Source: Chryseosolibacter histidinae
Lineage (GTDB): Bacteria; Bacteroidota; Bacteroidia; Cytophagales; Cyclobacteriaceae
Assembly (NCBI RefSeq): GCF_018598225.1
Contig: NZ_JAHESF010000046.1
Span: forward strand, 1-54,890
Reading direction: 5' to 3'
DNA: 54,890 nucleotides
Position 1 is the first letter of the stretch, and every line of letters starts with the position of its first letter. Below, one piece after another: positions 1 through 54,890 of the stretch. The notes beneath the pieces are model-generated. The model had not been told where the DNA came from and made no database searches. It worked only from the letters and a program-made list of their open reading frames with translations. Both the position numbers and the translations under genes were made by a program.

Positions 1-456
1 GTGCTGGATGGTGAAGCGGTGGTAATCAAAGATATCGGTTTTGCTGGCGTGAAAGGTTTCGGCGGCGGATTTGACAATTACATGCTTTCCATGTTCGGAG
101 AAGGAGCGATGAAAGCTTTTGTGCAGGAAGCCGTGGATGAAGCGTTGCGCCTCGACCGCGCGCTGGCCAGGCTCGATGCCGACCACGAGCATGTGAGCAA
201 AAAAGTAGCGCTGATGCATTATTCGCCTATCAAGGAGACAGTGATCGGCGAGCCTGAGCCCATCTTTCCTTTCCTGGGGTCATCGCGCCTGTCGGAACCG
301 TTGAACCGGAGACAGGTGGTGGCAGCGTTTCATGGCCACGCCCATGTAGGTACGCTGGAGGGGAAAACCAGCACCGGCGTGAGGGTCTTCAACGTCTCAA
401 AACCCATTCTTGTCAAGGCAGGATATAAGTGTCCTTTTTACATGCTGGAAGTTTGA
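1..456 (+). CDS. Metallophosphoesterase, C-terminal part (cut by window edge)
   Basis: The frame is open from the first base, so the N-terminus with the first metal ligands lies outside the window. What remains (about 151 residues) has two features of calcineurin-like phosphoesterases: an H-Y-S-P segment near residue 73 and the metal-binding motif FHGHAHVG near residue 109, followed by the usual beta-strand end. The family hydrolyses phosphomono- or diesters with a dinuclear metal centre; the substrate cannot be told from this fragment. The GTG at position 1 is probably an internal valine codon rather than a start. No partner gene is close; the next gene begins about 190 bases downstream. Confidence 0.8.
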   Translation: MLDGEAVVIKDIGFAGVKGFGGGFDNYMLSMFGEGAMKAFVQEAVDEALRLDRALARLDADHEHVSKKVALMHYSPIKETVIGEPEPIFPFLGSSRLSEPLNRRQVVAAFHGHAHVGTLEGKTSTGVRVFNVSKPILVKAGYKCPFYMLEV

Positions 457-642
457 AGTTTCCGGTTTAAAGTTTCAAGTTTAAAACACACGCTAGACAC
501 GCACGGACACGGTTTTCGGCGGATCTTTATTTTCCCAAGGCGTAAGAATTACTTATGAATTCAACAATCTTGTGTTCATTTATTGATTTAATTGCTGCTT
601 AAATGCCTGAATTTCGGGTGCCGATAGTCAGGATTTCAGCCC

Positions 643-1050
643 ATGCCACGAAAAATTGCTAATCTCTGGATCATTGATGACGACCCCATGGCCTCTTTTT
701 ACATCAAAAGGCTGGCCGAGCTGGGAGAGCTTGCAGATATTATTACCATCTACGATAAAGCCCGTGGCGCCGTAGATTACCTGTTGCATCACCGGCAAAC
801 GGTGGAACATCTGCCAGACGTGATCCTGCTCGACATTTATATGCCCGAGCTCGACGGGTGGGGGTTTCTCCAGGAGTTTGCCAAGATCAAAGACCAGCTT
901 GCCAAACCTATTGAAATATATATCATCAGCTCTTCAGGTCACCTGAAAGATATCAACCGGGCCAATTCCATCCCCGAAGTAAAAGCCTACATTCAGAAAC
1001 CGGTAACCAAAGAAAAACTGAGGGAGGTTGTAAAACCGCTGAAAGGCTGA
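643..1050 (+). CDS. Single-domain response regulator (receiver only)
   Basis: The 135-residue protein is a single CheY-like receiver domain with no output domain. Visible landmarks are the acidic triad D12-D14, the phospho-acceptor D64 in the stretch LLDIYMPELDG, the Ser cluster at 96-98 and the conserved Lys119 before Pro120. Such stand-alone receivers work by protein-protein contact or as phosphorelay intermediates. No histidine kinase lies beside it, so its partner is unknown. The ATG at 643 is used because the receiver fold begins a few residues later. It resembles the many orphan receivers of soil Cytophagales, but no specific pathway can be assigned. Confidence 0.9.
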   Translation: MPRKIANLWIIDDDPMASFYIKRLAELGELADIITIYDKARGAVDYLLHHRQTVEHLPDVILLDIYMPELDGWGFLQEFAKIKDQLAKPIEIYIISSSGHLKDINRANSIPEVKAYIQKPVTKEKLREVVKPLKG

Positions 1051-1317
1051 TTTCCGCCGTCATCCATTCTGGAATCAAAGGCATGTTTTTTTAACATTAT
1101 GACCGAAAAGGAGCCTTCTTTTCATCGGTTTGGTCATGCATCATTTCAATTTTTACCGGATCCGGCCTGCAACAGCTTCGTTGCCAGCCGATCCAAAGGC
1201 CATTTATCCTTGCACTGACAGAATAAGATCGCTGTCCGGTCGTTCGTTATTGAAGAGACCTTCGCATGTACAACCGCTCCCGTTGAAGTATCCAGGCAAC
1301 TCATTCATTACCGGCCT

Positions 1318-1935
1318 ATGCGCATAAGATCTCTACTGTTTTTTTTCACAGCCCTGGCATCGATCACCGCACAAGCGCAGAAGGCACACTGGGCGGTGCC
1401 TGATTTTGCCGTAGCGCAATACGCGGGAAGCATCGGTTATTTCAGCGCCGGTGCGGGCTACGACGTGTTCAGATCGAAAGCGCGTTTCAGCGCCCACTAT
1501 GGCTATGTGCCGGAGAACCGGGGCGGCAGGGTCAACGTGATCTCGACGAAGCTCTTCTTCAAACCGATGACACTCACCGTCTGGAACCGCGTGCGCATGA
1601 ACCCCATCGACATCGGCCTCATGGCGAGTTATAACGATCATAACAAAGCTGAATCGACCGGCCCTGAAGGCGACCGCCACAAAGGATATTACTGGTGGAA
1701 CCCCGCGCTGCGCATGCACTTTGCCATGGAGAGCTCCGTCACCTACGAGTTTAAAAAAGGCCACTCCCTCCGGGCCATCACAGGCTACATCGAATACAAC
1801 AGCAACGAGCTCTACTTCGTCAGCTTCTTACGCGATATCAATACCATCCGGTTGTCTGATGTTGTGAAGGTGGGGACGGGTTTCAGAATCTACTTTAATG
1901 AAAGAAAAGAAGCCCGGAGCCAGAAGAAGGACTAG
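1318..1935 (+). CDS. Secreted protein of unknown function, possibly a small outer-membrane barrel
   Basis: I do not recognise this 205-residue protein. It begins with a clear signal peptide (hydrophobic residues 5-20 ending A-Q-A-Q). The rest consists of alternating hydrophobic and polar strands rich in Tyr, Gly and Phe, and the last strand ends in an aromatic-rich segment (F-R-I-Y-F) followed by a charged tail. This is what small beta-barrel outer-membrane proteins of Bacteroidota look like, but no family motif is visible. An intergenic repeat follows the stop codon. The upstream ORF at 1130-1327 looks non-coding, so the gene appears monocistronic. Confidence 0.6.
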   Translation: MRIRSLLFFFTALASITAQAQKAHWAVPDFAVAQYAGSIGYFSAGAGYDVFRSKARFSAHYGYVPENRGGRVNVISTKLFFKPMTLTVWNRVRMNPIDIGLMASYNDHNKAESTGPEGDRHKGYYWWNPALRMHFAMESSVTYEFKKGHSLRAITGYIEYNSNELYFVSFLRDINTIRLSDVVKVGTGFRIYFNERKEARSQKKD

Positions 1936-1936
1936 T

Positions 1937-1973
1937 AGGAAGTACGAGGGACGAGGGACGAAGTACGAGGGAA
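1937..1973. repeat. GTACGAGG-type intergenic repeat, left arm only
   Basis: A run of imperfect 8-9 base units of the type GTACGAGG/GACGAGG immediately follows the stop of the preceding gene. The same units occur as inverted arms at 13328-13412 and 39510-39564. Here only one arm is present, so it is either a degraded or a partial copy. Confidence 0.6.
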
Positions 1974-2114
1974 AAATCCCCTTGTAGCGAAGTGCTCATG
2001 GCAAAACAGACGCGCGAATTAAGTACGCAGTAACTGTTCGGGGGATCCTTCGCTCACACAGACCATCGCACTGGCCACGCTCTGGATGATGGTCTTCGAA
2101 TAGACAGTACTGCA

Positions 2115-2147
2115 CGGCCGTGGACCGTCGACTGTGGACTGTGGACC
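2115..2147. repeat. GTGGACxGT tandem repeat next to the GH9 stop
   Basis: Three units of GTGGACC/GTCGACT/GTGGACT lie directly downstream (on the minus strand) of the GH9 stop codon. They contain a self-complementary GTCGAC core. The rest of the 1974-2114 interval holds no convincing gene. I read this as one more of the short intergenic repeat families in this window. Confidence 0.5.
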
Positions 2148-2149
2148 TT

Positions 2150-3904
2150 TCAACGCATCGCTTCGATGCCACACACCAAATAAACCAACGGCGCATTCCA
2201 GTTAATGGCTACCTCATTACTTGCATAAGAGCAAACGTCGTCGATGTAGGCTTCATCGGGGATGGAGGATGGATATGCGCATTTGTCTTGCATGCCGGGG
2301 TTGGGGCCGCCTGCGAGAAGACCGGGCACCGGTGCTGTGACGCCATCAGCTTCTGAAGGGCGATGGTGTGGATGCATGGGTGTTTTGCTTCCGTGGCCCG
2401 TCACAAAAGAATATCCCGTGGCATTTCTGCCCAGCAGGTAATCGAGATTGGATAGGGCATGATCTGCATATCGCTTATCGCCGCTGATGCGGTATGCCTG
2501 GATCAGGAGGATGCCCTGGTTCGCCGCTACGGCATTGCTGCCCCAGACAAAATCTTTTGGCGTGGAGCCCATCACCGTGTGATAGGGATGTGAACCGACA
2601 TCTTTGATCATGTCGCCGGCAAATTGCACGATGCGCTGTTTCATTTCTGCAACAACGGGCTGTGCCTCCGCAGGCAGTTGTTTTTCGTGGCGGATCAAGG
2701 TATAGTATCCGAGCAGGCGCACCTGGTTCCAGGTGGGCACCAGCAGCGCTCCCGGTGAGAGACCGATCGCATTCCTGTATTGCGCATCTTTTGTAGTGGC
2801 GTAGAGCTCCGCGGCAGCCCAGCTGAACTCGTCAGAAAAATCACGGTCACCATAGGCGCCGGTGGTCACATCCGGATCGAAGGCTTCGTTCATTTTGTTC
2901 TGGTCGTACTTTACGTCGGGATTTTTTTGCGCCCACTTCCAGGCATGCTGCGCGGCCCTGAGGCACGAGTCGGCCAGCCCCGGAAACTGACGTTCAAATT
3001 TTCGCAACACGCGTACGGCCTGTGCGCTGACAGCAGCAAGGTTCAAAGCGGCGGCGGTTCCCTTCTGCACCACATACCTTGGCGTGGTAGCCTGATCAGG
3101 CATCACCATCGGGTCGAACCTGGCATTGGTGCATTTGTGATAAACACCTCCGTCGGCGGGATCCTGCATCGTGAGCATCCAGCGCAGGTTCCACAAAATT
3201 TCATCGAGCACGTCGGGAACATCGTTGCCGCTTTCAGGGATCGCGAGCTTCAGCGTATCGAAATATGCCGGAAAATCTTCATAGGCTGAAAGCAAAGTAC
3301 CTGTTGTAATACCGCTGTTGACGATGTACTTGTTGTAATCACCTGCATCGATCCAGCCCCGTGGACTCGATATCACCGTGCCTGCGGGTCTTTTCTCCGT
3401 GGCTGCCGAAGGATGCACGATCACCTCGCGATGGGTTGGACCCGAAGCCCTGCTCCACTGGCCGGCATACTGCGGTGTTAAAGCCATGGAGAAGCGCTGA
3501 TAATAAAAGGCCTTGATGGACGCTTTGGCAACCCCTTCATGAATTTTTTCGCGGATCTCGAACGGGTAAGAATAGCCGAGGCCGGGAATCACCACTACGA
3601 ACCGGCCCGGTGTTTTAAAAGCTGAAAAATCGGCGAGCCTGGTTGGCTTCGGAGAAAACGCAGAGCGTTTCACATCGCTCAGCTTACCGCTGAAATATTT
3701 TTGTTTCAGGTCCGGTGATGCAATGTAGAACTCGCTGTAGGCCTCCCCCGCCACCACCGCTATCTTTTGCGCCGGCGGGTAAAAACCGATCTGGTTGGTC
3801 CGAATATTCTCGGATAATTTTTCCTGGGCTTCGGAAGCACAGGAGATCATAAACACCATGAGCAGCAACACTACTCCCCGGTGACTGCTGATGTGAAAAC
3901 GCAT
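2150..3904 (-). CDS. GH9 endoglucanase lipoprotein
   Basis: Glycoside hydrolase family 9 enzymes are inverting endo-beta-1,4-glucanases. The protein (about 584 residues from the chosen start) has a lipoprotein signal with lipid Cys near residue 22 (F-M-I-S-C), an N-terminal Ig-like domain (residues 30-115) and the (alpha/alpha)6 barrel. Active-site features are all present: D-A-G-D near 186-189 (catalytic base), the P-H-H-R histidine motif in GHGSKTPMHPHHRPS, and the C-terminal signature YIDDVCSYASNEVAINWNA with the acid Glu. The reading frame opens earlier at a TTG (3955), but the ATG at 3904 (or 3916) gives a normal signal peptide. It is the last gene of the SusC/D locus, separated from it by a hairpin at 3941-3976. 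It probably cuts the glucan backbone at the cell surface. Confidence 0.93.
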   Translation of the reverse strand: MRFHISSHRGVVLLLMVFMISCASEAQEKLSENIRTNQIGFYPPAQKIAVVAGEAYSEFYIASPDLKQKYFSGKLSDVKRSAFSPKPTRLADFSAFKTPGRFVVVIPGLGYSYPFEIREKIHEGVAKASIKAFYYQRFSMALTPQYAGQWSRASGPTHREVIVHPSAATEKRPAGTVISSPRGWIDAGDYNKYIVNSGITTGTLLSAYEDFPAYFDTLKLAIPESGNDVPDVLDEILWNLRWMLTMQDPADGGVYHKCTNARFDPMVMPDQATTPRYVVQKGTAAALNLAAVSAQAVRVLRKFERQFPGLADSCLRAAQHAWKWAQKNPDVKYDQNKMNEAFDPDVTTGAYGDRDFSDEFSWAAAELYATTKDAQYRNAIGLSPGALLVPTWNQVRLLGYYTLIRHEKQLPAEAQPVVAEMKQRIVQFAGDMIKDVGSHPYHTVMGSTPKDFVWGSNAVAANQGILLIQAYRISGDKRYADHALSNLDYLLGRNATGYSFVTGHGSKTPMHPHHRPSEADGVTAPVPGLLAGGPNPGMQDKCAYPSSIPDEAYIDDVCSYASNEVAINWNAPLVYLVCGIEAMR

Positions 3905-3940
3905 ATGTTGTTGCATGTGTGTCAGGCTACGGAAGAAAAG

Positions 3941-3976
3941 ATAATAAAAAAGCAAGGACCTTTTCAGATCCTTGCT
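3941..3976 (-). terminator. Intrinsic terminator or attenuator between the glycan-binding protein and GH9 genes
   Basis: On the minus strand an 8-bp perfect stem (AGCAAGGA with TCCTTGCT, at 3951-3958 and 3969-3976) with a 10-base loop is followed by a T-rich tract (TTTTTATTAT). It lies 18 bases after the SGBP stop and upstream of the GH9 start, so it could end or reduce transcription before GH9. Confidence 0.7.
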
Positions 3977-3993
3977 CCCAACTAAACTAAATA

Positions 3994-5208
3994 TTAACGG
4001 GTACGGTTTACGATCCGGACATTGTCAACGGTGATCGTGCCATCTATATCCGTTGCGGTTGCATTGTTGATCACCAGGCGGATCTCATGCGTGCCCTGCT
4101 TGAGGATGTCTCCGTAATTGGCCAGCTTCTTTCCTCCGGAGGTTGCCAGGTTTGAGAGCGGAACGGAAACGGTATACCAGTTACCATCGAGTGACTTCAC
4201 TGCCTGCCCCAGCGGGTAAGCGTAGGAATACTCGGCGTCCAGGTTGATCCACACCAGCAGCTGAACTCCATCCAGGTTGTTGGTCGGTTTTTCCACCGCT
4301 ACTTCCAGCCGCAGGTCCATGTCGCTGATGGCAGTTGCCGGTTCATAGCCAGCTCCTTCGGGGAACATCTTCTTGCCCCAGTAGGTAATATCGATCACCT
4401 TATCATTAGACCAGCCAAAGTTCTTGTTCAGCATGGTGCTGATGAGTCCGAACTTGTTGTCGATGGGTTTGATGATGCCGCCGGGGGTTGATGTGGTGAT
4501 GTTCGAGCCCTGGATTCCCCATCCAAAAGGATTGAGGTCATCAAAGTTCATGAACATGCCGGTCTTGTTGCCGAACTGGCTTCTCACAGTCTGGCTGGAG
4601 AGACCACTGTTAGAGGCAACGAAAATATGTCCGCCAGACGCGGAAACGCCGGCCGGGACAGTAACCTTGAGCCAGGTGCCGTCAGGTGCCGTAGTGATGT
4701 TCGTGCCCAGCACATTGCCGGGGAACGCAACAGCCTGAACGAAGTAGAAATACTTACCGGTAAGGGTAATGGTCTCTCCTGCTTTAGCCATTTCGTTGCT
4801 CACCGACTCGATGATGGCTGGCGGAGGCAGGGTCTCGAAGTTATACGAGAAGCTCTGCCCGTCTTTTGTCACCACCCGCATGGTGTTGGATACATTGGGA
4901 TTGGTAGCAATGGTCGGCACCTGGTCCACAATGGTTACAACGATGCTGCTATTGGAAACATAGCTGGGCAGCAGCTTCACATCATAGTCGTTCAGGTACA
5001 GTTTGGTGACTCCTCCGAGGTTGCGTCCCTGGATCACCAGCACGGCGCCGAGCGGAGCCTGCGTCAGGGAAACATCGCGCGTGGCAGGGTTGGTCAGCCG
5101 CACATTCGTGATGACCGGTGCCTCCGCTTCATCATCGCACGAGAGCAACACCGCCGAAGCAGCGATCATCACCAGGCACGATAGGTATAATGCGTGTATC
5201 TTTTTCAT
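3994..5208 (-). CDS. IPT/TIG surface glycan-binding lipoprotein (SGBP-B-like)
   Basis: This is a non-catalytic cell-surface binding protein that sits beside a SusC/SusD pair and captures polysaccharide. The 404-residue product has a lipoprotein signal with Cys24 (V-L-L-S-C-D-D-E-A). Two IPT/TIG Ig-like repeats follow (about 32-125 and 128-210), each with the usual G-x-x-L/V-x-I-x-G-x-x-F/L pattern. The C-terminal domain of about 190 residues is rich in Trp and Tyr and ends in a D-N-V-R-I-V beta-strand, like a carbohydrate-binding jelly roll. The build matches the SGBP-B proteins of xyloglucan loci (established for Bacteroides ovatus). It follows susD by 28 bases, so it is cotranscribed with it. 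The ligand is inferred from the neighbouring GH9 and GH31 enzymes. Confidence 0.85.
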   Translation of the reverse strand: MKKIHALYLSCLVMIAASAVLLSCDDEAEAPVITNVRLTNPATRDVSLTQAPLGAVLVIQGRNLGGVTKLYLNDYDVKLLPSYVSNSSIVVTIVDQVPTIATNPNVSNTMRVVTKDGQSFSYNFETLPPPAIIESVSNEMAKAGETITLTGKYFYFVQAVAFPGNVLGTNITTAPDGTWLKVTVPAGVSASGGHIFVASNSGLSSQTVRSQFGNKTGMFMNFDDLNPFGWGIQGSNITTSTPGGIIKPIDNKFGLISTMLNKNFGWSNDKVIDITYWGKKMFPEGAGYEPATAISDMDLRLEVAVEKPTNNLDGVQLLVWINLDAEYSYAYPLGQAVKSLDGNWYTVSVPLSNLATSGGKKLANYGDILKQGTHEIRLVINNATATDIDGTITVDNVRIVNRTR

Positions 5209-5236
5209 AGTTATAAATGATTTAAAGCTTAACGGA

Positions 5237-6937
5237 TCAGTCTCTGCCCAGTGTTTTCATTTTACTAAAATCGTAAGCAACGGGCTCGGCATTCAGGTTC
5301 GGATTCTTCAAGAGGTCTCCTTCCGGAACGGGCAGCAGGAAGTCTCCACTGGTAGGCGTATAGTGCCTCGAGGCCAGGGTGATGGGCAGCGTTGCAGCGT
5401 TGCCGTTGTAGTTGCCCCTTTCCTGCGCCGCCAGCAGGGCGATCGCTTCGTCAGGCTTGTAGTAGTTCAGGCGCACATAGTCGAACCAGTTGTCACCTTC
5501 GTAGGCAAGCTCGCGCCTGCGCTCATTGAGGATGTCGTTAAAATTGAACTGGGTCAGGGCCACGTGGTTGGCGATGGACCGCGCGCGCACGGCATTCAGC
5601 GCTTTCAAAGCTTCAGCGTCGCTGGTGGTTGCGTTGTTACCCAGGATCGCTTCGGCGTAGATCAGGTACACATCGCCCAGTCTCAGCAGGTGCGTGCTCA
5701 GGTCGGTCTTCATAAAAGCAATGAGGCCACCACCTTCGGCTTCGTTATCCTTCGCATTTCCTACAATGTGTTTCCTGGCCCATGCGCCTGTAGGCGACTG
5801 GAATTGCGAGCCACCATCCCAGGTCACCTTGAGGCCTTTCGGGCTGTTGGCGTTGGTGGGATCACTCGGCTTGTCGCGCTGAAGGTCGGTATAAAAATCG
5901 CCGTCCATCATCATCGTAGATTTTCTCCTGGAGTCGTTCGTCACACGATTGCCCGCGCCGATCCTTGTTGCGTCTTCACCGAACAGCTGCTGCAGGTTGA
6001 TGGAAGGGCCGCTCCATGTTCCCCATCCGTCTCCAAAACCCGTGAGGTTCTGCACGGCGAGGTCTGCCTGCATGGCATTCTGCGAGCCCCAGGCTTCTGC
6101 CGACTGCCAGTGCCATGAGAGCAGGTTCTCCGGATTGCGGTTGCCGGTGGAGATCCTGAACAGGTTCCAGTAAACAGGCTCCAGCTTCAGCGAAGAATTG
6201 ACCACCATACCGGCGTACTCTTTTGCCTTGTCAAGGTCTGCCTGTTTGCGGGTGCCGATCTGGCCTACGCCCGATCTTGTGAGATAAACCTTCGCCAGCA
6301 GTCCATATGCCGTGTAGCGGTTGATCCTTCCGGGAAGATTCTCCTGGGGAAGCAGCTCGCCGGCACGTGTCAGCATTCTGACAATGTACTCGTATATGTC
6401 GGCCGTTGTATTCCTGTATAACCTTACGGCCGATCCATCGGTGATCGACTCGGAATTGCTTTCGATGATCGGAACCGGTCCGAACGATCTTACGAGGTAG
6501 AAATACGCCATGGATTTCCACACGAGCGCTTCGCCCAATGCCCTGTTCACAACTGCCTTGTCAAGCGATGCCGGCGCATATTTGGTGACGCCTTCAAGCA
6601 CACTGTTGGCATATCCCACCGCCATCCACAGTGAATTGTATGCTTCACTGATGCCGGAGGTGGTAGCGTTAACGTTGAATGTATAGAAGGGATTGTCAGC
6701 GCCCTTATGCTCGTTGCCGGCCATCACATCGCCGATGTTAATGAACGAGCGCTGGAAATCGAACCAGACCCCGCCATACAGCGCATTGACCGTTGCATTG
6801 ATCTGGCTCTCGGTCTTGAACCATTCTTCTGCAACATAGGCATCCTGCGGAGGGCGGTTCAGGAACTCGTCGCCGCATCCGGTGGGCACCACGCTTAACA
6901 GTGCCAGCATCCAGAAAATATATTTATACTGTTTCAT
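5237..6937 (-). CDS. SusD/RagB-family glycan-binding lipoprotein
   Basis: SusD proteins form a lid over the SusC barrel and deliver oligosaccharides to it. The 566-residue product carries a lipoprotein signal with Cys21 (V-P-T-G-C-G-D-E-F-L). The family N-terminus F-L-N-R-P-P-Q is followed by TPR-like helices, including the LNAVRARS segment, and by the typical C-terminal part with I-L-N-E-R-R-R-E-L-A-Y-E-G-x-N-W-F-D. Length and motif order are normal. The gene starts 21 bases after susC, which is the usual tightly coupled pair. The sugar bound cannot be read from the sequence; the locus suggests a beta-glucan bearing xylose side chains. Confidence 0.96.
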   Translation of the reverse strand: MKQYKYIFWMLALLSVVPTGCGDEFLNRPPQDAYVAEEWFKTESQINATVNALYGGVWFDFQRSFINIGDVMAGNEHKGADNPFYTFNVNATTSGISEAYNSLWMAVGYANSVLEGVTKYAPASLDKAVVNRALGEALVWKSMAYFYLVRSFGPVPIIESNSESITDGSAVRLYRNTTADIYEYIVRMLTRAGELLPQENLPGRINRYTAYGLLAKVYLTRSGVGQIGTRKQADLDKAKEYAGMVVNSSLKLEPVYWNLFRISTGNRNPENLLSWHWQSAEAWGSQNAMQADLAVQNLTGFGDGWGTWSGPSINLQQLFGEDATRIGAGNRVTNDSRRKSTMMMDGDFYTDLQRDKPSDPTNANSPKGLKVTWDGGSQFQSPTGAWARKHIVGNAKDNEAEGGGLIAFMKTDLSTHLLRLGDVYLIYAEAILGNNATTSDAEALKALNAVRARSIANHVALTQFNFNDILNERRRELAYEGDNWFDYVRLNYYKPDEAIALLAAQERGNYNGNAATLPITLASRHYTPTSGDFLLPVPEGDLLKNPNLNAEPVAYDFSKMKTLGRD

Positions 6938-6958
6938 AGTTTCTTCAATAAGGGTTGA

Positions 6959-9900
6959 TTAAAATCCGAGGCTCAGGCCAACGGTGTACATTCTCGGAGA
7001 GGGGTAACGCCCGTTGTCTACGCCGAACAAGTTTCTGTCCCAGGTGTCCTGGCCCACCTCAGGATCGAATCCCGAATATTTGGTGAACGTGTAGGCGTTC
7101 TGCACCTGCGCGTAGACATATACGTTGCTGGCCTTGATCCTGCTGATCAGTGACGCAGGCAGTGTATAGCCAAGCCTGATGTTCCTGATCCTCAAATAGG
7201 ATCCGTCTTCGATGTACCGGCTCGACACCCTTGTGTTCTCATTAGGGTCTGAGAAGGTTGCACGCGGAATGTCTGTATTCGGGTTGCTCACACGCACATT
7301 ATTGATGTCGTTCCACCATCCATCGGTAGCGGCGTTGATGGGCTCGAGCTTGGCACGGTTGGTAACTTCCTTCAGCTGATTGTCCCACGCGCTTCTCATG
7401 GCAGCCAATCCTGATCCGTTGGGGTTCTTCATGGCATTGAATATCTTGTTACCATAAACTCCTACGAGGAATATCTCGAGTGAAAATCCACCATAACGAA
7501 AAGTGTTGTTGAACCCGAAAGAGAACTTGGGCTGCGGCGACCCAAGGTTTACCCGGTCGCGTGTATCGATGGTATCGTTCTTGTCGATGTCAGCGAACTT
7601 GAGATCGCCGGGCCACACAGTACCATCGCGCGAGAATATAGGCTGTCCGTCAGCACCAACATCGTTCTTAGGGTCCCACTGCACGGGGCTGTTCAGGATG
7701 TCTTCCTTATCCTTGAAGATGCCCACCACCTTGTATCCGTAGAAATTTCCCAGGGGCTGGCCATTCAGCGTGCGTGACACCAGTACGTTGCCCGAGGCGC
7801 CGATATTTCCGCTGAGGAACGCATCTTTTATGCCCAGGTCGAGCAACGTATTGCGGTTACGGGTAATGTTCAGGTCAGTATCCCACTGGAACTTGCCCGT
7901 GAGGTTTTTGCTGCTGACCTGGATCTCGAAACCTTTGTTCTCGAGCTCACCGAAGTTACCCCAGGGTGCTTCCCTTTTGACAGCGTCGTTTCCGATCGTT
8001 CCCATGTAGCCGGGGAGTTGCTGCACCAGCAGCAGGTCCGATGTAAGCTTGCGGTAATATTCGAAGGTGAGGGAGATCCTGTTCTCGAGGAACGCTGCGT
8101 CCACGCCAACATCCACCTGCTCGGAGCTTTCCCAGGTAATGAGCGGGTTACCGTAGTTTGTATACCTGAAGCCCAATCCAAGGTTGGTGGGCAGTGTGGC
8201 CAGCGTTTCACCATATTTGAATCCACCCTGATTGCCGGCGTTACCGGTCTTACCCCAGCTGGCGCGCAGTTTCAGGTTGCTGAGTGTTTTGATGTTTTGT
8301 AAGAATGGTTCACTTGTCAGCCTCCACGAAAGTGCTGCTGATGGAAAGTATCCCCATTTGTGGCCGGGACCGAAGTTACCGCTGCCGTCGGCGCGATAAG
8401 TGAAGGTTGCGTAATACTTCTCGTTGAAATTATAATTCAACCTTCCGTAGTACGACTCAAGCGCACCGCTGTTGGATGCATCCGCCGCCGTAAATTGCTT
8501 CGGATCGCCCAGGTCGATGGAGTGCACATCGTTGGTAGGCAGATCCCTGCCCGTAGCCCCTACGCTGTACCATCCCCATGATGAAGCTTCCTGGCCAAGC
8601 ATGGCAGTGACATTGTGCACATTGGCAAACTGCTGGTTGAATGTGAGGTAATTCTTCACTTGCCAGAAGTAGCTCTGACCGCTTTGCCTTGAGATAGAGT
8701 TATGCTCATTCACGGCGCCGCCGCCGTAGTTGTAAGTAGGATTCCAGGAAGAGCTATTGTTGAGCTCTGCGTTTCCGCCGAACTCAGAACGCAGGGTCAG
8801 GCTCGGAAGGAACTTCAAGTCTGCATACACGTTGCCGATCACCGTGGCGCGCTTCAGGTAGTTTTTCTTGTCGAGGGCTTGCGCGAGCGGGTTCACAAAA
8901 GCACCTTCGCTGCTTACGCCAGCATACGAGCCGTCGAAGTTGCGGGCAGGCACGTCGGGCCTTGCTTTAAGGGCGGTGCCGATGATGCCACCCCGGTCAA
9001 AGACGCCGAGCCGTTCATCTGTTTTACTAACAGCCAGGCTGTTTCCCACGGTCAGCCATTTTTTAACGTCCGTATCCAGGTTTACACGCAACGAATAGCG
9101 GTCGAAATTTGAGCCGAGAATCATACCATCCTGTTTGAAATATCCTCCGGTGATCACATACCTGGTCTTGTCTCCACCGCTCAGGGTGAGCTGATGATTC
9201 ATCACCGGCGCTGTTCTGAAGATCTCCTTCTGCCAGTCGGTTCCTTCACCCAACACTGATGGATCTGCAAACATCGGATCGGGAGTCTCTCCTGCGGTTT
9301 CCGCGGCCCAATCGTTCCTGAACTCGGCATATTCGCGCAGGTTCATCATCTCCATTTTTACGGGAGCCTGCTGCACGCCGTAGTAGCCGTCATACGCTAC
9401 CTTGGCCTCGCCTTTTTTTCCACGTTTGGTAGTGATGATCACCACGCCGTTCGAGCCCCGGTTTCCGTAAATGGCGGTGGCCGAAGCATCTTTCAGGATC
9501 TCGATGGATTCGATATCACTCGGGTTGATGGTCGACAGCGGACTGTACGTAGTTTTTCCTGCACCACCCACTGCGCCAAGACCCATTTCATAAACGTTCC
9601 GGTTGTTGCCTGAGATCGGCACACCGTCGATCACATACAAAGGCTCCGTATCTCCATTAACAGAAGAGGTACCCCTGATGCGGATGGAAACGCTGCCACC
9701 GGGCTGACCCGACATTTGTGTAGCCGTGATACCGGCAACACGTCCGATCAGACCCTGGTCGATACCCGTTGTAACACTCTGGTTGATGGTCTCGCCTTTT
9801 ACCGATACCACCGCACCGGTGAGATCGCTTTTCTTCACTTCACCATAACCGATCACAACAACCTCCTGCAGTGTTTTGATATCTTCGGCAAGTTTGATGT

Positions 9901-10186
9901 TCACAACGGTGAGGTTACCGACACGAACCTCCTGCGGCTCGTAACCGATGAATGAAATGCTGAGCACATCGGTTTCGGTCGCCTGGATGCCGAAGTTCCC
10001 ATCAACATCGGTGGTGGTGCCCGAGGATGTGCCCTTGAGCACGATGTTTACACCGGGCAATGGCGAACCAGCCTCGTCTGTGATCTTACCTGTTATCAGC
10101 CGTTGCTGCGCGAACGCAACACTGCAGACGAACAGAAATAAAAACACCGAAGCCAGTCTGTTTAAGCCTCTGTAGTTTTTCTTCAT
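6959..10186 (-). CDS. SusC/RagA-family TonB-dependent outer-membrane transporter
   Basis: The protein imports glycan fragments across the outer membrane using TonB energy. Over 1075 residues it shows a signal peptide (cleavage after A-F-A), a carboxypeptidase-D-like regulatory domain (about 28-105, with the V-x-G-x-V/I-x-D-x-x-G-x-P-L-P-G-V-N pattern), a plug domain opening with V-V-V-I-G-Y-G and containing the S-I-E-I-L-K-D-A-S-A-T-A-I-Y-G-x-R-G motif, and a large barrel ending in G-L-S-L-G-F. It lies 65 bases after the GH31 gene and 21 bases before susD. No anti-sigma-interacting N-terminal extension is seen, in line with control by the neighbouring hybrid two-component regulator. Confidence 0.97.
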   Translation of the reverse strand: MKKNYRGLNRLASVFLFLFVCSVAFAQQRLITGKITDEAGSPLPGVNIVLKGTSSGTTTDVDGNFGIQATETDVLSISFIGYEPQEVRVGNLTVVNIKLAEDIKTLQEVVVIGYGEVKKSDLTGAVVSVKGETINQSVTTGIDQGLIGRVAGITATQMSGQPGGSVSIRIRGTSSVNGDTEPLYVIDGVPISGNNRNVYEMGLGAVGGAGKTTYSPLSTINPSDIESIEILKDASATAIYGNRGSNGVVIITTKRGKKGEAKVAYDGYYGVQQAPVKMEMMNLREYAEFRNDWAAETAGETPDPMFADPSVLGEGTDWQKEIFRTAPVMNHQLTLSGGDKTRYVITGGYFKQDGMILGSNFDRYSLRVNLDTDVKKWLTVGNSLAVSKTDERLGVFDRGGIIGTALKARPDVPARNFDGSYAGVSSEGAFVNPLAQALDKKNYLKRATVIGNVYADLKFLPSLTLRSEFGGNAELNNSSSWNPTYNYGGGAVNEHNSISRQSGQSYFWQVKNYLTFNQQFANVHNVTAMLGQEASSWGWYSVGATGRDLPTNDVHSIDLGDPKQFTAADASNSGALESYYGRLNYNFNEKYYATFTYRADGSGNFGPGHKWGYFPSAALSWRLTSEPFLQNIKTLSNLKLRASWGKTGNAGNQGGFKYGETLATLPTNLGLGFRYTNYGNPLITWESSEQVDVGVDAAFLENRISLTFEYYRKLTSDLLLVQQLPGYMGTIGNDAVKREAPWGNFGELENKGFEIQVSSKNLTGKFQWDTDLNITRNRNTLLDLGIKDAFLSGNIGASGNVLVSRTLNGQPLGNFYGYKVVGIFKDKEDILNSPVQWDPKNDVGADGQPIFSRDGTVWPGDLKFADIDKNDTIDTRDRVNLGSPQPKFSFGFNNTFRYGGFSLEIFLVGVYGNKIFNAMKNPNGSGLAAMRSAWDNQLKEVTNRAKLEPINAATDGWWNDINNVRVSNPNTDIPRATFSDPNENTRVSSRYIEDGSYLRIRNIRLGYTLPASLISRIKASNVYVYAQVQNAYTFTKYSGFDPEVGQDTWDRNLFGVDNGRYPSPRMYTVGLSLGF

Positions 10187-10251
10187 ACGCTTTCGTTTTG
10201 GTTAAGGGTTAAATTGTAAAATTGGATATGTTCTAGTTGTTTGAAACCTGA

Positions 10252-13089
10252 TCAAGGACGTTTGAGAGACAAGGCCTTCCCCGCATAAGCGATCACCTGT
10301 GCGGGACGAGCCGTGAAGCCCATCCCGACAGGTTGATCATTGTTTACCCAAACAATCTCAAATTTTCTCTCCTTCAGCATGCCTGCATAGGCGCCCTGAC
10401 GAGGTCCGATCGTCAGCGTCTGCGAGGCTTCATCATAGGAAAGTGATATTGTTGCATATTGACCTTGCTCATAGTTGTAGTTAACACCTTCGTCTTCATA
10501 AAGTGTGAAAGATGCATCCTTGCCTGTATACACATATAGTGTCAGTGGATCGGCAGGCTTTTGCGAGGTGAACTGGATCTCAGGCCCGGCAGGGATGATC
10601 GACCCCTCTCTGACAAACACAGGCATTTTATCCAGCGGCGCCTCCGCTTCAACGGTTTGCCCTCCTTCGAAGTATTTTCCGGTGTACAGGTCATACCATC
10701 CGCATGATTCCGGCAGGTAGACCTTGCGTGAGCGTGCCTTGTATTCGTAAACAGGGTTCACCAGCAGCGCAGGACCGAACATATACTGATCGGCGATATT
10801 GCGCACATGCGTGTCAGCCGGGAAATCCATCACCAGCCCGCGCATCAGGGTATAGTCTTCAAAATAGCTGCGACCGGCAAGTGAATACAGGTAAGGCATC
10901 AGCCGGTAGCGCAGCTTGTCGTAGTACACCATGCTCCGGTAAGCTTCATGGCCTTCAGGGGCGATGTTGAAGATCTCACGGAAGGGATACTGGCCGTGCG
11001 AGCGGAAGATGGGACAGAACGCACCGTACTGGAACCACCTTGTATTGAGCTCACGCCATTCATTCAGTGTTTCGCCCGTGGCCTTCTCGTACCTGCGCTC
11101 AACGGCAAACCCGCCGATGTCCATGGTCCAGTAAGGAATACCCGACAGCGAGAAGTTGATACCGGTGGCGATCTGGTCCTGGAAATCGCTCCAACGCGAT
11201 ACGATGTCTCCACTCCAGGTAGCCGCACCGTAGCGCTGCTGCCCCGCGAAAGCGGAACGGGTAAGAATGAACACACGTTTATCAGGACTTGACTTGCGCT
11301 GCCCTTCATAAACACTGCGCGCGTTCATAAGTGAATAGGCATTGAAGTATTTTGCGCCCGGTCCCATCGCCGTAGGACTCATATTGATCTTGCGTTCCTC
11401 CAGCGAAAGGTTGGAGTGCATGTCGGGCTCGGTTGCATCGAGCCACCATGCATCGATGCCCAGGCGGTTGAGCCTTGCATCGATCTGGTGCCAGAACATG
11501 GCGCCGGCGGCAGGGTTGAACGGATCATAAAAAGTAGACTCGTAACCTACGCCCACCCAGTCTTTCCGTTTCTTTTCCACGTTGCGCGCAAAAAGAAATC
11601 CGTTGCGGCTCATCTCTTCATAGTTCCTGGTGCCCTTGTTGAACTTCGGCCACACCGAGATCATGAGGCGGGCGTTCAGCTTGTTGTGAAGCTCATCCAC
11701 CATGCGCTGCGGATCCGGGAACCGCGTTGCATCAAATTCATGGGAGCCCCACTTGGGATCTTCCCAATATTGCCAGTCGAGCACAATGTTGTCGAGGGGA
11801 ATGTTACGCTTGCGGTATTCTTTCACCACATCGGTAAGCTCCTGCTGCGAACGGTAGCGCTCGCGACTCTGCCAAAAGCCCATGGCCCATTGGGGAACGA
11901 TGGGGGCCTTGCCCGTAAGCCTGCGATAGCCGCCGATCACATCGTCGGCATTGTCGCCTTTGATAAAATAGTAGTTGATCTCATCGGCAACTTCAGAAAA
12001 AAAGGAAAGATCATTCTGCTCCTTTTCAGGAAGAGGATCAAGATGCTTCACGGCCATGTAGCCCCCATGGTCGGGATCCCATTCTATTTTCAGCGAATGC
12101 TTCTCCCCTTTTTTAATAGCGGTTGTGAACTTGTTCGTCCAGGGGTTCCAGTTCTGCCGCCATTTGTCGAGCACCAGCTGGTCATCCACCCACACCTTGA
12201 AATAACCTGAGGCATACACGAGAAACTTGTGCGGCCCCTCCACATCTGACGCGAAGAGTCCCTGCCACACCACCTTTCCTTTCTGCGCAACATCTTTGGG
12301 GAAATTGTCAACTTGAGGTGTCTCGAGGTACTCGAACTCGATCTTATCTTCGATCACACTTTTAACGATCTTGTCGCCAACATAATAATCAGCGCTCAGT
12401 CCGCCGGGCTTTTCTTCTTTTGTAAAAAGTTTCAGGGAGTTCAGCGGCTTGTAATCTCTCGGATCGCCAAACCTGCTGATGGAGTAGTTATCCCACAGGA
12501 TGCCATAATTTTTGCTCGAGTAGAGGAAGGGAACAACGTCAACGATGTTGTGCTGCACGAGCTCCACATCCTGGCCCTTATAGTTCATCTGGCCGTTCTG
12601 ATGGCCGCCCAAACCATAAAAGGCTTCGTCGGCCGGCGATTCAAACACCTGCCGTACCTGCCATGCCTTCTGATCTTCTACGGTGGTGGCGGTGAAGGTC
12701 TTGCCTCCGCCCCGCTGTTCGTGGAGGATCACGGCGCCGGTGCTGTCGGCAAAGGTCACCTCACCTGTGCTTAACGAAACGTTGGCCCGCAACGATGGCG
12801 TAACCAGCGTGGCCATTTCTTCAGACTCGATCAGCTGCCATGAGCCGTCTGTTTTCAGACCGGGCACCACCACAAGGCTCGGTGTTGTTGAAAAGGTATC
12901 GGCAGGGGTGGCTGTTACGTGGATGATATCGTTCGACACCACCTGAAGCCTCACCTGCCGGGCGCCGTCTGCCCGGGGATGAAGTGTTACTACGATGCCG
13001 TCATCAAGTTTCTGGACGGCTTGCTGCTGGTTGCAGGCCGTCAAAAGACACAACAGGAGAATAATGTTTGCTGAAAGAGCCCTCGTCAT
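10252..13089 (-). CDS. GH31 alpha-xylosidase-like lipoprotein with PA14 insert
   Basis: GH31 enzymes are retaining exo-acting alpha-glycosidases. The arrangement here (N-terminal beta-sandwich, PA14 domain at about 229-350, then the barrel) is that of alpha-xylosidases acting on xyloglucan oligosaccharides, such as the Cellvibrio enzyme. The lipoprotein Cys is residue 19 (L-L-T-A-C). The catalytic nucleophile is D551 in W-W-L-D-A-T-E-P-D, and the acid/base is D628 in T-W-S-G-D-I. The barrel is followed by C-terminal beta domains that include the Y-E-D-E-G-V-N-Y-N-Y segment. Total length 945 is typical for the PA14-bearing subgroup. It is the first gene of the locus. Specificity for xylose rather than glucose is inferred from architecture and neighbours. 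Confidence 0.92.
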   Translation of the reverse strand: MTRALSANIILLLCLLTACNQQQAVQKLDDGIVVTLHPRADGARQVRLQVVSNDIIHVTATPADTFSTTPSLVVVPGLKTDGSWQLIESEEMATLVTPSLRANVSLSTGEVTFADSTGAVILHEQRGGGKTFTATTVEDQKAWQVRQVFESPADEAFYGLGGHQNGQMNYKGQDVELVQHNIVDVVPFLYSSKNYGILWDNYSISRFGDPRDYKPLNSLKLFTKEEKPGGLSADYYVGDKIVKSVIEDKIEFEYLETPQVDNFPKDVAQKGKVVWQGLFASDVEGPHKFLVYASGYFKVWVDDQLVLDKWRQNWNPWTNKFTTAIKKGEKHSLKIEWDPDHGGYMAVKHLDPLPEKEQNDLSFFSEVADEINYYFIKGDNADDVIGGYRRLTGKAPIVPQWAMGFWQSRERYRSQQELTDVVKEYRKRNIPLDNIVLDWQYWEDPKWGSHEFDATRFPDPQRMVDELHNKLNARLMISVWPKFNKGTRNYEEMSRNGFLFARNVEKKRKDWVGVGYESTFYDPFNPAAGAMFWHQIDARLNRLGIDAWWLDATEPDMHSNLSLEERKINMSPTAMGPGAKYFNAYSLMNARSVYEGQRKSSPDKRVFILTRSAFAGQQRYGAATWSGDIVSRWSDFQDQIATGINFSLSGIPYWTMDIGGFAVERRYEKATGETLNEWRELNTRWFQYGAFCPIFRSHGQYPFREIFNIAPEGHEAYRSMVYYDKLRYRLMPYLYSLAGRSYFEDYTLMRGLVMDFPADTHVRNIADQYMFGPALLVNPVYEYKARSRKVYLPESCGWYDLYTGKYFEGGQTVEAEAPLDKMPVFVREGSIIPAGPEIQFTSQKPADPLTLYVYTGKDASFTLYEDEGVNYNYEQGQYATISLSYDEASQTLTIGPRQGAYAGMLKERKFEIVWVNNDQPVGMGFTARPAQVIAYAGKALSLKRP

Positions 13090-13093
13090 CGGT

Positions 13094-13238
13094 AAAATGT
13101 TTCAGTTCATTCGATTGCCGGTATAAGATTTCCGCAATCGGTTTCGATAAAGGTAGAGGGTAAACCGCCGTTGAATGGGTATTGAAATGTTCAGTAGTTG
13201 TGGCTGCGCCGTTAACAGAGGGGGTGAAAATGTTTCAA
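13094..13238. promoter_or_regulatory. Three AAATGTTTCA-type repeats upstream of the GH31-susCD locus
   Basis: The element occurs at 13094-13105 (AAAATGTTTCAG), 13184-13194 (GAAATGTTCAG) and 13227-13238 (AAAATGTTTCAA), all in the same orientation, just upstream of the first gene of the locus. Hybrid two-component regulators often bind direct repeats, so these are candidate sites for the neighbouring regulator. This is pattern-based only; a TACCTTTA sequence resembling a Bacteroidota -7 element lies between them on the minus strand. Confidence 0.3.
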
Positions 13239-13327
13239 ATCAGGGTCGGTTTTGTTAGCAGCTAGGCAGTTACGAAAATGCGTAACTGTCTGTGAATCAG
13301 GCCGGGGTTCGAAGAAGGAGGAGGTAA

Positions 13328-13412
13328 GGTACGAGGTACGAAGTACGTGAGCACCCTGATCGCAGATAGTGCGTTTCGCACAAATCGTACCTCGTACCTC
13401 GTATTTCGTACC
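13328..13412. repeat. GTACGAGG-family inverted repeat
   Basis: The left arm (13328-13347) is built from GGTACGAGGTACGAAGTACG. The right arm (13386-13412) carries the reverse complement units CGTACCTCGTACCTCG. A 38-base spacer separates them. The same family is found at 39510-39564 and as a half copy near 1940. The RNA would fold into a long hairpin. Apart from this repeat and the upstream elements, the 13090-13430 interval shows no gene. Confidence 0.75.
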
Positions 13413-13430
13413 TTCTATGGTTGTACCTTC

Positions 13431-13529
13431 TTAAAGCATGATAACTAATGCCATAGAGATGGCGATTGCGAAATAGAGAACGATCTCGAGAACAAACATC
13501 AGCCTGCCTTTCTTTTTCAGTCTTTCCAT
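13431..13529 (-). CDS. 32-residue single-span membrane protein (predicted)
   Basis: A short ORF encodes MERLKKKGRLMFVLEIVLYF followed by AIAISMALVIML. It has a basic N-terminus and one hydrophobic segment of about 22 residues that runs to the C-terminus, so it is an N-in tail-type micro-membrane protein. ORFs of this look are scattered through Bacteroidota genomes. No function is recognised. It lies between the intergenic hairpin repeat and the transposase gene and could be cotranscribed with neither. Support is only the coherent basic-then-hydrophobic composition and the ATG. Confidence 0.45.
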   Translation of the reverse strand: MERLKKKGRLMFVLEIVLYFAIAISMALVIML

Positions 13530-13614
13530 GCCGTAAACCCTGCTAAAATTCAAATGTACGCGCACACACGCTTTCAGGAGGTTATAAAATCGTTACGATT
13601 AGGGGGGCATTTGT

Positions 13615-14166
13615 TTATAATGCAAACTCGACCTCTATCAATCCGTTCAGTCCGGCATAATTCCTCGCACTGCTATACAGGTAATCCTCTGCATTTTCAA
13701 CTATTCCTGCCTCAACAGGATTATTGTGCACGTAATCCAGTTTCTGGTCTATCATTTCATTGTAGAACAATTCAACGGCGTGATACTCGTTCTGCCAGAA
13801 TTTATATTTCTCATGCTTTCTGCTATCATTTGCTTCGCGCCTGAAAATATCCAGCATCCATGATCTTCGGCTCTCCCGCTCGTTTTGCTCTATTGCTCGG
13901 CAGATATGAACAGACGTAAATTTCTTAAAGTCGCGGATAATCTCTTCAATCTTGTTTTCGGCGCTCCGTCCAACGATCATGTGAATGTGATTGCTCATCA
14001 AGCACCAGGCATAAACAACTAAGCCCTTTTCTTTCTGGCAATAGCGAAGAGAATCGAGCAATATGTCTCGATAAAGCTGACGTGTGAATACATCAACCCA
14101 TTCAACAACAGCAAACGTTATAAAATAAGGACTGTCCTGATCTCGGACCTTGTATTTTTCGCTCAT
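13615..14166 (-). mobile_element. REP-associated tyrosine transposase (RAYT, IS200-like Transposase_17)
   Basis: The 183-residue protein is a Y1 HUH-type single-strand transposase. It shows the HUH motif in L-M-S-N-H-I-H-M-I-V-G and the C-terminal K-L-D-Y-V-H-N-N-P-V-E-A-G-I-V with Y-L-Y-S-S-A-R-N-Y, both characteristic of RAYTs. The open frame extends upstream to 14394, but that extension lies over palindromic repeats and is not protein-like. The ATG at 14166 (M-S-E-K-Y-K-V) gives the normal family length. RAYTs are single-copy domesticated transposases that act on short palindromes, and several such palindromes sit right upstream (14231-14520). It separates the polysaccharide locus from its regulator. 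No classic insertion-sequence ends or target duplications were noticed. Confidence 0.85.
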
Positions 14167-14247
14167 GAGAAGAGGGTCGTAAGCGTTTATTAATCCAAGA
14201 TAGTAAATTCTTCGAGCAAGCGTAGTTTGTGAAACTAAGTTCCAGGT

Positions 14248-14332
14248 CCCCTCTGGGGCGGAAGTTTCTTCCGGCCCTTTTCTGGAAATCTTAGAATCGA
14301 AGCCCGGTCTTGATACGGAAATTACTTCCGTA
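14248..14332. repeat. RAYT-associated direct repeat, copy A
   Basis: An approximately 82-85 base unit recurs at 14439-14520 with only a handful of differences. It contains the palindromes CGGAAGTTTCTTCCG (14259-14273) and TACGGAAATTACTTCCGTA (14314-14332). The second is nested inside CCCGGT/ACCGGG arms (14303-14338). The copy overlaps the non-coding upstream extension of the transposase frame. Confidence 0.85.
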
Positions 14333-14344
14333 ACCGGGTCTGTT

Positions 14345-14361
14345 GTGGAACTAAGTTCCAC
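14345..14361. repeat. Palindrome GTGGAACTAAGTTCCAC
   Basis: A perfect 7-bp stem with a TAA loop has the same GGAA-N5-TTCC core as the palindromes in the flanking direct repeats. A weaker relative (GAAACTAAGTTCC) is at 14231-14243. It belongs to the palindrome cluster near the transposase gene. Confidence 0.75.
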
Positions 14362-14400
14362 TGCAAGAGTACAGCCCCGATCAAGGGGGAACAAAGCGCA

Positions 14401-14415
14401 CGGAAATAACTTCCG
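14401..14415. repeat. Palindrome CGGAAATAACTTCCG
   Basis: A 5-bp perfect stem with an ATAAC loop, extended by flanking GCG/CGC, and the same GGAA-N5-TTCC core. It lies between the two long direct repeats. A short CCCC/GGGG hairpin is found just before it (14375-14388). Confidence 0.7.
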
Positions 14416-14438
14416 CGCTAGTGGAGCTTCGAATCGTA

Positions 14439-14520
14439 GCCCCTGGGGCGGAAGTTTCTTCCGGCCCTTTCTGGAAATCTAGAATCGAAGTCCGGTCTTG
14501 ATACGGAAGTTACTTCCGTA
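14439..14520. repeat. RAYT-associated direct repeat, copy B
   Basis: The second copy of the unit at 14248-14332 differs by a few substitutions and 1-2 base indels. It contains CGGAAGTTTCTTCCG (14449-14463) and the perfect 8-bp-stem palindrome TACGGAAGTTACTTCCGTA (14502-14520). It ends 6 bases from the stop codon of the regulator gene, so it could also act as a transcription end signal there. A GTAG tetranucleotide sits before its first hairpin, as in bacterial REP sequences. Confidence 0.85.
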
Positions 14521-14526
14521 ACTCAG

Positions 14527-17500
14527 TTACCTCTTCGCTCCCGCATACGCCGACGGCAGCACATTAAAATGATCTTTGAAGTACTTGCTGAAGTATTTGG
14601 GGTTGTTGAAGCCGACCTGGTAGGCGATCTCGGAAACGGTGAGCTGGCTTTTTTCCAGGAGCTGGGCGGCGCGTTGCAGGCGGATGGTGCGGATGAACTC
14701 GAGCGGCGACTTGCCGGTGAGCGCCAGCAGCTTTTTATACAGGTGCACACGGCTCATGCCCAGCTCGCGGCTGAACTCTTCTACCGTAAATTCGGCATCG
14801 CCCAGGTTGCTCTCTACCACCTTGATGGCATTCTGGATCAGCTTCTCATCGAGGGAAGTGATCGGCACATCGGCAGCTTTCACGTCGATGTGCTTGTGGA
14901 ACATTTTCTGGAAGGCCTCACGCTGGGCCAGCAGGTTGCGGATGCGCGACTGTAAAATTTCGAAGTTGAAAGGTTTGGTTACGTAGTCGCTGGCGCCGCT
15001 GTCGAAGCCTTCTATTTTCTGCTCTTCGGCGGTGCGCGCGGTTAACAGGATCACGGGGATATGCGAGGTGCGCTGGTCGGTCCTGATCTTTTTGCAGAGC
15101 TCGATGCCATTCATTTCGGGCATCATGATGTCGCTCACGATCAGATCGGGTAAAGAAGCCAGGGCACGCTGTAGTCCTTCGTTTCCATTCTTGGCTTCCA
15201 GCACGGTATATTGAAGCTTGAGGTTGTCTTTGAGATAGAACCTGAAATCCTCGTTGTCCTCCACGAGCAGCAGCACCGGTTTTTTGCCGATGCGTTCGCC
15301 ATGATGGTGGTACTCGGTAATTTCTTCGGATACGAATCCCGCTGATTCGATCGTCGCTCCGGGCGTATGGGGCACCAACTCTGTCAGGGGAAGCAGCACC
15401 GTAAAACAGCTCCCCTGCCCCGGCGCGCTTTCAACAGCAATAGACCCTCCGTGGATCTTTACAAATTCGCGCGTGATGGAAAGCCCGATGCCACTGCCCT
15501 GGTTCACCATACTTTTTGGTAAATCATGCTGGAAGAAACGTTCAAAGATCTTTTCCTGTTTGTCGACGGGGATGCCGATGCCGCTGTCTTTTACGTTGAT
15601 GGCGAGCCATGTCGAATCGTCCTTGTCTGCGAAGCTCACCTCCACCGAGACGCTGCCATTCTCCGGCGTAAATTTGAACGCATTGGAAAGCAGGTTGAAC
15701 AGTATCTTTTCGAGCTTATCCTGATCGAACAGTGTTTCGAGCTCCTGGATGGACGATTGAAAAGTAAACCGGATGTTCTTCTTTTCAGAAAGGTCTGAGA
15801 AGGAATAGAACACTTCACGGATAAATTTCACGATGTCGCCTTCCGAAGGATTGAATTTGATCTCCTGCACCTCCAGCTTCCTGAAGTCGAGCAACTGGTT
15901 CACAAGGTTCAGCAATCGCCTGGCGTTCCGGTGGATGAGCTCGAACTGGTTGCGCTGTTCTCCTGCGGCAGCGTGCTTCAACATTTTCTCCAACGGCGTT
16001 AGGATGAGCGTAAGGGGTGTGCGGAACTCATGGCTCACGTTGGTAAAGAATCTGATCTTCATCACATCGAGGTCATGCATGCGCTGGGCTGCCTCCCGCT
16101 CCTGCTGGATCCTGAAGTTCATACGTGCGTTGTAGAGGATCAGCCACCGGGCCAGGAACAGGGCTCCGAGAATCGCCACCGCATAGAGCACAAACGCGGT
16201 TCTGGACTTCCAGAAAGGTGGCAGCACAGTGATGGCCAGCGACGTTGGTGTTTCATTCCACACGCCGTCGTTGTTGGAAGCTTTTACCATGAAGGTATAG
16301 TTGCCTGGGTCAAGGTTCGTGTACGTCACCCGGCGGTGTGCCGCATCGGTCACGGCCCAGTCTTTGTCGAAGCCTTCCATCATGTATTTGTACTGGCTCT
16401 TCTCAGGATGAAAATTGCTGAGCACGGCAAACTCCAGGGAGAACACGTTGTCACTATGATCAAGCGTGAGGTGCTCAGTTTCATAGATCGCCTTTTGAAG
16501 CATCACCTTGCCGTTGAGCTCCTCGCCGATCTTCACGGTTTTGTTGAACACCTGGAGGTCGGTGAGGATAACCCGCGGCTTGTTCACGTTAAAGCCTATG
16601 TGCTCGGGCTTGAAGAGGTTAAAGCCACTGGCGCCGGCAAAGATCAGTTCACCGGCGGAGGTGCGGAACGCTGCATTCTCATTGAATTGTTTGCCCTGAA
16701 GTCCATCGGTCTCATCGTAGTTCCGGAACCGGATGGAAAGCGAGTCCTTTTTTCCCGGCACATAATCGATGATGAGGTTGGAGATGCCATGCGGTGTGCT
16801 CACCCACAGGTTGTGGTGGTCGTCTTCCAGCAGCGTGAGAATGGAATTGTGCGGAAGGCCATCTTCCTGCGTGTAGGCTGTGAAGGTTTTCGTTTTTTTA
16901 TCGAACAGGTTCAGGCCGCCATAGGTCGCGATCCAGATCAGGCCGCGACTGTCCTCGAGCATTGCCAATATTGTGTTGTTGCTCAGCGTCTGCGGATTGT
17001 TCTGTTGATTGATATAGTGCGTGAATCGCCCGGATTGTTTGTCGAGCAGGTCGATGCCATAGCCCGTACCGATCCAGAGATTTCCTTCGCTGTCTTCCAT
17101 GAAGGCCGGCACGTAGCTGCCATGAATGGAGTTGACACCGCCGATCTGGTAGTGATAGAACCGTTGCTTCTTGCGGTCAAAGAGATCGACACCATGGGTC
17201 AGTGTGCCGATCCAGAGATTGTCCTGCGAGTCTTCAAAAACTTCCCAGATGCTGTCGTCGCCGAGGCTGGCCGGGTCATCCGGATTGTGTTTGTAACGGG
17301 TGAACTTTCTGCCGTCAAAACTATTGAGCCCTCCGAAGTAAGTGCCGATCCACAGTTTTTTTTCGCGGTCGAAGCAGAGGCTGACGATCACATTGGTGCT
17401 AAGGCTGTTGGGATTTGATGGGTCGTGAAGATATTGGGTGAACTTGTTCTTCTTCCTGTCGAAGTAAATCAGGCCTCCGCCATTGGTGCCGATCCACAGG

Positions 17501-18651
17501 TTCTGCTTGTCGTCTTCAACAAAAGCGTTGATGTCGTTGAAGGGAAGGCTCGTTGCATCGGCGATCTGCTGCCGGTAGAGTCTGAAGCGATTGATGTTGG
17601 GGTGATAATACGAGACACCACTTTTGAAGGTGCCGGCCCAGATGATACCTTCCTTGTCTTTATACAGCACGTTGATGCTGTTCTGGCTGAGGCTCTTCTC
17701 ATCTTCCTTGTTGTGTAAAATGTATTCGACTGAAAAATCGCGTTTGTCGATGAGGTTGATGCCGCCGTGATCCGTAGCTACCCATAAGATGCCCCTGTCG
17801 TCCTGAACAATACCCCGCACAATATCCATGTTCAGCTTCGGTTTTGGTGTGGTGCTGTCGATGTGCCGCCATGCCTGCGTGGTAGTATTGAAATAGAACA
17901 AGCCCGAATTGTTGTTGGGAATGTAGCACCAGAGATCGCCGTCGGTGTCCATGGTAAAATTGTATTCGAGCACTTCATTCCGGAAGCGCTGGTTCAGCTC
18001 GTGATTGCGGTAGGTGACCTTCAGCGTGGACGGATCTATCTTTTCAATGATGCCGTTGCTGTGCAGGATCCAGATGTTTCCCTTCGGATCTTCGGCCCAC
18101 GATGTGATGCCGTTGGTAGTGAGGGAGGAACTATCGCCAGGCTGATGATCCAGCTTCACGGTCTGCCCGGTATTTTTCGCATACCGGAAGAGTCCTTGTG
18201 TGGCGTGAATGAACCAGTAGTTGCCTTTCGAATCTTTTTTGATGTCGTTGATCAGTCCTTCCGGGATGCCGTATTTCGCCAGGATCCGCTTCACATTGCG
18301 ATGGAAAGTTTCCGTCAGTGGATCGTATACATTCGGTCCCGACCAGGTGTGGATCCATATTTTTCCGTCGGGACCTTCAAACAACTTGTTCACATCGTTG
18401 CTGATGACCGACGATGAATCGCCCGGGTCGTTGCGGTACACTTTAATGGTGTATCCGTCGTAGCGATTGAGTCCCGAGATGGTTCCCACCCATAAAAAAC
18501 CGCGGCTGTCTTTTAGTACAGTTTTGATCTGGTTGTGAGACAGTCCTTTATTGACATCGATCCGCGTAAAGCGATATTGATGGGTTTGCGCTGAAAGCTG
18601 GATACAGCAGAGCCAGGGCAACAAACAGAAAAGAATGGGCCAGAATTTCAT
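14527..18651 (-). CDS. Hybrid two-component system regulator (propeller sensor, kinase, receiver, AraC-type HTH)
   Basis: This single protein senses glycan breakdown products in the periplasm and activates a polysaccharide locus. The 1374 residues contain, in order: signal peptide; about 14 Reg_prop beta-propeller repeats forming two seven-bladed propellers (25-730); a Y_Y_Y domain (about 740-805); one membrane span (about 815-838); HisKA with the phospho-His in N-V-S-H-E-F-R-T-P-L (near 872); HATPase_c with G-S-G-I-G-L-S-I; a receiver with phospho-Asp in S-D-I-M-M-P-E-M-N-G (near 1174); and a C-terminal AraC-type HTH (1290-1374, ending in the Y-F-S-K-Y-F-K-D-H-F signature). All catalytic residues look intact. 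It probably controls the GH31-susCD-GH9 locus; the adjacent hexuronate genes seem to be under a LacI-type operator instead. Confidence 0.96.
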   Translation of the reverse strand: MKFWPILFCLLPWLCCIQLSAQTHQYRFTRIDVNKGLSHNQIKTVLKDSRGFLWVGTISGLNRYDGYTIKVYRNDPGDSSSVISNDVNKLFEGPDGKIWIHTWSGPNVYDPLTETFHRNVKRILAKYGIPEGLINDIKKDSKGNYWFIHATQGLFRYAKNTGQTVKLDHQPGDSSSLTTNGITSWAEDPKGNIWILHSNGIIEKIDPSTLKVTYRNHELNQRFRNEVLEYNFTMDTDGDLWCYIPNNNSGLFYFNTTTQAWRHIDSTTPKPKLNMDIVRGIVQDDRGILWVATDHGGINLIDKRDFSVEYILHNKEDEKSLSQNSINVLYKDKEGIIWAGTFKSGVSYYHPNINRFRLYRQQIADATSLPFNDINAFVEDDKQNLWIGTNGGGLIYFDRKKNKFTQYLHDPSNPNSLSTNVIVSLCFDREKKLWIGTYFGGLNSFDGRKFTRYKHNPDDPASLGDDSIWEVFEDSQDNLWIGTLTHGVDLFDRKKQRFYHYQIGGVNSIHGSYVPAFMEDSEGNLWIGTGYGIDLLDKQSGRFTHYINQQNNPQTLSNNTILAMLEDSRGLIWIATYGGLNLFDKKTKTFTAYTQEDGLPHNSILTLLEDDHHNLWVSTPHGISNLIIDYVPGKKDSLSIRFRNYDETDGLQGKQFNENAAFRTSAGELIFAGASGFNLFKPEHIGFNVNKPRVILTDLQVFNKTVKIGEELNGKVMLQKAIYETEHLTLDHSDNVFSLEFAVLSNFHPEKSQYKYMMEGFDKDWAVTDAAHRRVTYTNLDPGNYTFMVKASNNDGVWNETPTSLAITVLPPFWKSRTAFVLYAVAILGALFLARWLILYNARMNFRIQQEREAAQRMHDLDVMKIRFFTNVSHEFRTPLTLILTPLEKMLKHAAAGEQRNQFELIHRNARRLLNLVNQLLDFRKLEVQEIKFNPSEGDIVKFIREVFYSFSDLSEKKNIRFTFQSSIQELETLFDQDKLEKILFNLLSNAFKFTPENGSVSVEVSFADKDDSTWLAINVKDSGIGIPVDKQEKIFERFFQHDLPKSMVNQGSGIGLSITREFVKIHGGSIAVESAPGQGSCFTVLLPLTELVPHTPGATIESAGFVSEEITEYHHHGERIGKKPVLLLVEDNEDFRFYLKDNLKLQYTVLEAKNGNEGLQRALASLPDLIVSDIMMPEMNGIELCKKIRTDQRTSHIPVILLTARTAEEQKIEGFDSGASDYVTKPFNFEILQSRIRNLLAQREAFQKMFHKHIDVKAADVPITSLDEKLIQNAIKVVESNLGDAEFTVEEFSRELGMSRVHLYKKLLALTGKSPLEFIRTIRLQRAAQLLEKSQLTVSEIAYQVGFNNPKYFSKYFKDHFNVLPSAYAGAKR

Positions 18652-18699
18652 ACGGATCCTTCAACCGTTCCACAATTTATGAAATCCCCGGAAAGAAAA

Positions 18700-18732
18700 A
18701 TCCCTTTGAGGGTTTTAAACCCTCAAAGGGAT
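18700..18732 (-). terminator. Intrinsic terminator of the exuT-eda-kdgK operon
   Basis: A perfect 16-bp inverted repeat (ATCCCTTTGAGGGTTT with AAACCCTCAAAGGGAT) with almost no loop lies 28 bases past the exuT stop. On the minus strand it is followed by TTTTTC, the usual U-tract. It separates the hexuronate operon from the hybrid regulator gene. Confidence 0.9.
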
Positions 18733-18759
18733 ATAGGGATAGAAAGCGTTGTTACTACG

Positions 18760-20112
18760 TTATTGCAATTTCACAGGCTCCATTTTCGGAACCAGGAAGT
18801 GCATGATGAGCCAGGCAAGCAGGTATGCCGCACCGCAGATGATGAACATGATGTAGTATGCCGTTTCGATCTCACCGATGCTGCGGTAATATACGAACAG
18901 GTTCTTCTGCACCAGGGCCGAAAGCAGGATACCACCCAGCGAGCCGAACATGCCACCGATACCCGTTACAGAGCCTACCGCCCTCTTGGGGAACATGTCT
19001 GAAACCGTAGTGAAGATGTTGGCGCTCCAGGCCTGGTGCGCGGAGGCTGCCAGGCCAATCACACCTACTGCAAGCCACACGTTGAGCTGCCCCAGGATCT
19101 GGGCGAAGACGATCGGTATTACCAGCACGGCATAGATCAGCATCGATGTTTTGCGGGCCTTGAACACCTGCCAGTTGTTGTTGATGAGCTTGAACGGGAG
19201 CCAGCCTCCCGCAACGCTGCCGATGGTGGAGATCAGGTATACCGCAGCAACAGGTACTGCCATCGCGGTTCCTTTGATGCCGTACTGACTTTCAAGGAAG
19301 TCGGGCAACCAGAAGAGATAGAACCACCAGATGGGATCGGTAAGGAATTTTCCGATCACAAACGCCCAGGTCTGCCGGAAGCCCAGCAACCGGAACCATG
19401 ACACCCTGGGCTCAGCTTCTGTCGACTGAACTTCTGTAGTGGCATCTCTGTCGCTATGAATAAAATCGTATTCTTCTTTAGAAAGTTTTTTATGCCTTGA
19501 AGGAACCTCGTACATGAAGAACCAAAGTACCAGCCAGATAAAACCGAACGATCCCGTGATGACAAATGCCGCCTGCCAGCCCCATTCCGCAGCGATGAAC
19601 GGAACACTCAGGGGTGCAACTATGGCGCCGATGTTAGCGCCCGAGTTGAAGATGCCGGTGGCCAGCGCACGTTCCTTTTTGGGGAACCATTCCGCCGTGG
19701 CCTTGATGGCTGCAGGGAAGTTTCCCGCCTCCGTAAGTCCCAGCGCACCCCGTGCCACAATGAATCCCACCGTGCCGCGCACCAGGGCATGACCTACTGC
19801 GGCAAGACTCCAGAACAGCGTGGCCAGGAAATAGCCGAGCTTGGTTCCGAGCTTGTCAATGAGTCGCCCCGCGCCCAGCAAGCCGATGGCATACGCCAGC
19901 TTGAAGGCGATCTCGATGTTGGCATAATCGCCGTCGTTCCAGCTGAACTCCCTCGTAAGGTCCGACTTCAGCAGGCTGATCACCGCGCGATCGAGGTAGT
20001 TGATGGTGGTGGCAAAAAATACCAGGGCACAGATGGTCCATCGGTAGTTGGTCACAGGGTTGGCGATGGCCTGCTGTCCTGGGGGCTTCATAGTATCGGT
20101 TTTGGTAGGCAT
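18760..20112 (-). CDS. exuT: MFS hexuronate transporter (ExuT-like, ACS family)
   Basis: The protein is a proton-coupled inner-membrane importer of the anion:cation symporter family, whose members carry glucuronate and galacturonate. The 450-residue sequence shows about 12 membrane spans. It also has the family start T-I-N-Y-L-D-R-A-V-I-S, the loop motif between spans 2 and 3 (G-R-L-I-D-K-L-G-T-K-L-G-Y), the segment E-A-G-N-F-P-A-A-I-K-A-T-A-E-W-F-P-K-K-E-R-A, and the following N-S-G-A-N-I-G-A-I-V-A-P. Translation may begin at the second Met (20091). It is the last gene after kdgK and eda, 12 bases downstream of eda, which supports a uronate substrate; the exact isomer is not readable. Confidence 0.9.
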   Translation of the reverse strand: MPTKTDTMKPPGQQAIANPVTNYRWTICALVFFATTINYLDRAVISLLKSDLTREFSWNDGDYANIEIAFKLAYAIGLLGAGRLIDKLGTKLGYFLATLFWSLAAVGHALVRGTVGFIVARGALGLTEAGNFPAAIKATAEWFPKKERALATGIFNSGANIGAIVAPLSVPFIAAEWGWQAAFVITGSFGFIWLVLWFFMYEVPSRHKKLSKEEYDFIHSDRDATTEVQSTEAEPRVSWFRLLGFRQTWAFVIGKFLTDPIWWFYLFWLPDFLESQYGIKGTAMAVPVAAVYLISTIGSVAGGWLPFKLINNNWQVFKARKTSMLIYAVLVIPIVFAQILGQLNVWLAVGVIGLAASAHQAWSANIFTTVSDMFPKRAVGSVTGIGGMFGSLGGILLSALVQKNLFVYYRSIGEIETAYYIMFIICGAAYLLAWLIMHFLVPKMEPVKLQ

Positions 20113-20124
20113 GATTGGAAAAAA

Positions 20125-20793
20125 TTATTGATTGGACTGAATTTTTTTAACGATGCTCATGGCTTCAGACACCTTCTGTTTGAGAAGGTCCCAGTTGCGC
20201 TGCTGCAGGATCTCTTTCGTGAACAGCTGCGAGCCCATGCCCACACACATGGCGCCGGCTTTGAACCACGCAGAAAGGTTCTGCTCGGTGGGTTCCACGC
20301 CACCGGTGATCATCAGGTTGAGGTCAGGTACCACAGGCATGATGGACGACACAAAGCCTGGCCCCAGCACCGAGCCGGGAAATACCTTGATCACTACCGC
20401 TCCGTTGTCTTTGGCTGTAACGATCTCCGTGAGCGTTGCGCAGCCCGGTATCCACAGCTTGTCATGACGGTGGCATACTTCCGCCATCTCTGGTTTCATG
20501 ATGGGCGAGATAATAAAATCCGCTCCCGCATCGATGAATTTTTTGGTGGTGGCGCCATCCATGATCGTGCCGATGCCCAGCATGAGGTCAGGGAAGTGGT
20601 TGCGCTGGCGATGAAGGTGCTGAAAGATCTCGAACGAATTCTTCCTTCTGTTGGTGAACTCAAATACACGCACGCCGCCGGCATAGGCTGCCTGCAGCAC
20701 CTGCTGTGCTTCTTCGGGATTGTCGTGTGTGAATAACGGAACGATGCCGGTCCGTTTCATTTCATCAAAGATCTGTTGTTTGCTGAAGGCCAT
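20125..20793 (-). CDS. eda: 2-dehydro-3-deoxy-6-phosphogluconate (KDPG) aldolase
   Basis: The enzyme splits KDPG into pyruvate and glyceraldehyde 3-phosphate by Schiff-base chemistry. The 222-residue protein has the class I (beta/alpha)8 fold with the lysine Schiff base K136 in V-I-K-V-F-P-G, the catalytic Glu45 in F-E-F-T-N-R, Arg49, the G-I-G-T substrate-binding turn at 73-76 and P-G-C-A-T at 116-120. Length is close to the E. coli enzyme. It starts 2 bases after the kdgK stop and is followed by the transporter, giving a compact catabolic operon in which kdgK makes its substrate. Confidence 0.95.
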   Translation of the reverse strand: MAFSKQQIFDEMKRTGIVPLFTHDNPEEAQQVLQAAYAGGVRVFEFTNRRKNSFEIFQHLHRQRNHFPDLMLGIGTIMDGATTKKFIDAGADFIISPIMKPEMAEVCHRHDKLWIPGCATLTEIVTAKDNGAVVIKVFPGSVLGPGFVSSIMPVVPDLNLMITGGVEPTEQNLSAWFKAGAMCVGMGSQLFTKEILQQRNWDLLKQKVSEAMSIVKKIQSNQ

Positions 20794-20795
20794 GC

Positions 20796-21794
20796 TTATC
20801 TTAAAAGTTTTCCTACGTTCTCTCCTTTTACCAGGTTCTCTATTTCTGCTGCCGATGCCAGGTTCACATCACCTTCCACCGTATGTTTCCAGGCACAGGC
20901 TGCCGTGGCGAATTCCAGTGACTGCTGATCGTCTTTCTTCGACAACATGCCGTATACCAGTCCTGCCATGAATGCATCACCGGAGCCCACACGGTCTACG
21001 ATGTGCGTGAGGTCATACGACTTCGATTGTAAGATCTTCTTGCCATCGAACAGTACGGCCGAGATCCTGTTGTGCGAAGAGCTTACAGAGTCGCGTTCTG
21101 TGGTGGCGATCTTTTTAACCGCGGGATATTGTTTCATTGTTTGCCTGCAGGCTTCCTCGAATGAATTGCCGGAGATGCCCATGCAGTTCTCCATATCGGT
21201 GATACCGGCGATCATCACATCGGTGAGCTCGATGAGCGCGGGCATGATGTCTTTTGCAGACTTGCCGTATTGCCAGAGGTTGCGTCTGTAGTTGATATCG
21301 CCGGAAATTTTTACACCTCTTTTGCGTGCGGCCTGCAGTCCTTCGAGACACACGTCGGCAGCGCCTTGCGAGATGGCCGGCGTAATGCCTGTATAATGGA
21401 ACCATGCGGCATCTTTCAGGATCTCATCCCAGTTGATGGAGCCTTTTTGAATGTGCGCGAATGCGGAGTCAAAACGATCGTAGATGATCCTGGAGGCGCG
21501 GTGAATGGAACCGTTCTCCAGAAAATATACGCCCATGCGTTCATCGCCATACAGGATGAAGGAGGTGTCGACACCATATTTGCGCAGCGCCTGGGTAGCA
21601 GCAGCACCGAGGTCGTTGTCGGGAAAGCGGGTGACGTGCGCTGAGGGGATTCCGAAATTTGCTACGGAGACGGCCACGTTGGCTTCTGCCCCCGCATAGG
21701 TAATGTTAAAACTGGTGGATTGTGTGAAGCGGGCAAAGGCAGGTGTGGAAAGCCTCATCATCACTTCACCGAACGTAACAACTTTTTGACTCAT
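20796..21794 (-). CDS. kdgK: 2-dehydro-3-deoxygluconokinase (PfkB family)
   Basis: The enzyme phosphorylates 2-keto-3-deoxygluconate at C6 with ATP, feeding KDPG aldolase. The 332-residue protein is a PfkB/ribokinase-fold sugar kinase: N-terminal F-G-E-V-M-M-R-L and Y-A-G-A-E-A-N-V-A-V-S (substrate lid and first PfkB signature), and C-terminal D-R-V-G-S-G-D-A-F-M-A-G-L with the catalytic Asp near 273 and the anion hole. It is the first gene of the minus-strand operon and is divergent from uxaA. The perfect LacI-type operator at 21977-21996 lies 180 bases upstream. Assignment to KDG rather than another sugar rests on the motif set plus eda and uxaA next door. Confidence 0.92.
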   Translation of the reverse strand: MSQKVVTFGEVMMRLSTPAFARFTQSTSFNITYAGAEANVAVSVANFGIPSAHVTRFPDNDLGAAATQALRKYGVDTSFILYGDERMGVYFLENGSIHRASRIIYDRFDSAFAHIQKGSINWDEILKDAAWFHYTGITPAISQGAADVCLEGLQAARKRGVKISGDINYRRNLWQYGKSAKDIMPALIELTDVMIAGITDMENCMGISGNSFEEACRQTMKQYPAVKKIATTERDSVSSSHNRISAVLFDGKKILQSKSYDLTHIVDRVGSGDAFMAGLVYGMLSKKDDQQSLEFATAACAWKHTVEGDVNLASAAEIENLVKGENVGKLLR

Positions 21795-21976
21795 GCGTCT
21801 GTTTTAAATATCAAAGGTTTGCGAGAGGGCACGCCGAAATTCCGACCAATTTAAGCGATGCAGGCAGATATAACATAGAGGGGAAACATTTACCTTTATC
21901 ATTGAATGGAGGGACGTCAGTTAATTTTTCATTTATTCTTTTCCGGTTGCTGCAAACGTTCATAAAAATGTGTACA

Positions 21977-21996
21977 TTGCGCAATCGATTGCGCAA
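21977..21996. promoter_or_regulatory. LacI/GalR-family operator (20-bp perfect palindrome)
   Basis: The sequence TTGCGCAATCGATTGCGCAA is a perfect palindrome with the central CG and flanking AAT/ATT half sites typical of LacI-family operators. It lies 19 bases upstream of the uxaA start and within the divergent promoter region shared with kdgK. A KdgR/ExuR-type repressor that responds to a hexuronate intermediate is the likely ligand-binding partner. No LacI-family gene is present in this window. Confidence 0.8.
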
Positions 21997-22014
21997 GATA
22001 AGAGTTATTTTGAT

Positions 22015-23661
22015 ATGTCAAGTAAATATTTAAAAATTCATCCGTCTGATAATGTGCTGGTAGCCTTAACAGACCTTAAAGCAGGAGAAAAGATCGGTTC
22101 AAACGGCACTTCCTTTTCTTTGGTAGAGGATGTTCCTGCCAAACACAAGTTCGTGGAGAAAGCCATGGCACCCGATGAAGAGATCATCATGTACGGCGTG
22201 CTCGTAGGCAAGGCCCTCAAACCCATCGCTGCCGGCGGCTCGATCGGTACCCACAATGTCAAACACAAATCTTCCGCCTTCGCCGGCAAAAGCAAAACTT
22301 TTACATGGCAGGCACCCGATGTCTCCCGCTGGAAGAACAGAACGTTCCAGGGCTTCCATCGCAAAGACGGCCAGGTGGGCACCGCCAACTACTGGATCGT
22401 GCTGCCGCTGGTCTTCTGTGAGAACCGTAACGTGAATGTTATCCGGCATGCTTTTGAAGAAGCGCTGGGCTTCTCTAAACCCGATGCCTATAAAGACTAT
22501 GTGCAAGACCTGGTGAAATTATACCAGGAAGGAAAGACGGATGCCATTGCCACGTACAATTTCAAAGGCAACAATACCAACGGACGTTCGAAGGTGTTTA
22601 ACAACATCGACGGTATCAAATTCCTGACCCATGAAGGTGGCTGCGGTGGAACACGCCAGGATTCTGAAGCCCTCTGCGCACTGCTGGCAGGATACATCCA
22701 CAATCCAAACGTGGCCGGCGCTACCGTGCTGAGCCTGGGATGCCAGAATGCGCAGGTCGATATCCTGAAAGAAAAACTGAATAAGCTCAACCCGAACCTG
22801 AGCAAGCCGCTCATCGTGCTGGAGCAGCAGAAGGAAGGAACCGAACAGGAATTGCTGGCACAAGCCATTCGCCAGACATTCCTCGCGCTGGCAGAAGTGA
22901 ACAAACAGGAACGCAAGCCGGCACCGCTCAGCAAGCTCGTGGTAGGACTCGAGTGCGGCGGCTCCGACGGATTTTCAGGGATCTCGGCAAACCCCGCCAT
23001 CGGACATACCTCAGACCTCATCGCTGCATTGGGCGGATCGTCTGTGCTCTCCGAATTCCCTGAGCTCTGCGGCGTAGAGCAGGAGCTGCTCAACCGTTGT
23101 GAATCTGAAAAGATCGCCAACCGCTTTGCCGACCTGATGCGCGCTTATTCAAAAGCTGCGGAAGCTGTGGGATCAGGTTTCGATATGAACCCTTCACCCG
23201 GAAACATCAAAGACGGACTGATCACCGACGCGATGAAGTCGGCCGGAGCAGCCAAGAAAGGCGGCACCTCTCCTATCACCGATGTGCTCGACTATACAGA
23301 ATATGTTACCAAACCCGGCCTCAATCTTTTGTGTACACCGGGTAATGATGTTGAGAGCACCACGGCCCTGGCTGGATCGGGCTGCAACGTGATGTTGTTT
23401 ACCACAGGCCTGGGAACCCCTACCGGCAACCCTATTTCACCCGTAGTGAAGCTGTCGTCAAACACCAAGCTCGCGCAGAAAATGCCCGATATCATCGATA
23501 TTGACTGCGGACCTGTGATTGCCGGTGAGAAGACCATCGAGCAGATGGGTGAAGACATCCTGGAGTTCATCATCGATATTGCCAGTGGTACCAAAAAGAC
23601 CAAGGCAACACAACTCGGACAGGATGATTTTATTCCGTGGAAACGGGGTGTCTCGTTGTAG
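22015..23661 (+). CDS. uxaA: Altronate dehydratase
   Basis: The enzyme removes water from D-altronate to give 2-keto-3-deoxygluconate in galacturonate catabolism. The product (548 residues) has an N-terminal SAF-like domain (about 1-95, with the V-G-K-A-L-K-P-I-A-A-G-G segment) and the large galactarate/altronate dehydratase domain, containing G-Y-x-R-x-D-G-Q-V-G-T-like F-H-R-K-D-G-Q-V-G-T-A-N-Y-W, H-E-G-G-C-G-G-T-R, G-L-E-C-G-G-S-D-G-F-S-G and the C-terminal G-N-P-I-S-P-V-V-K. The frame opens at 21970, but that would translate the operator; the ATG at 22015 (M-S-S-K-Y-L-K) is preferred. Its product feeds kdgK and eda, encoded divergently. uxaB and uxaC are not in the window. Confidence 0.93.
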   Translation: MSSKYLKIHPSDNVLVALTDLKAGEKIGSNGTSFSLVEDVPAKHKFVEKAMAPDEEIIMYGVLVGKALKPIAAGGSIGTHNVKHKSSAFAGKSKTFTWQAPDVSRWKNRTFQGFHRKDGQVGTANYWIVLPLVFCENRNVNVIRHAFEEALGFSKPDAYKDYVQDLVKLYQEGKTDAIATYNFKGNNTNGRSKVFNNIDGIKFLTHEGGCGGTRQDSEALCALLAGYIHNPNVAGATVLSLGCQNAQVDILKEKLNKLNPNLSKPLIVLEQQKEGTEQELLAQAIRQTFLALAEVNKQERKPAPLSKLVVGLECGGSDGFSGISANPAIGHTSDLIAALGGSSVLSEFPELCGVEQELLNRCESEKIANRFADLMRAYSKAAEAVGSGFDMNPSPGNIKDGLITDAMKSAGAAKKGGTSPITDVLDYTEYVTKPGLNLLCTPGNDVESTTALAGSGCNVMLFTTGLGTPTGNPISPVVKLSSNTKLAQKMPDIIDIDCGPVIAGEKTIEQMGEDILEFIIDIASGTKKTKATQLGQDDFIPWKRGVSL

Positions 23662-23666
23662 CATCT

Positions 23667-23701
23667 AAAGGATGACATCCTTTGAAAGGATGTCATCCTT
23701 T
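23667..23701. terminator. Bidirectional intrinsic terminator between uxaA and the DUF4920 gene
   Basis: A 14-bp perfect stem (AAAGGATGACATCC with GGATGTCATCCTTT) and a TTTGAAA loop lie between two convergent genes. A- and T-rich flanks on both sides suit termination in both directions. It starts 5 bases after the uxaA stop and ends 4 bases before the DUF4920 stop. Confidence 0.9.
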
Positions 23702-23705
23702 ACGC

Positions 23706-24176
23706 TTATCTCATCACCAGGATGCCTTTCGCGGTCAGCCTGATCTCTTCTTTCGATTCTGTAATGGCCGCGATCTCTTCTTTCGATTTTTTAGCATCTT
23801 CCGCGTAGTGCCTCAGCTCATCCACGGACGTGGTGATCTTTTTGGCTTCTCCATCGATCACTATGGTTTTGCCGATCATCGCCATGGGAACGAAGAAACC
23901 GTAGTCCTTCATCTTTACGAATACTTTATTGTTGTCAGGCATTTCCAGCGCCATCCAGCATCCTTTCTTGGGACAAACATCCACCACTTTGGCGATCACT
24001 TTCACATCGGCGCTCTCTTTTCCCTTCAGGAAGTCGGGCAACTGGGATACTTCAAAAGCCATGTCTGACGTTGTTCCGGCACCGAACGTTGCGCCCGCAT
24101 CGGCTGGTACCTGTGGCGGCTGGGCCATTACCCCAACCGTGATCACGGTCAGGAAGAGGAGTATTGCAATTCTCAT
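23706..24176 (-). CDS. Secreted DUF4920-domain protein
   Basis: The protein of about 156 residues has a signal peptide (M-R-I-A-I-L-L-F-L-T-V ending V-M-A-Q) followed by a compact DUF4920 domain. The recognisable core is V-x-V-C-P-K-K-G-C-W-M-A-L-E, then F-V-K-M-K-D-Y-G-F-F-V-P, then I-V-I-D-G-E-A. The two Cys in C-P-K-K-G-C-W could bind a metal or form a disulfide; this segment is the family hallmark. The C-terminus has a charged Lys/Glu helix. The molecular role of the family is unknown. It ends at the shared terminator with uxaA and has its own direction, so it is probably a single-gene unit. Confidence 0.85.
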   Translation of the reverse strand: MRIAILLFLTVITVGVMAQPPQVPADAGATFGAGTTSDMAFEVSQLPDFLKGKESADVKVIAKVVDVCPKKGCWMALEMPDNNKVFVKMKDYGFFVPMAMIGKTIVIDGEAKKITTSVDELRHYAEDAKKSKEEIAAITESKEEIRLTAKGILVMR

Positions 24177-24218
24177 AGACAATTTTTTTTTGAAATATAT
24201 TGATTTTATCTCACCCGT

Positions 24219-24560
24219 TCATGATGCGCTGTCAGAAATGATCTTGCGCGCTTCCAGCATCAGGCGGGCCTGGCCGAACAACGCCTCCACCTCCTCCAGC
24301 TCTTCCAAACTGAACGCGAGGTACATGTTCGATAGCGGACTGCAATAAACCCGGTCGCGCTGGTGTGGCAAGGGTTGGAACGTGTCAGGATGATACCTGG
24401 AATCCACGAGCCATTCCAGAAAACGGCACATCTCCTCCTCCTGGAACGCCAGCAGGATGTTTTTATAGGCAAAGTTGAACTCGCGGCAGCAGGTGCACTC
24501 ACCAATGTAACCGTTGGCGCATTCAGCCAGGAGATGAAAGGATGTGGAGTTTTGATGCAT
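24219..24560 (-). CDS. Small conserved Bacteroidota protein (DUF6686-like)
   Basis: The 113-residue protein begins M-H-Q-N-S-T-S-F and has a Cys cluster C-x4-Y-I-G-E-C-T-C-C-R-E-F-N (residues 14-29), then F-L-E-W-L, and a C-terminal acidic helix L-E-E-L-E-E-V-E-A-L-F-G-Q-A-R. I recognise the pattern from small conserved Bacteroidota proteins (DUF6686-like) with a presumed metal-binding Cys cluster, but no function is known. The frame is open back to 24590, where it runs into repeat sequence, so the ATG at 24560 is chosen. It sits 40 bases upstream of the DUF4920 gene on the same strand and might be cotranscribed. Confidence 0.7.
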   Translation of the reverse strand: MHQNSTSFHLLAECANGYIGECTCCREFNFAYKNILLAFQEEEMCRFLEWLVDSRYHPDTFQPLPHQRDRVYCSPLSNMYLAFSLEELEEVEALFGQARLMLEARKIISDSAS

Positions 24561-24570
24561 AGTCAGTGTC

Positions 24571-24682
24571 AGTGATCGGTAATCAGTCATCGGTAATCAG
24601 TAGCGGTAAACGGTAATCGGTGATCAGTAATACAGTACAACTCTCAAAACCGATTACCGAATACCTGATTACCGATTACCAC
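24571..24682. repeat. CGGTAATCAG-family inverted repeat
   Basis: The left part carries several units of GATCGGTAATCAGT/CGGTAATCGG. The right part (about 24645-24681) carries the complements ACCGATTACCGAATACC and GATTACCGATTACC. A short spacer separates them. The same family recurs at 33280-33381. It fills the gap between the hmuY stop and the Cys-cluster gene. Confidence 0.8.
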
Positions 24683-24686
24683 TCAA

Positions 24687-26111
24687 CTAGGCCTTCTTAA
24701 CGAGTTTATACTCGATCACCGGCTTACCCCGGGTGCCACCATCGGCAGCGTGGAAGCTCAGGAACTTGAGCTTGTAAATGTTTCCTCCTGGATCTTTGAT
24801 CACATAAAACCGGTCTGTTTTTACGCCTACCGTACCCGTGGTAGCGCGCCAGTTGGAGCCGATCAGGTTACGATCCGACTTGAACGTGATGCCCGCAACA
24901 TTACTTTCGTTAAAGGTGTCGTACGTGACGCCGGTACTGGTGAGCACTTCTGCAGCCTGTGTTCCACCCAGGTGGTTGATGAATACAAGGTCTGAGAATG
25001 CGTAAGGAATGTTAGGGCCTGACGGCGGTGGGTTGGGCGCGTAGTAGATGCTCCACGTCCATTCAATGTCCCACTTTGCTTTGGCGGGCTCGACGGAAAC
25101 AGCACCATTGTCGAACGACACGTAGCTGAAATTGGCGGTGGCATCCTTGGCAATGGCCAGGCTTTTAATCGTGGTCTCGTTGATCTTCGCATACTGCAGT
25201 GTGTATCCAGACGCAGTACGCAGCACACGGATCTTCACAAGATCGGCAGTAGCACCAACGTTGTTCGTGCCACCGATGCGGTTGATGATATAGACCTTGT
25301 TCTCGGCATCGGTAGCCGACACCACAGGCATGGCCGTTTTGCTGAGATCGCCAAACACATTATCGATCGCAGGGAAGTTCTCATTAACGGTTGGATCGGT
25401 CTGCGACTGTCCTACTTTCAGTGCGTTGGGATCGATGTCGGCCGACGTTACTTGCGTGAGATCCGTTTTGCTGATGCCTACAACGGAAGCCCCAGTGGTG
25501 TTGTTGATGATCACCCTGAAATCGTCGCCGCCATAAAAGCCCAGGTCCCATTTGGTGCGGGCGATGGGCGTCTGCTGATTGTTGCTCAGGTCAACAAATA
25601 CCGAGTTGCCGGCGCTGGTCCCTGATTCTGCTGCGATGAGCCCGTTGAGCTGAAGCTGCGAACCCTCCGAAACGATGGCAGAAAAATTAAGCTTCAGGCT
25701 GGCCGTTTCACCGATGAGCACCGGTTCGCCTACAGATGACAGCGTGAAGCCAATACTTTCTTTCCCGCTGAGGAAAATACCTGCAGGTTTGCTCACCGTG
25801 AAAGATGCCTGTGCGCTGCCCGAAGGAATGGTCAGTGTCAACGAACCCGAGCTTCCGTCAGGTTCTGTAGTGAAGTCGGTGCCGTAAGTCACACCCGTCG
25901 GCGCAAGCGTGATCGTAACAGGAACATCATTTTTTACGGCCCTCGACAACGTAACTTTTATTTCAGTCTGGCTTCCTTCGAATCCGACCTCGGCACTTTC
26001 AAAAATGGCAATGTTATCAGGATCCGCGGGTTCATCATCACAACTGCTGAGCGCAAAGAAACTCGCTACACTCACGAACAGGATCCACAGGTTTTTGTAT
26101 CTGCTATGCAT
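24687..26111 (-). CDS. hmuY: HmuY-family haem-binding lipoprotein
   Basis: HmuY proteins are surface-exposed lipoproteins that take haem from host or environmental haemoproteins and pass it to the TonB receptor. The 474-residue product has a lipoprotein signal (Cys24 in A-L-S-S-C-D-D-E-P). A Calx-beta/Ig-like N-terminal part (about 35-150, with V-T-I-T-L-A-P-T-G-V-T-Y-G-T-D-F) precedes the HmuY domain. The latter shows T-K-W-D-L-G-F-Y near 205, the D-L-V-K-I-R-V segment, and the C-terminal F-Y-V-I-K-D-P-x-G-N-I-Y-K-L-K-F-L-S-F. It is longer than Porphyromonas HmuY because of the N-terminal addition. It has its own promoter region with an iron box at 26132-26152. Confidence 0.88.
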   Translation of the reverse strand: MHSRYKNLWILFVSVASFFALSSCDDEPADPDNIAIFESAEVGFEGSQTEIKVTLSRAVKNDVPVTITLAPTGVTYGTDFTTEPDGSSGSLTLTIPSGSAQASFTVSKPAGIFLSGKESIGFTLSSVGEPVLIGETASLKLNFSAIVSEGSQLQLNGLIAAESGTSAGNSVFVDLSNNQQTPIARTKWDLGFYGGDDFRVIINNTTGASVVGISKTDLTQVTSADIDPNALKVGQSQTDPTVNENFPAIDNVFGDLSKTAMPVVSATDAENKVYIINRIGGTNNVGATADLVKIRVLRTASGYTLQYAKINETTIKSLAIAKDATANFSYVSFDNGAVSVEPAKAKWDIEWTWSIYYAPNPPPSGPNIPYAFSDLVFINHLGGTQAAEVLTSTGVTYDTFNESNVAGITFKSDRNLIGSNWRATTGTVGVKTDRFYVIKDPGGNIYKLKFLSFHAADGGTRGKPVIEYKLVKKA

Positions 26112-26131
26112 ATGTTATTTAGGTTTATTAT

Positions 26132-26152
26132 TATTTAGAATGATTCTATTTT
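26132..26152. promoter_or_regulatory. Fur-like iron box upstream of hmuY
   Basis: The core TTTAGAATGATTCTATT (26134-26150) matches the palindrome upstream of hmuT at 15 of 17 positions. It lies 21 bases upstream of the hmuY start, between it and the receptor gene stop. It suggests that hmuY has an independent iron-repressed promoter within the cluster. Confidence 0.7.
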
Positions 26153-26173
26153 CCGTGTATGGACAAAAAAAAT

Positions 26174-28225
26174 TTACTGCGTAAGATGAAAGTTGAGTGA
26201 CATGAAATACGACCTGCCATAACCCACTGGTAACGGGCCGCCTGTAGTATGTGCATCTCCTGTGGTAACAGTGCTATTCACCTGCACCACATCGAACAGG
26301 TTCTTTGCACCAACACCCAGGTCGAGGTACTTCATAAGCTTTTTTGTGATGGTCAGATCAGCCCAGTGATACGACTCTATTTTACCCAGGGCAGCAACCT
26401 GCTCGCCATTGACCGTTGTGGCTGTATAGCTGGACCGGCTTCCGTTGAATTTGTAGAAGGCGCTCACACTCGCACCAAGCGCATCCAGGTGCCAGGTAAC
26501 TGTTGCGTTGACCTCAGGTGTCCACAGCAGCGAAGGCAGCGATCTGTCTTCTTCAGACAGATCGTTGTAAACACCGATGTAAGCGAATCCCGCCGAGGCC
26601 TGCACTTGCTTGCTGCGAATGGAATTATTCAGGGTGCCTCCCGCGGTCCTGTTCTTGTAAACATTGACATACGTGTACCGGTTATTGGCGGCATCGGTGG
26701 TTCCGAGCGTGATCATGTTCTCAAAAAAATTGCAGAAGCCTCCAAAGGTTGTGGTCATCCTCCATGCGGAAGAAGTGTACGTCTGCCACGCCAGGGAGCC
26801 TGTGAAGCTGTTGGAGTGTTCGGCTTTCAGGTCGGGATTTCCATCGATGTCGTGGTTGGCATCGTGATAGCTGAAGTACAACTCGCGCAAGGCCGGCGCG
26901 CGGAAGCCGTAAGCATAGGCCAGGCGCAGGTCGAGCTTGTTGTTCAGGGCAAACTTGGCATTAACGGAGGGGATGACAGGCGGCGCGTCGTATACCGAGT
27001 TATACGTGAAACGAAGCCCGGGTCGCACATTCACCGCTTTGGATGGACTCACTTCCGCGGAAGCGAACAGGGCGTAATCGTTGATGGTTCGTGTGCCGTC
27101 GATCCGGTCGCCAAAACCTTTGTTGAGATTCACGTCAATCCCCGGCTGAATAGATACTGTGGAAGAAAGTCTGTGCAATGCCGTAGCACGGAATGTCTTG
27201 CTGTCGAACCGCGCTTCATCCTGTGCGGCGGCATCGTTGAGGTACAATCGCCGGTCACCGGTTTCCATGTTCACCGTGGTGGCCTGCGTTCTGCGACTGT
27301 AATCCTGATAAGAAGCCTGGGCCGTGAGATCCCACCGGTTGGTCAGCTGCCATTCGGCCTGCGCCTGGTGTGTATACCGGTTGGTGATAAACTCGCGGTC
27401 GATGGCCATCAGCGCATTGGTGCGGATATCAACGTAAGTGTTTTCGTTCGACAGAATATTCTCGTTGAGGTAATTGAGCCTGTACCAGATCTTGAAGCGA
27501 TCAGTGTTGTAACCAACGGTACCCATACCGAGCCATTGGTCTTTAGGATGCCATTCACGTACAGCCTGGTCTGTAGCACGACTCTCCTTCCATCCCCCGG
27601 AGTTATTACGGGTCACGCTTGCGGCAGCGCTCCAGCCATTGCCCTGCCACGCCACGTTCACGTTCTCATTGTGAATTCCTTTTTTCGAAAAAGCATCATA
27701 CTCCTCGCCCGCCGTCTCTTCCTGCACACGCGCATCCACCGACAAGTTCCTGTCATCGGCAACACCTTTACGGGTAATGATGTTGATCACGCCGGCAAGC
27801 GCATCGGCACCGTAGACCACCGACATGGGGCCCTCCACGATCTCGATGCGTTCAATGGTGTTGATGTCGATCTGGTTCAGGCTTTCGCGGGTGGCGCCGC
27901 GGTCGAGCAACGGAACGCCGTCCAGCAGGATCTTGACGTTCTGACCACTCATGCCCATCAGCGCGATATCCGATGTACCCAGCGTAGGGTCGTTGGAGAA
28001 ACGGATGCCCAGCTCCGTGTTGAGTACAGTCTGTACGTTGACAGCGGCCCGTTGCCGGATGATCTCACTGCTGATGGTGCGCACCTGGTAAACGGATTTT
28101 CGAAGCGATTGCGGCTCGAACTGCCCCGTGACCACCACCTCTTTCAGCTCCAGCGTTTTAAGGCTGTCCTGCGCCAACGCATCGGCTGCGGCAATGATGA
28201 GCAATATCCTGATCAGCGCTTTCAT
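26174..28225 (-). CDS. hmuR: TonB-dependent haem receptor (HmuR-like)
   Basis: The protein transports haem across the outer membrane. Its 683 residues comprise a signal peptide (cleavage after A-L-A-Q), a TonB-box-like E-V-V-V-T-G, a plug domain with R-I-E-I-V-E-G-P-M-S-V-V-Y-G-A-D-A-L-A-G-V-I-N-I-I-T, and a 22-strand barrel. The haem-receptor signature is visible: F-R-A-P, a spacer, then N-P-D-L (in the stretch beginning Y-G-F-R-A-P-A-L-R-E-L and ending I-D-G-N-P-D-L-K-A-E-H). Unlike SusC it has no CarboxypepD-like regulatory domain. Its start overlaps the hemS stop by 4 bases, so the two are translationally coupled. Confidence 0.92.
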   Translation of the reverse strand: MKALIRILLIIAAADALAQDSLKTLELKEVVVTGQFEPQSLRKSVYQVRTISSEIIRQRAAVNVQTVLNTELGIRFSNDPTLGTSDIALMGMSGQNVKILLDGVPLLDRGATRESLNQIDINTIERIEIVEGPMSVVYGADALAGVINIITRKGVADDRNLSVDARVQEETAGEEYDAFSKKGIHNENVNVAWQGNGWSAAASVTRNNSGGWKESRATDQAVREWHPKDQWLGMGTVGYNTDRFKIWYRLNYLNENILSNENTYVDIRTNALMAIDREFITNRYTHQAQAEWQLTNRWDLTAQASYQDYSRRTQATTVNMETGDRRLYLNDAAAQDEARFDSKTFRATALHRLSSTVSIQPGIDVNLNKGFGDRIDGTRTINDYALFASAEVSPSKAVNVRPGLRFTYNSVYDAPPVIPSVNAKFALNNKLDLRLAYAYGFRAPALRELYFSYHDANHDIDGNPDLKAEHSNSFTGSLAWQTYTSSAWRMTTTFGGFCNFFENMITLGTTDAANNRYTYVNVYKNRTAGGTLNNSIRSKQVQASAGFAYIGVYNDLSEEDRSLPSLLWTPEVNATVTWHLDALGASVSAFYKFNGSRSSYTATTVNGEQVAALGKIESYHWADLTITKKLMKYLDLGVGAKNLFDVVQVNSTVTTGDAHTTGGPLPVGYGRSYFMSLNFHLTQ

Positions 28226-29304
28226 GCCTCTTGCAGTGAGAGTTCTTCGATCAGTTTTCTCCAGCCTTCAAGCTCGGGGATGCCGGGTTTGCGCAGTCCG
28301 AAGAATTGTACAACCAGGTTCTTTTTGGCATCAAAAACCTCGATACTGGTAACCATTCCTTCCGTAGTAGGTTTCTTCACAACCCATGTGGTGTTCACCA
28401 GGTCTTCACGCAGGTGCATGTTAAAATCGGGATCGAGCACATTCAACCAGTTCTCCATCATACGGATGGTCTGCACTTTGCCCTGATGGATCTGCAGGTT
28501 GCCACGGTTGCCGGCAAAGATCATGATGGGCAGCTTCTGGTTGGCGGCATCTTCGAGCACTTTGCGCAGCGAGCTCTTCTTCACCTGGTAAGTAAATTTT
28601 CCTTCCGCCAGGTAAAGCGCGTCGAGGCGATTCACTTCGTGCCGGCGCAGCATGCCGAAGAAATCATGCGTGTCTTTCATGTTTTCCCAGTCGGTGAGCA
28701 ATGCTCCGGCATCTACTTCGTCTATCGACCGCGTTGCCAGTTCTTTTACGGCGGTCACCGTAATGGTGGGCTGCTGGTCTTTCGCCTTGAACGCTTCTAC
28801 GATGGCGTCGAAGGCTTCCTGGTTGCTGCCGGGCCTGTTGCCTTTGGCTTCCTGCAGAAATACTTTCGTCACAGCGGTGCCGGCTTCATCAAAGATCTGG
28901 ATGCTCTGCTGAAGACCGTTGGGGGTCTGTTGCTTCACGGCGAAACCGAACTTCCATCCGGCGAAGAAGACACGCGTTTCGATCGGGCCGATCACGGTAG
29001 CCATGGCATGCGCGGCATTTCCCATGATATCGATCTTCTGGAACGTTCCCTTATGCTCCAGCACACAACCATCGTTACGGGTAAGCGACATCACTCTTCC
29101 CAGCGATGGGAGCTGTTTAAGCAGTTGTGTCCAGTCGCCTTCGAGGCGTGTGGTGTAGTCGCCCACGGTGGTGGCCAGCAGCTCGGCCTCGCTCACGCCC
29201 AGTTTCAGCGCGGCCTCCCGGATCCTGATGCCCGGGCTGGCTGCTTTTACGCCTTCCCAGGCCTGGCGCAACGATGTGGCGGAAGTATGAATGGTATTGG
29301 TCAT
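28222..29304 (-). CDS. hemS: Haem-degrading factor, HemS/ChuS family
   Basis: These cytoplasmic proteins bind incoming haem and degrade or transfer it. The 360-residue product has the duplicated HemS fold. The N-terminal half contains A-L-K-L-G-V-S-E-A-E-L-L-A-T and R-N-D-G-C-V-L-E-H-K-G; the C-terminal half contains P-I-M-I-F-A-G-N-R-G-N-L-Q-I-H-Q-G-K-V and N-M-H-L-R-E-D. The His in the second half (I-H-Q-G) is the expected haem ligand position. The frame is open to 29370, but ATG 29304 is preferred because it begins M-T-N-T-I-H-T-S right after the hmuV stop. Gene order hmuT-U-V-hemS-hmuR is that of haem operons in other phyla, apart from the added hmuY. Confidence 0.92.
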   Translation of the reverse strand: MTNTIHTSATSLRQAWEGVKAASPGIRIREAALKLGVSEAELLATTVGDYTTRLEGDWTQLLKQLPSLGRVMSLTRNDGCVLEHKGTFQKIDIMGNAAHAMATVIGPIETRVFFAGWKFGFAVKQQTPNGLQQSIQIFDEAGTAVTKVFLQEAKGNRPGSNQEAFDAIVEAFKAKDQQPTITVTAVKELATRSIDEVDAGALLTDWENMKDTHDFFGMLRRHEVNRLDALYLAEGKFTYQVKKSSLRKVLEDAANQKLPIMIFAGNRGNLQIHQGKVQTIRMMENWLNVLDPDFNMHLREDLVNTTWVVKKPTTEGMVTSIEVFDAKKNLVVQFFGLRKPGIPELEGWRKLIEELSLQEA

Positions 29305-29306
29305 GA

Positions 29307-30116
29307 TCAGTTGATTTTTAGTTTTGGGGTATAGACAAATGTTTCTCTTTCGGGTATGATGTACGGGCAATTGTTGCAGGGATCGTGATACACGTTCACC
29401 CGGCAGCAGAATGTTTCTTCGATGTTGGGTTTGGTAAAAACTTCACGGGCGCCGCCTGACGCAACGATCTTTCCGTCTTTGAGGAAATAAAGATGATCGG
29501 CAAACTGTACGGCCTGGTTCAGGTCATGCACGATGGCCATAACGCCGATATTCCTTTCGCATACCTGGCGGGCCAGGCCGAAGATCTGTTGCTGCTGCGC
29601 GATGTCGAGACTGGAAGTAGGCTCGTCCAGCAGGATGTAACGCGGATATACCGTTTCGTCCCACACTTGCGCCAGCACCCGCGCCAGCTGCACCCGTTGC
29701 TTTTCGCCACCCGACAATGTCATGTAATTACGATCGCGGAAAGCTTCAACGCCGGTGAGCGCCATCACCTCCTTCAGAATGCGTTCGTTCTCGCTGCGTA
29801 GTGTACGATGGGCGTGGCGTCCCAGCATCACGATCTGCATCACCGAAAAGGCAAACTGCACGGTGGTGCTCTGCGGAAGCACCGCACGTACCAGCGACAA
29901 CTCTCCGGAGGTATAGGTCGAGATCTCTTTACCGTTGATGGATACTTCACCATCATCGGCCCTTTGCTCATGCGCCAGCACCTTCAGCAGTGAGCTTTTG
30001 CCCGCACCGTTGGGTCCCACCACCGCGGTAAATTTTCCGGGGCGGATCGTAATATCAACATTGTTCAGGATGAGCCTGTCACGAACACGGAGCGATATGG
30101 ATAAGGCCTGGTACAT
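29307..30116 (-). CDS. hmuV: Haem ABC transporter ATP-binding protein
   Basis: The 269-residue ATPase powers haem import through the inner membrane. It contains Walker A G-P-N-G-A-G-K-S-S (about 38-46), the Q-loop, the signature L-S-G-G-E-K-Q-R-V-Q-L-A-R, Walker B Y-I-L-L-D-E-P-T-S-S-L-D, and the switch His in V-H-D-L-N-Q-A. The HmuV-type insertion around the signature (R-V-L-A-Q-V-W-D-E) is present. The C-terminus adds about 45 residues with E-E-T-F-C-C-R-V-N-V and D-P-C-N-N-C-P-Y, a Cys-rich tail typical of HmuV but of unknown role. It overlaps the hmuU stop by one base. Confidence 0.94.
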   Translation of the reverse strand: MYQALSISLRVRDRLILNNVDITIRPGKFTAVVGPNGAGKSSLLKVLAHEQRADDGEVSINGKEISTYTSGELSLVRAVLPQSTTVQFAFSVMQIVMLGRHAHRTLRSENERILKEVMALTGVEAFRDRNYMTLSGGEKQRVQLARVLAQVWDETVYPRYILLDEPTSSLDIAQQQQIFGLARQVCERNIGVMAIVHDLNQAVQFADHLYFLKDGKIVASGGAREVFTKPNIEETFCCRVNVYHDPCNNCPYIIPERETFVYTPKLKIN

Positions 30117-31183
30117 CAGATCTCTTGTTTACGTTTGGCGTTCAGCAGCAAGGCAATAAAAAACGGGGCACCGATAAGCGCCGTGACAACACCGATGGGA
30201 AGCTCCGCAGGACTCACCACTGTTCTGGCAATGACATCGGCCAGGATGAGCAGCAACGCTCCACCCAGTACTGAAGCGGGTAACACCAGCCTGTGATCGG
30301 GCTCAAACAGCACCCGCACGAGGTGAGGCACCACCAGCCCGATAAAACCGATCACGCCGGCCATCGATACGCCTACGCCAACACCCAGGGCACTGAAAAA
30401 AACAATGGTACGTTTGGTACGCTCGATATCAACACCTACGTGAAATGCTTCGGCTTCGCCCAGGGCCATGGCGTTGAGCGAACGGGATTGTAACAGCTGC
30501 ACAACAACTGAGGCGACCATCAGGGGTGCCGTGATAAAAAGTTTCTCCCACGTTGCGCCGCCAAGATCGCCCAGGGTCCAAAAGGTATAGGTGCGAAGCT
30601 GGTTTTCGTCTGCATAAAAGATCGCCAGGCCGATGACAGCGCCCGTCAATGCCTGCATGGCCACGCCGATGAGCACCAGCACAGCAATATTGGTTTTGCC
30701 TGCCTGGTAGCTAAGCTTCAATACCAAAAAGGTTGTTATGATACCGCCGGCAAACGCAAATAGCGGAACCAGCGCATTGTACACCCACCCTGATGACGGC
30801 AACGCCATGACGCTGCCAAAGACCACCACAACCACCACGGCAGCCGCAGCGCCTCCTGAAACGCCAATGAGGCCCGGCTCCACCAACGGGTTCCGGAACA
30901 ATCCCTGAAGCGCGGCACCACTGACGCCCAGGGTTGCGCCAATAAGCAGGGTCATGATAATGCGTGGAAAACGGATCGCGTTCAGCACCACCTCATGGGT
31001 ACTGTTCACTTCCACCGATGAGAATAAACCCAGCTTCTTGAGCAGGATCACGGCAACATCCTTCGCGGGAATGGATACAGCGCCAATGGTGAGCGAGCAT
31101 ACAACGGCCACCAATAGCAGGATGCCAAGTCCGCCGATCACTGCGGTGTTCCTGCTGGCCGTTATCGGTAGGGCTATCTGCAT
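30116..31183 (-). CDS. hmuU: Haem ABC transporter permease (FecCD family)
   Basis: The inner-membrane permease has about 9-10 spans across 355 residues. FecCD-family landmarks are L-N-A-I-R-F-P-R-I-I-M-T-L-L-I-G-A-T-L-G-V-S-G-A-A-L-Q-G and F-R-N-P-L-V-E-P-G-L-I-G-V-S-G-G-A-A near the N-terminus, and G-F-I-G-L-V-V-P-H-L-V-R (the ATPase-coupling helix) and P-I-G-V-V-T-A-L-I-G-A-P-F-F near the C-terminus. It follows hmuT directly with no gap and is overlapped by hmuV, so the three ABC genes form one translation-coupled block. Siderophore permeases look alike; haem is inferred from the neighbours. Confidence 0.94.
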   Translation of the reverse strand: MQIALPITASRNTAVIGGLGILLLVAVVCSLTIGAVSIPAKDVAVILLKKLGLFSSVEVNSTHEVVLNAIRFPRIIMTLLIGATLGVSGAALQGLFRNPLVEPGLIGVSGGAAAAVVVVVVFGSVMALPSSGWVYNALVPLFAFAGGIITTFLVLKLSYQAGKTNIAVLVLIGVAMQALTGAVIGLAIFYADENQLRTYTFWTLGDLGGATWEKLFITAPLMVASVVVQLLQSRSLNAMALGEAEAFHVGVDIERTKRTIVFFSALGVGVGVSMAGVIGFIGLVVPHLVRVLFEPDHRLVLPASVLGGALLLILADVIARTVVSPAELPIGVVTALIGAPFFIALLLNAKRKQEI

Positions 31184-32029
31184 TTATTTAGCCCTTAATT
31201 CGGGGTGCAACATCATCAACAGCTCTTTCACCGTTTCACCGAAACGTGGTCCGAAGTTGGTAAGCTTCAGGCTGTTCACGCCGACGATCTGTTTCTTTTT
31301 GCCGGCGGTGGTCTGCGCTACACCCGGGATCTTCAGGGCGCCTTCAATACCACCGATACTCTCCAGACCGGAAGAGGCCATCACAATGTATTCCGGATCA
31401 GCCGCGATCAGTGCTTCCGTATTCAAGGGTTTGTATCCCTCTATATCGGGAACAGCATTGGATGCGCCTACATAATGAAGAATGTGTGAGAAGGTCTTTT
31501 TGCCGGCTACACTAACGGTGGCCGTGCCGCGATTATAGATACAAAGTGTTTTAGGCGAGGCCGTGGCTTTTGCCAGCAGCGCTTTCGCTTCGGCGAGCTC
31601 CGTTTCATTTTTGGCGATCAGCTTTCTCCCTTCCGCCTCACGCTTCAGTGCCGCCGCGATCTGTGTGATGCATTTTTTTGTGTCGTTGAAATCGAACCGC
31701 TCCTCCACCACCAGGAGTTTGATACCAGTTGAAGCGAGCTGTTGCAGTACAGCGGCATCCACATAATCTTTTTCGGCAATGACCAGCGTGGGCTTCAGGC
31801 TGATGATGCCTTCTGCGCTGATGCCCGATCTGTAACCGATGGAAGGAAGCTGTTGAATATGTTCAGGATAAAGACTGGTGCGGTCAGAAGCGATGATCTT
31901 GTCGCAATCGCCCAGCGCGCATACTATTTCAGTGAGGGCACTGCCGGCGGTAATGATGCGCTCGGAAGACTGTGCTTTACCCGCGACCGTGATCGCTGTC
32001 AAAGCCAGGAAGAGAACAAAGTGTTTCAT
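31184..32029 (-). CDS. hmuT: Periplasmic haem-binding protein
   Basis: This class III periplasmic binding protein collects haem for HmuUV. The 281-residue product has a signal peptide (cleavage near G-K-A-Q) and then two lobes joined by a long helix. The stretch S-D-R-T-S-L-Y-P-E followed by L-P-S-I-G-Y-R-S-G-I-S-A-E-G-I is the haem-pocket region of HmuT/ShuT/PhuT proteins, in which the Tyr of T-S-x-Y-P is the axial ligand. It is the first gene of the operon. Its ATG abuts the iron box (32030-32050) and a TACCTTTG -7 element lies just beyond (32049-32056), so the leader is very short and iron repression would be direct. Confidence 0.93.
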   Translation of the reverse strand: MKHFVLFLALTAITVAGKAQSSERIITAGSALTEIVCALGDCDKIIASDRTSLYPEHIQQLPSIGYRSGISAEGIISLKPTLVIAEKDYVDAAVLQQLASTGIKLLVVEERFDFNDTKKCITQIAAALKREAEGRKLIAKNETELAEAKALLAKATASPKTLCIYNRGTATVSVAGKKTFSHILHYVGASNAVPDIEGYKPLNTEALIAADPEYIVMASSGLESIGGIEGALKIPGVAQTTAGKKKQIVGVNSLKLTNFGPRFGETVKELLMMLHPELRAK

Positions 32030-32050
32030 TGTTTAGAATAATTCTAAACA
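32030..32050. promoter_or_regulatory. Fur-like iron box of the hmuT operon
   Basis: A 21-base palindrome with core TTTAGAATAATTCTAAA (32032-32048) sits between the -7 element and the hmuT start codon. The two arms are perfectly complementary around a single central base. The same core occurs at 26134-26150 and 32185-32201. Fur is the usual regulator of such haem operons; another metalloregulator cannot be excluded. Confidence 0.8.
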
Positions 32051-32056
32051 AAGGTA
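32049..32056 (-). promoter_or_regulatory. Bacteroidota -7 element of the hmuT promoter
   Basis: The minus strand reads TACCTTTG here, an exact match to the Bacteroidota consensus TAnnTTTG. About 21 bases further upstream lies ATTG, a plausible -33 element. The 3' end of the -7 element overlaps the iron box, giving a simple occlusion model. Confidence 0.6.
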
Positions 32057-32104
32057 GGTTGCAGGCCAATCCTGCGTCAATCGCCTTCACAAGCCAATTT
32101 TCAA

Positions 32105-32122
32105 ATACCCTGCAGAGGGTAT
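32105..32122. repeat. Perfect 7-bp inverted repeat in the hmuT/regulator intergenic region
   Basis: The sequence ATACCCTGCAGAGGGTAT forms two perfect 7-base arms around GCAG. It lies between the two iron boxes of the divergent promoters and could be a further regulator site or a short hairpin. No matching site was noticed elsewhere. Confidence 0.4.
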
Positions 32123-32182
32123 CCAGTCACTTCTGATGGGTAGCTGATAAAAACGAAAGTCCGGCAGTAGTTCACTCTAACC

Positions 32183-32203
32183 TATTTGGATTAATTCTAA
32201 ATA
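32183..32203. promoter_or_regulatory. Fur-like iron box upstream of the LuxR-type response regulator
   Basis: The core TTTGGATTAATTCTAAA (32185-32201) agrees with the hmuT box at 15 of 17 positions. It is 26 bases upstream of the GTG start of the regulator. It places this regulator in the same predicted iron regulon as the haem genes. Confidence 0.65.
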
Positions 32204-32229
32204 AGGGATAAAATTGCATCTTTATTCCT

Positions 32230-32880
32230 GTGGAAAAACCTGAGATTAGCATTTTGTTAGCTGATAATCAGCCGCTTACGGTAGCTGGTCTGCGATCGTT
32301 CCTGGCTGATAGAAGTGATCTGCGGGTGATCGAAGAGGTGCATGATGCCAAAAACCTGCGCGATGCCGTGAGCCGCAACCAGCCCGACCTCCTGATCGCG
32401 GACTATAACATACCCGGATTCATTACCCTGGATGACCTCGGGCAGCTAGCCAGGGATGTGACCCCACTGAATATCCTGGTGATCTCCTCAGACAATGATA
32501 AAGCTTCCATCATGAAGGCTTTGCAGCTGGGCGTGAAAGGATACCTGACCAAGGCCTGCAGCAGGGATGAGGTATTGCTGGCCATACAATCGGTGGCCAA
32601 GGGCGAGAAGTTCTTCTGTCACAAGATCCTGGACATTATCATGGAGAAGCATTTTTCGCCACAGCCGGAGAACTGCGACCCTACCATTCTTACCGTACGC
32701 GAAACGGAGATCCTGAAGCTCATTGCGAAAGGACGGTCCACACAGCAGATCGCAGACAATCTTCACCTGAGTCCACACACCGTACAAACGCACCGGAAGA
32801 GCATCATCCGCAAGCTTCAGATCAAGTCACCAACAGAGTTTGTGATCTACGCGCTGGACCTGGGGATCATTCAGAAATAG
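32230..32880 (+). CDS. NarL/LuxR-family response regulator
   Basis: The 216-residue protein has a receiver domain (1-125) and a C-terminal LuxR-type HTH (about 152-216, E-T-E-I-L-K-L-I-A-K-G-R-S-T-Q-Q-I-A-D-N and T-V-Q-T-H-R-K-S-I-I-R-K-L). Phospho-acceptor D58 and Lys108 are present. The usual acidic pair near the start is reduced to one Asp (A-D-N at 11-13), which may weaken Mg binding. The start is GTG. No sensor kinase lies nearby. It is divergent from the haem operon and has its own iron box, so it may act on haem or iron genes or relay iron status elsewhere; this is inference. Confidence 0.92.
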   Translation: MEKPEISILLADNQPLTVAGLRSFLADRSDLRVIEEVHDAKNLRDAVSRNQPDLLIADYNIPGFITLDDLGQLARDVTPLNILVISSDNDKASIMKALQLGVKGYLTKACSRDEVLLAIQSVAKGEKFFCHKILDIIMEKHFSPQPENCDPTILTVRETEILKLIAKGRSTQQIADNLHLSPHTVQTHRKSIIRKLQIKSPTEFVIYALDLGIIQK

Positions 32881-32914
32881 CTACGAGCTGCGAGCCCTGA
32901 GCTGTGAGTTTGCG

Positions 32915-33226
32915 TTACGCGTTTTGCGCGGCGAGCTCGGCCTGGCGTCTTTTCAACGACTTATCCAGCACAAAAGTACCGAAGGGAAGCAATGATGCGC
33001 CGAGGGCTACCAGCACCGAGAACCAGTTCCAGCGCATGGCCCTGATGCTCAGGAACACTGCGGCCACATAGGCGATGAACAATACGCCGTGTACCCAGCC
33101 CGTGAATTTAACCGCTTCGGGGATGTCCATCATATATTTCATCGGCATGGCAATGAGCAACAGCACGAGGAATGAGATGCCTTCGGAGATGCCTATTATT
33201 CTCAGGTTTTTGACCGTTTTCTGCAT
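32915..33226 (-). CDS. DUF3817 membrane protein
   Basis: The 103-residue integral membrane protein has three predicted spans: I-I-G-I-S-E-G-I-S-F-L-V-L-L-L-I-A, then W-V-H-G-V-L-F-I-A-Y-V-A-A-V-F-L, then F-S-V-L-V-A-L-G-A-S-L-L-P-F-G-T-F. The conserved E-G-x-S-F start, the K-F-T-G-W-V-H-G loop and the P-F-G-T-F-V-L-D-K end are DUF3817 hallmarks. The function of the family is not known. ATG 33226 (M-Q-K-T-V-K-N-L) is chosen over the upstream open frame. It stands alone, followed on the minus strand by the stop region of the response regulator. Confidence 0.88.
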   Translation of the reverse strand: MQKTVKNLRIIGISEGISFLVLLLIAMPMKYMMDIPEAVKFTGWVHGVLFIAYVAAVFLSIRAMRWNWFSVLVALGASLLPFGTFVLDKSLKRRQAELAAQNA

Positions 33227-33279
33227 GGTTTGTGTTTTCGGCAACAAAGGTACTTGCTAACGTCCAATTTGCAAGTTTG

Positions 33280-33381
33280 GTAATCGGTAGTCAGTAATCA
33301 GTAATCAGGTAATCGGTAATCAGTAATCGGTGTTCAGTTATACACCCGCAGACCGATTACCGGTTACCGAATACCGATTAC
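33280..33381. repeat. CGGTAATCAG-family inverted repeat, second copy
   Basis: Left units GGTAATCGGTAGTCAGTAATC and following are mirrored by CCGATTACCGGTTACCGAATAC on the right, with a short central spacer (around GTTCAGTTATACACCCG). It is the same family as 24571-24682. It extends up to the stop of the Nudix gene. Confidence 0.8.
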
Positions 33382-34016
33382 ATTATTTCCCGCACGATCA
33401 GCCTCAGCTCATTGAGCATCATGGCGGTGGCTCCCCACACGATCTCTCCATCTATTTCAAAATGCGGGGCCAGCATCTTGTACCGGCCCGCTGCGAGGAT
33501 CTCCTTTTGTTTCATGGCATCATCCCTGACGATGGATGCGAGATCACCTTCCAGGATCCTTGCCACTTCGTATGGATCGGGTTTGAAGTGCGGCCTCCCG
33601 TTTGCCGTAGCGATCACCGGTGTGACCATAAAATTGCTGGGCATCACAAAAAAATCACTGAGCTTGCCCAATACGGTGAGCTCGCTTTTTTTCACCCCGA
33701 TCTCCTCTTCACACTCGCGTAAAGCCGTCTGCACGGAATCTTCGCCCGGCTCGGCCTTACCTCCGGGCAGACTGACCTGTCCGCCGTGAGCGCCGGGATA
33801 CTCTGCCCGTTTGATCAGCGGAAATTTGAGTGTACCCTCCTCTTCGAACAAGAGGATGATCACGCCGCCCGGTTTCGGGGCGATCTTGTGGTCGAAGAGC
33901 GGCCTTACATCGCCTACCGGGTGCGCACGAAAGGGTTCGTGGGCATCACCACCAGGTAGAGGCAGAAGAAGACGCTGCTGTAGTTTTTCGCTGAGGTTCC
34001 GGAGGGATAAAGGCAT
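33378..34016 (-). CDS. Nudix CoA pyrophosphatase-like hydrolase (NudL family)
   Basis: The protein of 212 residues hydrolyses a nucleoside-diphosphate-linked substrate, by family CoA or its derivatives. The Nudix box is complete: G-G-K-A-E-P-G-E, seven residues, then R-E-C-E-E-E-I-G-V. The preceding G-G-Q-V-S-L-P-G-G and the upstream L-I-K-R-A-E-Y-P-G-A-H motif are the UPF0035-type marks of CoA pyrophosphatases. ATG 34016 (M-P-L-S-L-R-N) is preferred to the longer frame from 34091, whose N-terminus overlaps the divergent promoter region of the Kunitz genes. A regulator for the gene is not evident. Confidence 0.88.
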   Translation of the reverse strand: MPLSLRNLSEKLQQRLLLPLPGGDAHEPFRAHPVGDVRPLFDHKIAPKPGGVIILLFEEEGTLKFPLIKRAEYPGAHGGQVSLPGGKAEPGEDSVQTALRECEEEIGVKKSELTVLGKLSDFFVMPSNFMVTPVIATANGRPHFKPDPYEVARILEGDLASIVRDDAMKQKEILAAGRYKMLAPHFEIDGEIVWGATAMMLNELRLIVREIM

Positions 34017-34119
34017 CACGGTTGAAACAAAGCACAATGATAAAAAAACGCCGGGGAATGAAGAAGGTTCCCGGTCCAACCTTACCGGCAATTACTGTGT
34101 CTAAAAGAAAATGCACGTT

Positions 34120-34389
34120 ATGAAAAACCTCCGTCACCTCTTTCTGTTCATGCTACTCTGCCTGTGCGGTTGTGATAACGAAGATGATAACCTCATGATA
34201 TGTGGCGTCGCCAAGGACAATTGTGACCTCGTTCCCGATCCCGGTCATTGCATGGCATACATGCCCAGATACTACTTCGACAAGACCGAGGGAAAATGTA
34301 AAGAATTCATCTGGGGCGGCTGTGGTGGCGTTGTACCTTTCAATACCATGGAAGAATGTCTGCAGTGCGAGCAGACCAAAAACAAATAG
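34120..34389 (+). CDS. Kunitz/BPTI-domain lipoprotein 1 (P1 Met)
   Basis: The 89-residue precursor has a lipoprotein signal with the lipid Cys at 18 (L-C-G-C), then an acidic linker (D-N-E-D-D) of the kind that can send Bacteroidota lipoproteins to the cell surface. Residues 35-83 match a Kunitz serine-protease-inhibitor domain. Cys spacing C35-x8-C44-x15-C60-x7-C68 equals that of BPTI; the last two intervals are shorter (x11, x2 instead of x12, x3). The hallmarks G-x-C-x-A, R-Y-Y-F-D, F-I-W-G-G-C and the late Phe are present. The P1 residue is Met45 with P1' Ala. There is one extra Cys (28). A second copy follows 27 bases later. Inhibition of an extracellular protease is the obvious role, but no target is known. 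Confidence 0.88.
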   Translation: MKNLRHLFLFMLLCLCGCDNEDDNLMICGVAKDNCDLVPDPGHCMAYMPRYYFDKTEGKCKEFIWGGCGGVVPFNTMEECLQCEQTKNK

Positions 34390-34416
34390 TCCAGGAATGT
34401 AAAAGAACCAAGACCT

Positions 34417-34698
34417 ATGAAAAAACTTCTCCCCTTCATGCTCTTCACTTTCCTCTTTCTATACAGCTGTGACGACAAAGAGGACCGCCTGTGCGGTTGC
34501 ATGCCTCCTCCAAAATCCAGGTGTGAGCTAACGCCTGACCCGGGTCCCTGCGACGCACATATCCCCAAATATTACTTTGACAAGACCGAAATGAAGTGTA
34601 AGGAGTTCATATGGGGCGGCTGCGAAGGCGTTGTGCCTTTTAATACCATGGAAGAATGCCTGCTATGTGAGCAGAAAGCAGCAACCCTGAAAAAGTAA
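34417..34698 (+). CDS. Kunitz/BPTI-domain lipoprotein 2 (P1 Asp)
   Basis: The protein is a tandem paralogue of the gene just upstream, 93 residues long. The lipoprotein signal ends L-Y-S-C with lipid Cys18, followed by D-D-K-E-D. The Kunitz domain (36-84) has Cys at 36, 45, 61, 69, 81 and 84 with the same spacing as copy 1. It keeps K-Y-Y-F-D, F-I-W-G-G-C and P-F-N-T-M-E-E-C. The reactive-site bond would be Asp46-Ala47, an unusual P1 for the family, and the P1' Ala is kept. Two additional Cys (26, 28) lie in the linker. Most DNA changes against copy 1 in the core are silent, while the segment before and around P1 has changed more. The genes are probably cotranscribed. Confidence 0.88.
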   Translation: MKKLLPFMLFTFLFLYSCDDKEDRLCGCMPPPKSRCELTPDPGPCDAHIPKYYFDKTEMKCKEFIWGGCEGVVPFNTMEECLLCEQKAATLKK

Positions 34699-34701
34699 CA
34701 A

Positions 34702-36030
34702 TCAGAAACTGTCTTCGAATTTTGCCGCACCATCCTGTGACGACAACGTTACTGCGTTGATGCTTCCCGTGCCCTGGAAACGGTAGACCAACCCTACGAT
34801 CTTTTTAGAGTCATGCACCTCGATCTCCTGCGCCAGCTCGTTATTGATGAGGATGCGGCCTTTTCCATTTTTCACTTCGCAGCGCACTTTCACCCATTGT
34901 GAAAGGTCGCATCCGAAAGCAGAGAGATCCGTTTTTTTACCATCGAATCCCTGATCATCCACGGCCAGGTACAGGTCTGAAACACAACCTTTGATGGATA
35001 ACGGAACGATGATGATACTGCCTTCGAGCAACAGAGAAATATGCACGAACTGGCAAACGCCGGAGCCTTCGTTATAATCGCTGCGCACCTCGGTCTCAAA
35101 AATAAAATTGTCGGACCTGATGTCTCCAAAATCCTTCACGTTGTAATAAGACAACGAGGGTGTCTCCGGCTGAAAAGAGATGTTGTTCTCTTTCATCCTG
35201 CTTACCGGTAAGCTGAGCATACCGGGTTTTCTGAAATCGGCATCCTTGAAATATACGGGCACGGGCTCTTTGTTGGCGAGGGCCATCCAGCCACCCGATG
35301 TGATCCACAGATTGTGCTCCTTCACCACCTCACCCGCTACCACGAGCTTGGCCTGGAAAAAACCTGGCGTATAATAAATGGAAGTATGCTGACGTCCATC
35401 GCGGGGCACCTGCGTTCGCCGGCGCTCATCCCACGACTGCTGGATAAAAACAGAATCGACTGGCGCAGCGGAAGCATCATAATCGAAGATCACGGAATTA
35501 GGCACACCTTCTGACACTACCTTCATGCTGCTGAACGCGTACTGCGCGGGGTGAATTTGCTTTTCAGGACCCTTGCGGAATCCGTAAAGAAAAATGAACA
35601 GGATACCACCGCAGAGCGCCGTGCCTACCAGTCCTGAGCGCCAGAGTCTTCTGGTCTTGGCGGTACTTTCCGAAGCAGCCTTGTCTTGCATGGTGTGCTC
35701 CGTGCCATTGATATGTCCGTGACCGTTCCCATTACCGGACACTGCCGGCTGGCTTTGCTTGAAGGTGCGCCAGTTCTCATAACCGGTGAACTGGGCCAGC
35801 GTATTCAGTGTGGTGATGGTGGGCTTGCTGTCGTACTTCACCTTGCCCCAGATCCGCTTCAGGGTGGCAACGCTGAGGTTCACGCCAGTAGCCTCCTGGA
35901 TCTTTTCACTGAGCACCTGGAAATCGTGGTTGGTCCATGATTCACTTCCTTCCCATCCCAGCTTTTCCTGGACCAGGTTCTTGCATTTATTCAGCAATAT
36001 TTCGTCGGCATCCATAAGCTTGTCAACCAT
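34702..36030 (-). CDS. Membrane-anchored HTH-like protein with extracytoplasmic beta-rich domain
   Basis: I know this architecture only as an uncharacterised Bacteroidota group. The 442 residues divide into a cytoplasmic N-terminus with an HTH-like segment (about 36-92: S-V-A-T-L-K-R-I-W-G-K-V, then T-L-N-T-L-A-Q-F-T-G-Y-E-N-W), a low-complexity Gly/His linker (98-112), one membrane span (131-150) and a large extracytoplasmic part (155-442). The latter looks like a PKD-like strand region followed by a concanavalin/LamG-type sandwich ending V-K-V-R-C-E-V-K-N-G-K-G-R-I-L-I-N. This could be a one-component transmembrane sensor. ATG 36030 is preceded by AAGGGAAACG. It is convergent with the Kunitz genes and divergent from the secreted LamG-like gene, a possible target. 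Confidence 0.75.
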   Translation of the reverse strand: MVDKLMDADEILLNKCKNLVQEKLGWEGSESWTNHDFQVLSEKIQEATGVNLSVATLKRIWGKVKYDSKPTITTLNTLAQFTGYENWRTFKQSQPAVSGNGNGHGHINGTEHTMQDKAASESTAKTRRLWRSGLVGTALCGGILFIFLYGFRKGPEKQIHPAQYAFSSMKVVSEGVPNSVIFDYDASAAPVDSVFIQQSWDERRRTQVPRDGRQHTSIYYTPGFFQAKLVVAGEVVKEHNLWITSGGWMALANKEPVPVYFKDADFRKPGMLSLPVSRMKENNISFQPETPSLSYYNVKDFGDIRSDNFIFETEVRSDYNEGSGVCQFVHISLLLEGSIIIVPLSIKGCVSDLYLAVDDQGFDGKKTDLSAFGCDLSQWVKVRCEVKNGKGRILINNELAQEIEVHDSKKIVGLVYRFQGTGSINAVTLSSQDGAAKFEDSF

Positions 36031-36247
36031 CGTTTCCCTTGTTTCTCCTTGAACAAAACATGTTCCGTTTTTGAACGGGTTTGTACACATCCCGGCAGCC
36101 CGCTTTCAGTATAATCGAATAAGATCGGCGGGGCGTTTTCTGTTACGAAAATAGCGGAAAAAAATGAGGAGTCAGAAGAAGGAGTAAGAAGTAAGGAGGC
36201 GGGGTAGGAATGAATAGAAGCATTGTAACATCAAAAAATAGATCATC

Positions 36248-37339
36248 ATGAAAAGGAACATCAGTATTATCATTTTTTTAGGAGTTGTACAGTCTGTTTG
36301 TGCGCAGACGGCTGTTCCGTTTACGTCGGAGCGCTGGAAGTTTGAGGCCGAAGACCATCGCGCGGAAACGCATTTGGGCAAGCCAGGTGTGCGGTTGAAG
36401 GGAGGACGGGCTACGCTGCCGGATGTGAGCTTCGAGAATGGCATCATCGAATATGATATCGCCTTTTCGCAGCAGCGGGGTTTTCTCGGTGTGAGCTTCC
36501 GCATGCAGGATAACAGGAACTATGAAGAATTCTATGTGCGTCCCCACCAGTCAGGCAACCCTGACGCCAACCAGTACACACCCGTATATAACGGCCTCGC
36601 GGCATGGCAGCTGTATTACGGTGAAGGTTACGGCGCCCCGGTACAATATGCTTTCGATGAATGGATCCATGTCAAGCTGATGATCTCCGGCCAGTACATG
36701 GAGGTTTATATCCGTGATATGGAGAAACCAGTGCTCTTCTCTGAATTAAAGAGACCGGTTAGCAAAGGATACCTCGGCATCACCAACAACGGTGAAGGCT
36801 ACTTTGCCAACTTCACCTATACCATTACAGATAACGTGCAGCTGCAGGGAACACCCAAACCGAAACAACCCGCCACACCGGGCACCGTTACGCGATGGGA
36901 GGTTTCTACACCAGTATCCGGAAAAGAAATGATGGCTGCCACCTCACTCAAACCAATTGAGAAAGGCTTATCATGGAAAACCGTGGAGTCTGAAAATACA
37001 GGCACTGTGAACCTGGCAAGTGTAGCCGAATGGTCTGAAGAGAACAACACCGTGCTCGCGAGGGTGGTTGTGAACGCCGAAAAAGACCAGCTCAAAAAAT
37101 TTGTCTTCGGTTTTTCAGAGAGTGCCCGTGTATACCTCAATGGCAACCTTCTGTACTCCGGAGAAGATGTTTACCGCTCACGCGATTACAGGTTCCTCGG
37201 CACAATAGGTTATTTCGATGCCCTCTACCTCAACCTGAAAAAAGGCCGCAACGAGATCACTATTGCCGTTACCGAAATTTTTGGTGGATGGGGAGTGAGG
37301 GGGAGGTTCGAAGAGGTGAGTGGCATCAGCTTCCCGTAA
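36248..37339 (+). CDS. Secreted LamG/DUF1080-like protein
   Basis: The 363-residue protein has a signal peptide (cleavage after V-C-A-Q). A concanavalin-type sandwich of about 180 residues follows (F-E-A-E-D-H-R-A-E, then Y-D-I-A-F-S-Q-Q-R-G-F-L-G-V-S-F-R, then W-I-H-V-K-L-M-I-S-G-Q-Y-M-E-V-Y), resembling DUF1080/3-keto-disaccharide hydrolase or LamG domains. The C-terminal half (about 215-363) resembles a beta-sandwich carbohydrate-binding module with V-Y-L-N-G-N-L-L-Y-S-G. No catalytic residues are recognisable, so binding of a glycan is the safer guess. It stands divergent from the membrane-anchored HTH gene. A hairpin repeat follows its stop codon. Confidence 0.65.
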   Translation: MKRNISIIIFLGVVQSVCAQTAVPFTSERWKFEAEDHRAETHLGKPGVRLKGGRATLPDVSFENGIIEYDIAFSQQRGFLGVSFRMQDNRNYEEFYVRPHQSGNPDANQYTPVYNGLAAWQLYYGEGYGAPVQYAFDEWIHVKLMISGQYMEVYIRDMEKPVLFSELKRPVSKGYLGITNNGEGYFANFTYTITDNVQLQGTPKPKQPATPGTVTRWEVSTPVSGKEMMAATSLKPIEKGLSWKTVESENTGTVNLASVAEWSEENNTVLARVVVNAEKDQLKKFVFGFSESARVYLNGNLLYSGEDVYRSRDYRFLGTIGYFDALYLNLKKGRNEITIAVTEIFGGWGVRGRFEEVSGISFP

Positions 37340-37340
37340 T

Positions 37341-37521
37341 TCAGTTACCAGTTGCCGGTTGCCGGATAGCCGGTTTAGTCTGGTGTGAACATCATGGTTT
37401 CGTTTCAAATGCAAGGTTTCAGATTACCTTGATGTTATCAGCCGTCTATCGTTGACCAGAACTCAAAACGTGTAGCGTATACGTCACAAACTGGCAACCG
37501 GTAACTGGCAACCGGCAACCT
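37341..37521. repeat. CCGGTTGCC-family element, copy 1
   Basis: The element spans the gap between two convergent genes. Its left arm (37351-37375) reads GTTGCCGGTTGCCGGATAGC and on; its right arm (37489-37520) reads AACTGGCAACCGGTAACTGG and on. The internal part shares GGATAGCCGGTTT, a short ATCATGGTTTCGTTTC stretch and an AGAACTC...CGT.ACGTCAC stretch with the copies at 38956-39178 and 53111-53261. It is about 180 bases long. Confidence 0.85.
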
Positions 37522-38916
37522 TCAGTTCCGCACCGGTACCGGCATCACGATCTGACTTAGGTGCCCGTTCTGACCGACGGATTGTACGGCGAAGAAATAG
37601 TTGTCTTTGGAGTGAGGTAGCTCGGCTTTGGTATCAGTGACGAAGATCTTCTTCTCCCAGAAAGGCTGATAGGTTTCGCGCATAAGGATGTAGTAACCTT
37701 TTGGTTTGGGGCCCGATGCCGGAGCTTCCCAGCTGAGGTACGTCATGTTGTCGAGGTTGACACGCATCTTCACCTGCGCCGGTTGCGCGGGAGCTTTCGC
37801 CAGGGTGGCCAGCGCTGCAAGGTTGAGCCTGGCAACATTGGCGGCATAGGTGTAGTCGACAAACTCAGATAAGTCTCCGTACTGAATGTTATTCTCCACC
37901 CGCACATTCTGGTGCTGGTGATTGAAGTTCTCGTTGAACTCGGTAAAACGCACCGCCGTGAACCCAAGCTGATTGAATGGCGTATGATCACCCCCGCGTA
38001 AAAAACGATCGGGTCTCGCATTGATCGTGGCCACAAAACCTTTCAGGTAAGGATCACTCACTTCTTTGATGTATCGCGCCAGCTGTCGCGAAGGACTGTC
38101 GTTCTCGGCTTTTAAAGCATTGCGTGCTGCGGTCTGCTCATCTGTTTCCAGCGCCGGCACCATCTCGCTGAAGATCCGCACGGTTTTATCATTCTTGTCG
38201 CCTGTTTCACTGGCTACTGAGTTACCAACAATGTCGTTGTTGAGCATGGCAATGAGGTTGGCCTGTTCCGCTTTCAGCTTGCTGGCCATGTGCCGCGCGC
38301 CCACCAGGCCCTGCTCCTCCCCCTGCACCGCCATGAAGATAATGGTGCATGGAAACTTCTTCTTCGACAGCACACGGGCCAGCTCCATCACAACAGCGAC
38401 GCCTGATGCATCGTCGTTTGCACCGGGAGCGATGCCTACGCTGTCCATCACATCGGTATTGCGTGAATCGAGATGACCACTTACCAGCAGCACCCTGTTG
38501 TCTGTAGGATCGACACCTTTTAAAGTACCCAACACATTCTTCATAGTTACTGGCCGGGTGATGCGTGGCTGCCGCGGATTGGGCTCAAGCCGGTAAGGAT
38601 CGAGTTGTACCGTCATATCGGCTTTATTGCGTTGGGCAAACTGTTTGAATTTGTAGGCTACCCATCTCCTGGCTGCGCCTATCCCGCGGGTGGCGCTTGC
38701 CGTGTCACTTAAGGAATGGCGTGTGCCAAAGCTCACCATTTTGGCAATGTAACTTTTGATGCTGTCGGCGGAGATTTCCTTAACGAGCGCCGCGATCTCC
38801 TGGTCAATCACCGGCTTAACGATCTCGGGCTTGGGAACACTACCCTTTTGCTGGGCAATTAAAGAACCGGCGAATAAGAGCGGGAGAAAAAGAAGCTTTC
38901 CAATGGCAAAACGCAT
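37522..38916 (-). CDS. Secreted M28-family metallopeptidase
   Basis: The 464-residue protein is a di-zinc aminopeptidase-type enzyme. After a signal peptide (A-G-S-L-I-A-Q-Q) the catalytic domain shows the zinc ligands in order: S-G-H-L-D-S, A-N-D-D-A-S-G-V, the catalytic V-Q-G-E-E-Q-G-L-V-G, N-N-D-I-V-G-N, and G-G-D-H-T-P-F with F-N-H-Q-H-Q-N. The C-terminal 80 residues form an FN3-like domain (Y-L-S-W-E-A-P-A-S-G-P-K). The combination is typical of Bacteroidota secreted peptidases. The substrate cannot be predicted. The gene is alone on its strand between two copies of the same intergenic repeat element. Confidence 0.92.
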   Translation of the reverse strand: MRFAIGKLLFLPLLFAGSLIAQQKGSVPKPEIVKPVIDQEIAALVKEISADSIKSYIAKMVSFGTRHSLSDTASATRGIGAARRWVAYKFKQFAQRNKADMTVQLDPYRLEPNPRQPRITRPVTMKNVLGTLKGVDPTDNRVLLVSGHLDSRNTDVMDSVGIAPGANDDASGVAVVMELARVLSKKKFPCTIIFMAVQGEEQGLVGARHMASKLKAEQANLIAMLNNDIVGNSVASETGDKNDKTVRIFSEMVPALETDEQTAARNALKAENDSPSRQLARYIKEVSDPYLKGFVATINARPDRFLRGGDHTPFNQLGFTAVRFTEFNENFNHQHQNVRVENNIQYGDLSEFVDYTYAANVARLNLAALATLAKAPAQPAQVKMRVNLDNMTYLSWEAPASGPKPKGYYILMRETYQPFWEKKIFVTDTKAELPHSKDNYFFAVQSVGQNGHLSQIVMPVPVRN

Positions 38917-38955
38917 GATGAGGTTAAGGTTAAGGCCAAAAGATAGTCAAAAAAA

Positions 38956-39178
38956 GTTGCCGGTTGCCAGTTGACGGATAGCCGGTTCCTGCCGGGTTAA
39001 CCGGTTGCCGGTTGCCGGATAGCCGGTTTCGAGCAGCATGAGCATCACGGTTTTGTTTCAATGCTTGGGTTAGGATGAGATGGACGTCTTCAGTGTGATG
39101 TCTTTCTTGAACAGAACTCGAGCCCGAAGGGTACACGTCGCGAAACTGGCAACCGGTAACCGGCAACTGGCAACCGTT
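38956..39178. repeat. CCGGTTGCC-family element, copy 2
   Basis: In this copy the left arm is duplicated: GTTGCCGGTTGCCAGTTGAC near 38956 and CGGTTGCCGGTTGCCGGATA near 39002. The right arm runs to 39178 (AACTGGCAACCGGTAACCGG and on). The internal region again has GGATAGCCGGTTTCGAGCAG, ATCACGGTTTTGTTTC and GAACAGAACTCGA. It abuts the stop of the following minus-strand gene. Confidence 0.85.
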
Positions 39179-39448
39179 TCAAGCCATGGAAGCAAAGTAC
39201 CCCCTCAGCTGCTTCTCGATGAGGCTGCAACTGACCAGGAACGGCTTCGAGTTGATGGTGATGTGAATGACAGGGTGCTGGATCACATAACTTCCACGGA
39301 TGTCACCCAGGGGCGTGGAAACATCGAAGTTACCTGCATCTGAATTGCCCTGAAAATTGCCGCCTGCGCCCGTGATGGCGGTCCTTGCCTTTTTGGCAAC
39401 TTCATCGGCGGTAGCGTTAAAAGAAATGGAAAAACTACATTGAGCCAT
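39179..39448 (-). CDS. Small hypothetical protein
   Basis: The 89-residue protein is not recognised. It has no signal peptide or membrane span and shows an alternating strand-helix pattern (F-S-I-S-F-N-A-T-A-D-E-V, helix, then G-N-F-D-V-S-T-P-L-G-D-I-R-G-S-Y and H-I-T-I-N-S-K-P-F-L-V-S-C-S). That pattern is compatible with a small alpha/beta fold of the kind seen in SRPBCC-like or AHSA-type proteins, but this is only a shape match. Coding potential is supported by a clean hydrophobic pattern. It is bordered by two intergenic repeats and has no cotranscribed neighbour. Confidence 0.6.
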   Translation of the reverse strand: MAQCSFSISFNATADEVAKKARTAITGAGGNFQGNSDAGNFDVSTPLGDIRGSYVIQHPVIHITINSKPFLVSCSLIEKQLRGYFASMA

Positions 39449-39509
39449 GTGGAAATCCTTGTTTCAATACCTGGTGAAGATAAATAAATTTTTATACCAG
39501 CGAGTAAAA

Positions 39510-39564
39510 GGTACGAGGTACGAAGGACGAGGTACGTTCGGATCGTACCTCGTATCTCGTACTT
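39510..39564. repeat. GTACGAGG-family inverted repeat, second copy
   Basis: The left arm (39510-39538) has GGTACGAGGTACGAAGGACG and on. The right arm (39544-39564) has ATCGTACCTCGTATCTCGTA. Only a few bases separate them. It is the same family as 13328-13412 and lies between two short minus-strand genes. Confidence 0.75.
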
Positions 39565-39612
39565 TGGAATATTGGTTCGAAGGAAAGATGTGGCCGGCGT
39601 GTCCAACCGTGC

Positions 39613-39861
39613 TCAAAGACTCAAAAACTCTCTCGCGCCTTTTACCGCTGCTTCTACCGTAGTATAAACGATCACTTCACAATCGTCATCGGTAACAGCA
39701 ACTTCGCGCACAAGGCTGTCTTGTTTGGCGGTGATCATCCATTGACAGTAGTATCCCTCACCCTGCGAGAAGGTATGCAGGTCTTCTTTCCTGTGAGCTA
39801 CAGGCTGCACAGTAAGCTCGTAAACAAACCCTTCGTCTTCAAACTTCTCCTGGTGATTCAT
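39613..39861 (-). CDS. Small hypothetical protein
   Basis: The 82-residue protein starts M-N-H-Q-E-K-F-E-D-E-G-F, chosen because the longer frame (to 39903) begins with residues that fit no fold. It shows four predicted strands (V-Y-E-L-T-V-Q-P-V-A, then Y-Y-C-Q-W-M-I-T-A, then R-E-V-A-V-T, then E-V-I-V-Y) and an amphipathic C-terminal helix (E-A-A-V-K-G-A-R-E-F-L). It has no signal peptide and no family motif. The short acidic soluble build resembles small orphan proteins of Bacteroidota. About 290 bases without a gene follow upstream; I see nothing in them besides the promoter region of the methionine aminopeptidase. Confidence 0.55.
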   Translation of the reverse strand: MNHQEKFEDEGFVYELTVQPVAHRKEDLHTFSQGEGYYCQWMITAKQDSLVREVAVTDDDCEVIVYTTVEAAVKGAREFLSL

Positions 39862-40153
39862 GTTGTTGGCTGGTACGGAATGCAAACTGAAGAATGTACA
39901 CACAAGTTCACCGGTCGCCTGCGGTTTCCGGTACTTTTACTACATGCGTACCACGTGGCAGGCACCTATTAAATGTAAGGATTCCCGCATCAGAAACTTC
40001 ATGGAAACAAGAGATTTATTTACCCTATCAGCACTTTGTCGATTTTCTTTTATGATATTTTACTTATATGATGGGGAACCGCGTGTTGAGAAGCAATGTT
40101 GTCGGCTGGAAGCAGGCAGCCGATTCAGTGATATTTCTTAATTTTAGACCACT

Positions 40154-40918
40154 ATGTCAATATCGTCACAATCAGATCTACTCGGAATACAAAGGATCAG
40201 CGAAGTAGTTGGTGTTACCCTGAAAAAGATGCGTGAATTTGCCAGGCCCGGCATGACCACCCGGCAGCTTGACGATTATGGCGGCACATTGCTCAAAGAA
40301 GCGGGTGCCCGCTCAGCACCGTACATCACCTACGGATTTCCGGGCCACACCTGCATCAGCGTGAACCGGGAAGCGGCCCATGGGATCCCGTCTGAAAAAG
40401 TGACGCTCATGGAAGGCGACCTGGTGAACATCGACGTCTCCGCCGAGCTTGACGGATACTTTGCCGATAACGGCGGCTCTTTTGTACTGGGTCCTGACCT
40501 GCACAATCACCAGGCGCTGGTAGAGACCTCCAAACGTGTATTGTTCAACGCCATCAGCCAGATCAGGGGTGGTGTAAAGATCGCCGAGATCGGAAGACTG
40601 ATCGAGACCGAAGCACGGCGCTCGGGCTACAATGTGATCAGGAACCTGGTTGGCCACGGCATCGGCAGAAAACTGCACGAAGAGCCCTCAGAGATCCCTA
40701 ACTTTTACGATAAACACAATACAAAACGTTTCAGGAAAAATTCAGTGGTAGCGGTGGAGACCTTTATCTCTACGAAAGCCTCATACGTTTATGACAACGG
40801 CAATGGCTGGACGTATGCCGCGCGCGATGGCAGCTTTGTAGCCCAGCACGAACACACGATCATGGTTACCGACGAAAAACCCCTGATCCTCACAGCTTCT
40901 AATGGGATCTGGGAATGA
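40154..40918 (+). CDS. map: Type I methionine aminopeptidase
   Basis: The enzyme removes the initiator methionine from new proteins. The 254-residue product has the pita-bread fold without an N-terminal extension, as in E. coli MetAP. Metal ligands are all visible: the two Asp in V-N-I-D-V-S-A-E-L-D-G-Y-F-A-D-N (D-x10-D spacing), His in V-G-H-G-I-G, Glu in V-A-V-E-T-F, and Glu in F-V-A-Q-H-E-H-T-I-M-V. The substrate-binding His in Y-G-F-P-G-H-T-C-I-S-V-N is also present. It sits away from ribosomal genes, so it may be an additional copy. A strong terminator hairpin follows at 41064. Confidence 0.95.
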   Translation: MSISSQSDLLGIQRISEVVGVTLKKMREFARPGMTTRQLDDYGGTLLKEAGARSAPYITYGFPGHTCISVNREAAHGIPSEKVTLMEGDLVNIDVSAELDGYFADNGGSFVLGPDLHNHQALVETSKRVLFNAISQIRGGVKIAEIGRLIETEARRSGYNVIRNLVGHGIGRKLHEEPSEIPNFYDKHNTKRFRKNSVVAVETFISTKASYVYDNGNGWTYAARDGSFVAQHEHTIMVTDEKPLILTASNGIWE

Positions 40919-41063
40919 TTGTCAATGGTCGATGTGCAAATATGCCGATGGCAGTTCACTTCAATGGCATCCCCGAATTTGACCATTTTCGGAATTACCT
41001 CCGGGCAAAAGATATTTTTAACGGGTGTGATCTATACACTTAAAAGCCGGGCGGCATGTGTAG

Positions 41064-41103
41064 AAAAAAAGCCGCAGTATTTTGACTTACTGAGGCTTTT
41101 TTT
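41064..41103. terminator. Bidirectional intrinsic terminator
   Basis: The stem joins AAAAAGCC.CAGTA to TACTG.GGCTTTTT with one mismatch and a TTTTGACT loop. A-tract and T-tract flanks allow it to end transcription of map on the plus strand and of the small minus-strand gene at 41126. Confidence 0.9.
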
Positions 41104-41125
41104 ATGGATTTAAGGTGATGTAAAC

Positions 41126-41218
41126 TTAGTCTGCCTTCTTCCTGAAATACATCAGAAGGCTATACCATAGATATCCAATCACAAAAAGGATCATCAGAAA
41201 AAATACAGGACTCTCCAT
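41126..41218 (-). CDS. 30-residue single-span membrane protein (predicted)
   Basis: The ORF encodes MESPVFFLMILFVIGYLWYS then LLMYFRKKAD. It has a short N-terminus, one membrane span of about 22 residues and a basic cytoplasmic tail (F-R-K-K). The longer frame (from 41359) has no sensible N-terminus. A terminator lies right after it. This is a plausible micro-membrane protein. Upstream of it, 41219-41452 contains no other gene that I can support. Confidence 0.5.
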   Translation of the reverse strand: MESPVFFLMILFVIGYLWYSLLMYFRKKAD

Positions 41219-41452
41219 ACCCAATAGTTTAAGTTTCCAAATGTAACGACGGTATAAAATGTTGTACCCGTCAGATCGCTCATTGGACAGCAAATGCCGT
41301 TGAAAGGTTGGAACGTGACCTAGCGAAAAAAACGAATGTGTTTTTGTCTGTTGCAACATCCGGTCTGTTCGTCTGTGAGTTAGTCCTGTTGATCGCTATA
41401 AAGTGCAGTTTGAAGAGGTGGAGGCTTCAAAAAAAAAATTTAATTCAATTAT

Positions 41453-44338
41453 CTACCGAACCAGTTGAACCCAGCCTTTTAAAGTCTGCTGTTGTTTCTT
41501 CGGATCCATGACATCGAACGTTACGTTGGCAACGTAATAATAAACACCCGTTGAGAGCCACTGCCCGTCATTATCCCTCCCGTCCCAATTGATGTAGATG
41601 CTGCGCTCGCCTCCGCTCCTGAACGTATACACTTCCTTTCCCCAGCGGTTGAATACCTGGAAGTTGACCTTCTTCACAAAACGCTCGCATTGAGCATAAT
41701 TGTCGTAACCAGGCACGCACGACTCAGGTGTATGCTGGATCAGGGGATTGAACGGTCCATAAGCGCTGAAGTATTCGTTGCAGTCATTTCCATCCGGTGT
41801 AAATACATTGGGCAATGCAAAATAAGGACAGTTGTCATTGCAAACGATTTCACTGTATTCACTCTCGATGCCCTGGCCATCCACTGATGTCACCTTGTAA
41901 CACCTGGCGAACGAAGAAAGATTTCTGTCGACATAAGAATCACCTCTCACCTTGTCGGCGATCAGGGTGAACTCGCCATCTGGTGAAGACGAAGCATACA
42001 CCCTGAACGAATGGATCTGCTTCTCGCAAGCTACCTGCCAGTGGATCCGGTTGCTGAAATCCCTGACGAGGCATTGTGAGGCGGCAAACAGCGCATCACA
42101 ATCGATAACGTTCAGTGAAAGCGAAGGAGCGCAGGGCTTGCCATCGGCATCGGGCACCACACACACTACCTGCGAAAAATTCTCGAGCGGTTCGCGGATC
42201 GCAGCATTGCCATACACGCCGCGAGTGAGCACCCTGTAACAATATTTCTGTGTTTTGTCCAAAGGCATGTTATTATACTGTCCCCGGTCGTTATAGGCAA
42301 AGCCATTGCTGCTCTTCACGCTGTCGATGAGAATAAAATTCTGGGGGTCATCCGAGGTTCCTCTGAACACCAGGTGATACGGGAATCTCTCAGAAGTATT
42401 GAGCCACGGCACGTCGGCATTCCACGTGAGCGCTACACGGTCTGGCAGCACCCTGGGATCGAGGCGCACGGAAGAAGCCACGGCAGATGTGTCAACAGGG
42501 ATCCACGAGGCAGGGTCGGAAGTGGTATTGGAGTACAGCACGATCCTGTAATTGAAGATCCCGTTCTCCGTGTCAATGCCGTCATCAACAAATGTGGTGT
42601 CCCGGATCCTGCTCTCCGGTGTGATGCGGATAACATCGTTTCCGTCAAAACCATTTGCCCTGTAAACCGCATATTCGTAAGGGCCGGGAAACTGCGACCG
42701 GTCTATTTCAAACGGCGCATACCAGTTCACCCGCACGGCGCCATCTTCTGCGTGTGTTTTCTCCACGGTAACGTTGGTGATCACGGGAGCGTTGGCAAAA
42801 AAGGGCGGGAGGCATATGTCCCTTGAGACATAGCTCTCGCCGCCCATAGGGAGAGGGAAAACAGCTACTAACCTGTAACAATAGGCCGCTCCCGGAGCAA
42901 GACCTTTCCCGTTGTTGGTGTCGGTAAAACGGGTCACCGGCTGACTGCTATCCGGATCTTTCAATCCCACTGTTGCCACCAGCGAATAACCGAGATCGGG
43001 CATGCCGGTCTCGCAATGTGAAGGCAGATAAGGATCGCCTTCGATCTTTCGCCACACCTGCATCTGGCTTGCATTGCTGCAAACGTATTCGTCCCACTGC
43101 AGCGTAGCCGAGCGTTTGTCGTGATCGGACCGTGCGTCTCTCCAGTTGGGTGGCGGCGCAACAACTTTTATCCTCCACGTTTTAAACGTCACGAGCTTCG
43201 GTCCCCGCGGCGGATTGTCAGTGATCTTGAACACCACATGGTAATATTGATCCCTCACGTGCTCACAGGAAGTGCTCCATTCAAACGAAAGCCTGGCAGG
43301 CGGTGCTGACGGCTGAAACTTAGGAGGCCGGGGATCGAAGGTGGCGGGCGACACCAACACCCTCAGTGCTTCAGAGTGCACCTCGATGAGCACAGGATGA
43401 TTCTCAGGATCGGTTCCAAAAATAGTTTCCCGCAAGGTAGTACCTGCTATCACACAAGTGTCGTTGGGGATGATGAGGTCAGGGCGTGTGTTGTTACAAT
43501 CCTCCACAACGATCTGCATGTCGCGTGTCACATAGCCTATACGATGCCAGTTACCAGATTTGTCTTTCGCCCATTCGATGATCCTGAAAGCGATGTTGTA
43601 CTCACCTGCCGCTCCGGGCGCATCCCACTTGAGGTCACCGGTCGACGGATTGATCGAGAAAGACGGGATGCCGTTGTTGGTTTCGTTCCCGTTTTCATAG
43701 TTAAGATAGAATCTTCTGTCCGTAGGATCACGGTAGGAAGCCACGGGTGTCTCGCGCCCAAACATGGGTACAACCAGCTCATAGGAAAGGCTGTCGCCTC
43801 CATCGAGGTCTGACGCCGCGGGATTATGAAAGAATGCCACACCCACACACGCCCTGTCTATGGGCGGCGCTTCCAGCACGGGCAGGTATTTATTACACGA
43901 TAGCGATGGGTCGACCAGGAACTCTGTTTGAACCACAAAAAGAATGGCATCGGAATTCCCGTCATTGAGGTTCACGATGTGATCGTTTCTGAAAGGTTCC
44001 GAATAACTGACAAGGTATACGCCGGGCGCGGGATAAACGTGGTTGATCTTGTAGATCACCATGCCCATATTCCGGCCCAGGTCAGGCCGTGGTTTGGTGA
44101 CCTGCGGCGGTATCAGCATGCGCGTTCCATCTCCGAAATCGAGCCAGTCTTCAGGCCCGCCGACCACCACACCTGATTCCGTATCAAGATAGGCAGTGAA
44201 GGTGATCTCGAAGGTGAGCGATGAACAACTTACTCTTTGGATGGTTATTTCCCCCGCGCGAAGATGAGATGCCCGGGTAGCAGTGAAGAGCATCAGTCCT
44301 GACAACAGCAGGAACAGAAAGGGGATTTTTTTTGGCAT
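41453..44338 (-). CDS. Large secreted FN3/PKD-like protein with gliding-type (type B) T9SS C-terminus
   Basis: The 961-residue protein has a signal peptide (T-A-T-R-A-S-H-L-R-A-G-E), a PKD-like region with D-F-G-D-G-T (about 25-150), a cadherin/Ig-like part, and at least four FN3-like domains (about 400-860) with Y-C-Y-R-L/V-x repeats. It ends in a CHU_C-type domain: A-L-P-N-V-F-T-P-D-G-N-D-x-x-N-E-Y-F, F-N-R-W-G-K-E-V-Y, G-Q-W-L-S-T-G-V-Y-Y-Y-V, G-W-V-Q-L-V-R. That C-terminus sends proteins through the type 9 secretion system. The FN3 modules point to cell-surface adhesion. The gene is alone on its strand. Confidence 0.88.
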   Translation of the reverse strand: MPKKIPFLFLLLSGLMLFTATRASHLRAGEITIQRVSCSSLTFEITFTAYLDTESGVVVGGPEDWLDFGDGTRMLIPPQVTKPRPDLGRNMGMVIYKINHVYPAPGVYLVSYSEPFRNDHIVNLNDGNSDAILFVVQTEFLVDPSLSCNKYLPVLEAPPIDRACVGVAFFHNPAASDLDGGDSLSYELVVPMFGRETPVASYRDPTDRRFYLNYENGNETNNGIPSFSINPSTGDLKWDAPGAAGEYNIAFRIIEWAKDKSGNWHRIGYVTRDMQIVVEDCNNTRPDLIIPNDTCVIAGTTLRETIFGTDPENHPVLIEVHSEALRVLVSPATFDPRPPKFQPSAPPARLSFEWSTSCEHVRDQYYHVVFKITDNPPRGPKLVTFKTWRIKVVAPPPNWRDARSDHDKRSATLQWDEYVCSNASQMQVWRKIEGDPYLPSHCETGMPDLGYSLVATVGLKDPDSSQPVTRFTDTNNGKGLAPGAAYCYRLVAVFPLPMGGESYVSRDICLPPFFANAPVITNVTVEKTHAEDGAVRVNWYAPFEIDRSQFPGPYEYAVYRANGFDGNDVIRITPESRIRDTTFVDDGIDTENGIFNYRIVLYSNTTSDPASWIPVDTSAVASSVRLDPRVLPDRVALTWNADVPWLNTSERFPYHLVFRGTSDDPQNFILIDSVKSSNGFAYNDRGQYNNMPLDKTQKYCYRVLTRGVYGNAAIREPLENFSQVVCVVPDADGKPCAPSLSLNVIDCDALFAASQCLVRDFSNRIHWQVACEKQIHSFRVYASSSPDGEFTLIADKVRGDSYVDRNLSSFARCYKVTSVDGQGIESEYSEIVCNDNCPYFALPNVFTPDGNDCNEYFSAYGPFNPLIQHTPESCVPGYDNYAQCERFVKKVNFQVFNRWGKEVYTFRSGGERSIYINWDGRDNDGQWLSTGVYYYVANVTFDVMDPKKQQQTLKGWVQLVR

Positions 44339-44339
44339 A

Positions 44340-44529
44340 GTCAGTCGATTGGTTTAGGTATGAGACGACCATGGCCCACAAAAATAATTTTGCAGGTCAG
44401 CTTACATTACTGATAACTGTTGCTCGTTGGCATTTATTATACCAGGATAGAAAAGATTTGACCAGGATTAGCAGGATTTTGGGATTTTTCAGGATTGGTG
44501 GGAAGGAACTTTATAATGTTCGATGCCTT
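44340..44529. repeat. Intergenic region with CAGGATT repeats
   Basis: Between about 44440 and 44510 the units ACCAGGAT, CAGGATT and CAGGATTTTGGGATTTTTCAGG recur. They share their core with the AACAGGATT run at 45596-45633. No gene is seen in this stretch. Confidence 0.45.
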
Positions 44530-45546
44530 TCAACGCCCGCATAGCTTGGTGTACTCGGCCTGCGTAATGTCAGCATGTGTCATTGCCTTATGATAGTAGG
44601 CACAAGCCCGCTCTTTCTCCCCTTTGAGAAAAAAAGCTTCGCCGAGGAAAAAATTGATCCGGTCTACGGAGGCATCCATTTGTTCGGCCCTTTCGAGCAG
44701 CCTGATGGCCGATGCGGCATCTTTTACCTTTAAATAATAGATGCCTTTGTTACGGTATGCCCAGGCGTTGTAGGGATCTTCGCTGATGCTATGGTCGATA
44801 TCTGTCAGCGCGCTGGTCAGGTCGTTCTTTAAAAGGTGGAGATAACCACGGTTGTTGATAAAGTAGGCGTCGCTGGGTTTGAGCTCCAGTGCCTTGTTGA
44901 TCCACACCATGGCCTGGTCGTAGTCACCTTGCTCCATGGCAATAAGCGAAAGTGTGTTGAAGGCGTTGGGCTCTTTATCTTCGAGCTTCAGCGCCTGGTC
45001 GATAGACCTGCGGGCCGAATCGTATTTCTTCTCATAATAGTAGACGGTGCCCAGGTTCACCAGCGCGCTGGCGTTTGATGCATCCCGGCGTAGTGCTTCG
45101 TGAAAAGAACGGGCCGCTTTGTCATAGTCATGCATCTTGGTATAGATCAGTCCGCGTGAAAAAAATACAGGCACAGTATCGCCATGATGCCGGTCATACA
45201 TGTCGAGGTCGGCCAGCGCAGCACCGGCATTGTTGAGCTCATACTGTGTGTTGGACCGGTTCAGGTACACCTCATAAAAATCGGGGCGGCAATCCAGCGC
45301 CTTGTTGTAATATTCCAGCGCTGTGCCAAAGTCGCCCTCCTTATGATAGATCGTGCCCAGGTTATTCCAGGCATCGGCGAAGCATGAATCGATGCGCAAA
45401 GCTTCATGGTAGTATCGCTTGGCCTCCTGGAAGCTCCGCGTGGTCACCTTGTCATTGCCCAGCAACAGAAATCGCTGCAGCTTGGTCTCTTTACTGTCTC
45501 CACAAGCCGCCAGTGCCAGCAGCAAGAGCAAATGCCAGTTCTTCAT
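44530..45546 (-). CDS. TPR-repeat lipoprotein
   Basis: The 338-residue protein has a lipoprotein signal with Cys15 (L-A-A-C-G-D-S-K-E). Eight or more tetratricopeptide repeats with the usual W/A-x-x-x-G/A-x-x-x-Y/F pattern follow, for example A-W-N-N-L-G-T-I-Y-H-K-E-G-D-F-G-T-A-L-E-Y-Y-N-K-A-L (about 60-90) and A-F-N-T-L-S-L-I-A-M-E-Q-G-D-Y. TPR arrays bind partner proteins, and the lipid anchor puts this one in the periplasm or at the surface. No catalytic part is present. It is divergent from the his operon; the 290-base gap between them holds repeats and the his leader. Confidence 0.9.
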   Translation of the reverse strand: MKNWHLLLLLALAACGDSKETKLQRFLLLGNDKVTTRSFQEAKRYYHEALRIDSCFADAWNNLGTIYHKEGDFGTALEYYNKALDCRPDFYEVYLNRSNTQYELNNAGAALADLDMYDRHHGDTVPVFFSRGLIYTKMHDYDKAARSFHEALRRDASNASALVNLGTVYYYEKKYDSARRSIDQALKLEDKEPNAFNTLSLIAMEQGDYDQAMVWINKALELKPSDAYFINNRGYLHLLKNDLTSALTDIDHSISEDPYNAWAYRNKGIYYLKVKDAASAIRLLERAEQMDASVDRINFFLGEAFFLKGEKERACAYYHKAMTHADITQAEYTKLCGR

Positions 45547-45595
45547 ATGTTTCGGGTTACGGCAAAACTAAATTGTCAATGATCAATGTGCAAAT

Positions 45596-45690
45596 CAATA
45601 ACAGGATTAACAGGATTAACAGGATTCACTGGATTAAGTGTCCAGGTATTCAAATCCTGTCTATCCCGAGAATCCTTTCATTCTGGTCAT
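45596..45690. repeat. AACAGGATT tandem/inverted repeat
   Basis: Three consecutive AACAGGATT units, then CACTGGATT, are mirrored by AATCCTGTC and AATCCTTTC downstream. Together they form an imperfect inverted repeat about 95 bases long. It sits between the TPR gene promoter side and the his leader. Confidence 0.6.
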
Positions 45691-45833
45691 CCTTCGATGC
45701 TGGCACCAAACTACCGTTCGGTGAGCTTTTACAGGGCCGCCTGCCGCTCAATTTTTTACCAGATTTATCGTGTTTAACAGCGGGAAATTTTGAGTTATCA
45801 GAACATTTTTTGTTATTGCACCCGCATTCAGAT

Positions 45834-45911
45834 ATGAATATAACGCTCAACATTAGCCTGCACCACCATCATCATGTTACCCACACGATGCGTGGCAAGG
45901 TATTATTTTGA
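45834..45911 (+). CDS. hisL: Histidine operon leader peptide
   Basis: A 25-residue ORF reads MNITLNISLHHHHHVTHTMR then GKVLF. Five consecutive His codons (45861-45875) and one more His shortly after are the classic mark of a his attenuator. It lies 74 bases upstream of hisG on the same strand, with a terminator in between. A stalled ribosome at the His codons would cover the 5' arm of hairpin 45881-45895. Longer frames through this stretch are open but do not look like protein. Histidyl-tRNA level is thus the predicted signal. Confidence 0.9.
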   Translation: MNITLNISLHHHHHVTHTMRGKVLF

Positions 45912-45946
45912 GTTTTTAATAACTAAAATATCAGGGGCTTGTCACG
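45881..45946 (+). promoter_or_regulatory. his attenuator: competing leader hairpins
   Basis: Hairpin 1 pairs 45881-45886 (CCACAC) with 45890-45895 (GCGTGG), one mismatch, and holds part of the sequence CGTGGCAAG (45891-45899). The same CGTGGCAAG can instead pair over 9 bp (one G-U) with CTTGTCACG (45938-45946), the 5' arm of the terminator. Hence free hairpin 1 favours termination, and its blocking by a stalled ribosome favours antitermination. Confidence 0.75.
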
Positions 45947-45962
45947 TGTGGCAAGCCTTTTT
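45936..45962 (+). terminator. his operon attenuator terminator
   Basis: The stem GGCTTG(T)CA...TG(G)CAAGCC with a short CGTG loop is followed directly by TTTTT. It is 24 bases upstream of the hisG start and 24 bases past the leader peptide stop. Confidence 0.9.
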
Positions 45963-45985
45963 CATTTTAAACGGTTTAGCAGCTT

Positions 45986-46846
45986 ATGCAGACATTACTT
46001 AGAATCGCCATTCAGAAATCGGGTCGCCTCCAGGAAGGATCGCTGGAGCTTTTAAGGGAAAGCGGACTGTCGTTCAGCAACGGAAAAGATCAGCTGAAAA
46101 CACAAGCCCGTAATTTTCCTGTGGAAGTATTATTCCTCCGCGACGATGACATTCCCCAGTACATCGAAGACAAGGTGGCCGACGTGGGCATTGTAGGAGA
46201 GAACATCTTCGTTGAAAAACAAAAGAAGAACCAGTTGATCCGCAAGCTGGATTTTGCAAAATGCCGCCTCTCCATCGCCGTGCCCAAAACCGACGACTAC
46301 AAAAGTGTTCAATGGCTGCAGGGAAAAAACATCGCCACGTCGTATCCCAACATCGTCAAAAGTTTTCTGAAGAAAAACAATGTCGAAGCCGGCATCCACG
46401 AGATCAGCGGATCGGTGGAGATCGCCCCGGGCATTGGCCTGGCCGACGCCATCTGCGATATCGTGAGCACCGGCAGCACATTGCTGAGCAATGGCCTGAA
46501 AGAAGTGGAAACCGTAATGCAGTCTGAGGCCGTCATCATCGCCACACCCGAGCTGGAGCGGGCCAAGCAGGAGATCCTTGACAAGCTCCTGTTCAGGATC
46601 GAAGCCGTGAAGAAAGCCAAGAACAACAAATATATTTTATTAAACTGCCCCAATGATGCCATTGAAGGTATCACGTCGGTAATCCCCGGCATGAAGAGTC
46701 CAACCATCATTCCCCTGAAACGCGAAGGCTGGAGCTCCCTGCATTCTGTGGTGGATGAGAACGACTTCTGGGAAAAGATTGACCAGCTCAAAGCTTTCGG
46801 CGCCGAAGGGATCCTGGTGGTGCCCATCGAAAAAATGATCATGTAA
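45986..46846 (+). CDS. hisG: ATP phosphoribosyltransferase, long form
   Basis: First enzyme of histidine synthesis: ATP + PRPP give phosphoribosyl-ATP. The 286 residues contain the two catalytic lobes and a C-terminal HisG_C domain (about 213-286, S-V-V-D-E-N-D-F-W-E-K-I-D-Q-L-K-A-F-G-A-E-G-I-L-V-V-P-I-E). The long form is self-regulated by histidine binding to this domain and needs no HisZ. The PRPP loop is D-I-V-S-T-G-S-T-L, preceded by G-L-A-D-A-I-C. It is the first gene of the operon behind the attenuator, so histidine acts on both transcription and activity. Confidence 0.96.
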   Translation: MQTLLRIAIQKSGRLQEGSLELLRESGLSFSNGKDQLKTQARNFPVEVLFLRDDDIPQYIEDKVADVGIVGENIFVEKQKKNQLIRKLDFAKCRLSIAVPKTDDYKSVQWLQGKNIATSYPNIVKSFLKKNNVEAGIHEISGSVEIAPGIGLADAICDIVSTGSTLLSNGLKEVETVMQSEAVIIATPELERAKQEILDKLLFRIEAVKKAKNNKYILLNCPNDAIEGITSVIPGMKSPTIIPLKREGWSSLHSVVDENDFWEKIDQLKAFGAEGILVVPIEKMIM

Positions 46847-46887
46847 ATTCTTTAATAACCACATTTGTAAATTCAAAAGGCAGAGCC

Positions 46888-48177
46888 ATGAAGATATACA
46901 CCAATCCGTCTGCAGAAACGTGGAAAGAGCTTGTACAACGGCCACAGATCGAGCTCAGCTTTCTGGAAAGCTCCGTGCGCAACATCATCAACCGCGTGAG
47001 AAAGTCGGGCGACCAGGCCATCCGCGAGCTCACCCTTCAGTTCGACAAGGTGTCCGTGCAAGCGCTGCAAGTGACTCCTGCCGAGATCGCTGAAGCAGAA
47101 AAGAGCTTGTCAGAAGATCTTAAAAAAGCTATCCGGACCGCTGCGGCCAACATCGAAAAATTCCACGCGGCACAAAAACGCGATGTGGTGGAGCTTGAAA
47201 CAACGCCGGGCGTGCGTTGCTGGCGCAAAGGTGTTCCCATCAGCAAGGTCGGTATTTATATTCCGGGAGGATCGGCCCCGCTTTTTTCAACGGTGCTTAT
47301 GCTGGGCATTCCTGCAAAGCTTGCCGCCTGCGAAGAGGTGATCCTCTGCACACCGCCTGACAAGAATGGAAAGATCAATGCGGCCATCCTGTTCGCCGCA
47401 CAACTGGTAGGCGTTACAAAGATCTTCAAGGCCGGTGGCGCGCAAGCTATTGCAGCGCTCGCTTATGGAACGGAGACCATTCCCGCCGTGTACAAGATCT
47501 TCGGGCCGGGAAATCAATACGTGACGAAAGCCAAACAGATCGTTACCGAAGACGGTGTTGCCATCGATATGCCCGCCGGCCCTTCAGAAGTGCTCGTGAT
47601 GGCAGACGAGACCGCCAACCCGAAGTTTGTAGCGGCAGACCTTCTCTCACAAGCAGAGCACGGAGAAGACAGCCAGGTGATGCTGGTGCTGCTGAATGAA
47701 AACCTCCTCAAGCCCATCCAGGAAGAGATCGCCGCGCAGCTGAGCAAGCTGCCCCGTAAAGCCATCGCAGAAAGAGCCCTTGCCGCCAGCAGCGTGGTGA
47801 GCTTTGCCGACCGCAAAACAGCCGTCAGCTTTGTCAACGCTTACGCGCCCGAACACCTCATCATCAATCTGAAAGATACCGACACCGTAGCCGCGCAGAT
47901 CGTGAACGCCGGTTCTGTGTTCCTCGGCAACTTTTCACCCGAAGCCATCGGCGACTATGCGTCGGGCACCAACCACACCCTGCCCACCAACGGTTATGCG
48001 AAAGCGTACGCCGGTGTATCACTCGAAAGTTTTATGAAGTACATTACGTTCCAGCAGCTCACCGCGGAAGGGATCCGGAATTTAGGACCCAGCGTTGAGC
48101 AGATGGCTGAAGCCGAGCAGCTCATTGGTCACAAAATGGCTGTACGCGTTCGCCTGGAGCAGTTAAGCACAAACTAA
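46888..48177 (+). CDS. hisD: Histidinol dehydrogenase
   Basis: The zinc enzyme carries out the last two oxidations from L-histidinol to histidine with NAD. The 429-residue protein has the family length and order: P-G-G-S-A-P-L-F-S-T-V near 130, F-K-A-G-G-A-Q-A-I-A-A-L-A-Y-G-T, I-F-G-P-G-N-Q-Y-V-T-K-A-K, D-M-P-A-G-P-S-E-V-L-V, the zinc/catalytic segment D-L-L-S-Q-A-E-H-G-E-D-S-Q, the catalytic pair in Y-A-P-E-H-L, and G-N-F-S-P-E-A-I-G-D-Y-A-S-G-T-N-H-T-L-P-T. It follows hisG with a 41-base gap and is 6 bases from hisC. Confidence 0.96.
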   Translation: MKIYTNPSAETWKELVQRPQIELSFLESSVRNIINRVRKSGDQAIRELTLQFDKVSVQALQVTPAEIAEAEKSLSEDLKKAIRTAAANIEKFHAAQKRDVVELETTPGVRCWRKGVPISKVGIYIPGGSAPLFSTVLMLGIPAKLAACEEVILCTPPDKNGKINAAILFAAQLVGVTKIFKAGGAQAIAALAYGTETIPAVYKIFGPGNQYVTKAKQIVTEDGVAIDMPAGPSEVLVMADETANPKFVAADLLSQAEHGEDSQVMLVLLNENLLKPIQEEIAAQLSKLPRKAIAERALAASSVVSFADRKTAVSFVNAYAPEHLIINLKDTDTVAAQIVNAGSVFLGNFSPEAIGDYASGTNHTLPTNGYAKAYAGVSLESFMKYITFQQLTAEGIRNLGPSVEQMAEAEQLIGHKMAVRVRLEQLSTN

Positions 48178-48183
48178 GACACC

Positions 48184-49236
48184 ATGACAAAACGATCTAA
48201 ATCTTTTATCGACATCAATACACTGGTGAGAAAGAACATCCTCACCCTGAAACCTTACTCCTCTGCCCGCGACGAGTTCAAAGGTGAAGCGGAGGTTTTC
48301 CTCGACGCCAATGAAAACCCCTACCCCTCACCCTATAACCGCTACCCCGACCCGCTGCAGCGCTCCGTGAAAGCAAAGCTGGCCGAGGCGAAGGGCGTTG
48401 ATCCCGCGAACATATTCCTCGGCAACGGCAGCGACGAAGCCATCGACCTCCTGATCAGGGCATTCTGCGAACCGTACCAGGATTCGATACTGATCACAGA
48501 TCCCACCTATGGCATGTACTCCGTCTGCGCCGAAGTGAATGGCGTCAATGTACAACAGGTGGTGCTCACACCCGACTTCGACCTCGACCTCGAAGCGCTC
48601 CCTAAAACTTTCGATGCGTCAACCAAGATCCTCTTTCTCTGCAGCCCCAATAATCCCACGGGCAACCTGCTCAGCCGCGACAAGATCATGGAGGTGCTCA
48701 AACGTTTCTACGGCCTGGTGGTGATAGACGAAGCCTACATCGACTTCGCCAAAAGCAAGAGTTTTGTGCACGAGCTTGCCAAATACCCGCACCTGGTGGT
48801 GTTGCAAACTTTCTCAAAAGCCTGGGGCCTCGCCGGCCTTCGCCTGGGAATGTGCTTTGCATCGCCGGAGATCATTCACATCCTGAACAAGATCAAGTAT
48901 CCGTATAACGTGAACATCCGCACGCAGGACCTCGCGCTCGATGCGCTGGATAACGCCTACCGGAAAGACATCTGGGTGGATGAGATCCTCACGCAGCGCG
49001 ACAAGCTTGTGAAGGCGCTGAGGTCTTTGAAGATCGTTGACAAGGTGTTTCACTCCGATGCCAACTTTGTACTGGTGCGCGTCAAAGATGCTCCCTTCAC
49101 GTATCAATACCTGACCGATAACAAGATCATCGTCCGGGATCGCTCGCGGGTTACGCTGTGCTACAACTGTATTCGCATCACGGTAGGAACTCCTGAAGAA
49201 AACGACAAACTCATCGAGGCACTTAAAAAATTATGA
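48184..49236 (+). CDS. hisC: Histidinol-phosphate aminotransferase
   Basis: The PLP enzyme converts imidazole-acetol phosphate to L-histidinol phosphate. The 350-residue fold-type I aminotransferase shows [42 protein letters not shown] and the PLP-lysine motif [14 protein letters not shown] (Lys near 216). The C-terminal R-I-T-V-G-T is the substrate-carboxylate Arg site. Its stop overlaps the hisB start (4 bases), giving translational coupling. Confidence 0.95.
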
Positions 49237-50348
49237 AAAAAGTATTGTTCATCGACCGCGACGGAACTCTTATCATTGAACCTCCCGATCAGCAGATCGA
49301 CAGCCTTGAAAAGCTGGAGTTCTATCCGGGTATATTCACCTGGCTCGGCAAGATCGTGCGCGAATCGGATTATGAGCTTGTGATGGTCACCAACCAGGAC
49401 GGCCTTGGCACCGAGAGCTTCCCCGAAGACACCTTCTGGCCGGCGCATGAGAAGATGCTGAAAGCCTTTGAGAACGAAGGCATCCGGTTCTCACGGATCC
49501 TGATAGACCGCTCTTTTGCACACGAGAATAAACCCACGCGAAAACCCGGCATCGGCATGCTCACCGATTTCCTTACGGGATCGTATGACCTGAAAAATTC
49601 TTACGTGATCGGCGACCGTGTCACTGATATTCAGCTCGCCCACAACATCGGTGCAAAAGGTATCCTGATCAACAGCGGAAGCCTCGCTCCGAAAGTGAAA
49701 GAGGCAGGGCTGGAAGCATGCTGCGCGCTGACGTCGGCAAGCTGGGAAGCAGTTTATAAACTCGTGAGCCAGCCCGAAAGAAAAGCGTCTGTGACCCGTA
49801 CTACCAAAGAAACGGACATCAGCATCAACATCAATCTTGACGGGAACGGGAAGTCGTCCATCACAACAGGCCTCGGTTTCTTCGATCACATGCTCGATCA
49901 ATTGTCAAGACATGGCAACATCGATCTCGAAATAAAAGTGAAAGGCGACCTGCACATCGATGAGCACCATACCATTGAAGATACGGCGCTGGCACTGGGT
50001 GAAGCGTTCCTGAAAGCGCTGGGGGATAAACGTGGCATCGAGCGTTACGGCTTCTGCCTGCCGATGGATGACTGCCTCGCGCAGGTGGCCCTTGACTTTG
50101 GCGGAAGGCCATGGCTGGTATGGGAAGCCGAATTCAAACGCGAGAAGATCGGAGAAATGCCGACCGAGATGTTCTACCATTTCTTCAAATCGTTCTCAGA
50201 CACCTCGAAGAGCAACCTGAACATCAAGGCCGAAGGAACCAACGAGCACCACAAGATAGAAGCGATCTTCAAAGCTTTCGCGAAAGCGATAAAAGTTGCA
50301 GTGAAGCGAGAAGGGAATCAGTTGCCAAGTACCAAGGGAGTGTTATGA
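49233..50348 (+). CDS. hisB: Bifunctional histidinol-phosphatase / imidazoleglycerol-phosphate dehydratase
   Basis: The protein carries out two steps of the pathway. Residues 1-165 form a HAD-type phosphatase (F-I-D-R-D-G-T-L-I with nucleophile D8 and D10, [17 protein letters not shown], and V-I-G-D-R-V-T-D). Residues 185-371 are the dehydratase, with metal-binding [27 protein letters not shown] and N-E-H-H-K-I-E-A. The Cys-rich zinc loop of the E. coli phosphatase domain is absent: the equivalent segment reads [15 protein letters not shown]. It overlaps hisC by 4 bases. Confidence 0.95.
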
Positions 50349-50364
50349 TACAAAGTGAGTCCTT

Positions 50365-50430
50365 TATTTCCCGCAGATCGCGCTGATCAACGCAGAAAAA
50401 GATCTGCGACTATCTGCGGAATCTGCGGGA
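50365..50430. repeat. CCGCAGAT hairpin repeat between hisB and hisH
   Basis: TTCCCGCAGAT at the left pairs with ATCTGCGGAATCTGCGGGAA at the right, and an internal AACGCAGA...TCTGCG pair reinforces the structure. The repeat lies inside the operon and is the only sizeable gap (104 bases) between his genes. It may act as an mRNA processing or stability site, or be a simple insertion. Confidence 0.75.
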
Positions 50431-50452
50431 ACAAAACACTGAAATAAGAAAA

Positions 50453-51037
50453 ATGAAACTTTCCATAATACGATACAACGCCGGCAACATCCAATCCGTC
50501 TCCTTCGCGCTGGAGCGACTGGGGGTCGATTTTACGATCACGGATGATCCGGAGCAGATCAGCAGCGCGGACAAAGTCCTGTTTCCTGGGGTGGGTGAAG
50601 CCAGCACCACCATGAACTACCTGAGGAACAAAGGTCTCGATAAAGTGATCCTGGGCCTGAAGCAACCGGTGCTCGGTATCTGCCTCGGTATGCAGCTGAT
50701 GTGCCGGCACTCGGAAGAAAACAACACGGACTGTCTTGGCATCTTCGATGAGACGGTAAAACAATTCATCCCCAAGGGCGACATGAAAGTTCCGCACATG
50801 GGATGGAACCAGCTGAAGCTTTCCAATGGCTGGATGGATCCTGCCCTTCAAAACAAAAACGTATACTTTGTTCACAGCTTCTACGTGCCGGTGAATCCGC
50901 ATACATCGGCCGTTACAGAATACATCAATCCTTTCAGCGCGGCCATGCGCAAGGATAATTTTTACGCTGTGCAATTCCACCCGGAGAAATCCGCGGAAGC
51001 TGGCGAGCTTGTACTAAAAACTTTTTTAAGGTCATGA
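50453..51037 (+). CDS. hisH: Imidazole glycerol phosphate synthase, glutaminase subunit
   Basis: The 194-residue glutamine amidotransferase supplies ammonia to HisF. It has the class I triad: nucleophile Cys in L-G-I-C-L-G-M-Q-L-M (near 80), and His and Glu in V-Q-F-H-P-E-K-S (near 182-184). The oxyanion-strand sequence F-P-G-V-G-E and the interface segment H-M-G-W-N-Q are present. Downstream it overlaps hisA by 4 bases (ATGA). Only the preceding repeat-filled gap separates it from hisB. Confidence 0.95.
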   Translation: MKLSIIRYNAGNIQSVSFALERLGVDFTITDDPEQISSADKVLFPGVGEASTTMNYLRNKGLDKVILGLKQPVLGICLGMQLMCRHSEENNTDCLGIFDETVKQFIPKGDMKVPHMGWNQLKLSNGWMDPALQNKNVYFVHSFYVPVNPHTSAVTEYINPFSAAMRKDNFYAVQFHPEKSAEAGELVLKTFLRS

Positions 51038-51747
51038 GGATCATTCCCGCTATTGATATTATCGACGGAAAATGTGTACGTCTTACCCAGGGCGACTATG
51101 CCCAGAAAAAGATCTACAACGAAGATCCGCTGGCCGTAGCCAAAAGTTTTGAAAACGCCGGCATAAAATACCTCCACCTGGTAGACCTCGATGGCGCGAA
51201 AGCAGGCGCTGTGAAGAATTGGGCCGTGGTAAAAGCCATCACCTCGGCAACAAAGCTCCAGGTAGATTTTGGAGGAGGTATCAAAAAAGAAGACGATATC
51301 ACAAAGCTGCTCGACCATGGGGTGAAGCAGGTGAACCTGGGCAGCATTGCCGTGAAAGATCCGAAACTGGTATTTCATTGGATCAGCAAGTTTGGCGCAG
51401 ACAAGATCATTCTCAGCGCTGATGTCAAGAACGAGCTGGTACAGATCAGCGGCTGGCTGGAAAGTGCTTCTATCACCATCGAGGATTTCGTGAAGGATTT
51501 CGAGCAACATGGTATCCGGTACATCACCTGCACCGACATCAGCACCGACGGCATGCTGAGTGGCCCGAACGAAGCCCTTTATCAAAAACTGGTAAAACGG
51601 TTTCCCGGCATACAATGGATCGCCAGTGGTGGCGTAAGCGCAGTCTCCGATCTGGAGAAGCTGAAGACACTGGGAATGGACGGTGTCATTATCGGTAAAG
51701 CTATTTACGAAGGAAAGATCAAACTGGAAGAACTCACGAAATTCTGA
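51034..51747 (+). CDS. hisA: ProFAR isomerase
   Basis: The (beta/alpha)8 enzyme opens the ribose ring of ProFAR to PRFAR. The 237-residue protein begins [22 protein letters not shown], with the catalytic Asp in I-D-I-I-D. It has [30 protein letters not shown] (second catalytic Asp) and A-S-G-G-V-S. The two half-barrel phosphate sites are intact. It is nested between hisH (4-base overlap) and hisF (1-base gap). Confidence 0.95.
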
Positions 51748-51748
51748 T

Positions 51749-52513
51749 ATGCTCACAAAACGTATCATACCCTGCCTCGACATCAAAGACGGGCGCACTG
51801 TAAAGGGTGTCAATTTTGTCAATATCCGCGATGCGGGCGATCCCGTGGAACTGGCCGCGGCTTATGCGGAACAAGGTGCCGACGAGCTGGTGTTCCTGGA
51901 CATCTCCGCTACCAATGAAAAACGGAAAACACTGGCATCGCTGGTAAAGCAGATCGCCAGGCACATCAATATTCCATTCACAGTAGGCGGTGGCATCAGC
52001 AGCCCTGAGGATGTAGGCCCTTTGCTGGAATCGGGCGCAGACAAGGTGAGCATCAACTCTTCAGCCGTACGCAATCCGCAGCTGATCGACGAGCTCGCCA
52101 AAGCCTTCGGGTCTCAATGTATTGTGCTGGCGATAGACGCGCGCAGGGTGGGCAACCAGTGGACAGTGCATACCCACGGCGGCAAACAACCCACCGATAA
52201 GAAATTGTTTACGTGGGCTAAAGAAGGCCAGGAACGCGGCGCCGGCGAAATTTTGTTCACCAGCATGGACCACGACGGCACCAAGAGCGGGTTCGCCATC
52301 GATCCACTCGCCAAGCTCAACGGGCTGCTGCACATACCTGTTGTTGCTTCGGGCGGTGCCGGCAACGAAGGACATTTTATGGACGCCTTCGTTTTAGGAA
52401 AAGCTGATGCAGCGCTGGCAGCCAGCATCTTCCACTTCGGCGAGATCAAGATCCCCGCCCTGAAATCATTCTTACAGCAAAAAGGAATCAACATCAGACC
52501 AGGCCATGAATAA
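51749..52513 (+). CDS. hisF: Imidazole glycerol phosphate synthase, cyclase subunit
   Basis: The enzyme uses ammonia from HisH and PRFAR to form imidazole glycerol phosphate and AICAR. The 254-residue (beta/alpha)8 barrel starts [23 protein letters not shown]. The catalytic Asp residues are in C-L-D-I-K-D and [31 protein letters not shown] and V-A-S-G-G-A-G-N complete the phosphate sites. The open frame begins at 51683 inside hisA, but ATG 51749 gives the family length. It overlaps hisIE by 8 bases. Confidence 0.95.
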
Positions 52514-53105
52514 TTTAACAATAGATTTCAGCAAGCTGAACGGACTCGTTCCCTGCATCATCCAGGATGCCACCACGCAACGTGTGCTCATGCTGGGATT
52601 CATGAACGAAGAAGCTTACAACAAAACGATCCAGGAAAAAAAGGTGGTCTTCTTCAGCCGCAGCAAACAACGCCTGTGGATGAAAGGTGAAACTTCCGGC
52701 AATGTGTTCGACCTGGTGGACATCGTCTCCGACTGCGACAACGACACATTGTTAGTGAAAGTGCACCCCCGGGGACCTGCATGCCATACCGGAGCCGACA
52801 CCTGCTTCAATGAAATCAACGAGCAATGGAATATCGACGCGCTCGAAAAGGTCATCCACGACAGAAAGGTCAATCCATCCAAGTCATCGTACACCACCAG
52901 CCTCTTTGAATCGGGCCTCAACAAGATCGCACAAAAAGTAGGTGAAGAAGCCGTTGAGCTCATCATCGAAGCCAAGGACAATAACAAGGAGCTGTTCCTC
53001 AACGAGGCCGCAGACCTGATGTTCCATTACCTGGTGTTGCTGCAGGAGAAGGGGTATACCTTCGATGACGTGCTCAGTGTTTTGAAAAAGCGGCACAAGA
53101 AATAG
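52506..53105 (+). CDS. hisIE: Bifunctional phosphoribosyl-AMP cyclohydrolase / phosphoribosyl-ATP pyrophosphatase
   Basis: The 199-residue fusion performs steps 2 and 3 of the pathway. The HisI part (1-110) has [32 protein letters not shown], the Mg motif D-C-D-N-D-T and the zinc Cys in [12 protein letters not shown]. The HisE part (about 118-199) has [13 protein letters not shown] and [15 protein letters not shown]. It is the last gene of the operon. A repeat element lies behind it; no obvious terminator was recognised. Confidence 0.95.
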
Positions 53106-53110
53106 GGAAT

Positions 53111-53261
53111 CAGTTGCCGGTTGCCAGTTGCCGGATAGCCGGTTTCGTGCAGTGTGGACGTCGTGATTTTTGTTTCTGCACACGGGTGAATGAGACACAG
53201 AACCCATACGTGAAAGTGTAAACCTCTCAAAACTGGCAACCGGTAACCGGCAACTGGCAAC
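53111..53261. repeat. CCGGTTGCC-family element, copy 3
   Basis: The third and shortest copy lies between two convergent genes, as copy 1 does. Left arm CAGTTGCCGGTTGCCAGTTG then GCCGGATAGCCGGTTTCGTG; right arm AACTGGCAACCGGTAACCGG and CAACTGGCAACT. The conserved internal positions (GTGGACGTCGTGATTTTTGTTTC, shortened, and AGAACCCATACGTGA) are more diverged. Confidence 0.85.
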
Positions 53262-53833
53262 TACTTGTCGTTATACACGGTGAGGTCAGACGTTTTCGGG
53301 TAGGTCTTCAGGTACGAGAGCTTGTAGGTGATGGTCTTGCGCCGTTCCATTTCCGAATACTCCGCTTCGAGCATTTCGGCTGACTCGTTTACCATGGAGA
53401 ATGAGATCGACGTTCCATTAGGCTCAATGTGTTTGTAGATAAAGGTCTTTCCCTCGGCCAGCACGCTCAGCTCGCCTACCACGGGATATTTTTTAGCATC
53501 GCGGTAGCTGAGCGAAACCTCCAGGTAGTCGCGTGTGGAGCTGGGCCAGTCGCGGAGGATGGCTATCCGCGCGTAATTATCCTTACGCTCCACGATGGTG
53601 ATCTTTTCGCGTTTGCTTAAGAAACGTTTGTTTCGCTTCACGATCACACATGATACGGAATAGATGCCTTCGAGAGGGTCGCTCTTCTCTTTTCCGAAGT
53701 AACGCCGCATCATGTCCTCGAAATCAACTTCCTCGTAAACGGTTTTCTTGAGCTTCTTATCGGATCTCGGCTGCGCTTCAGCCAGGTGCGACATCAGCAT
53801 AACAACGAGCAGTACTCCATACACTTTGCGCAT
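53261..53833 (-). CDS. Exported protein of unknown function
   Basis: The 190-residue protein is not recognised. A signal peptide (M-R-K-V-Y-G-V-L-L-V-V-M-L-M-S-H-L-A-E-A) is followed by a basic stretch and then alternating strands, for example I-Y-S-V-S-C-V-I-V-K-R-N-K-R, K-I-T-I-V-E-R-K-D-N-Y-A-R-I-A-I and L-E-V-S-L-S-Y-R-D-A-K-K. That pattern suggests a small beta-rich periplasmic or surface protein. ATG 53833 is chosen; 53839 is also possible. It starts only 13 bases after the stop of the oxidoreductase gene, so the two may be cotranscribed. Confidence 0.65.
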   Translation of the reverse strand: MRKVYGVLLVVMLMSHLAEAQPRSDKKLKKTVYEEVDFEDMMRRYFGKEKSDPLEGIYSVSCVIVKRNKRFLSKREKITIVERKDNYARIAILRDWPSSTRDYLEVSLSYRDAKKYPVVGELSVLAEGKTFIYKHIEPNGTSISFSMVNESAEMLEAEYSEMERRKTITYKLSYLKTYPKTSDLTVYNDK

Positions 53834-53846
53834 AACCATGACGTTT

Positions 53847-54890
53847 TTAGAAACAGATATCCTCGTATACACCACTGGTGCTCGTGCGACATGAAAGCTT
53901 ACCCCTCATGGCATCGGGCTTAAACAATGATTTTCCCAGCAGCATGCGCACACATTCCTGGATCCCCTCTGTGATAGACGGATGGGGGTGCACACATTCC
54001 GCCAGCTCTTCAATACCTTTATCCATCGAAATGAGCAGCGCCACAGCCTGCATGGCACTGGAAGCGTGGTTGCCCACGATCTTCAGGCCCAGGATCTTCA
54101 TCTGCTCGTCGTTGCTCACCAGCAGCTTGATAAACCCCTGTGTATTGCGTTTGGCGATGGCACGGGGAATACAAGCGTAGTCGAGGGTAACAACTTTGTA
54201 GTCGATGCCCTTTTCACGGGCGCTCACTTCGTTCAGCCCCACCCCTGCCACTTCCGGGTTCAGGAACATGATGGTGCTGATGTTCTCGTACACCAGTTTC
54301 CGTTTCGGATTACCGAAGATCTTCTCCACAGCGTACCGCCCCTCCAGCTCCCCCACGTTGACCAGCGAAATGTCTGATGTAATATCTCCTACAGCATAAA
54401 TATTGCCAATGTTGGTCTGTGTGTCGTTATCTTCAATGCCACGTTTGGTGATATTGATGGTAACGTTGTCTTCCCAAAGCTCTTCATAGTTAGGGGTTCT
54501 ACCCACCGCCACAAGGGCTTTTGCCACATTGAAGATCTCCTTGCCACCGTCCGTGTACTCGAGCTCGTACTCCACGCGATCGTTTTTTACTTCCATACGG
54601 ATCAGCCGCGAATTCCGGTGGATCAGCACGCCGTTGTTCTCCATATTGCGCTCGATCACGCGTACCACATCTTCATCTTCAAACGGCAGGATGCGGTCGC
54701 CTTTATCGATCAGGTGCACTTTAGTTTTTCCGAAGCCGGAAAAGATCGTGGCATACTCGCAACCGATAACACCAGCGCCCACGATCACCATACTTTCCGG
54801 AAAATCATCCATGTTCTCGATGCCATCGCTGGTCATCACGATCTTTTCATCGATCGGTAACTCGGGCAGATAACGCGGACGGCTTCCTGT
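53847..54890 (-). CDS. FAD-dependent pyridine nucleotide-disulfide oxidoreductase family protein (cut by window edge)
   Basis: The frame continues without a stop to the window edge, so the FAD-binding start is missing; the GTG at 54839 is internal, since the sequence upstream of it (T-G-S-R-P-R-Y-L-P-E-L) is also coding. About 347 residues are visible: the NAD-binding V-I-V-G-A-G-V-I-G-C-E-Y-A, the second FAD motif I-Y-A-V-G-D-I, and the C-terminal dimerisation part with V-H-P-H-P-S-I-T-E-G. The resemblance is to soluble transhydrogenase (SthA) and dihydrolipoyl dehydrogenase. Whether a redox-active disulfide exists cannot be judged because that region lies outside the window. Confidence 0.85.
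   Translation of the reverse strand, partial: TGSRPRYLPELPIDEKIVMTSDGIENMDDFPESMVIVGAGVIGCEYATIFSGFGKTKVHLIDKGDRILPFEDEDVVRVIERNMENNGVLIHRNSRLIRMEVKNDRVEYELEYTDGGKEIFNVAKALVAVGRTPNYEELWEDNVTINITKRGIEDNDTQTNIGNIYAVGDITSDISLVNVGELEGRYAVEKIFGNPKRKLVYENISTIMFLNPEVAGVGLNEVSAREKGIDYKVVTLDYACIPRAIAKRNTQGFIKLLVSNDEQMKILGLKIVGNHASSAMQAVALLISMDKGIEELAECVHPHPSITEGIQECVRMLLGKSLFKPDAMRGKLSCRTSTSGVYEDICF

Follow-up and report, generated by a model that had tools for sequence, protein, structure and literature searches.

A tandem pair of predicted Kunitz/BPTI-domain lipoproteins in Chryseosolibacter histidinae and their scattered bacterial relatives

Two short genes that lie next to each other on the forward strand of a 54,890-nucleotide contig of Chryseosolibacter histidinae (NZ_JAHESF010000046.1, analysed over its whole length and called the window here) each encode a lipoprotein-like product with a single Kunitz/BPTI domain and, as a preliminary description of this DNA had it, they are adjacent, the distance between them being 27 bases. 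Gene 1 (34120..34389) specifies 89 amino acids from the ATG at 34120, with an in-frame ATG further 5′ at 34111 as an alternative start that would give 92; gene 2 (34417..34698) specifies 93, and both assignments come from the sequence and the PF00014 profile. The gap between them (34390..34416, forward strand) is without a terminator-like site, so co-transcription of the two is likely, and judged by position the pair would be its own transcription unit. Promoter and terminator scans gave no excess over shuffled sequence. Within the domains, over 50 aligned codons, the copies differ with pS 0.73, which is saturated, and pN 0.12; both genes are under purifying selection and so maintained.

The layout is common to both copies: a signal peptide with a lipobox-like end (...GC or ...SC) is followed by acidic residues, a short linker and the one Kunitz domain. 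The putative signal peptide and lipid-bearing cysteine of copy 1, C18, are encoded by 34120..34173 and end in LCGC before DNEDD (the lipobox was found by eye and by script), and those of copy 2, again with C18, by 34417..34470, ending in LYSC before DDKED (read from the sequence). The domains, delimited by PF00014, phmmer and AlphaFold with Foldseek, extend from C35 to C83 in copy 1 (34222..34368) and from C36 to C84 in copy 2 (34522..34668), with the same cysteine spacings of x8, x15, x7, x11 and x2. Alignment to Kunitz domains puts the P1 residue at Met45 in copy 1 (34252..34254), with P1′ Ala46 after it, and at Asp46 in copy 2 (34552..34554), with P1′ Ala47 after it.

Both genes encode Kunitz/BPTI-domain proteins, with the fold being a predicted one. 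PF00014 matches gene 1 at 49.1 bits (E 6.4e-13) and gene 2 at 50.1 bits (E 3.3e-13) where the cut-off is 21, and an NCBIfam scan of the pair gave matches only far below cut-off. With phmmer, 111 distinct PDB chain sequences were found for copy 1 and 110 for copy 2 at E <= 0.01, and the best 60 rows for each copy are Kunitz-domain proteins by name; the high-ranking ones include SmCI, boophilin and TFPI. The AlphaFold model of the mature part of copy 1 has a mean pLDDT of 79.6 and a pTM of 0.61, the domain being at about 81-92 in blocks of ten residues, and that of the whole of copy 2 has a mean pLDDT of 77.7 and a pTM of 0.58, with 92-97 for residues 41-90. Foldseek matches both models to solved Kunitz structures with a probability of 1.00 and a target-normalised TM of up to 0.81, and the best 50 rows per model were all recognised as Kunitz entries. 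In sequence, the six cysteines are in Kunitz order with C14 beside P1, and the G12, P1′ Ala, G36 and G37 of a canonical loop scaffold are present in both copies. The preliminary description had listed the x8, x15 and x7 intervals, Y-Y-F-D, F-x-W-G-G-C (FIWGGC in the proteins), the P1′ Ala and the late Phe as BPTI-like, all of which are found in both proteins, and the profile search and structure prediction that it had proposed as checks both gave a Kunitz answer, with scores far above cut-off and two BPTI-like models.

With BPTI, boophilin, TFPI and SmCI, all of them PF00014 members and Kunitz/BPTI inhibitors of MEROPS family I2, the pair shares the six-cysteine framework, its first three spacings, G12, the P1′ Ala, F33, GGC, the late Phe and the predicted fold. 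The bacterial proteins differ from the BPTI type in having a lipoprotein signal, VVPF before the late Phe, extra cysteines and frequently an acidic P1. In the window proteins the spacing is 11 from C38 to C51 and 2 from C51 to C55, against 12 and 3 in BPTI, and in the PDB alignments a one-residue gap is needed relative to the Kunitz entries at C38-C51.

Kunitz inhibitors are textbook animal proteins and the best PDB matches by phmmer are animal ones, which would suit a eukaryotic contaminant, or genes acquired very recently from an animal, as the source of the pair. The genes on both sides are nevertheless of bacterial type: the upstream neighbour, on the opposite strand, is a NUDIX gene by Pfam, farther away are genes for a LuxR-type response regulator, a DUF3817 protein, a periplasmic binding protein and an M28 peptidase, and five of the seven neighbours scanned have a Pfam match. 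Also counting against a recent animal source are the uninterrupted reading frames with lipoboxes, the existence of 101 confirmed bacterial relatives and, in 21 of the 22 unbroken GGC-type loci from plain PF00014 searches, P-F together with a spacing of 11 between C38 and C51 (it is 10 in the other). Contamination is practically excluded, it and a chance match being rejected on the PF00014 scores, the relatives and the neighbours, and a very recent animal origin is given next to no credence. The immediate downstream neighbour (34702-36090, reverse strand, 462 amino acids) and the frame at 36248-37339 (forward strand, 363 amino acids) have no Pfam match at E 0.001.

The genome of the strain has no PF00014 matches other than these two. 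Plain PF00014 searches, with its own genome counted in each, were positive for 8 of 59 relatives, for 24 of 390 genomes of the order and for 6 of 395 in a sample of the phylum, at most 16 candidates having been scored per genome in the order and phylum searches. An alignment of 16 relatives (A1, 18 rows in all, of which 11, trimmed, make up a second alignment, A2) was positive for 16 of 196 genomes of the family, own included, and found no match in two other genomes of the same genus. None of 14 named control genomes had a PF00014 match, and it is on these controls and a pattern-based scan of genome contigs that rarity outside the Bacteroidota rests. That scan is the source of the 101 confirmed relatives; by label, the best 80 of them comprise 66 Bacteroidota, 9 Marinimicrobia/Neomarinimicrobiota, 2 Myxococcota and 1 each of Alcanivorax, Deltaproteobacteria and Epsilonproteobacteria. 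Many of these 80 are metagenome-assembled genomes (MAGs), and the Bacteroidota among them include Maribacter, Allomuricauda, Saprospiraceae, Hymenobacter, Spirosoma, Fibrisoma and Runella. Viral contigs gave 10 pattern matches and no confirmed relative, and phage records and plasmids gave no confirmed relative either; an origin of the pair from a mobile element was rejected on that ground. The bacterial family is thus real but scattered, and its presence patchy. The survey of homologues in Cytophagales called for in the preliminary description accordingly exists, and the accompanying remark that Kunitz domains are rare in bacteria holds for their frequency but needs amending, as there is a true, if scattered, bacterial family. 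Bacterial PF00014 members are already present in sequence databases.

Plain PF00014 searches yielded 31 loci (L001-L027 and L108-L111), 22 of which are of the GGC type, like the window pair, and 7 of a type with SGC, the other two (L009 and L026) being without a full domain. All 22 intact GGC-type loci have P-F or P-Y, and the one with a C38-C51 spacing of 10 in place of 11 is L023; the SGC type has 10 in its seven loci, and the 12 of the BPTI type is in none of the 29 full domains from these searches. VPF and GG are part of the patterns that retrieved the relatives from genome contigs, so that set is unusable as evidence for the signature, and, as the extraction pattern requires G or A at position 37, conservation at all these places is partly built in. 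With that qualification for G36, which is kept in nearly all GGC-type domains, the loop scaffold is close to universal, G12 being present in 103 of 103 distinct GGC-type domains and the P1′ Ala in 97 of 103. The SGC type is a second, divergent Kunitz-like lipoprotein (L005, L006, L007, L027, L110 and L111, around 1390-1660, and L008, 190-486). Its members are likewise short lipoproteins with a PF00014 match, at 24-33 bits, and have a C-x-C tail, but, unlike the window pair, they have Ser for G36, do not keep G12 (by eye) and have the shorter spacing, so that the canonical loop is changed or lost.

Most relatives are short lipoprotein-like frames and in some the domain sits in a larger protein. 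A Saprospiraceae MAG has six Kunitz domains in one protein (L046:5572-6705, forward strand), with K, E, K, E, K and R at P1, and a Lewinella MAG has three tandem Kunitz lipoprotein genes (L097, about 2855-3777, forward strand) with Glu, Arg and Leu; by script, the latter is the only one of the 80 listed genome-contig loci with more than one Kunitz frame. In L034, L036, L058, L075 and L109 the domain is C-terminal in frames of 177-189 amino acids whose first part has cysteines of its own, L058 being the same in sequence as L109 over the part of L109 compared; the N-terminal part of L036, the one scanned, had no Pfam match. In seven Flavobacteriales proteins of 249-379 amino acids (L049, L064, L069, L082, L086, L090 and L102) the domain is instead near the N-terminus and is followed by a long part that looks similar among them by eye; in L049, the member scanned, that part had no Pfam match. 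A Kunitz lipoprotein gene in a relative of the same taxonomic family (L009, about 1444-1658) is split over two frames, by decay or by sequencing error.

Many relatives have a cysteine between the lipid cysteine and the domain, often in C-x-x-D-C, together with a C-x-C tail. With a strict rule for the lipid cysteine, under which 70 of 101 domains were scored, 27 dropped and 4 left as ambiguous, a C-terminal extra cysteine is present in 26 of 29 lipoproteins with an N-terminal one and in 12 of 41 without (p 5e-7); cruder rules gave counts of 36/20/11/25 with p 0.003 and, for another, p 0.08. The strict set retains some errors (L040 and L059 are seemingly misassigned and the tail of L005 is misread) and its rows are related by descent. 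Seven of the dropped rows look like usable lipoproteins (L025, L031, L057, L071, L094, L107 and one L097 gene), and by eye six of the seven fit the pattern. This co-occurrence suggests a fourth disulfide linking the N-terminal stalk to the C-terminus in many relatives. L018 is without both extra cysteines, and the window copies are true exceptions: there is one N-terminal extra cysteine in copy 1 (C28) and two in copy 2 (C26 and C28), and neither has one in its C-terminal tail. In copy 1, C28 could be unpaired or could form a bond with another protein.

The P1 residues of the family are very diverse, with E 20, K 18, F 11, R 11, N 10, L 10, D 6, M 5, Y 5 and Q 3 in 99 distinct domains of spacing 11. 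The acidic class, 26 of the 99, is the most surprising feature. In animal Kunitz domains an acidic P1 is unusual. After reduction of 103 domains to 88 at 85% identity P1 is acidic in 22 and basic in 28. P1 entropy, 3.12 bits, is the second highest of 46 positions, after position 6 with 3.56 bits. For the eight positions taken as side-chain contacts of BPTI-trypsin complexes (11, 13, 15, 17, 18, 19, 34 and 39) the average is 2.29 bits, against 1.17 at the other non-cysteine positions, and 324 of 100,000 random eight-position sets reach that mean, a figure that is no clean probability since the rows are related. High variability is likewise seen at non-contact positions 6, 8, 25, 26 and 28. Once the set is widened to all 15 loop positions, invariant glycines included, the contrast is gone (1.49 versus 1.35 bits).

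The two window copies, sisters with a local support of 0.81 in a FastTree tree of 103 domains over 46 residues, differ at 9 of 46 positions (6, 8, 13, 15, 17, 18, 20, 28 and 39). Five of the eight contact positions are among these versus four of the other 38 (Fisher p 0.004; p 0.13 with the 15-position set), and pN between the copies is 0.38 at contact positions versus 0.07 elsewhere. A P1 Met is a plausible fit to a serine protease pocket and a P1 Asp is unusual, and with the enrichment of differences at the eight contact positions the pairing of Met with Asp lends weight to the suggestion in the preliminary description that the two have different targets.

We infer lipidation, surface location, inhibition, targets and benefit alike, and it is on balance probable that the pair are surface-anchored canonical serine-protease inhibitors whose targets have diverged. 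Each prolipoprotein would be exported, gain a lipid on Cys18 and travel to the outer membrane, in all likelihood to its outer face. The acidic residues past the lipid cysteine, C-DNEDD in copy 1 and C-DDKED in copy 2, suggest surface exposure; they are similar, and not identical, to the export motifs quoted for Bacteroidota, K-(D/E)2, Q-A-(D/E)2 and S(D/E)3 (PMC6222051). Across the family the motif is far from strict: of 70 lipoproteins scored, 29 have none or one acidic residue among the six that follow the lipid cysteine. The mature domain would be locked by three disulfides, by homology C35-C83, C44-C68 and C60-C80 in copy 1, and the loop around C44, P1 and Ala would fit the active site of a serine protease as a substrate does, without release. 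An old tandem duplication would have given the two copies, and P3, P1, P2′, P3′ and position 39 would have diverged while the scaffold was kept, from which it is proposed that the copies cover different proteases: chymotrypsin-, elastase- or subtilisin-like enzymes for copy 1 with its P1 Met, and something else for copy 2 with its P1 Asp, perhaps enzymes cleaving after acidic residues. What the cell would most likely gain is a surface shielded against proteases, whether these come from competitors, predators or the surroundings. In favor of inhibition, PDB relatives are mostly protease inhibitors, the scaffold of the loop is kept in the GGC type, three of the five Kunitz domains of an Acinetobacter protein are inhibitory in vitro (PMC11511053), and the multi-copy cases L097 and L046 also mix P1 residues. 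Counting against it, Asp and Glu are poor P1 residues for enzymes of the trypsin, chymotrypsin and elastase kinds, which may leave copy 2 without a target among these.

Among animal Kunitz domains there are blockers of channels and of receptors, and the window proteins could instead be non-inhibitory modules of the same fold, binding or structural lipoproteins whose loop holds a partner other than a protease. The acidic quarter or so of the P1 residues would suit such modules, as would the relatives that carry the domain within a larger protein and the presence of a vasopressin-receptor antagonist and a channel blocker among the Foldseek matches. The near-universal G12, P1′ Ala and G36 of the GGC type, even if partly built in by the patterns, and the high variation at P1 and several adjoining contact positions are what makes a non-inhibitory role unlikely. 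Gram-positive bacteria are known to have serine proteases specific for Glu (PMC5508998), so targets of the kind proposed for copy 2 exist, with no link to this strain.

The enzymes restrained could also be the cell's own exported serine proteases in place of foreign ones, and the genome does have 7 subtilisin-family matches, of which two lie within open frames of 2127 and 2653 amino acids, and 6 trypsin-fold matches. The latter look HtrA/DegP-like, with NSGG motifs, a typing made by eye, and Kunitz domains are not known to inhibit enzymes of that type; with the patchiness of the family in the order, 24 of 390 genomes, and with the metallo-type M28 enzyme as the only peptidase among the seven scanned neighbours, self-protection appears quite improbable. 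Wider gene context gives no lead to a foreign or an internal target. When 685 non-Kunitz frames of the 80 listed loci were all compared with one another, clade-wise synteny was the only outcome, in the form of a block of neighbours conserved in 6 Neomarinimicrobiota loci and of three clusters, each spanning 13 loci with 12 common to all, whose genes were taken for miaB, an LVIVD lipoprotein gene and topoisomerase I; there was no conserved partner gene pointing to a target and no protease recognised by eye among the 25 larger clusters listed. The LVIVD-repeat lipoprotein gene shares a locus with the Kunitz gene in 13 of the 80, and in L070 (4614-5900), the locus for which adjacency and Pfam assignment were determined, it is just upstream of it.

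A literature search over titles and the beginnings of abstracts, thin for subscription journals, found no description of a Bacteroidota Kunitz lipoprotein family among the papers listed. Tests of bacterial Kunitz domains were found in one paper, on the five-domain protein F6W77 of Acinetobacter baumannii, three of whose domains act in vitro as inhibitors of the intrinsic coagulation pathway, two of them clearly and one weakly, with P1 Arg being held responsible for the inhibition of coagulation proteases (PMC11511053). Compared by that description, F6W77 and the window pair are both bacterial and of Kunitz type, but F6W77 is secreted, has five domains and, by the paper's account, is not a lipoprotein; its authors remark that few bacterial Kunitz domains are known and suggest transfer from animals (PMC11511053).

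A bolder proposition, and at present a doubtful one, is that an old bacterial Kunitz branch, in Bacteroidota and a few other phyla, consists of anchored inhibitors, often with a fourth N-to-C disulfide, that its large Asp/Glu-P1 class acts against proteases cutting at acidic residues, and that tandem sets are complementary in protease warfare. If there is such a broad, lipid-anchored branch with its own signature and a variable P1, which surface serine proteases these bacteria face becomes a testable question, as does whether the Kunitz fold predates animals or has passed from one kingdom to another, and domains with acidic P1 residues would naturally supply inhibitors for Glu/Asp-specific proteases.
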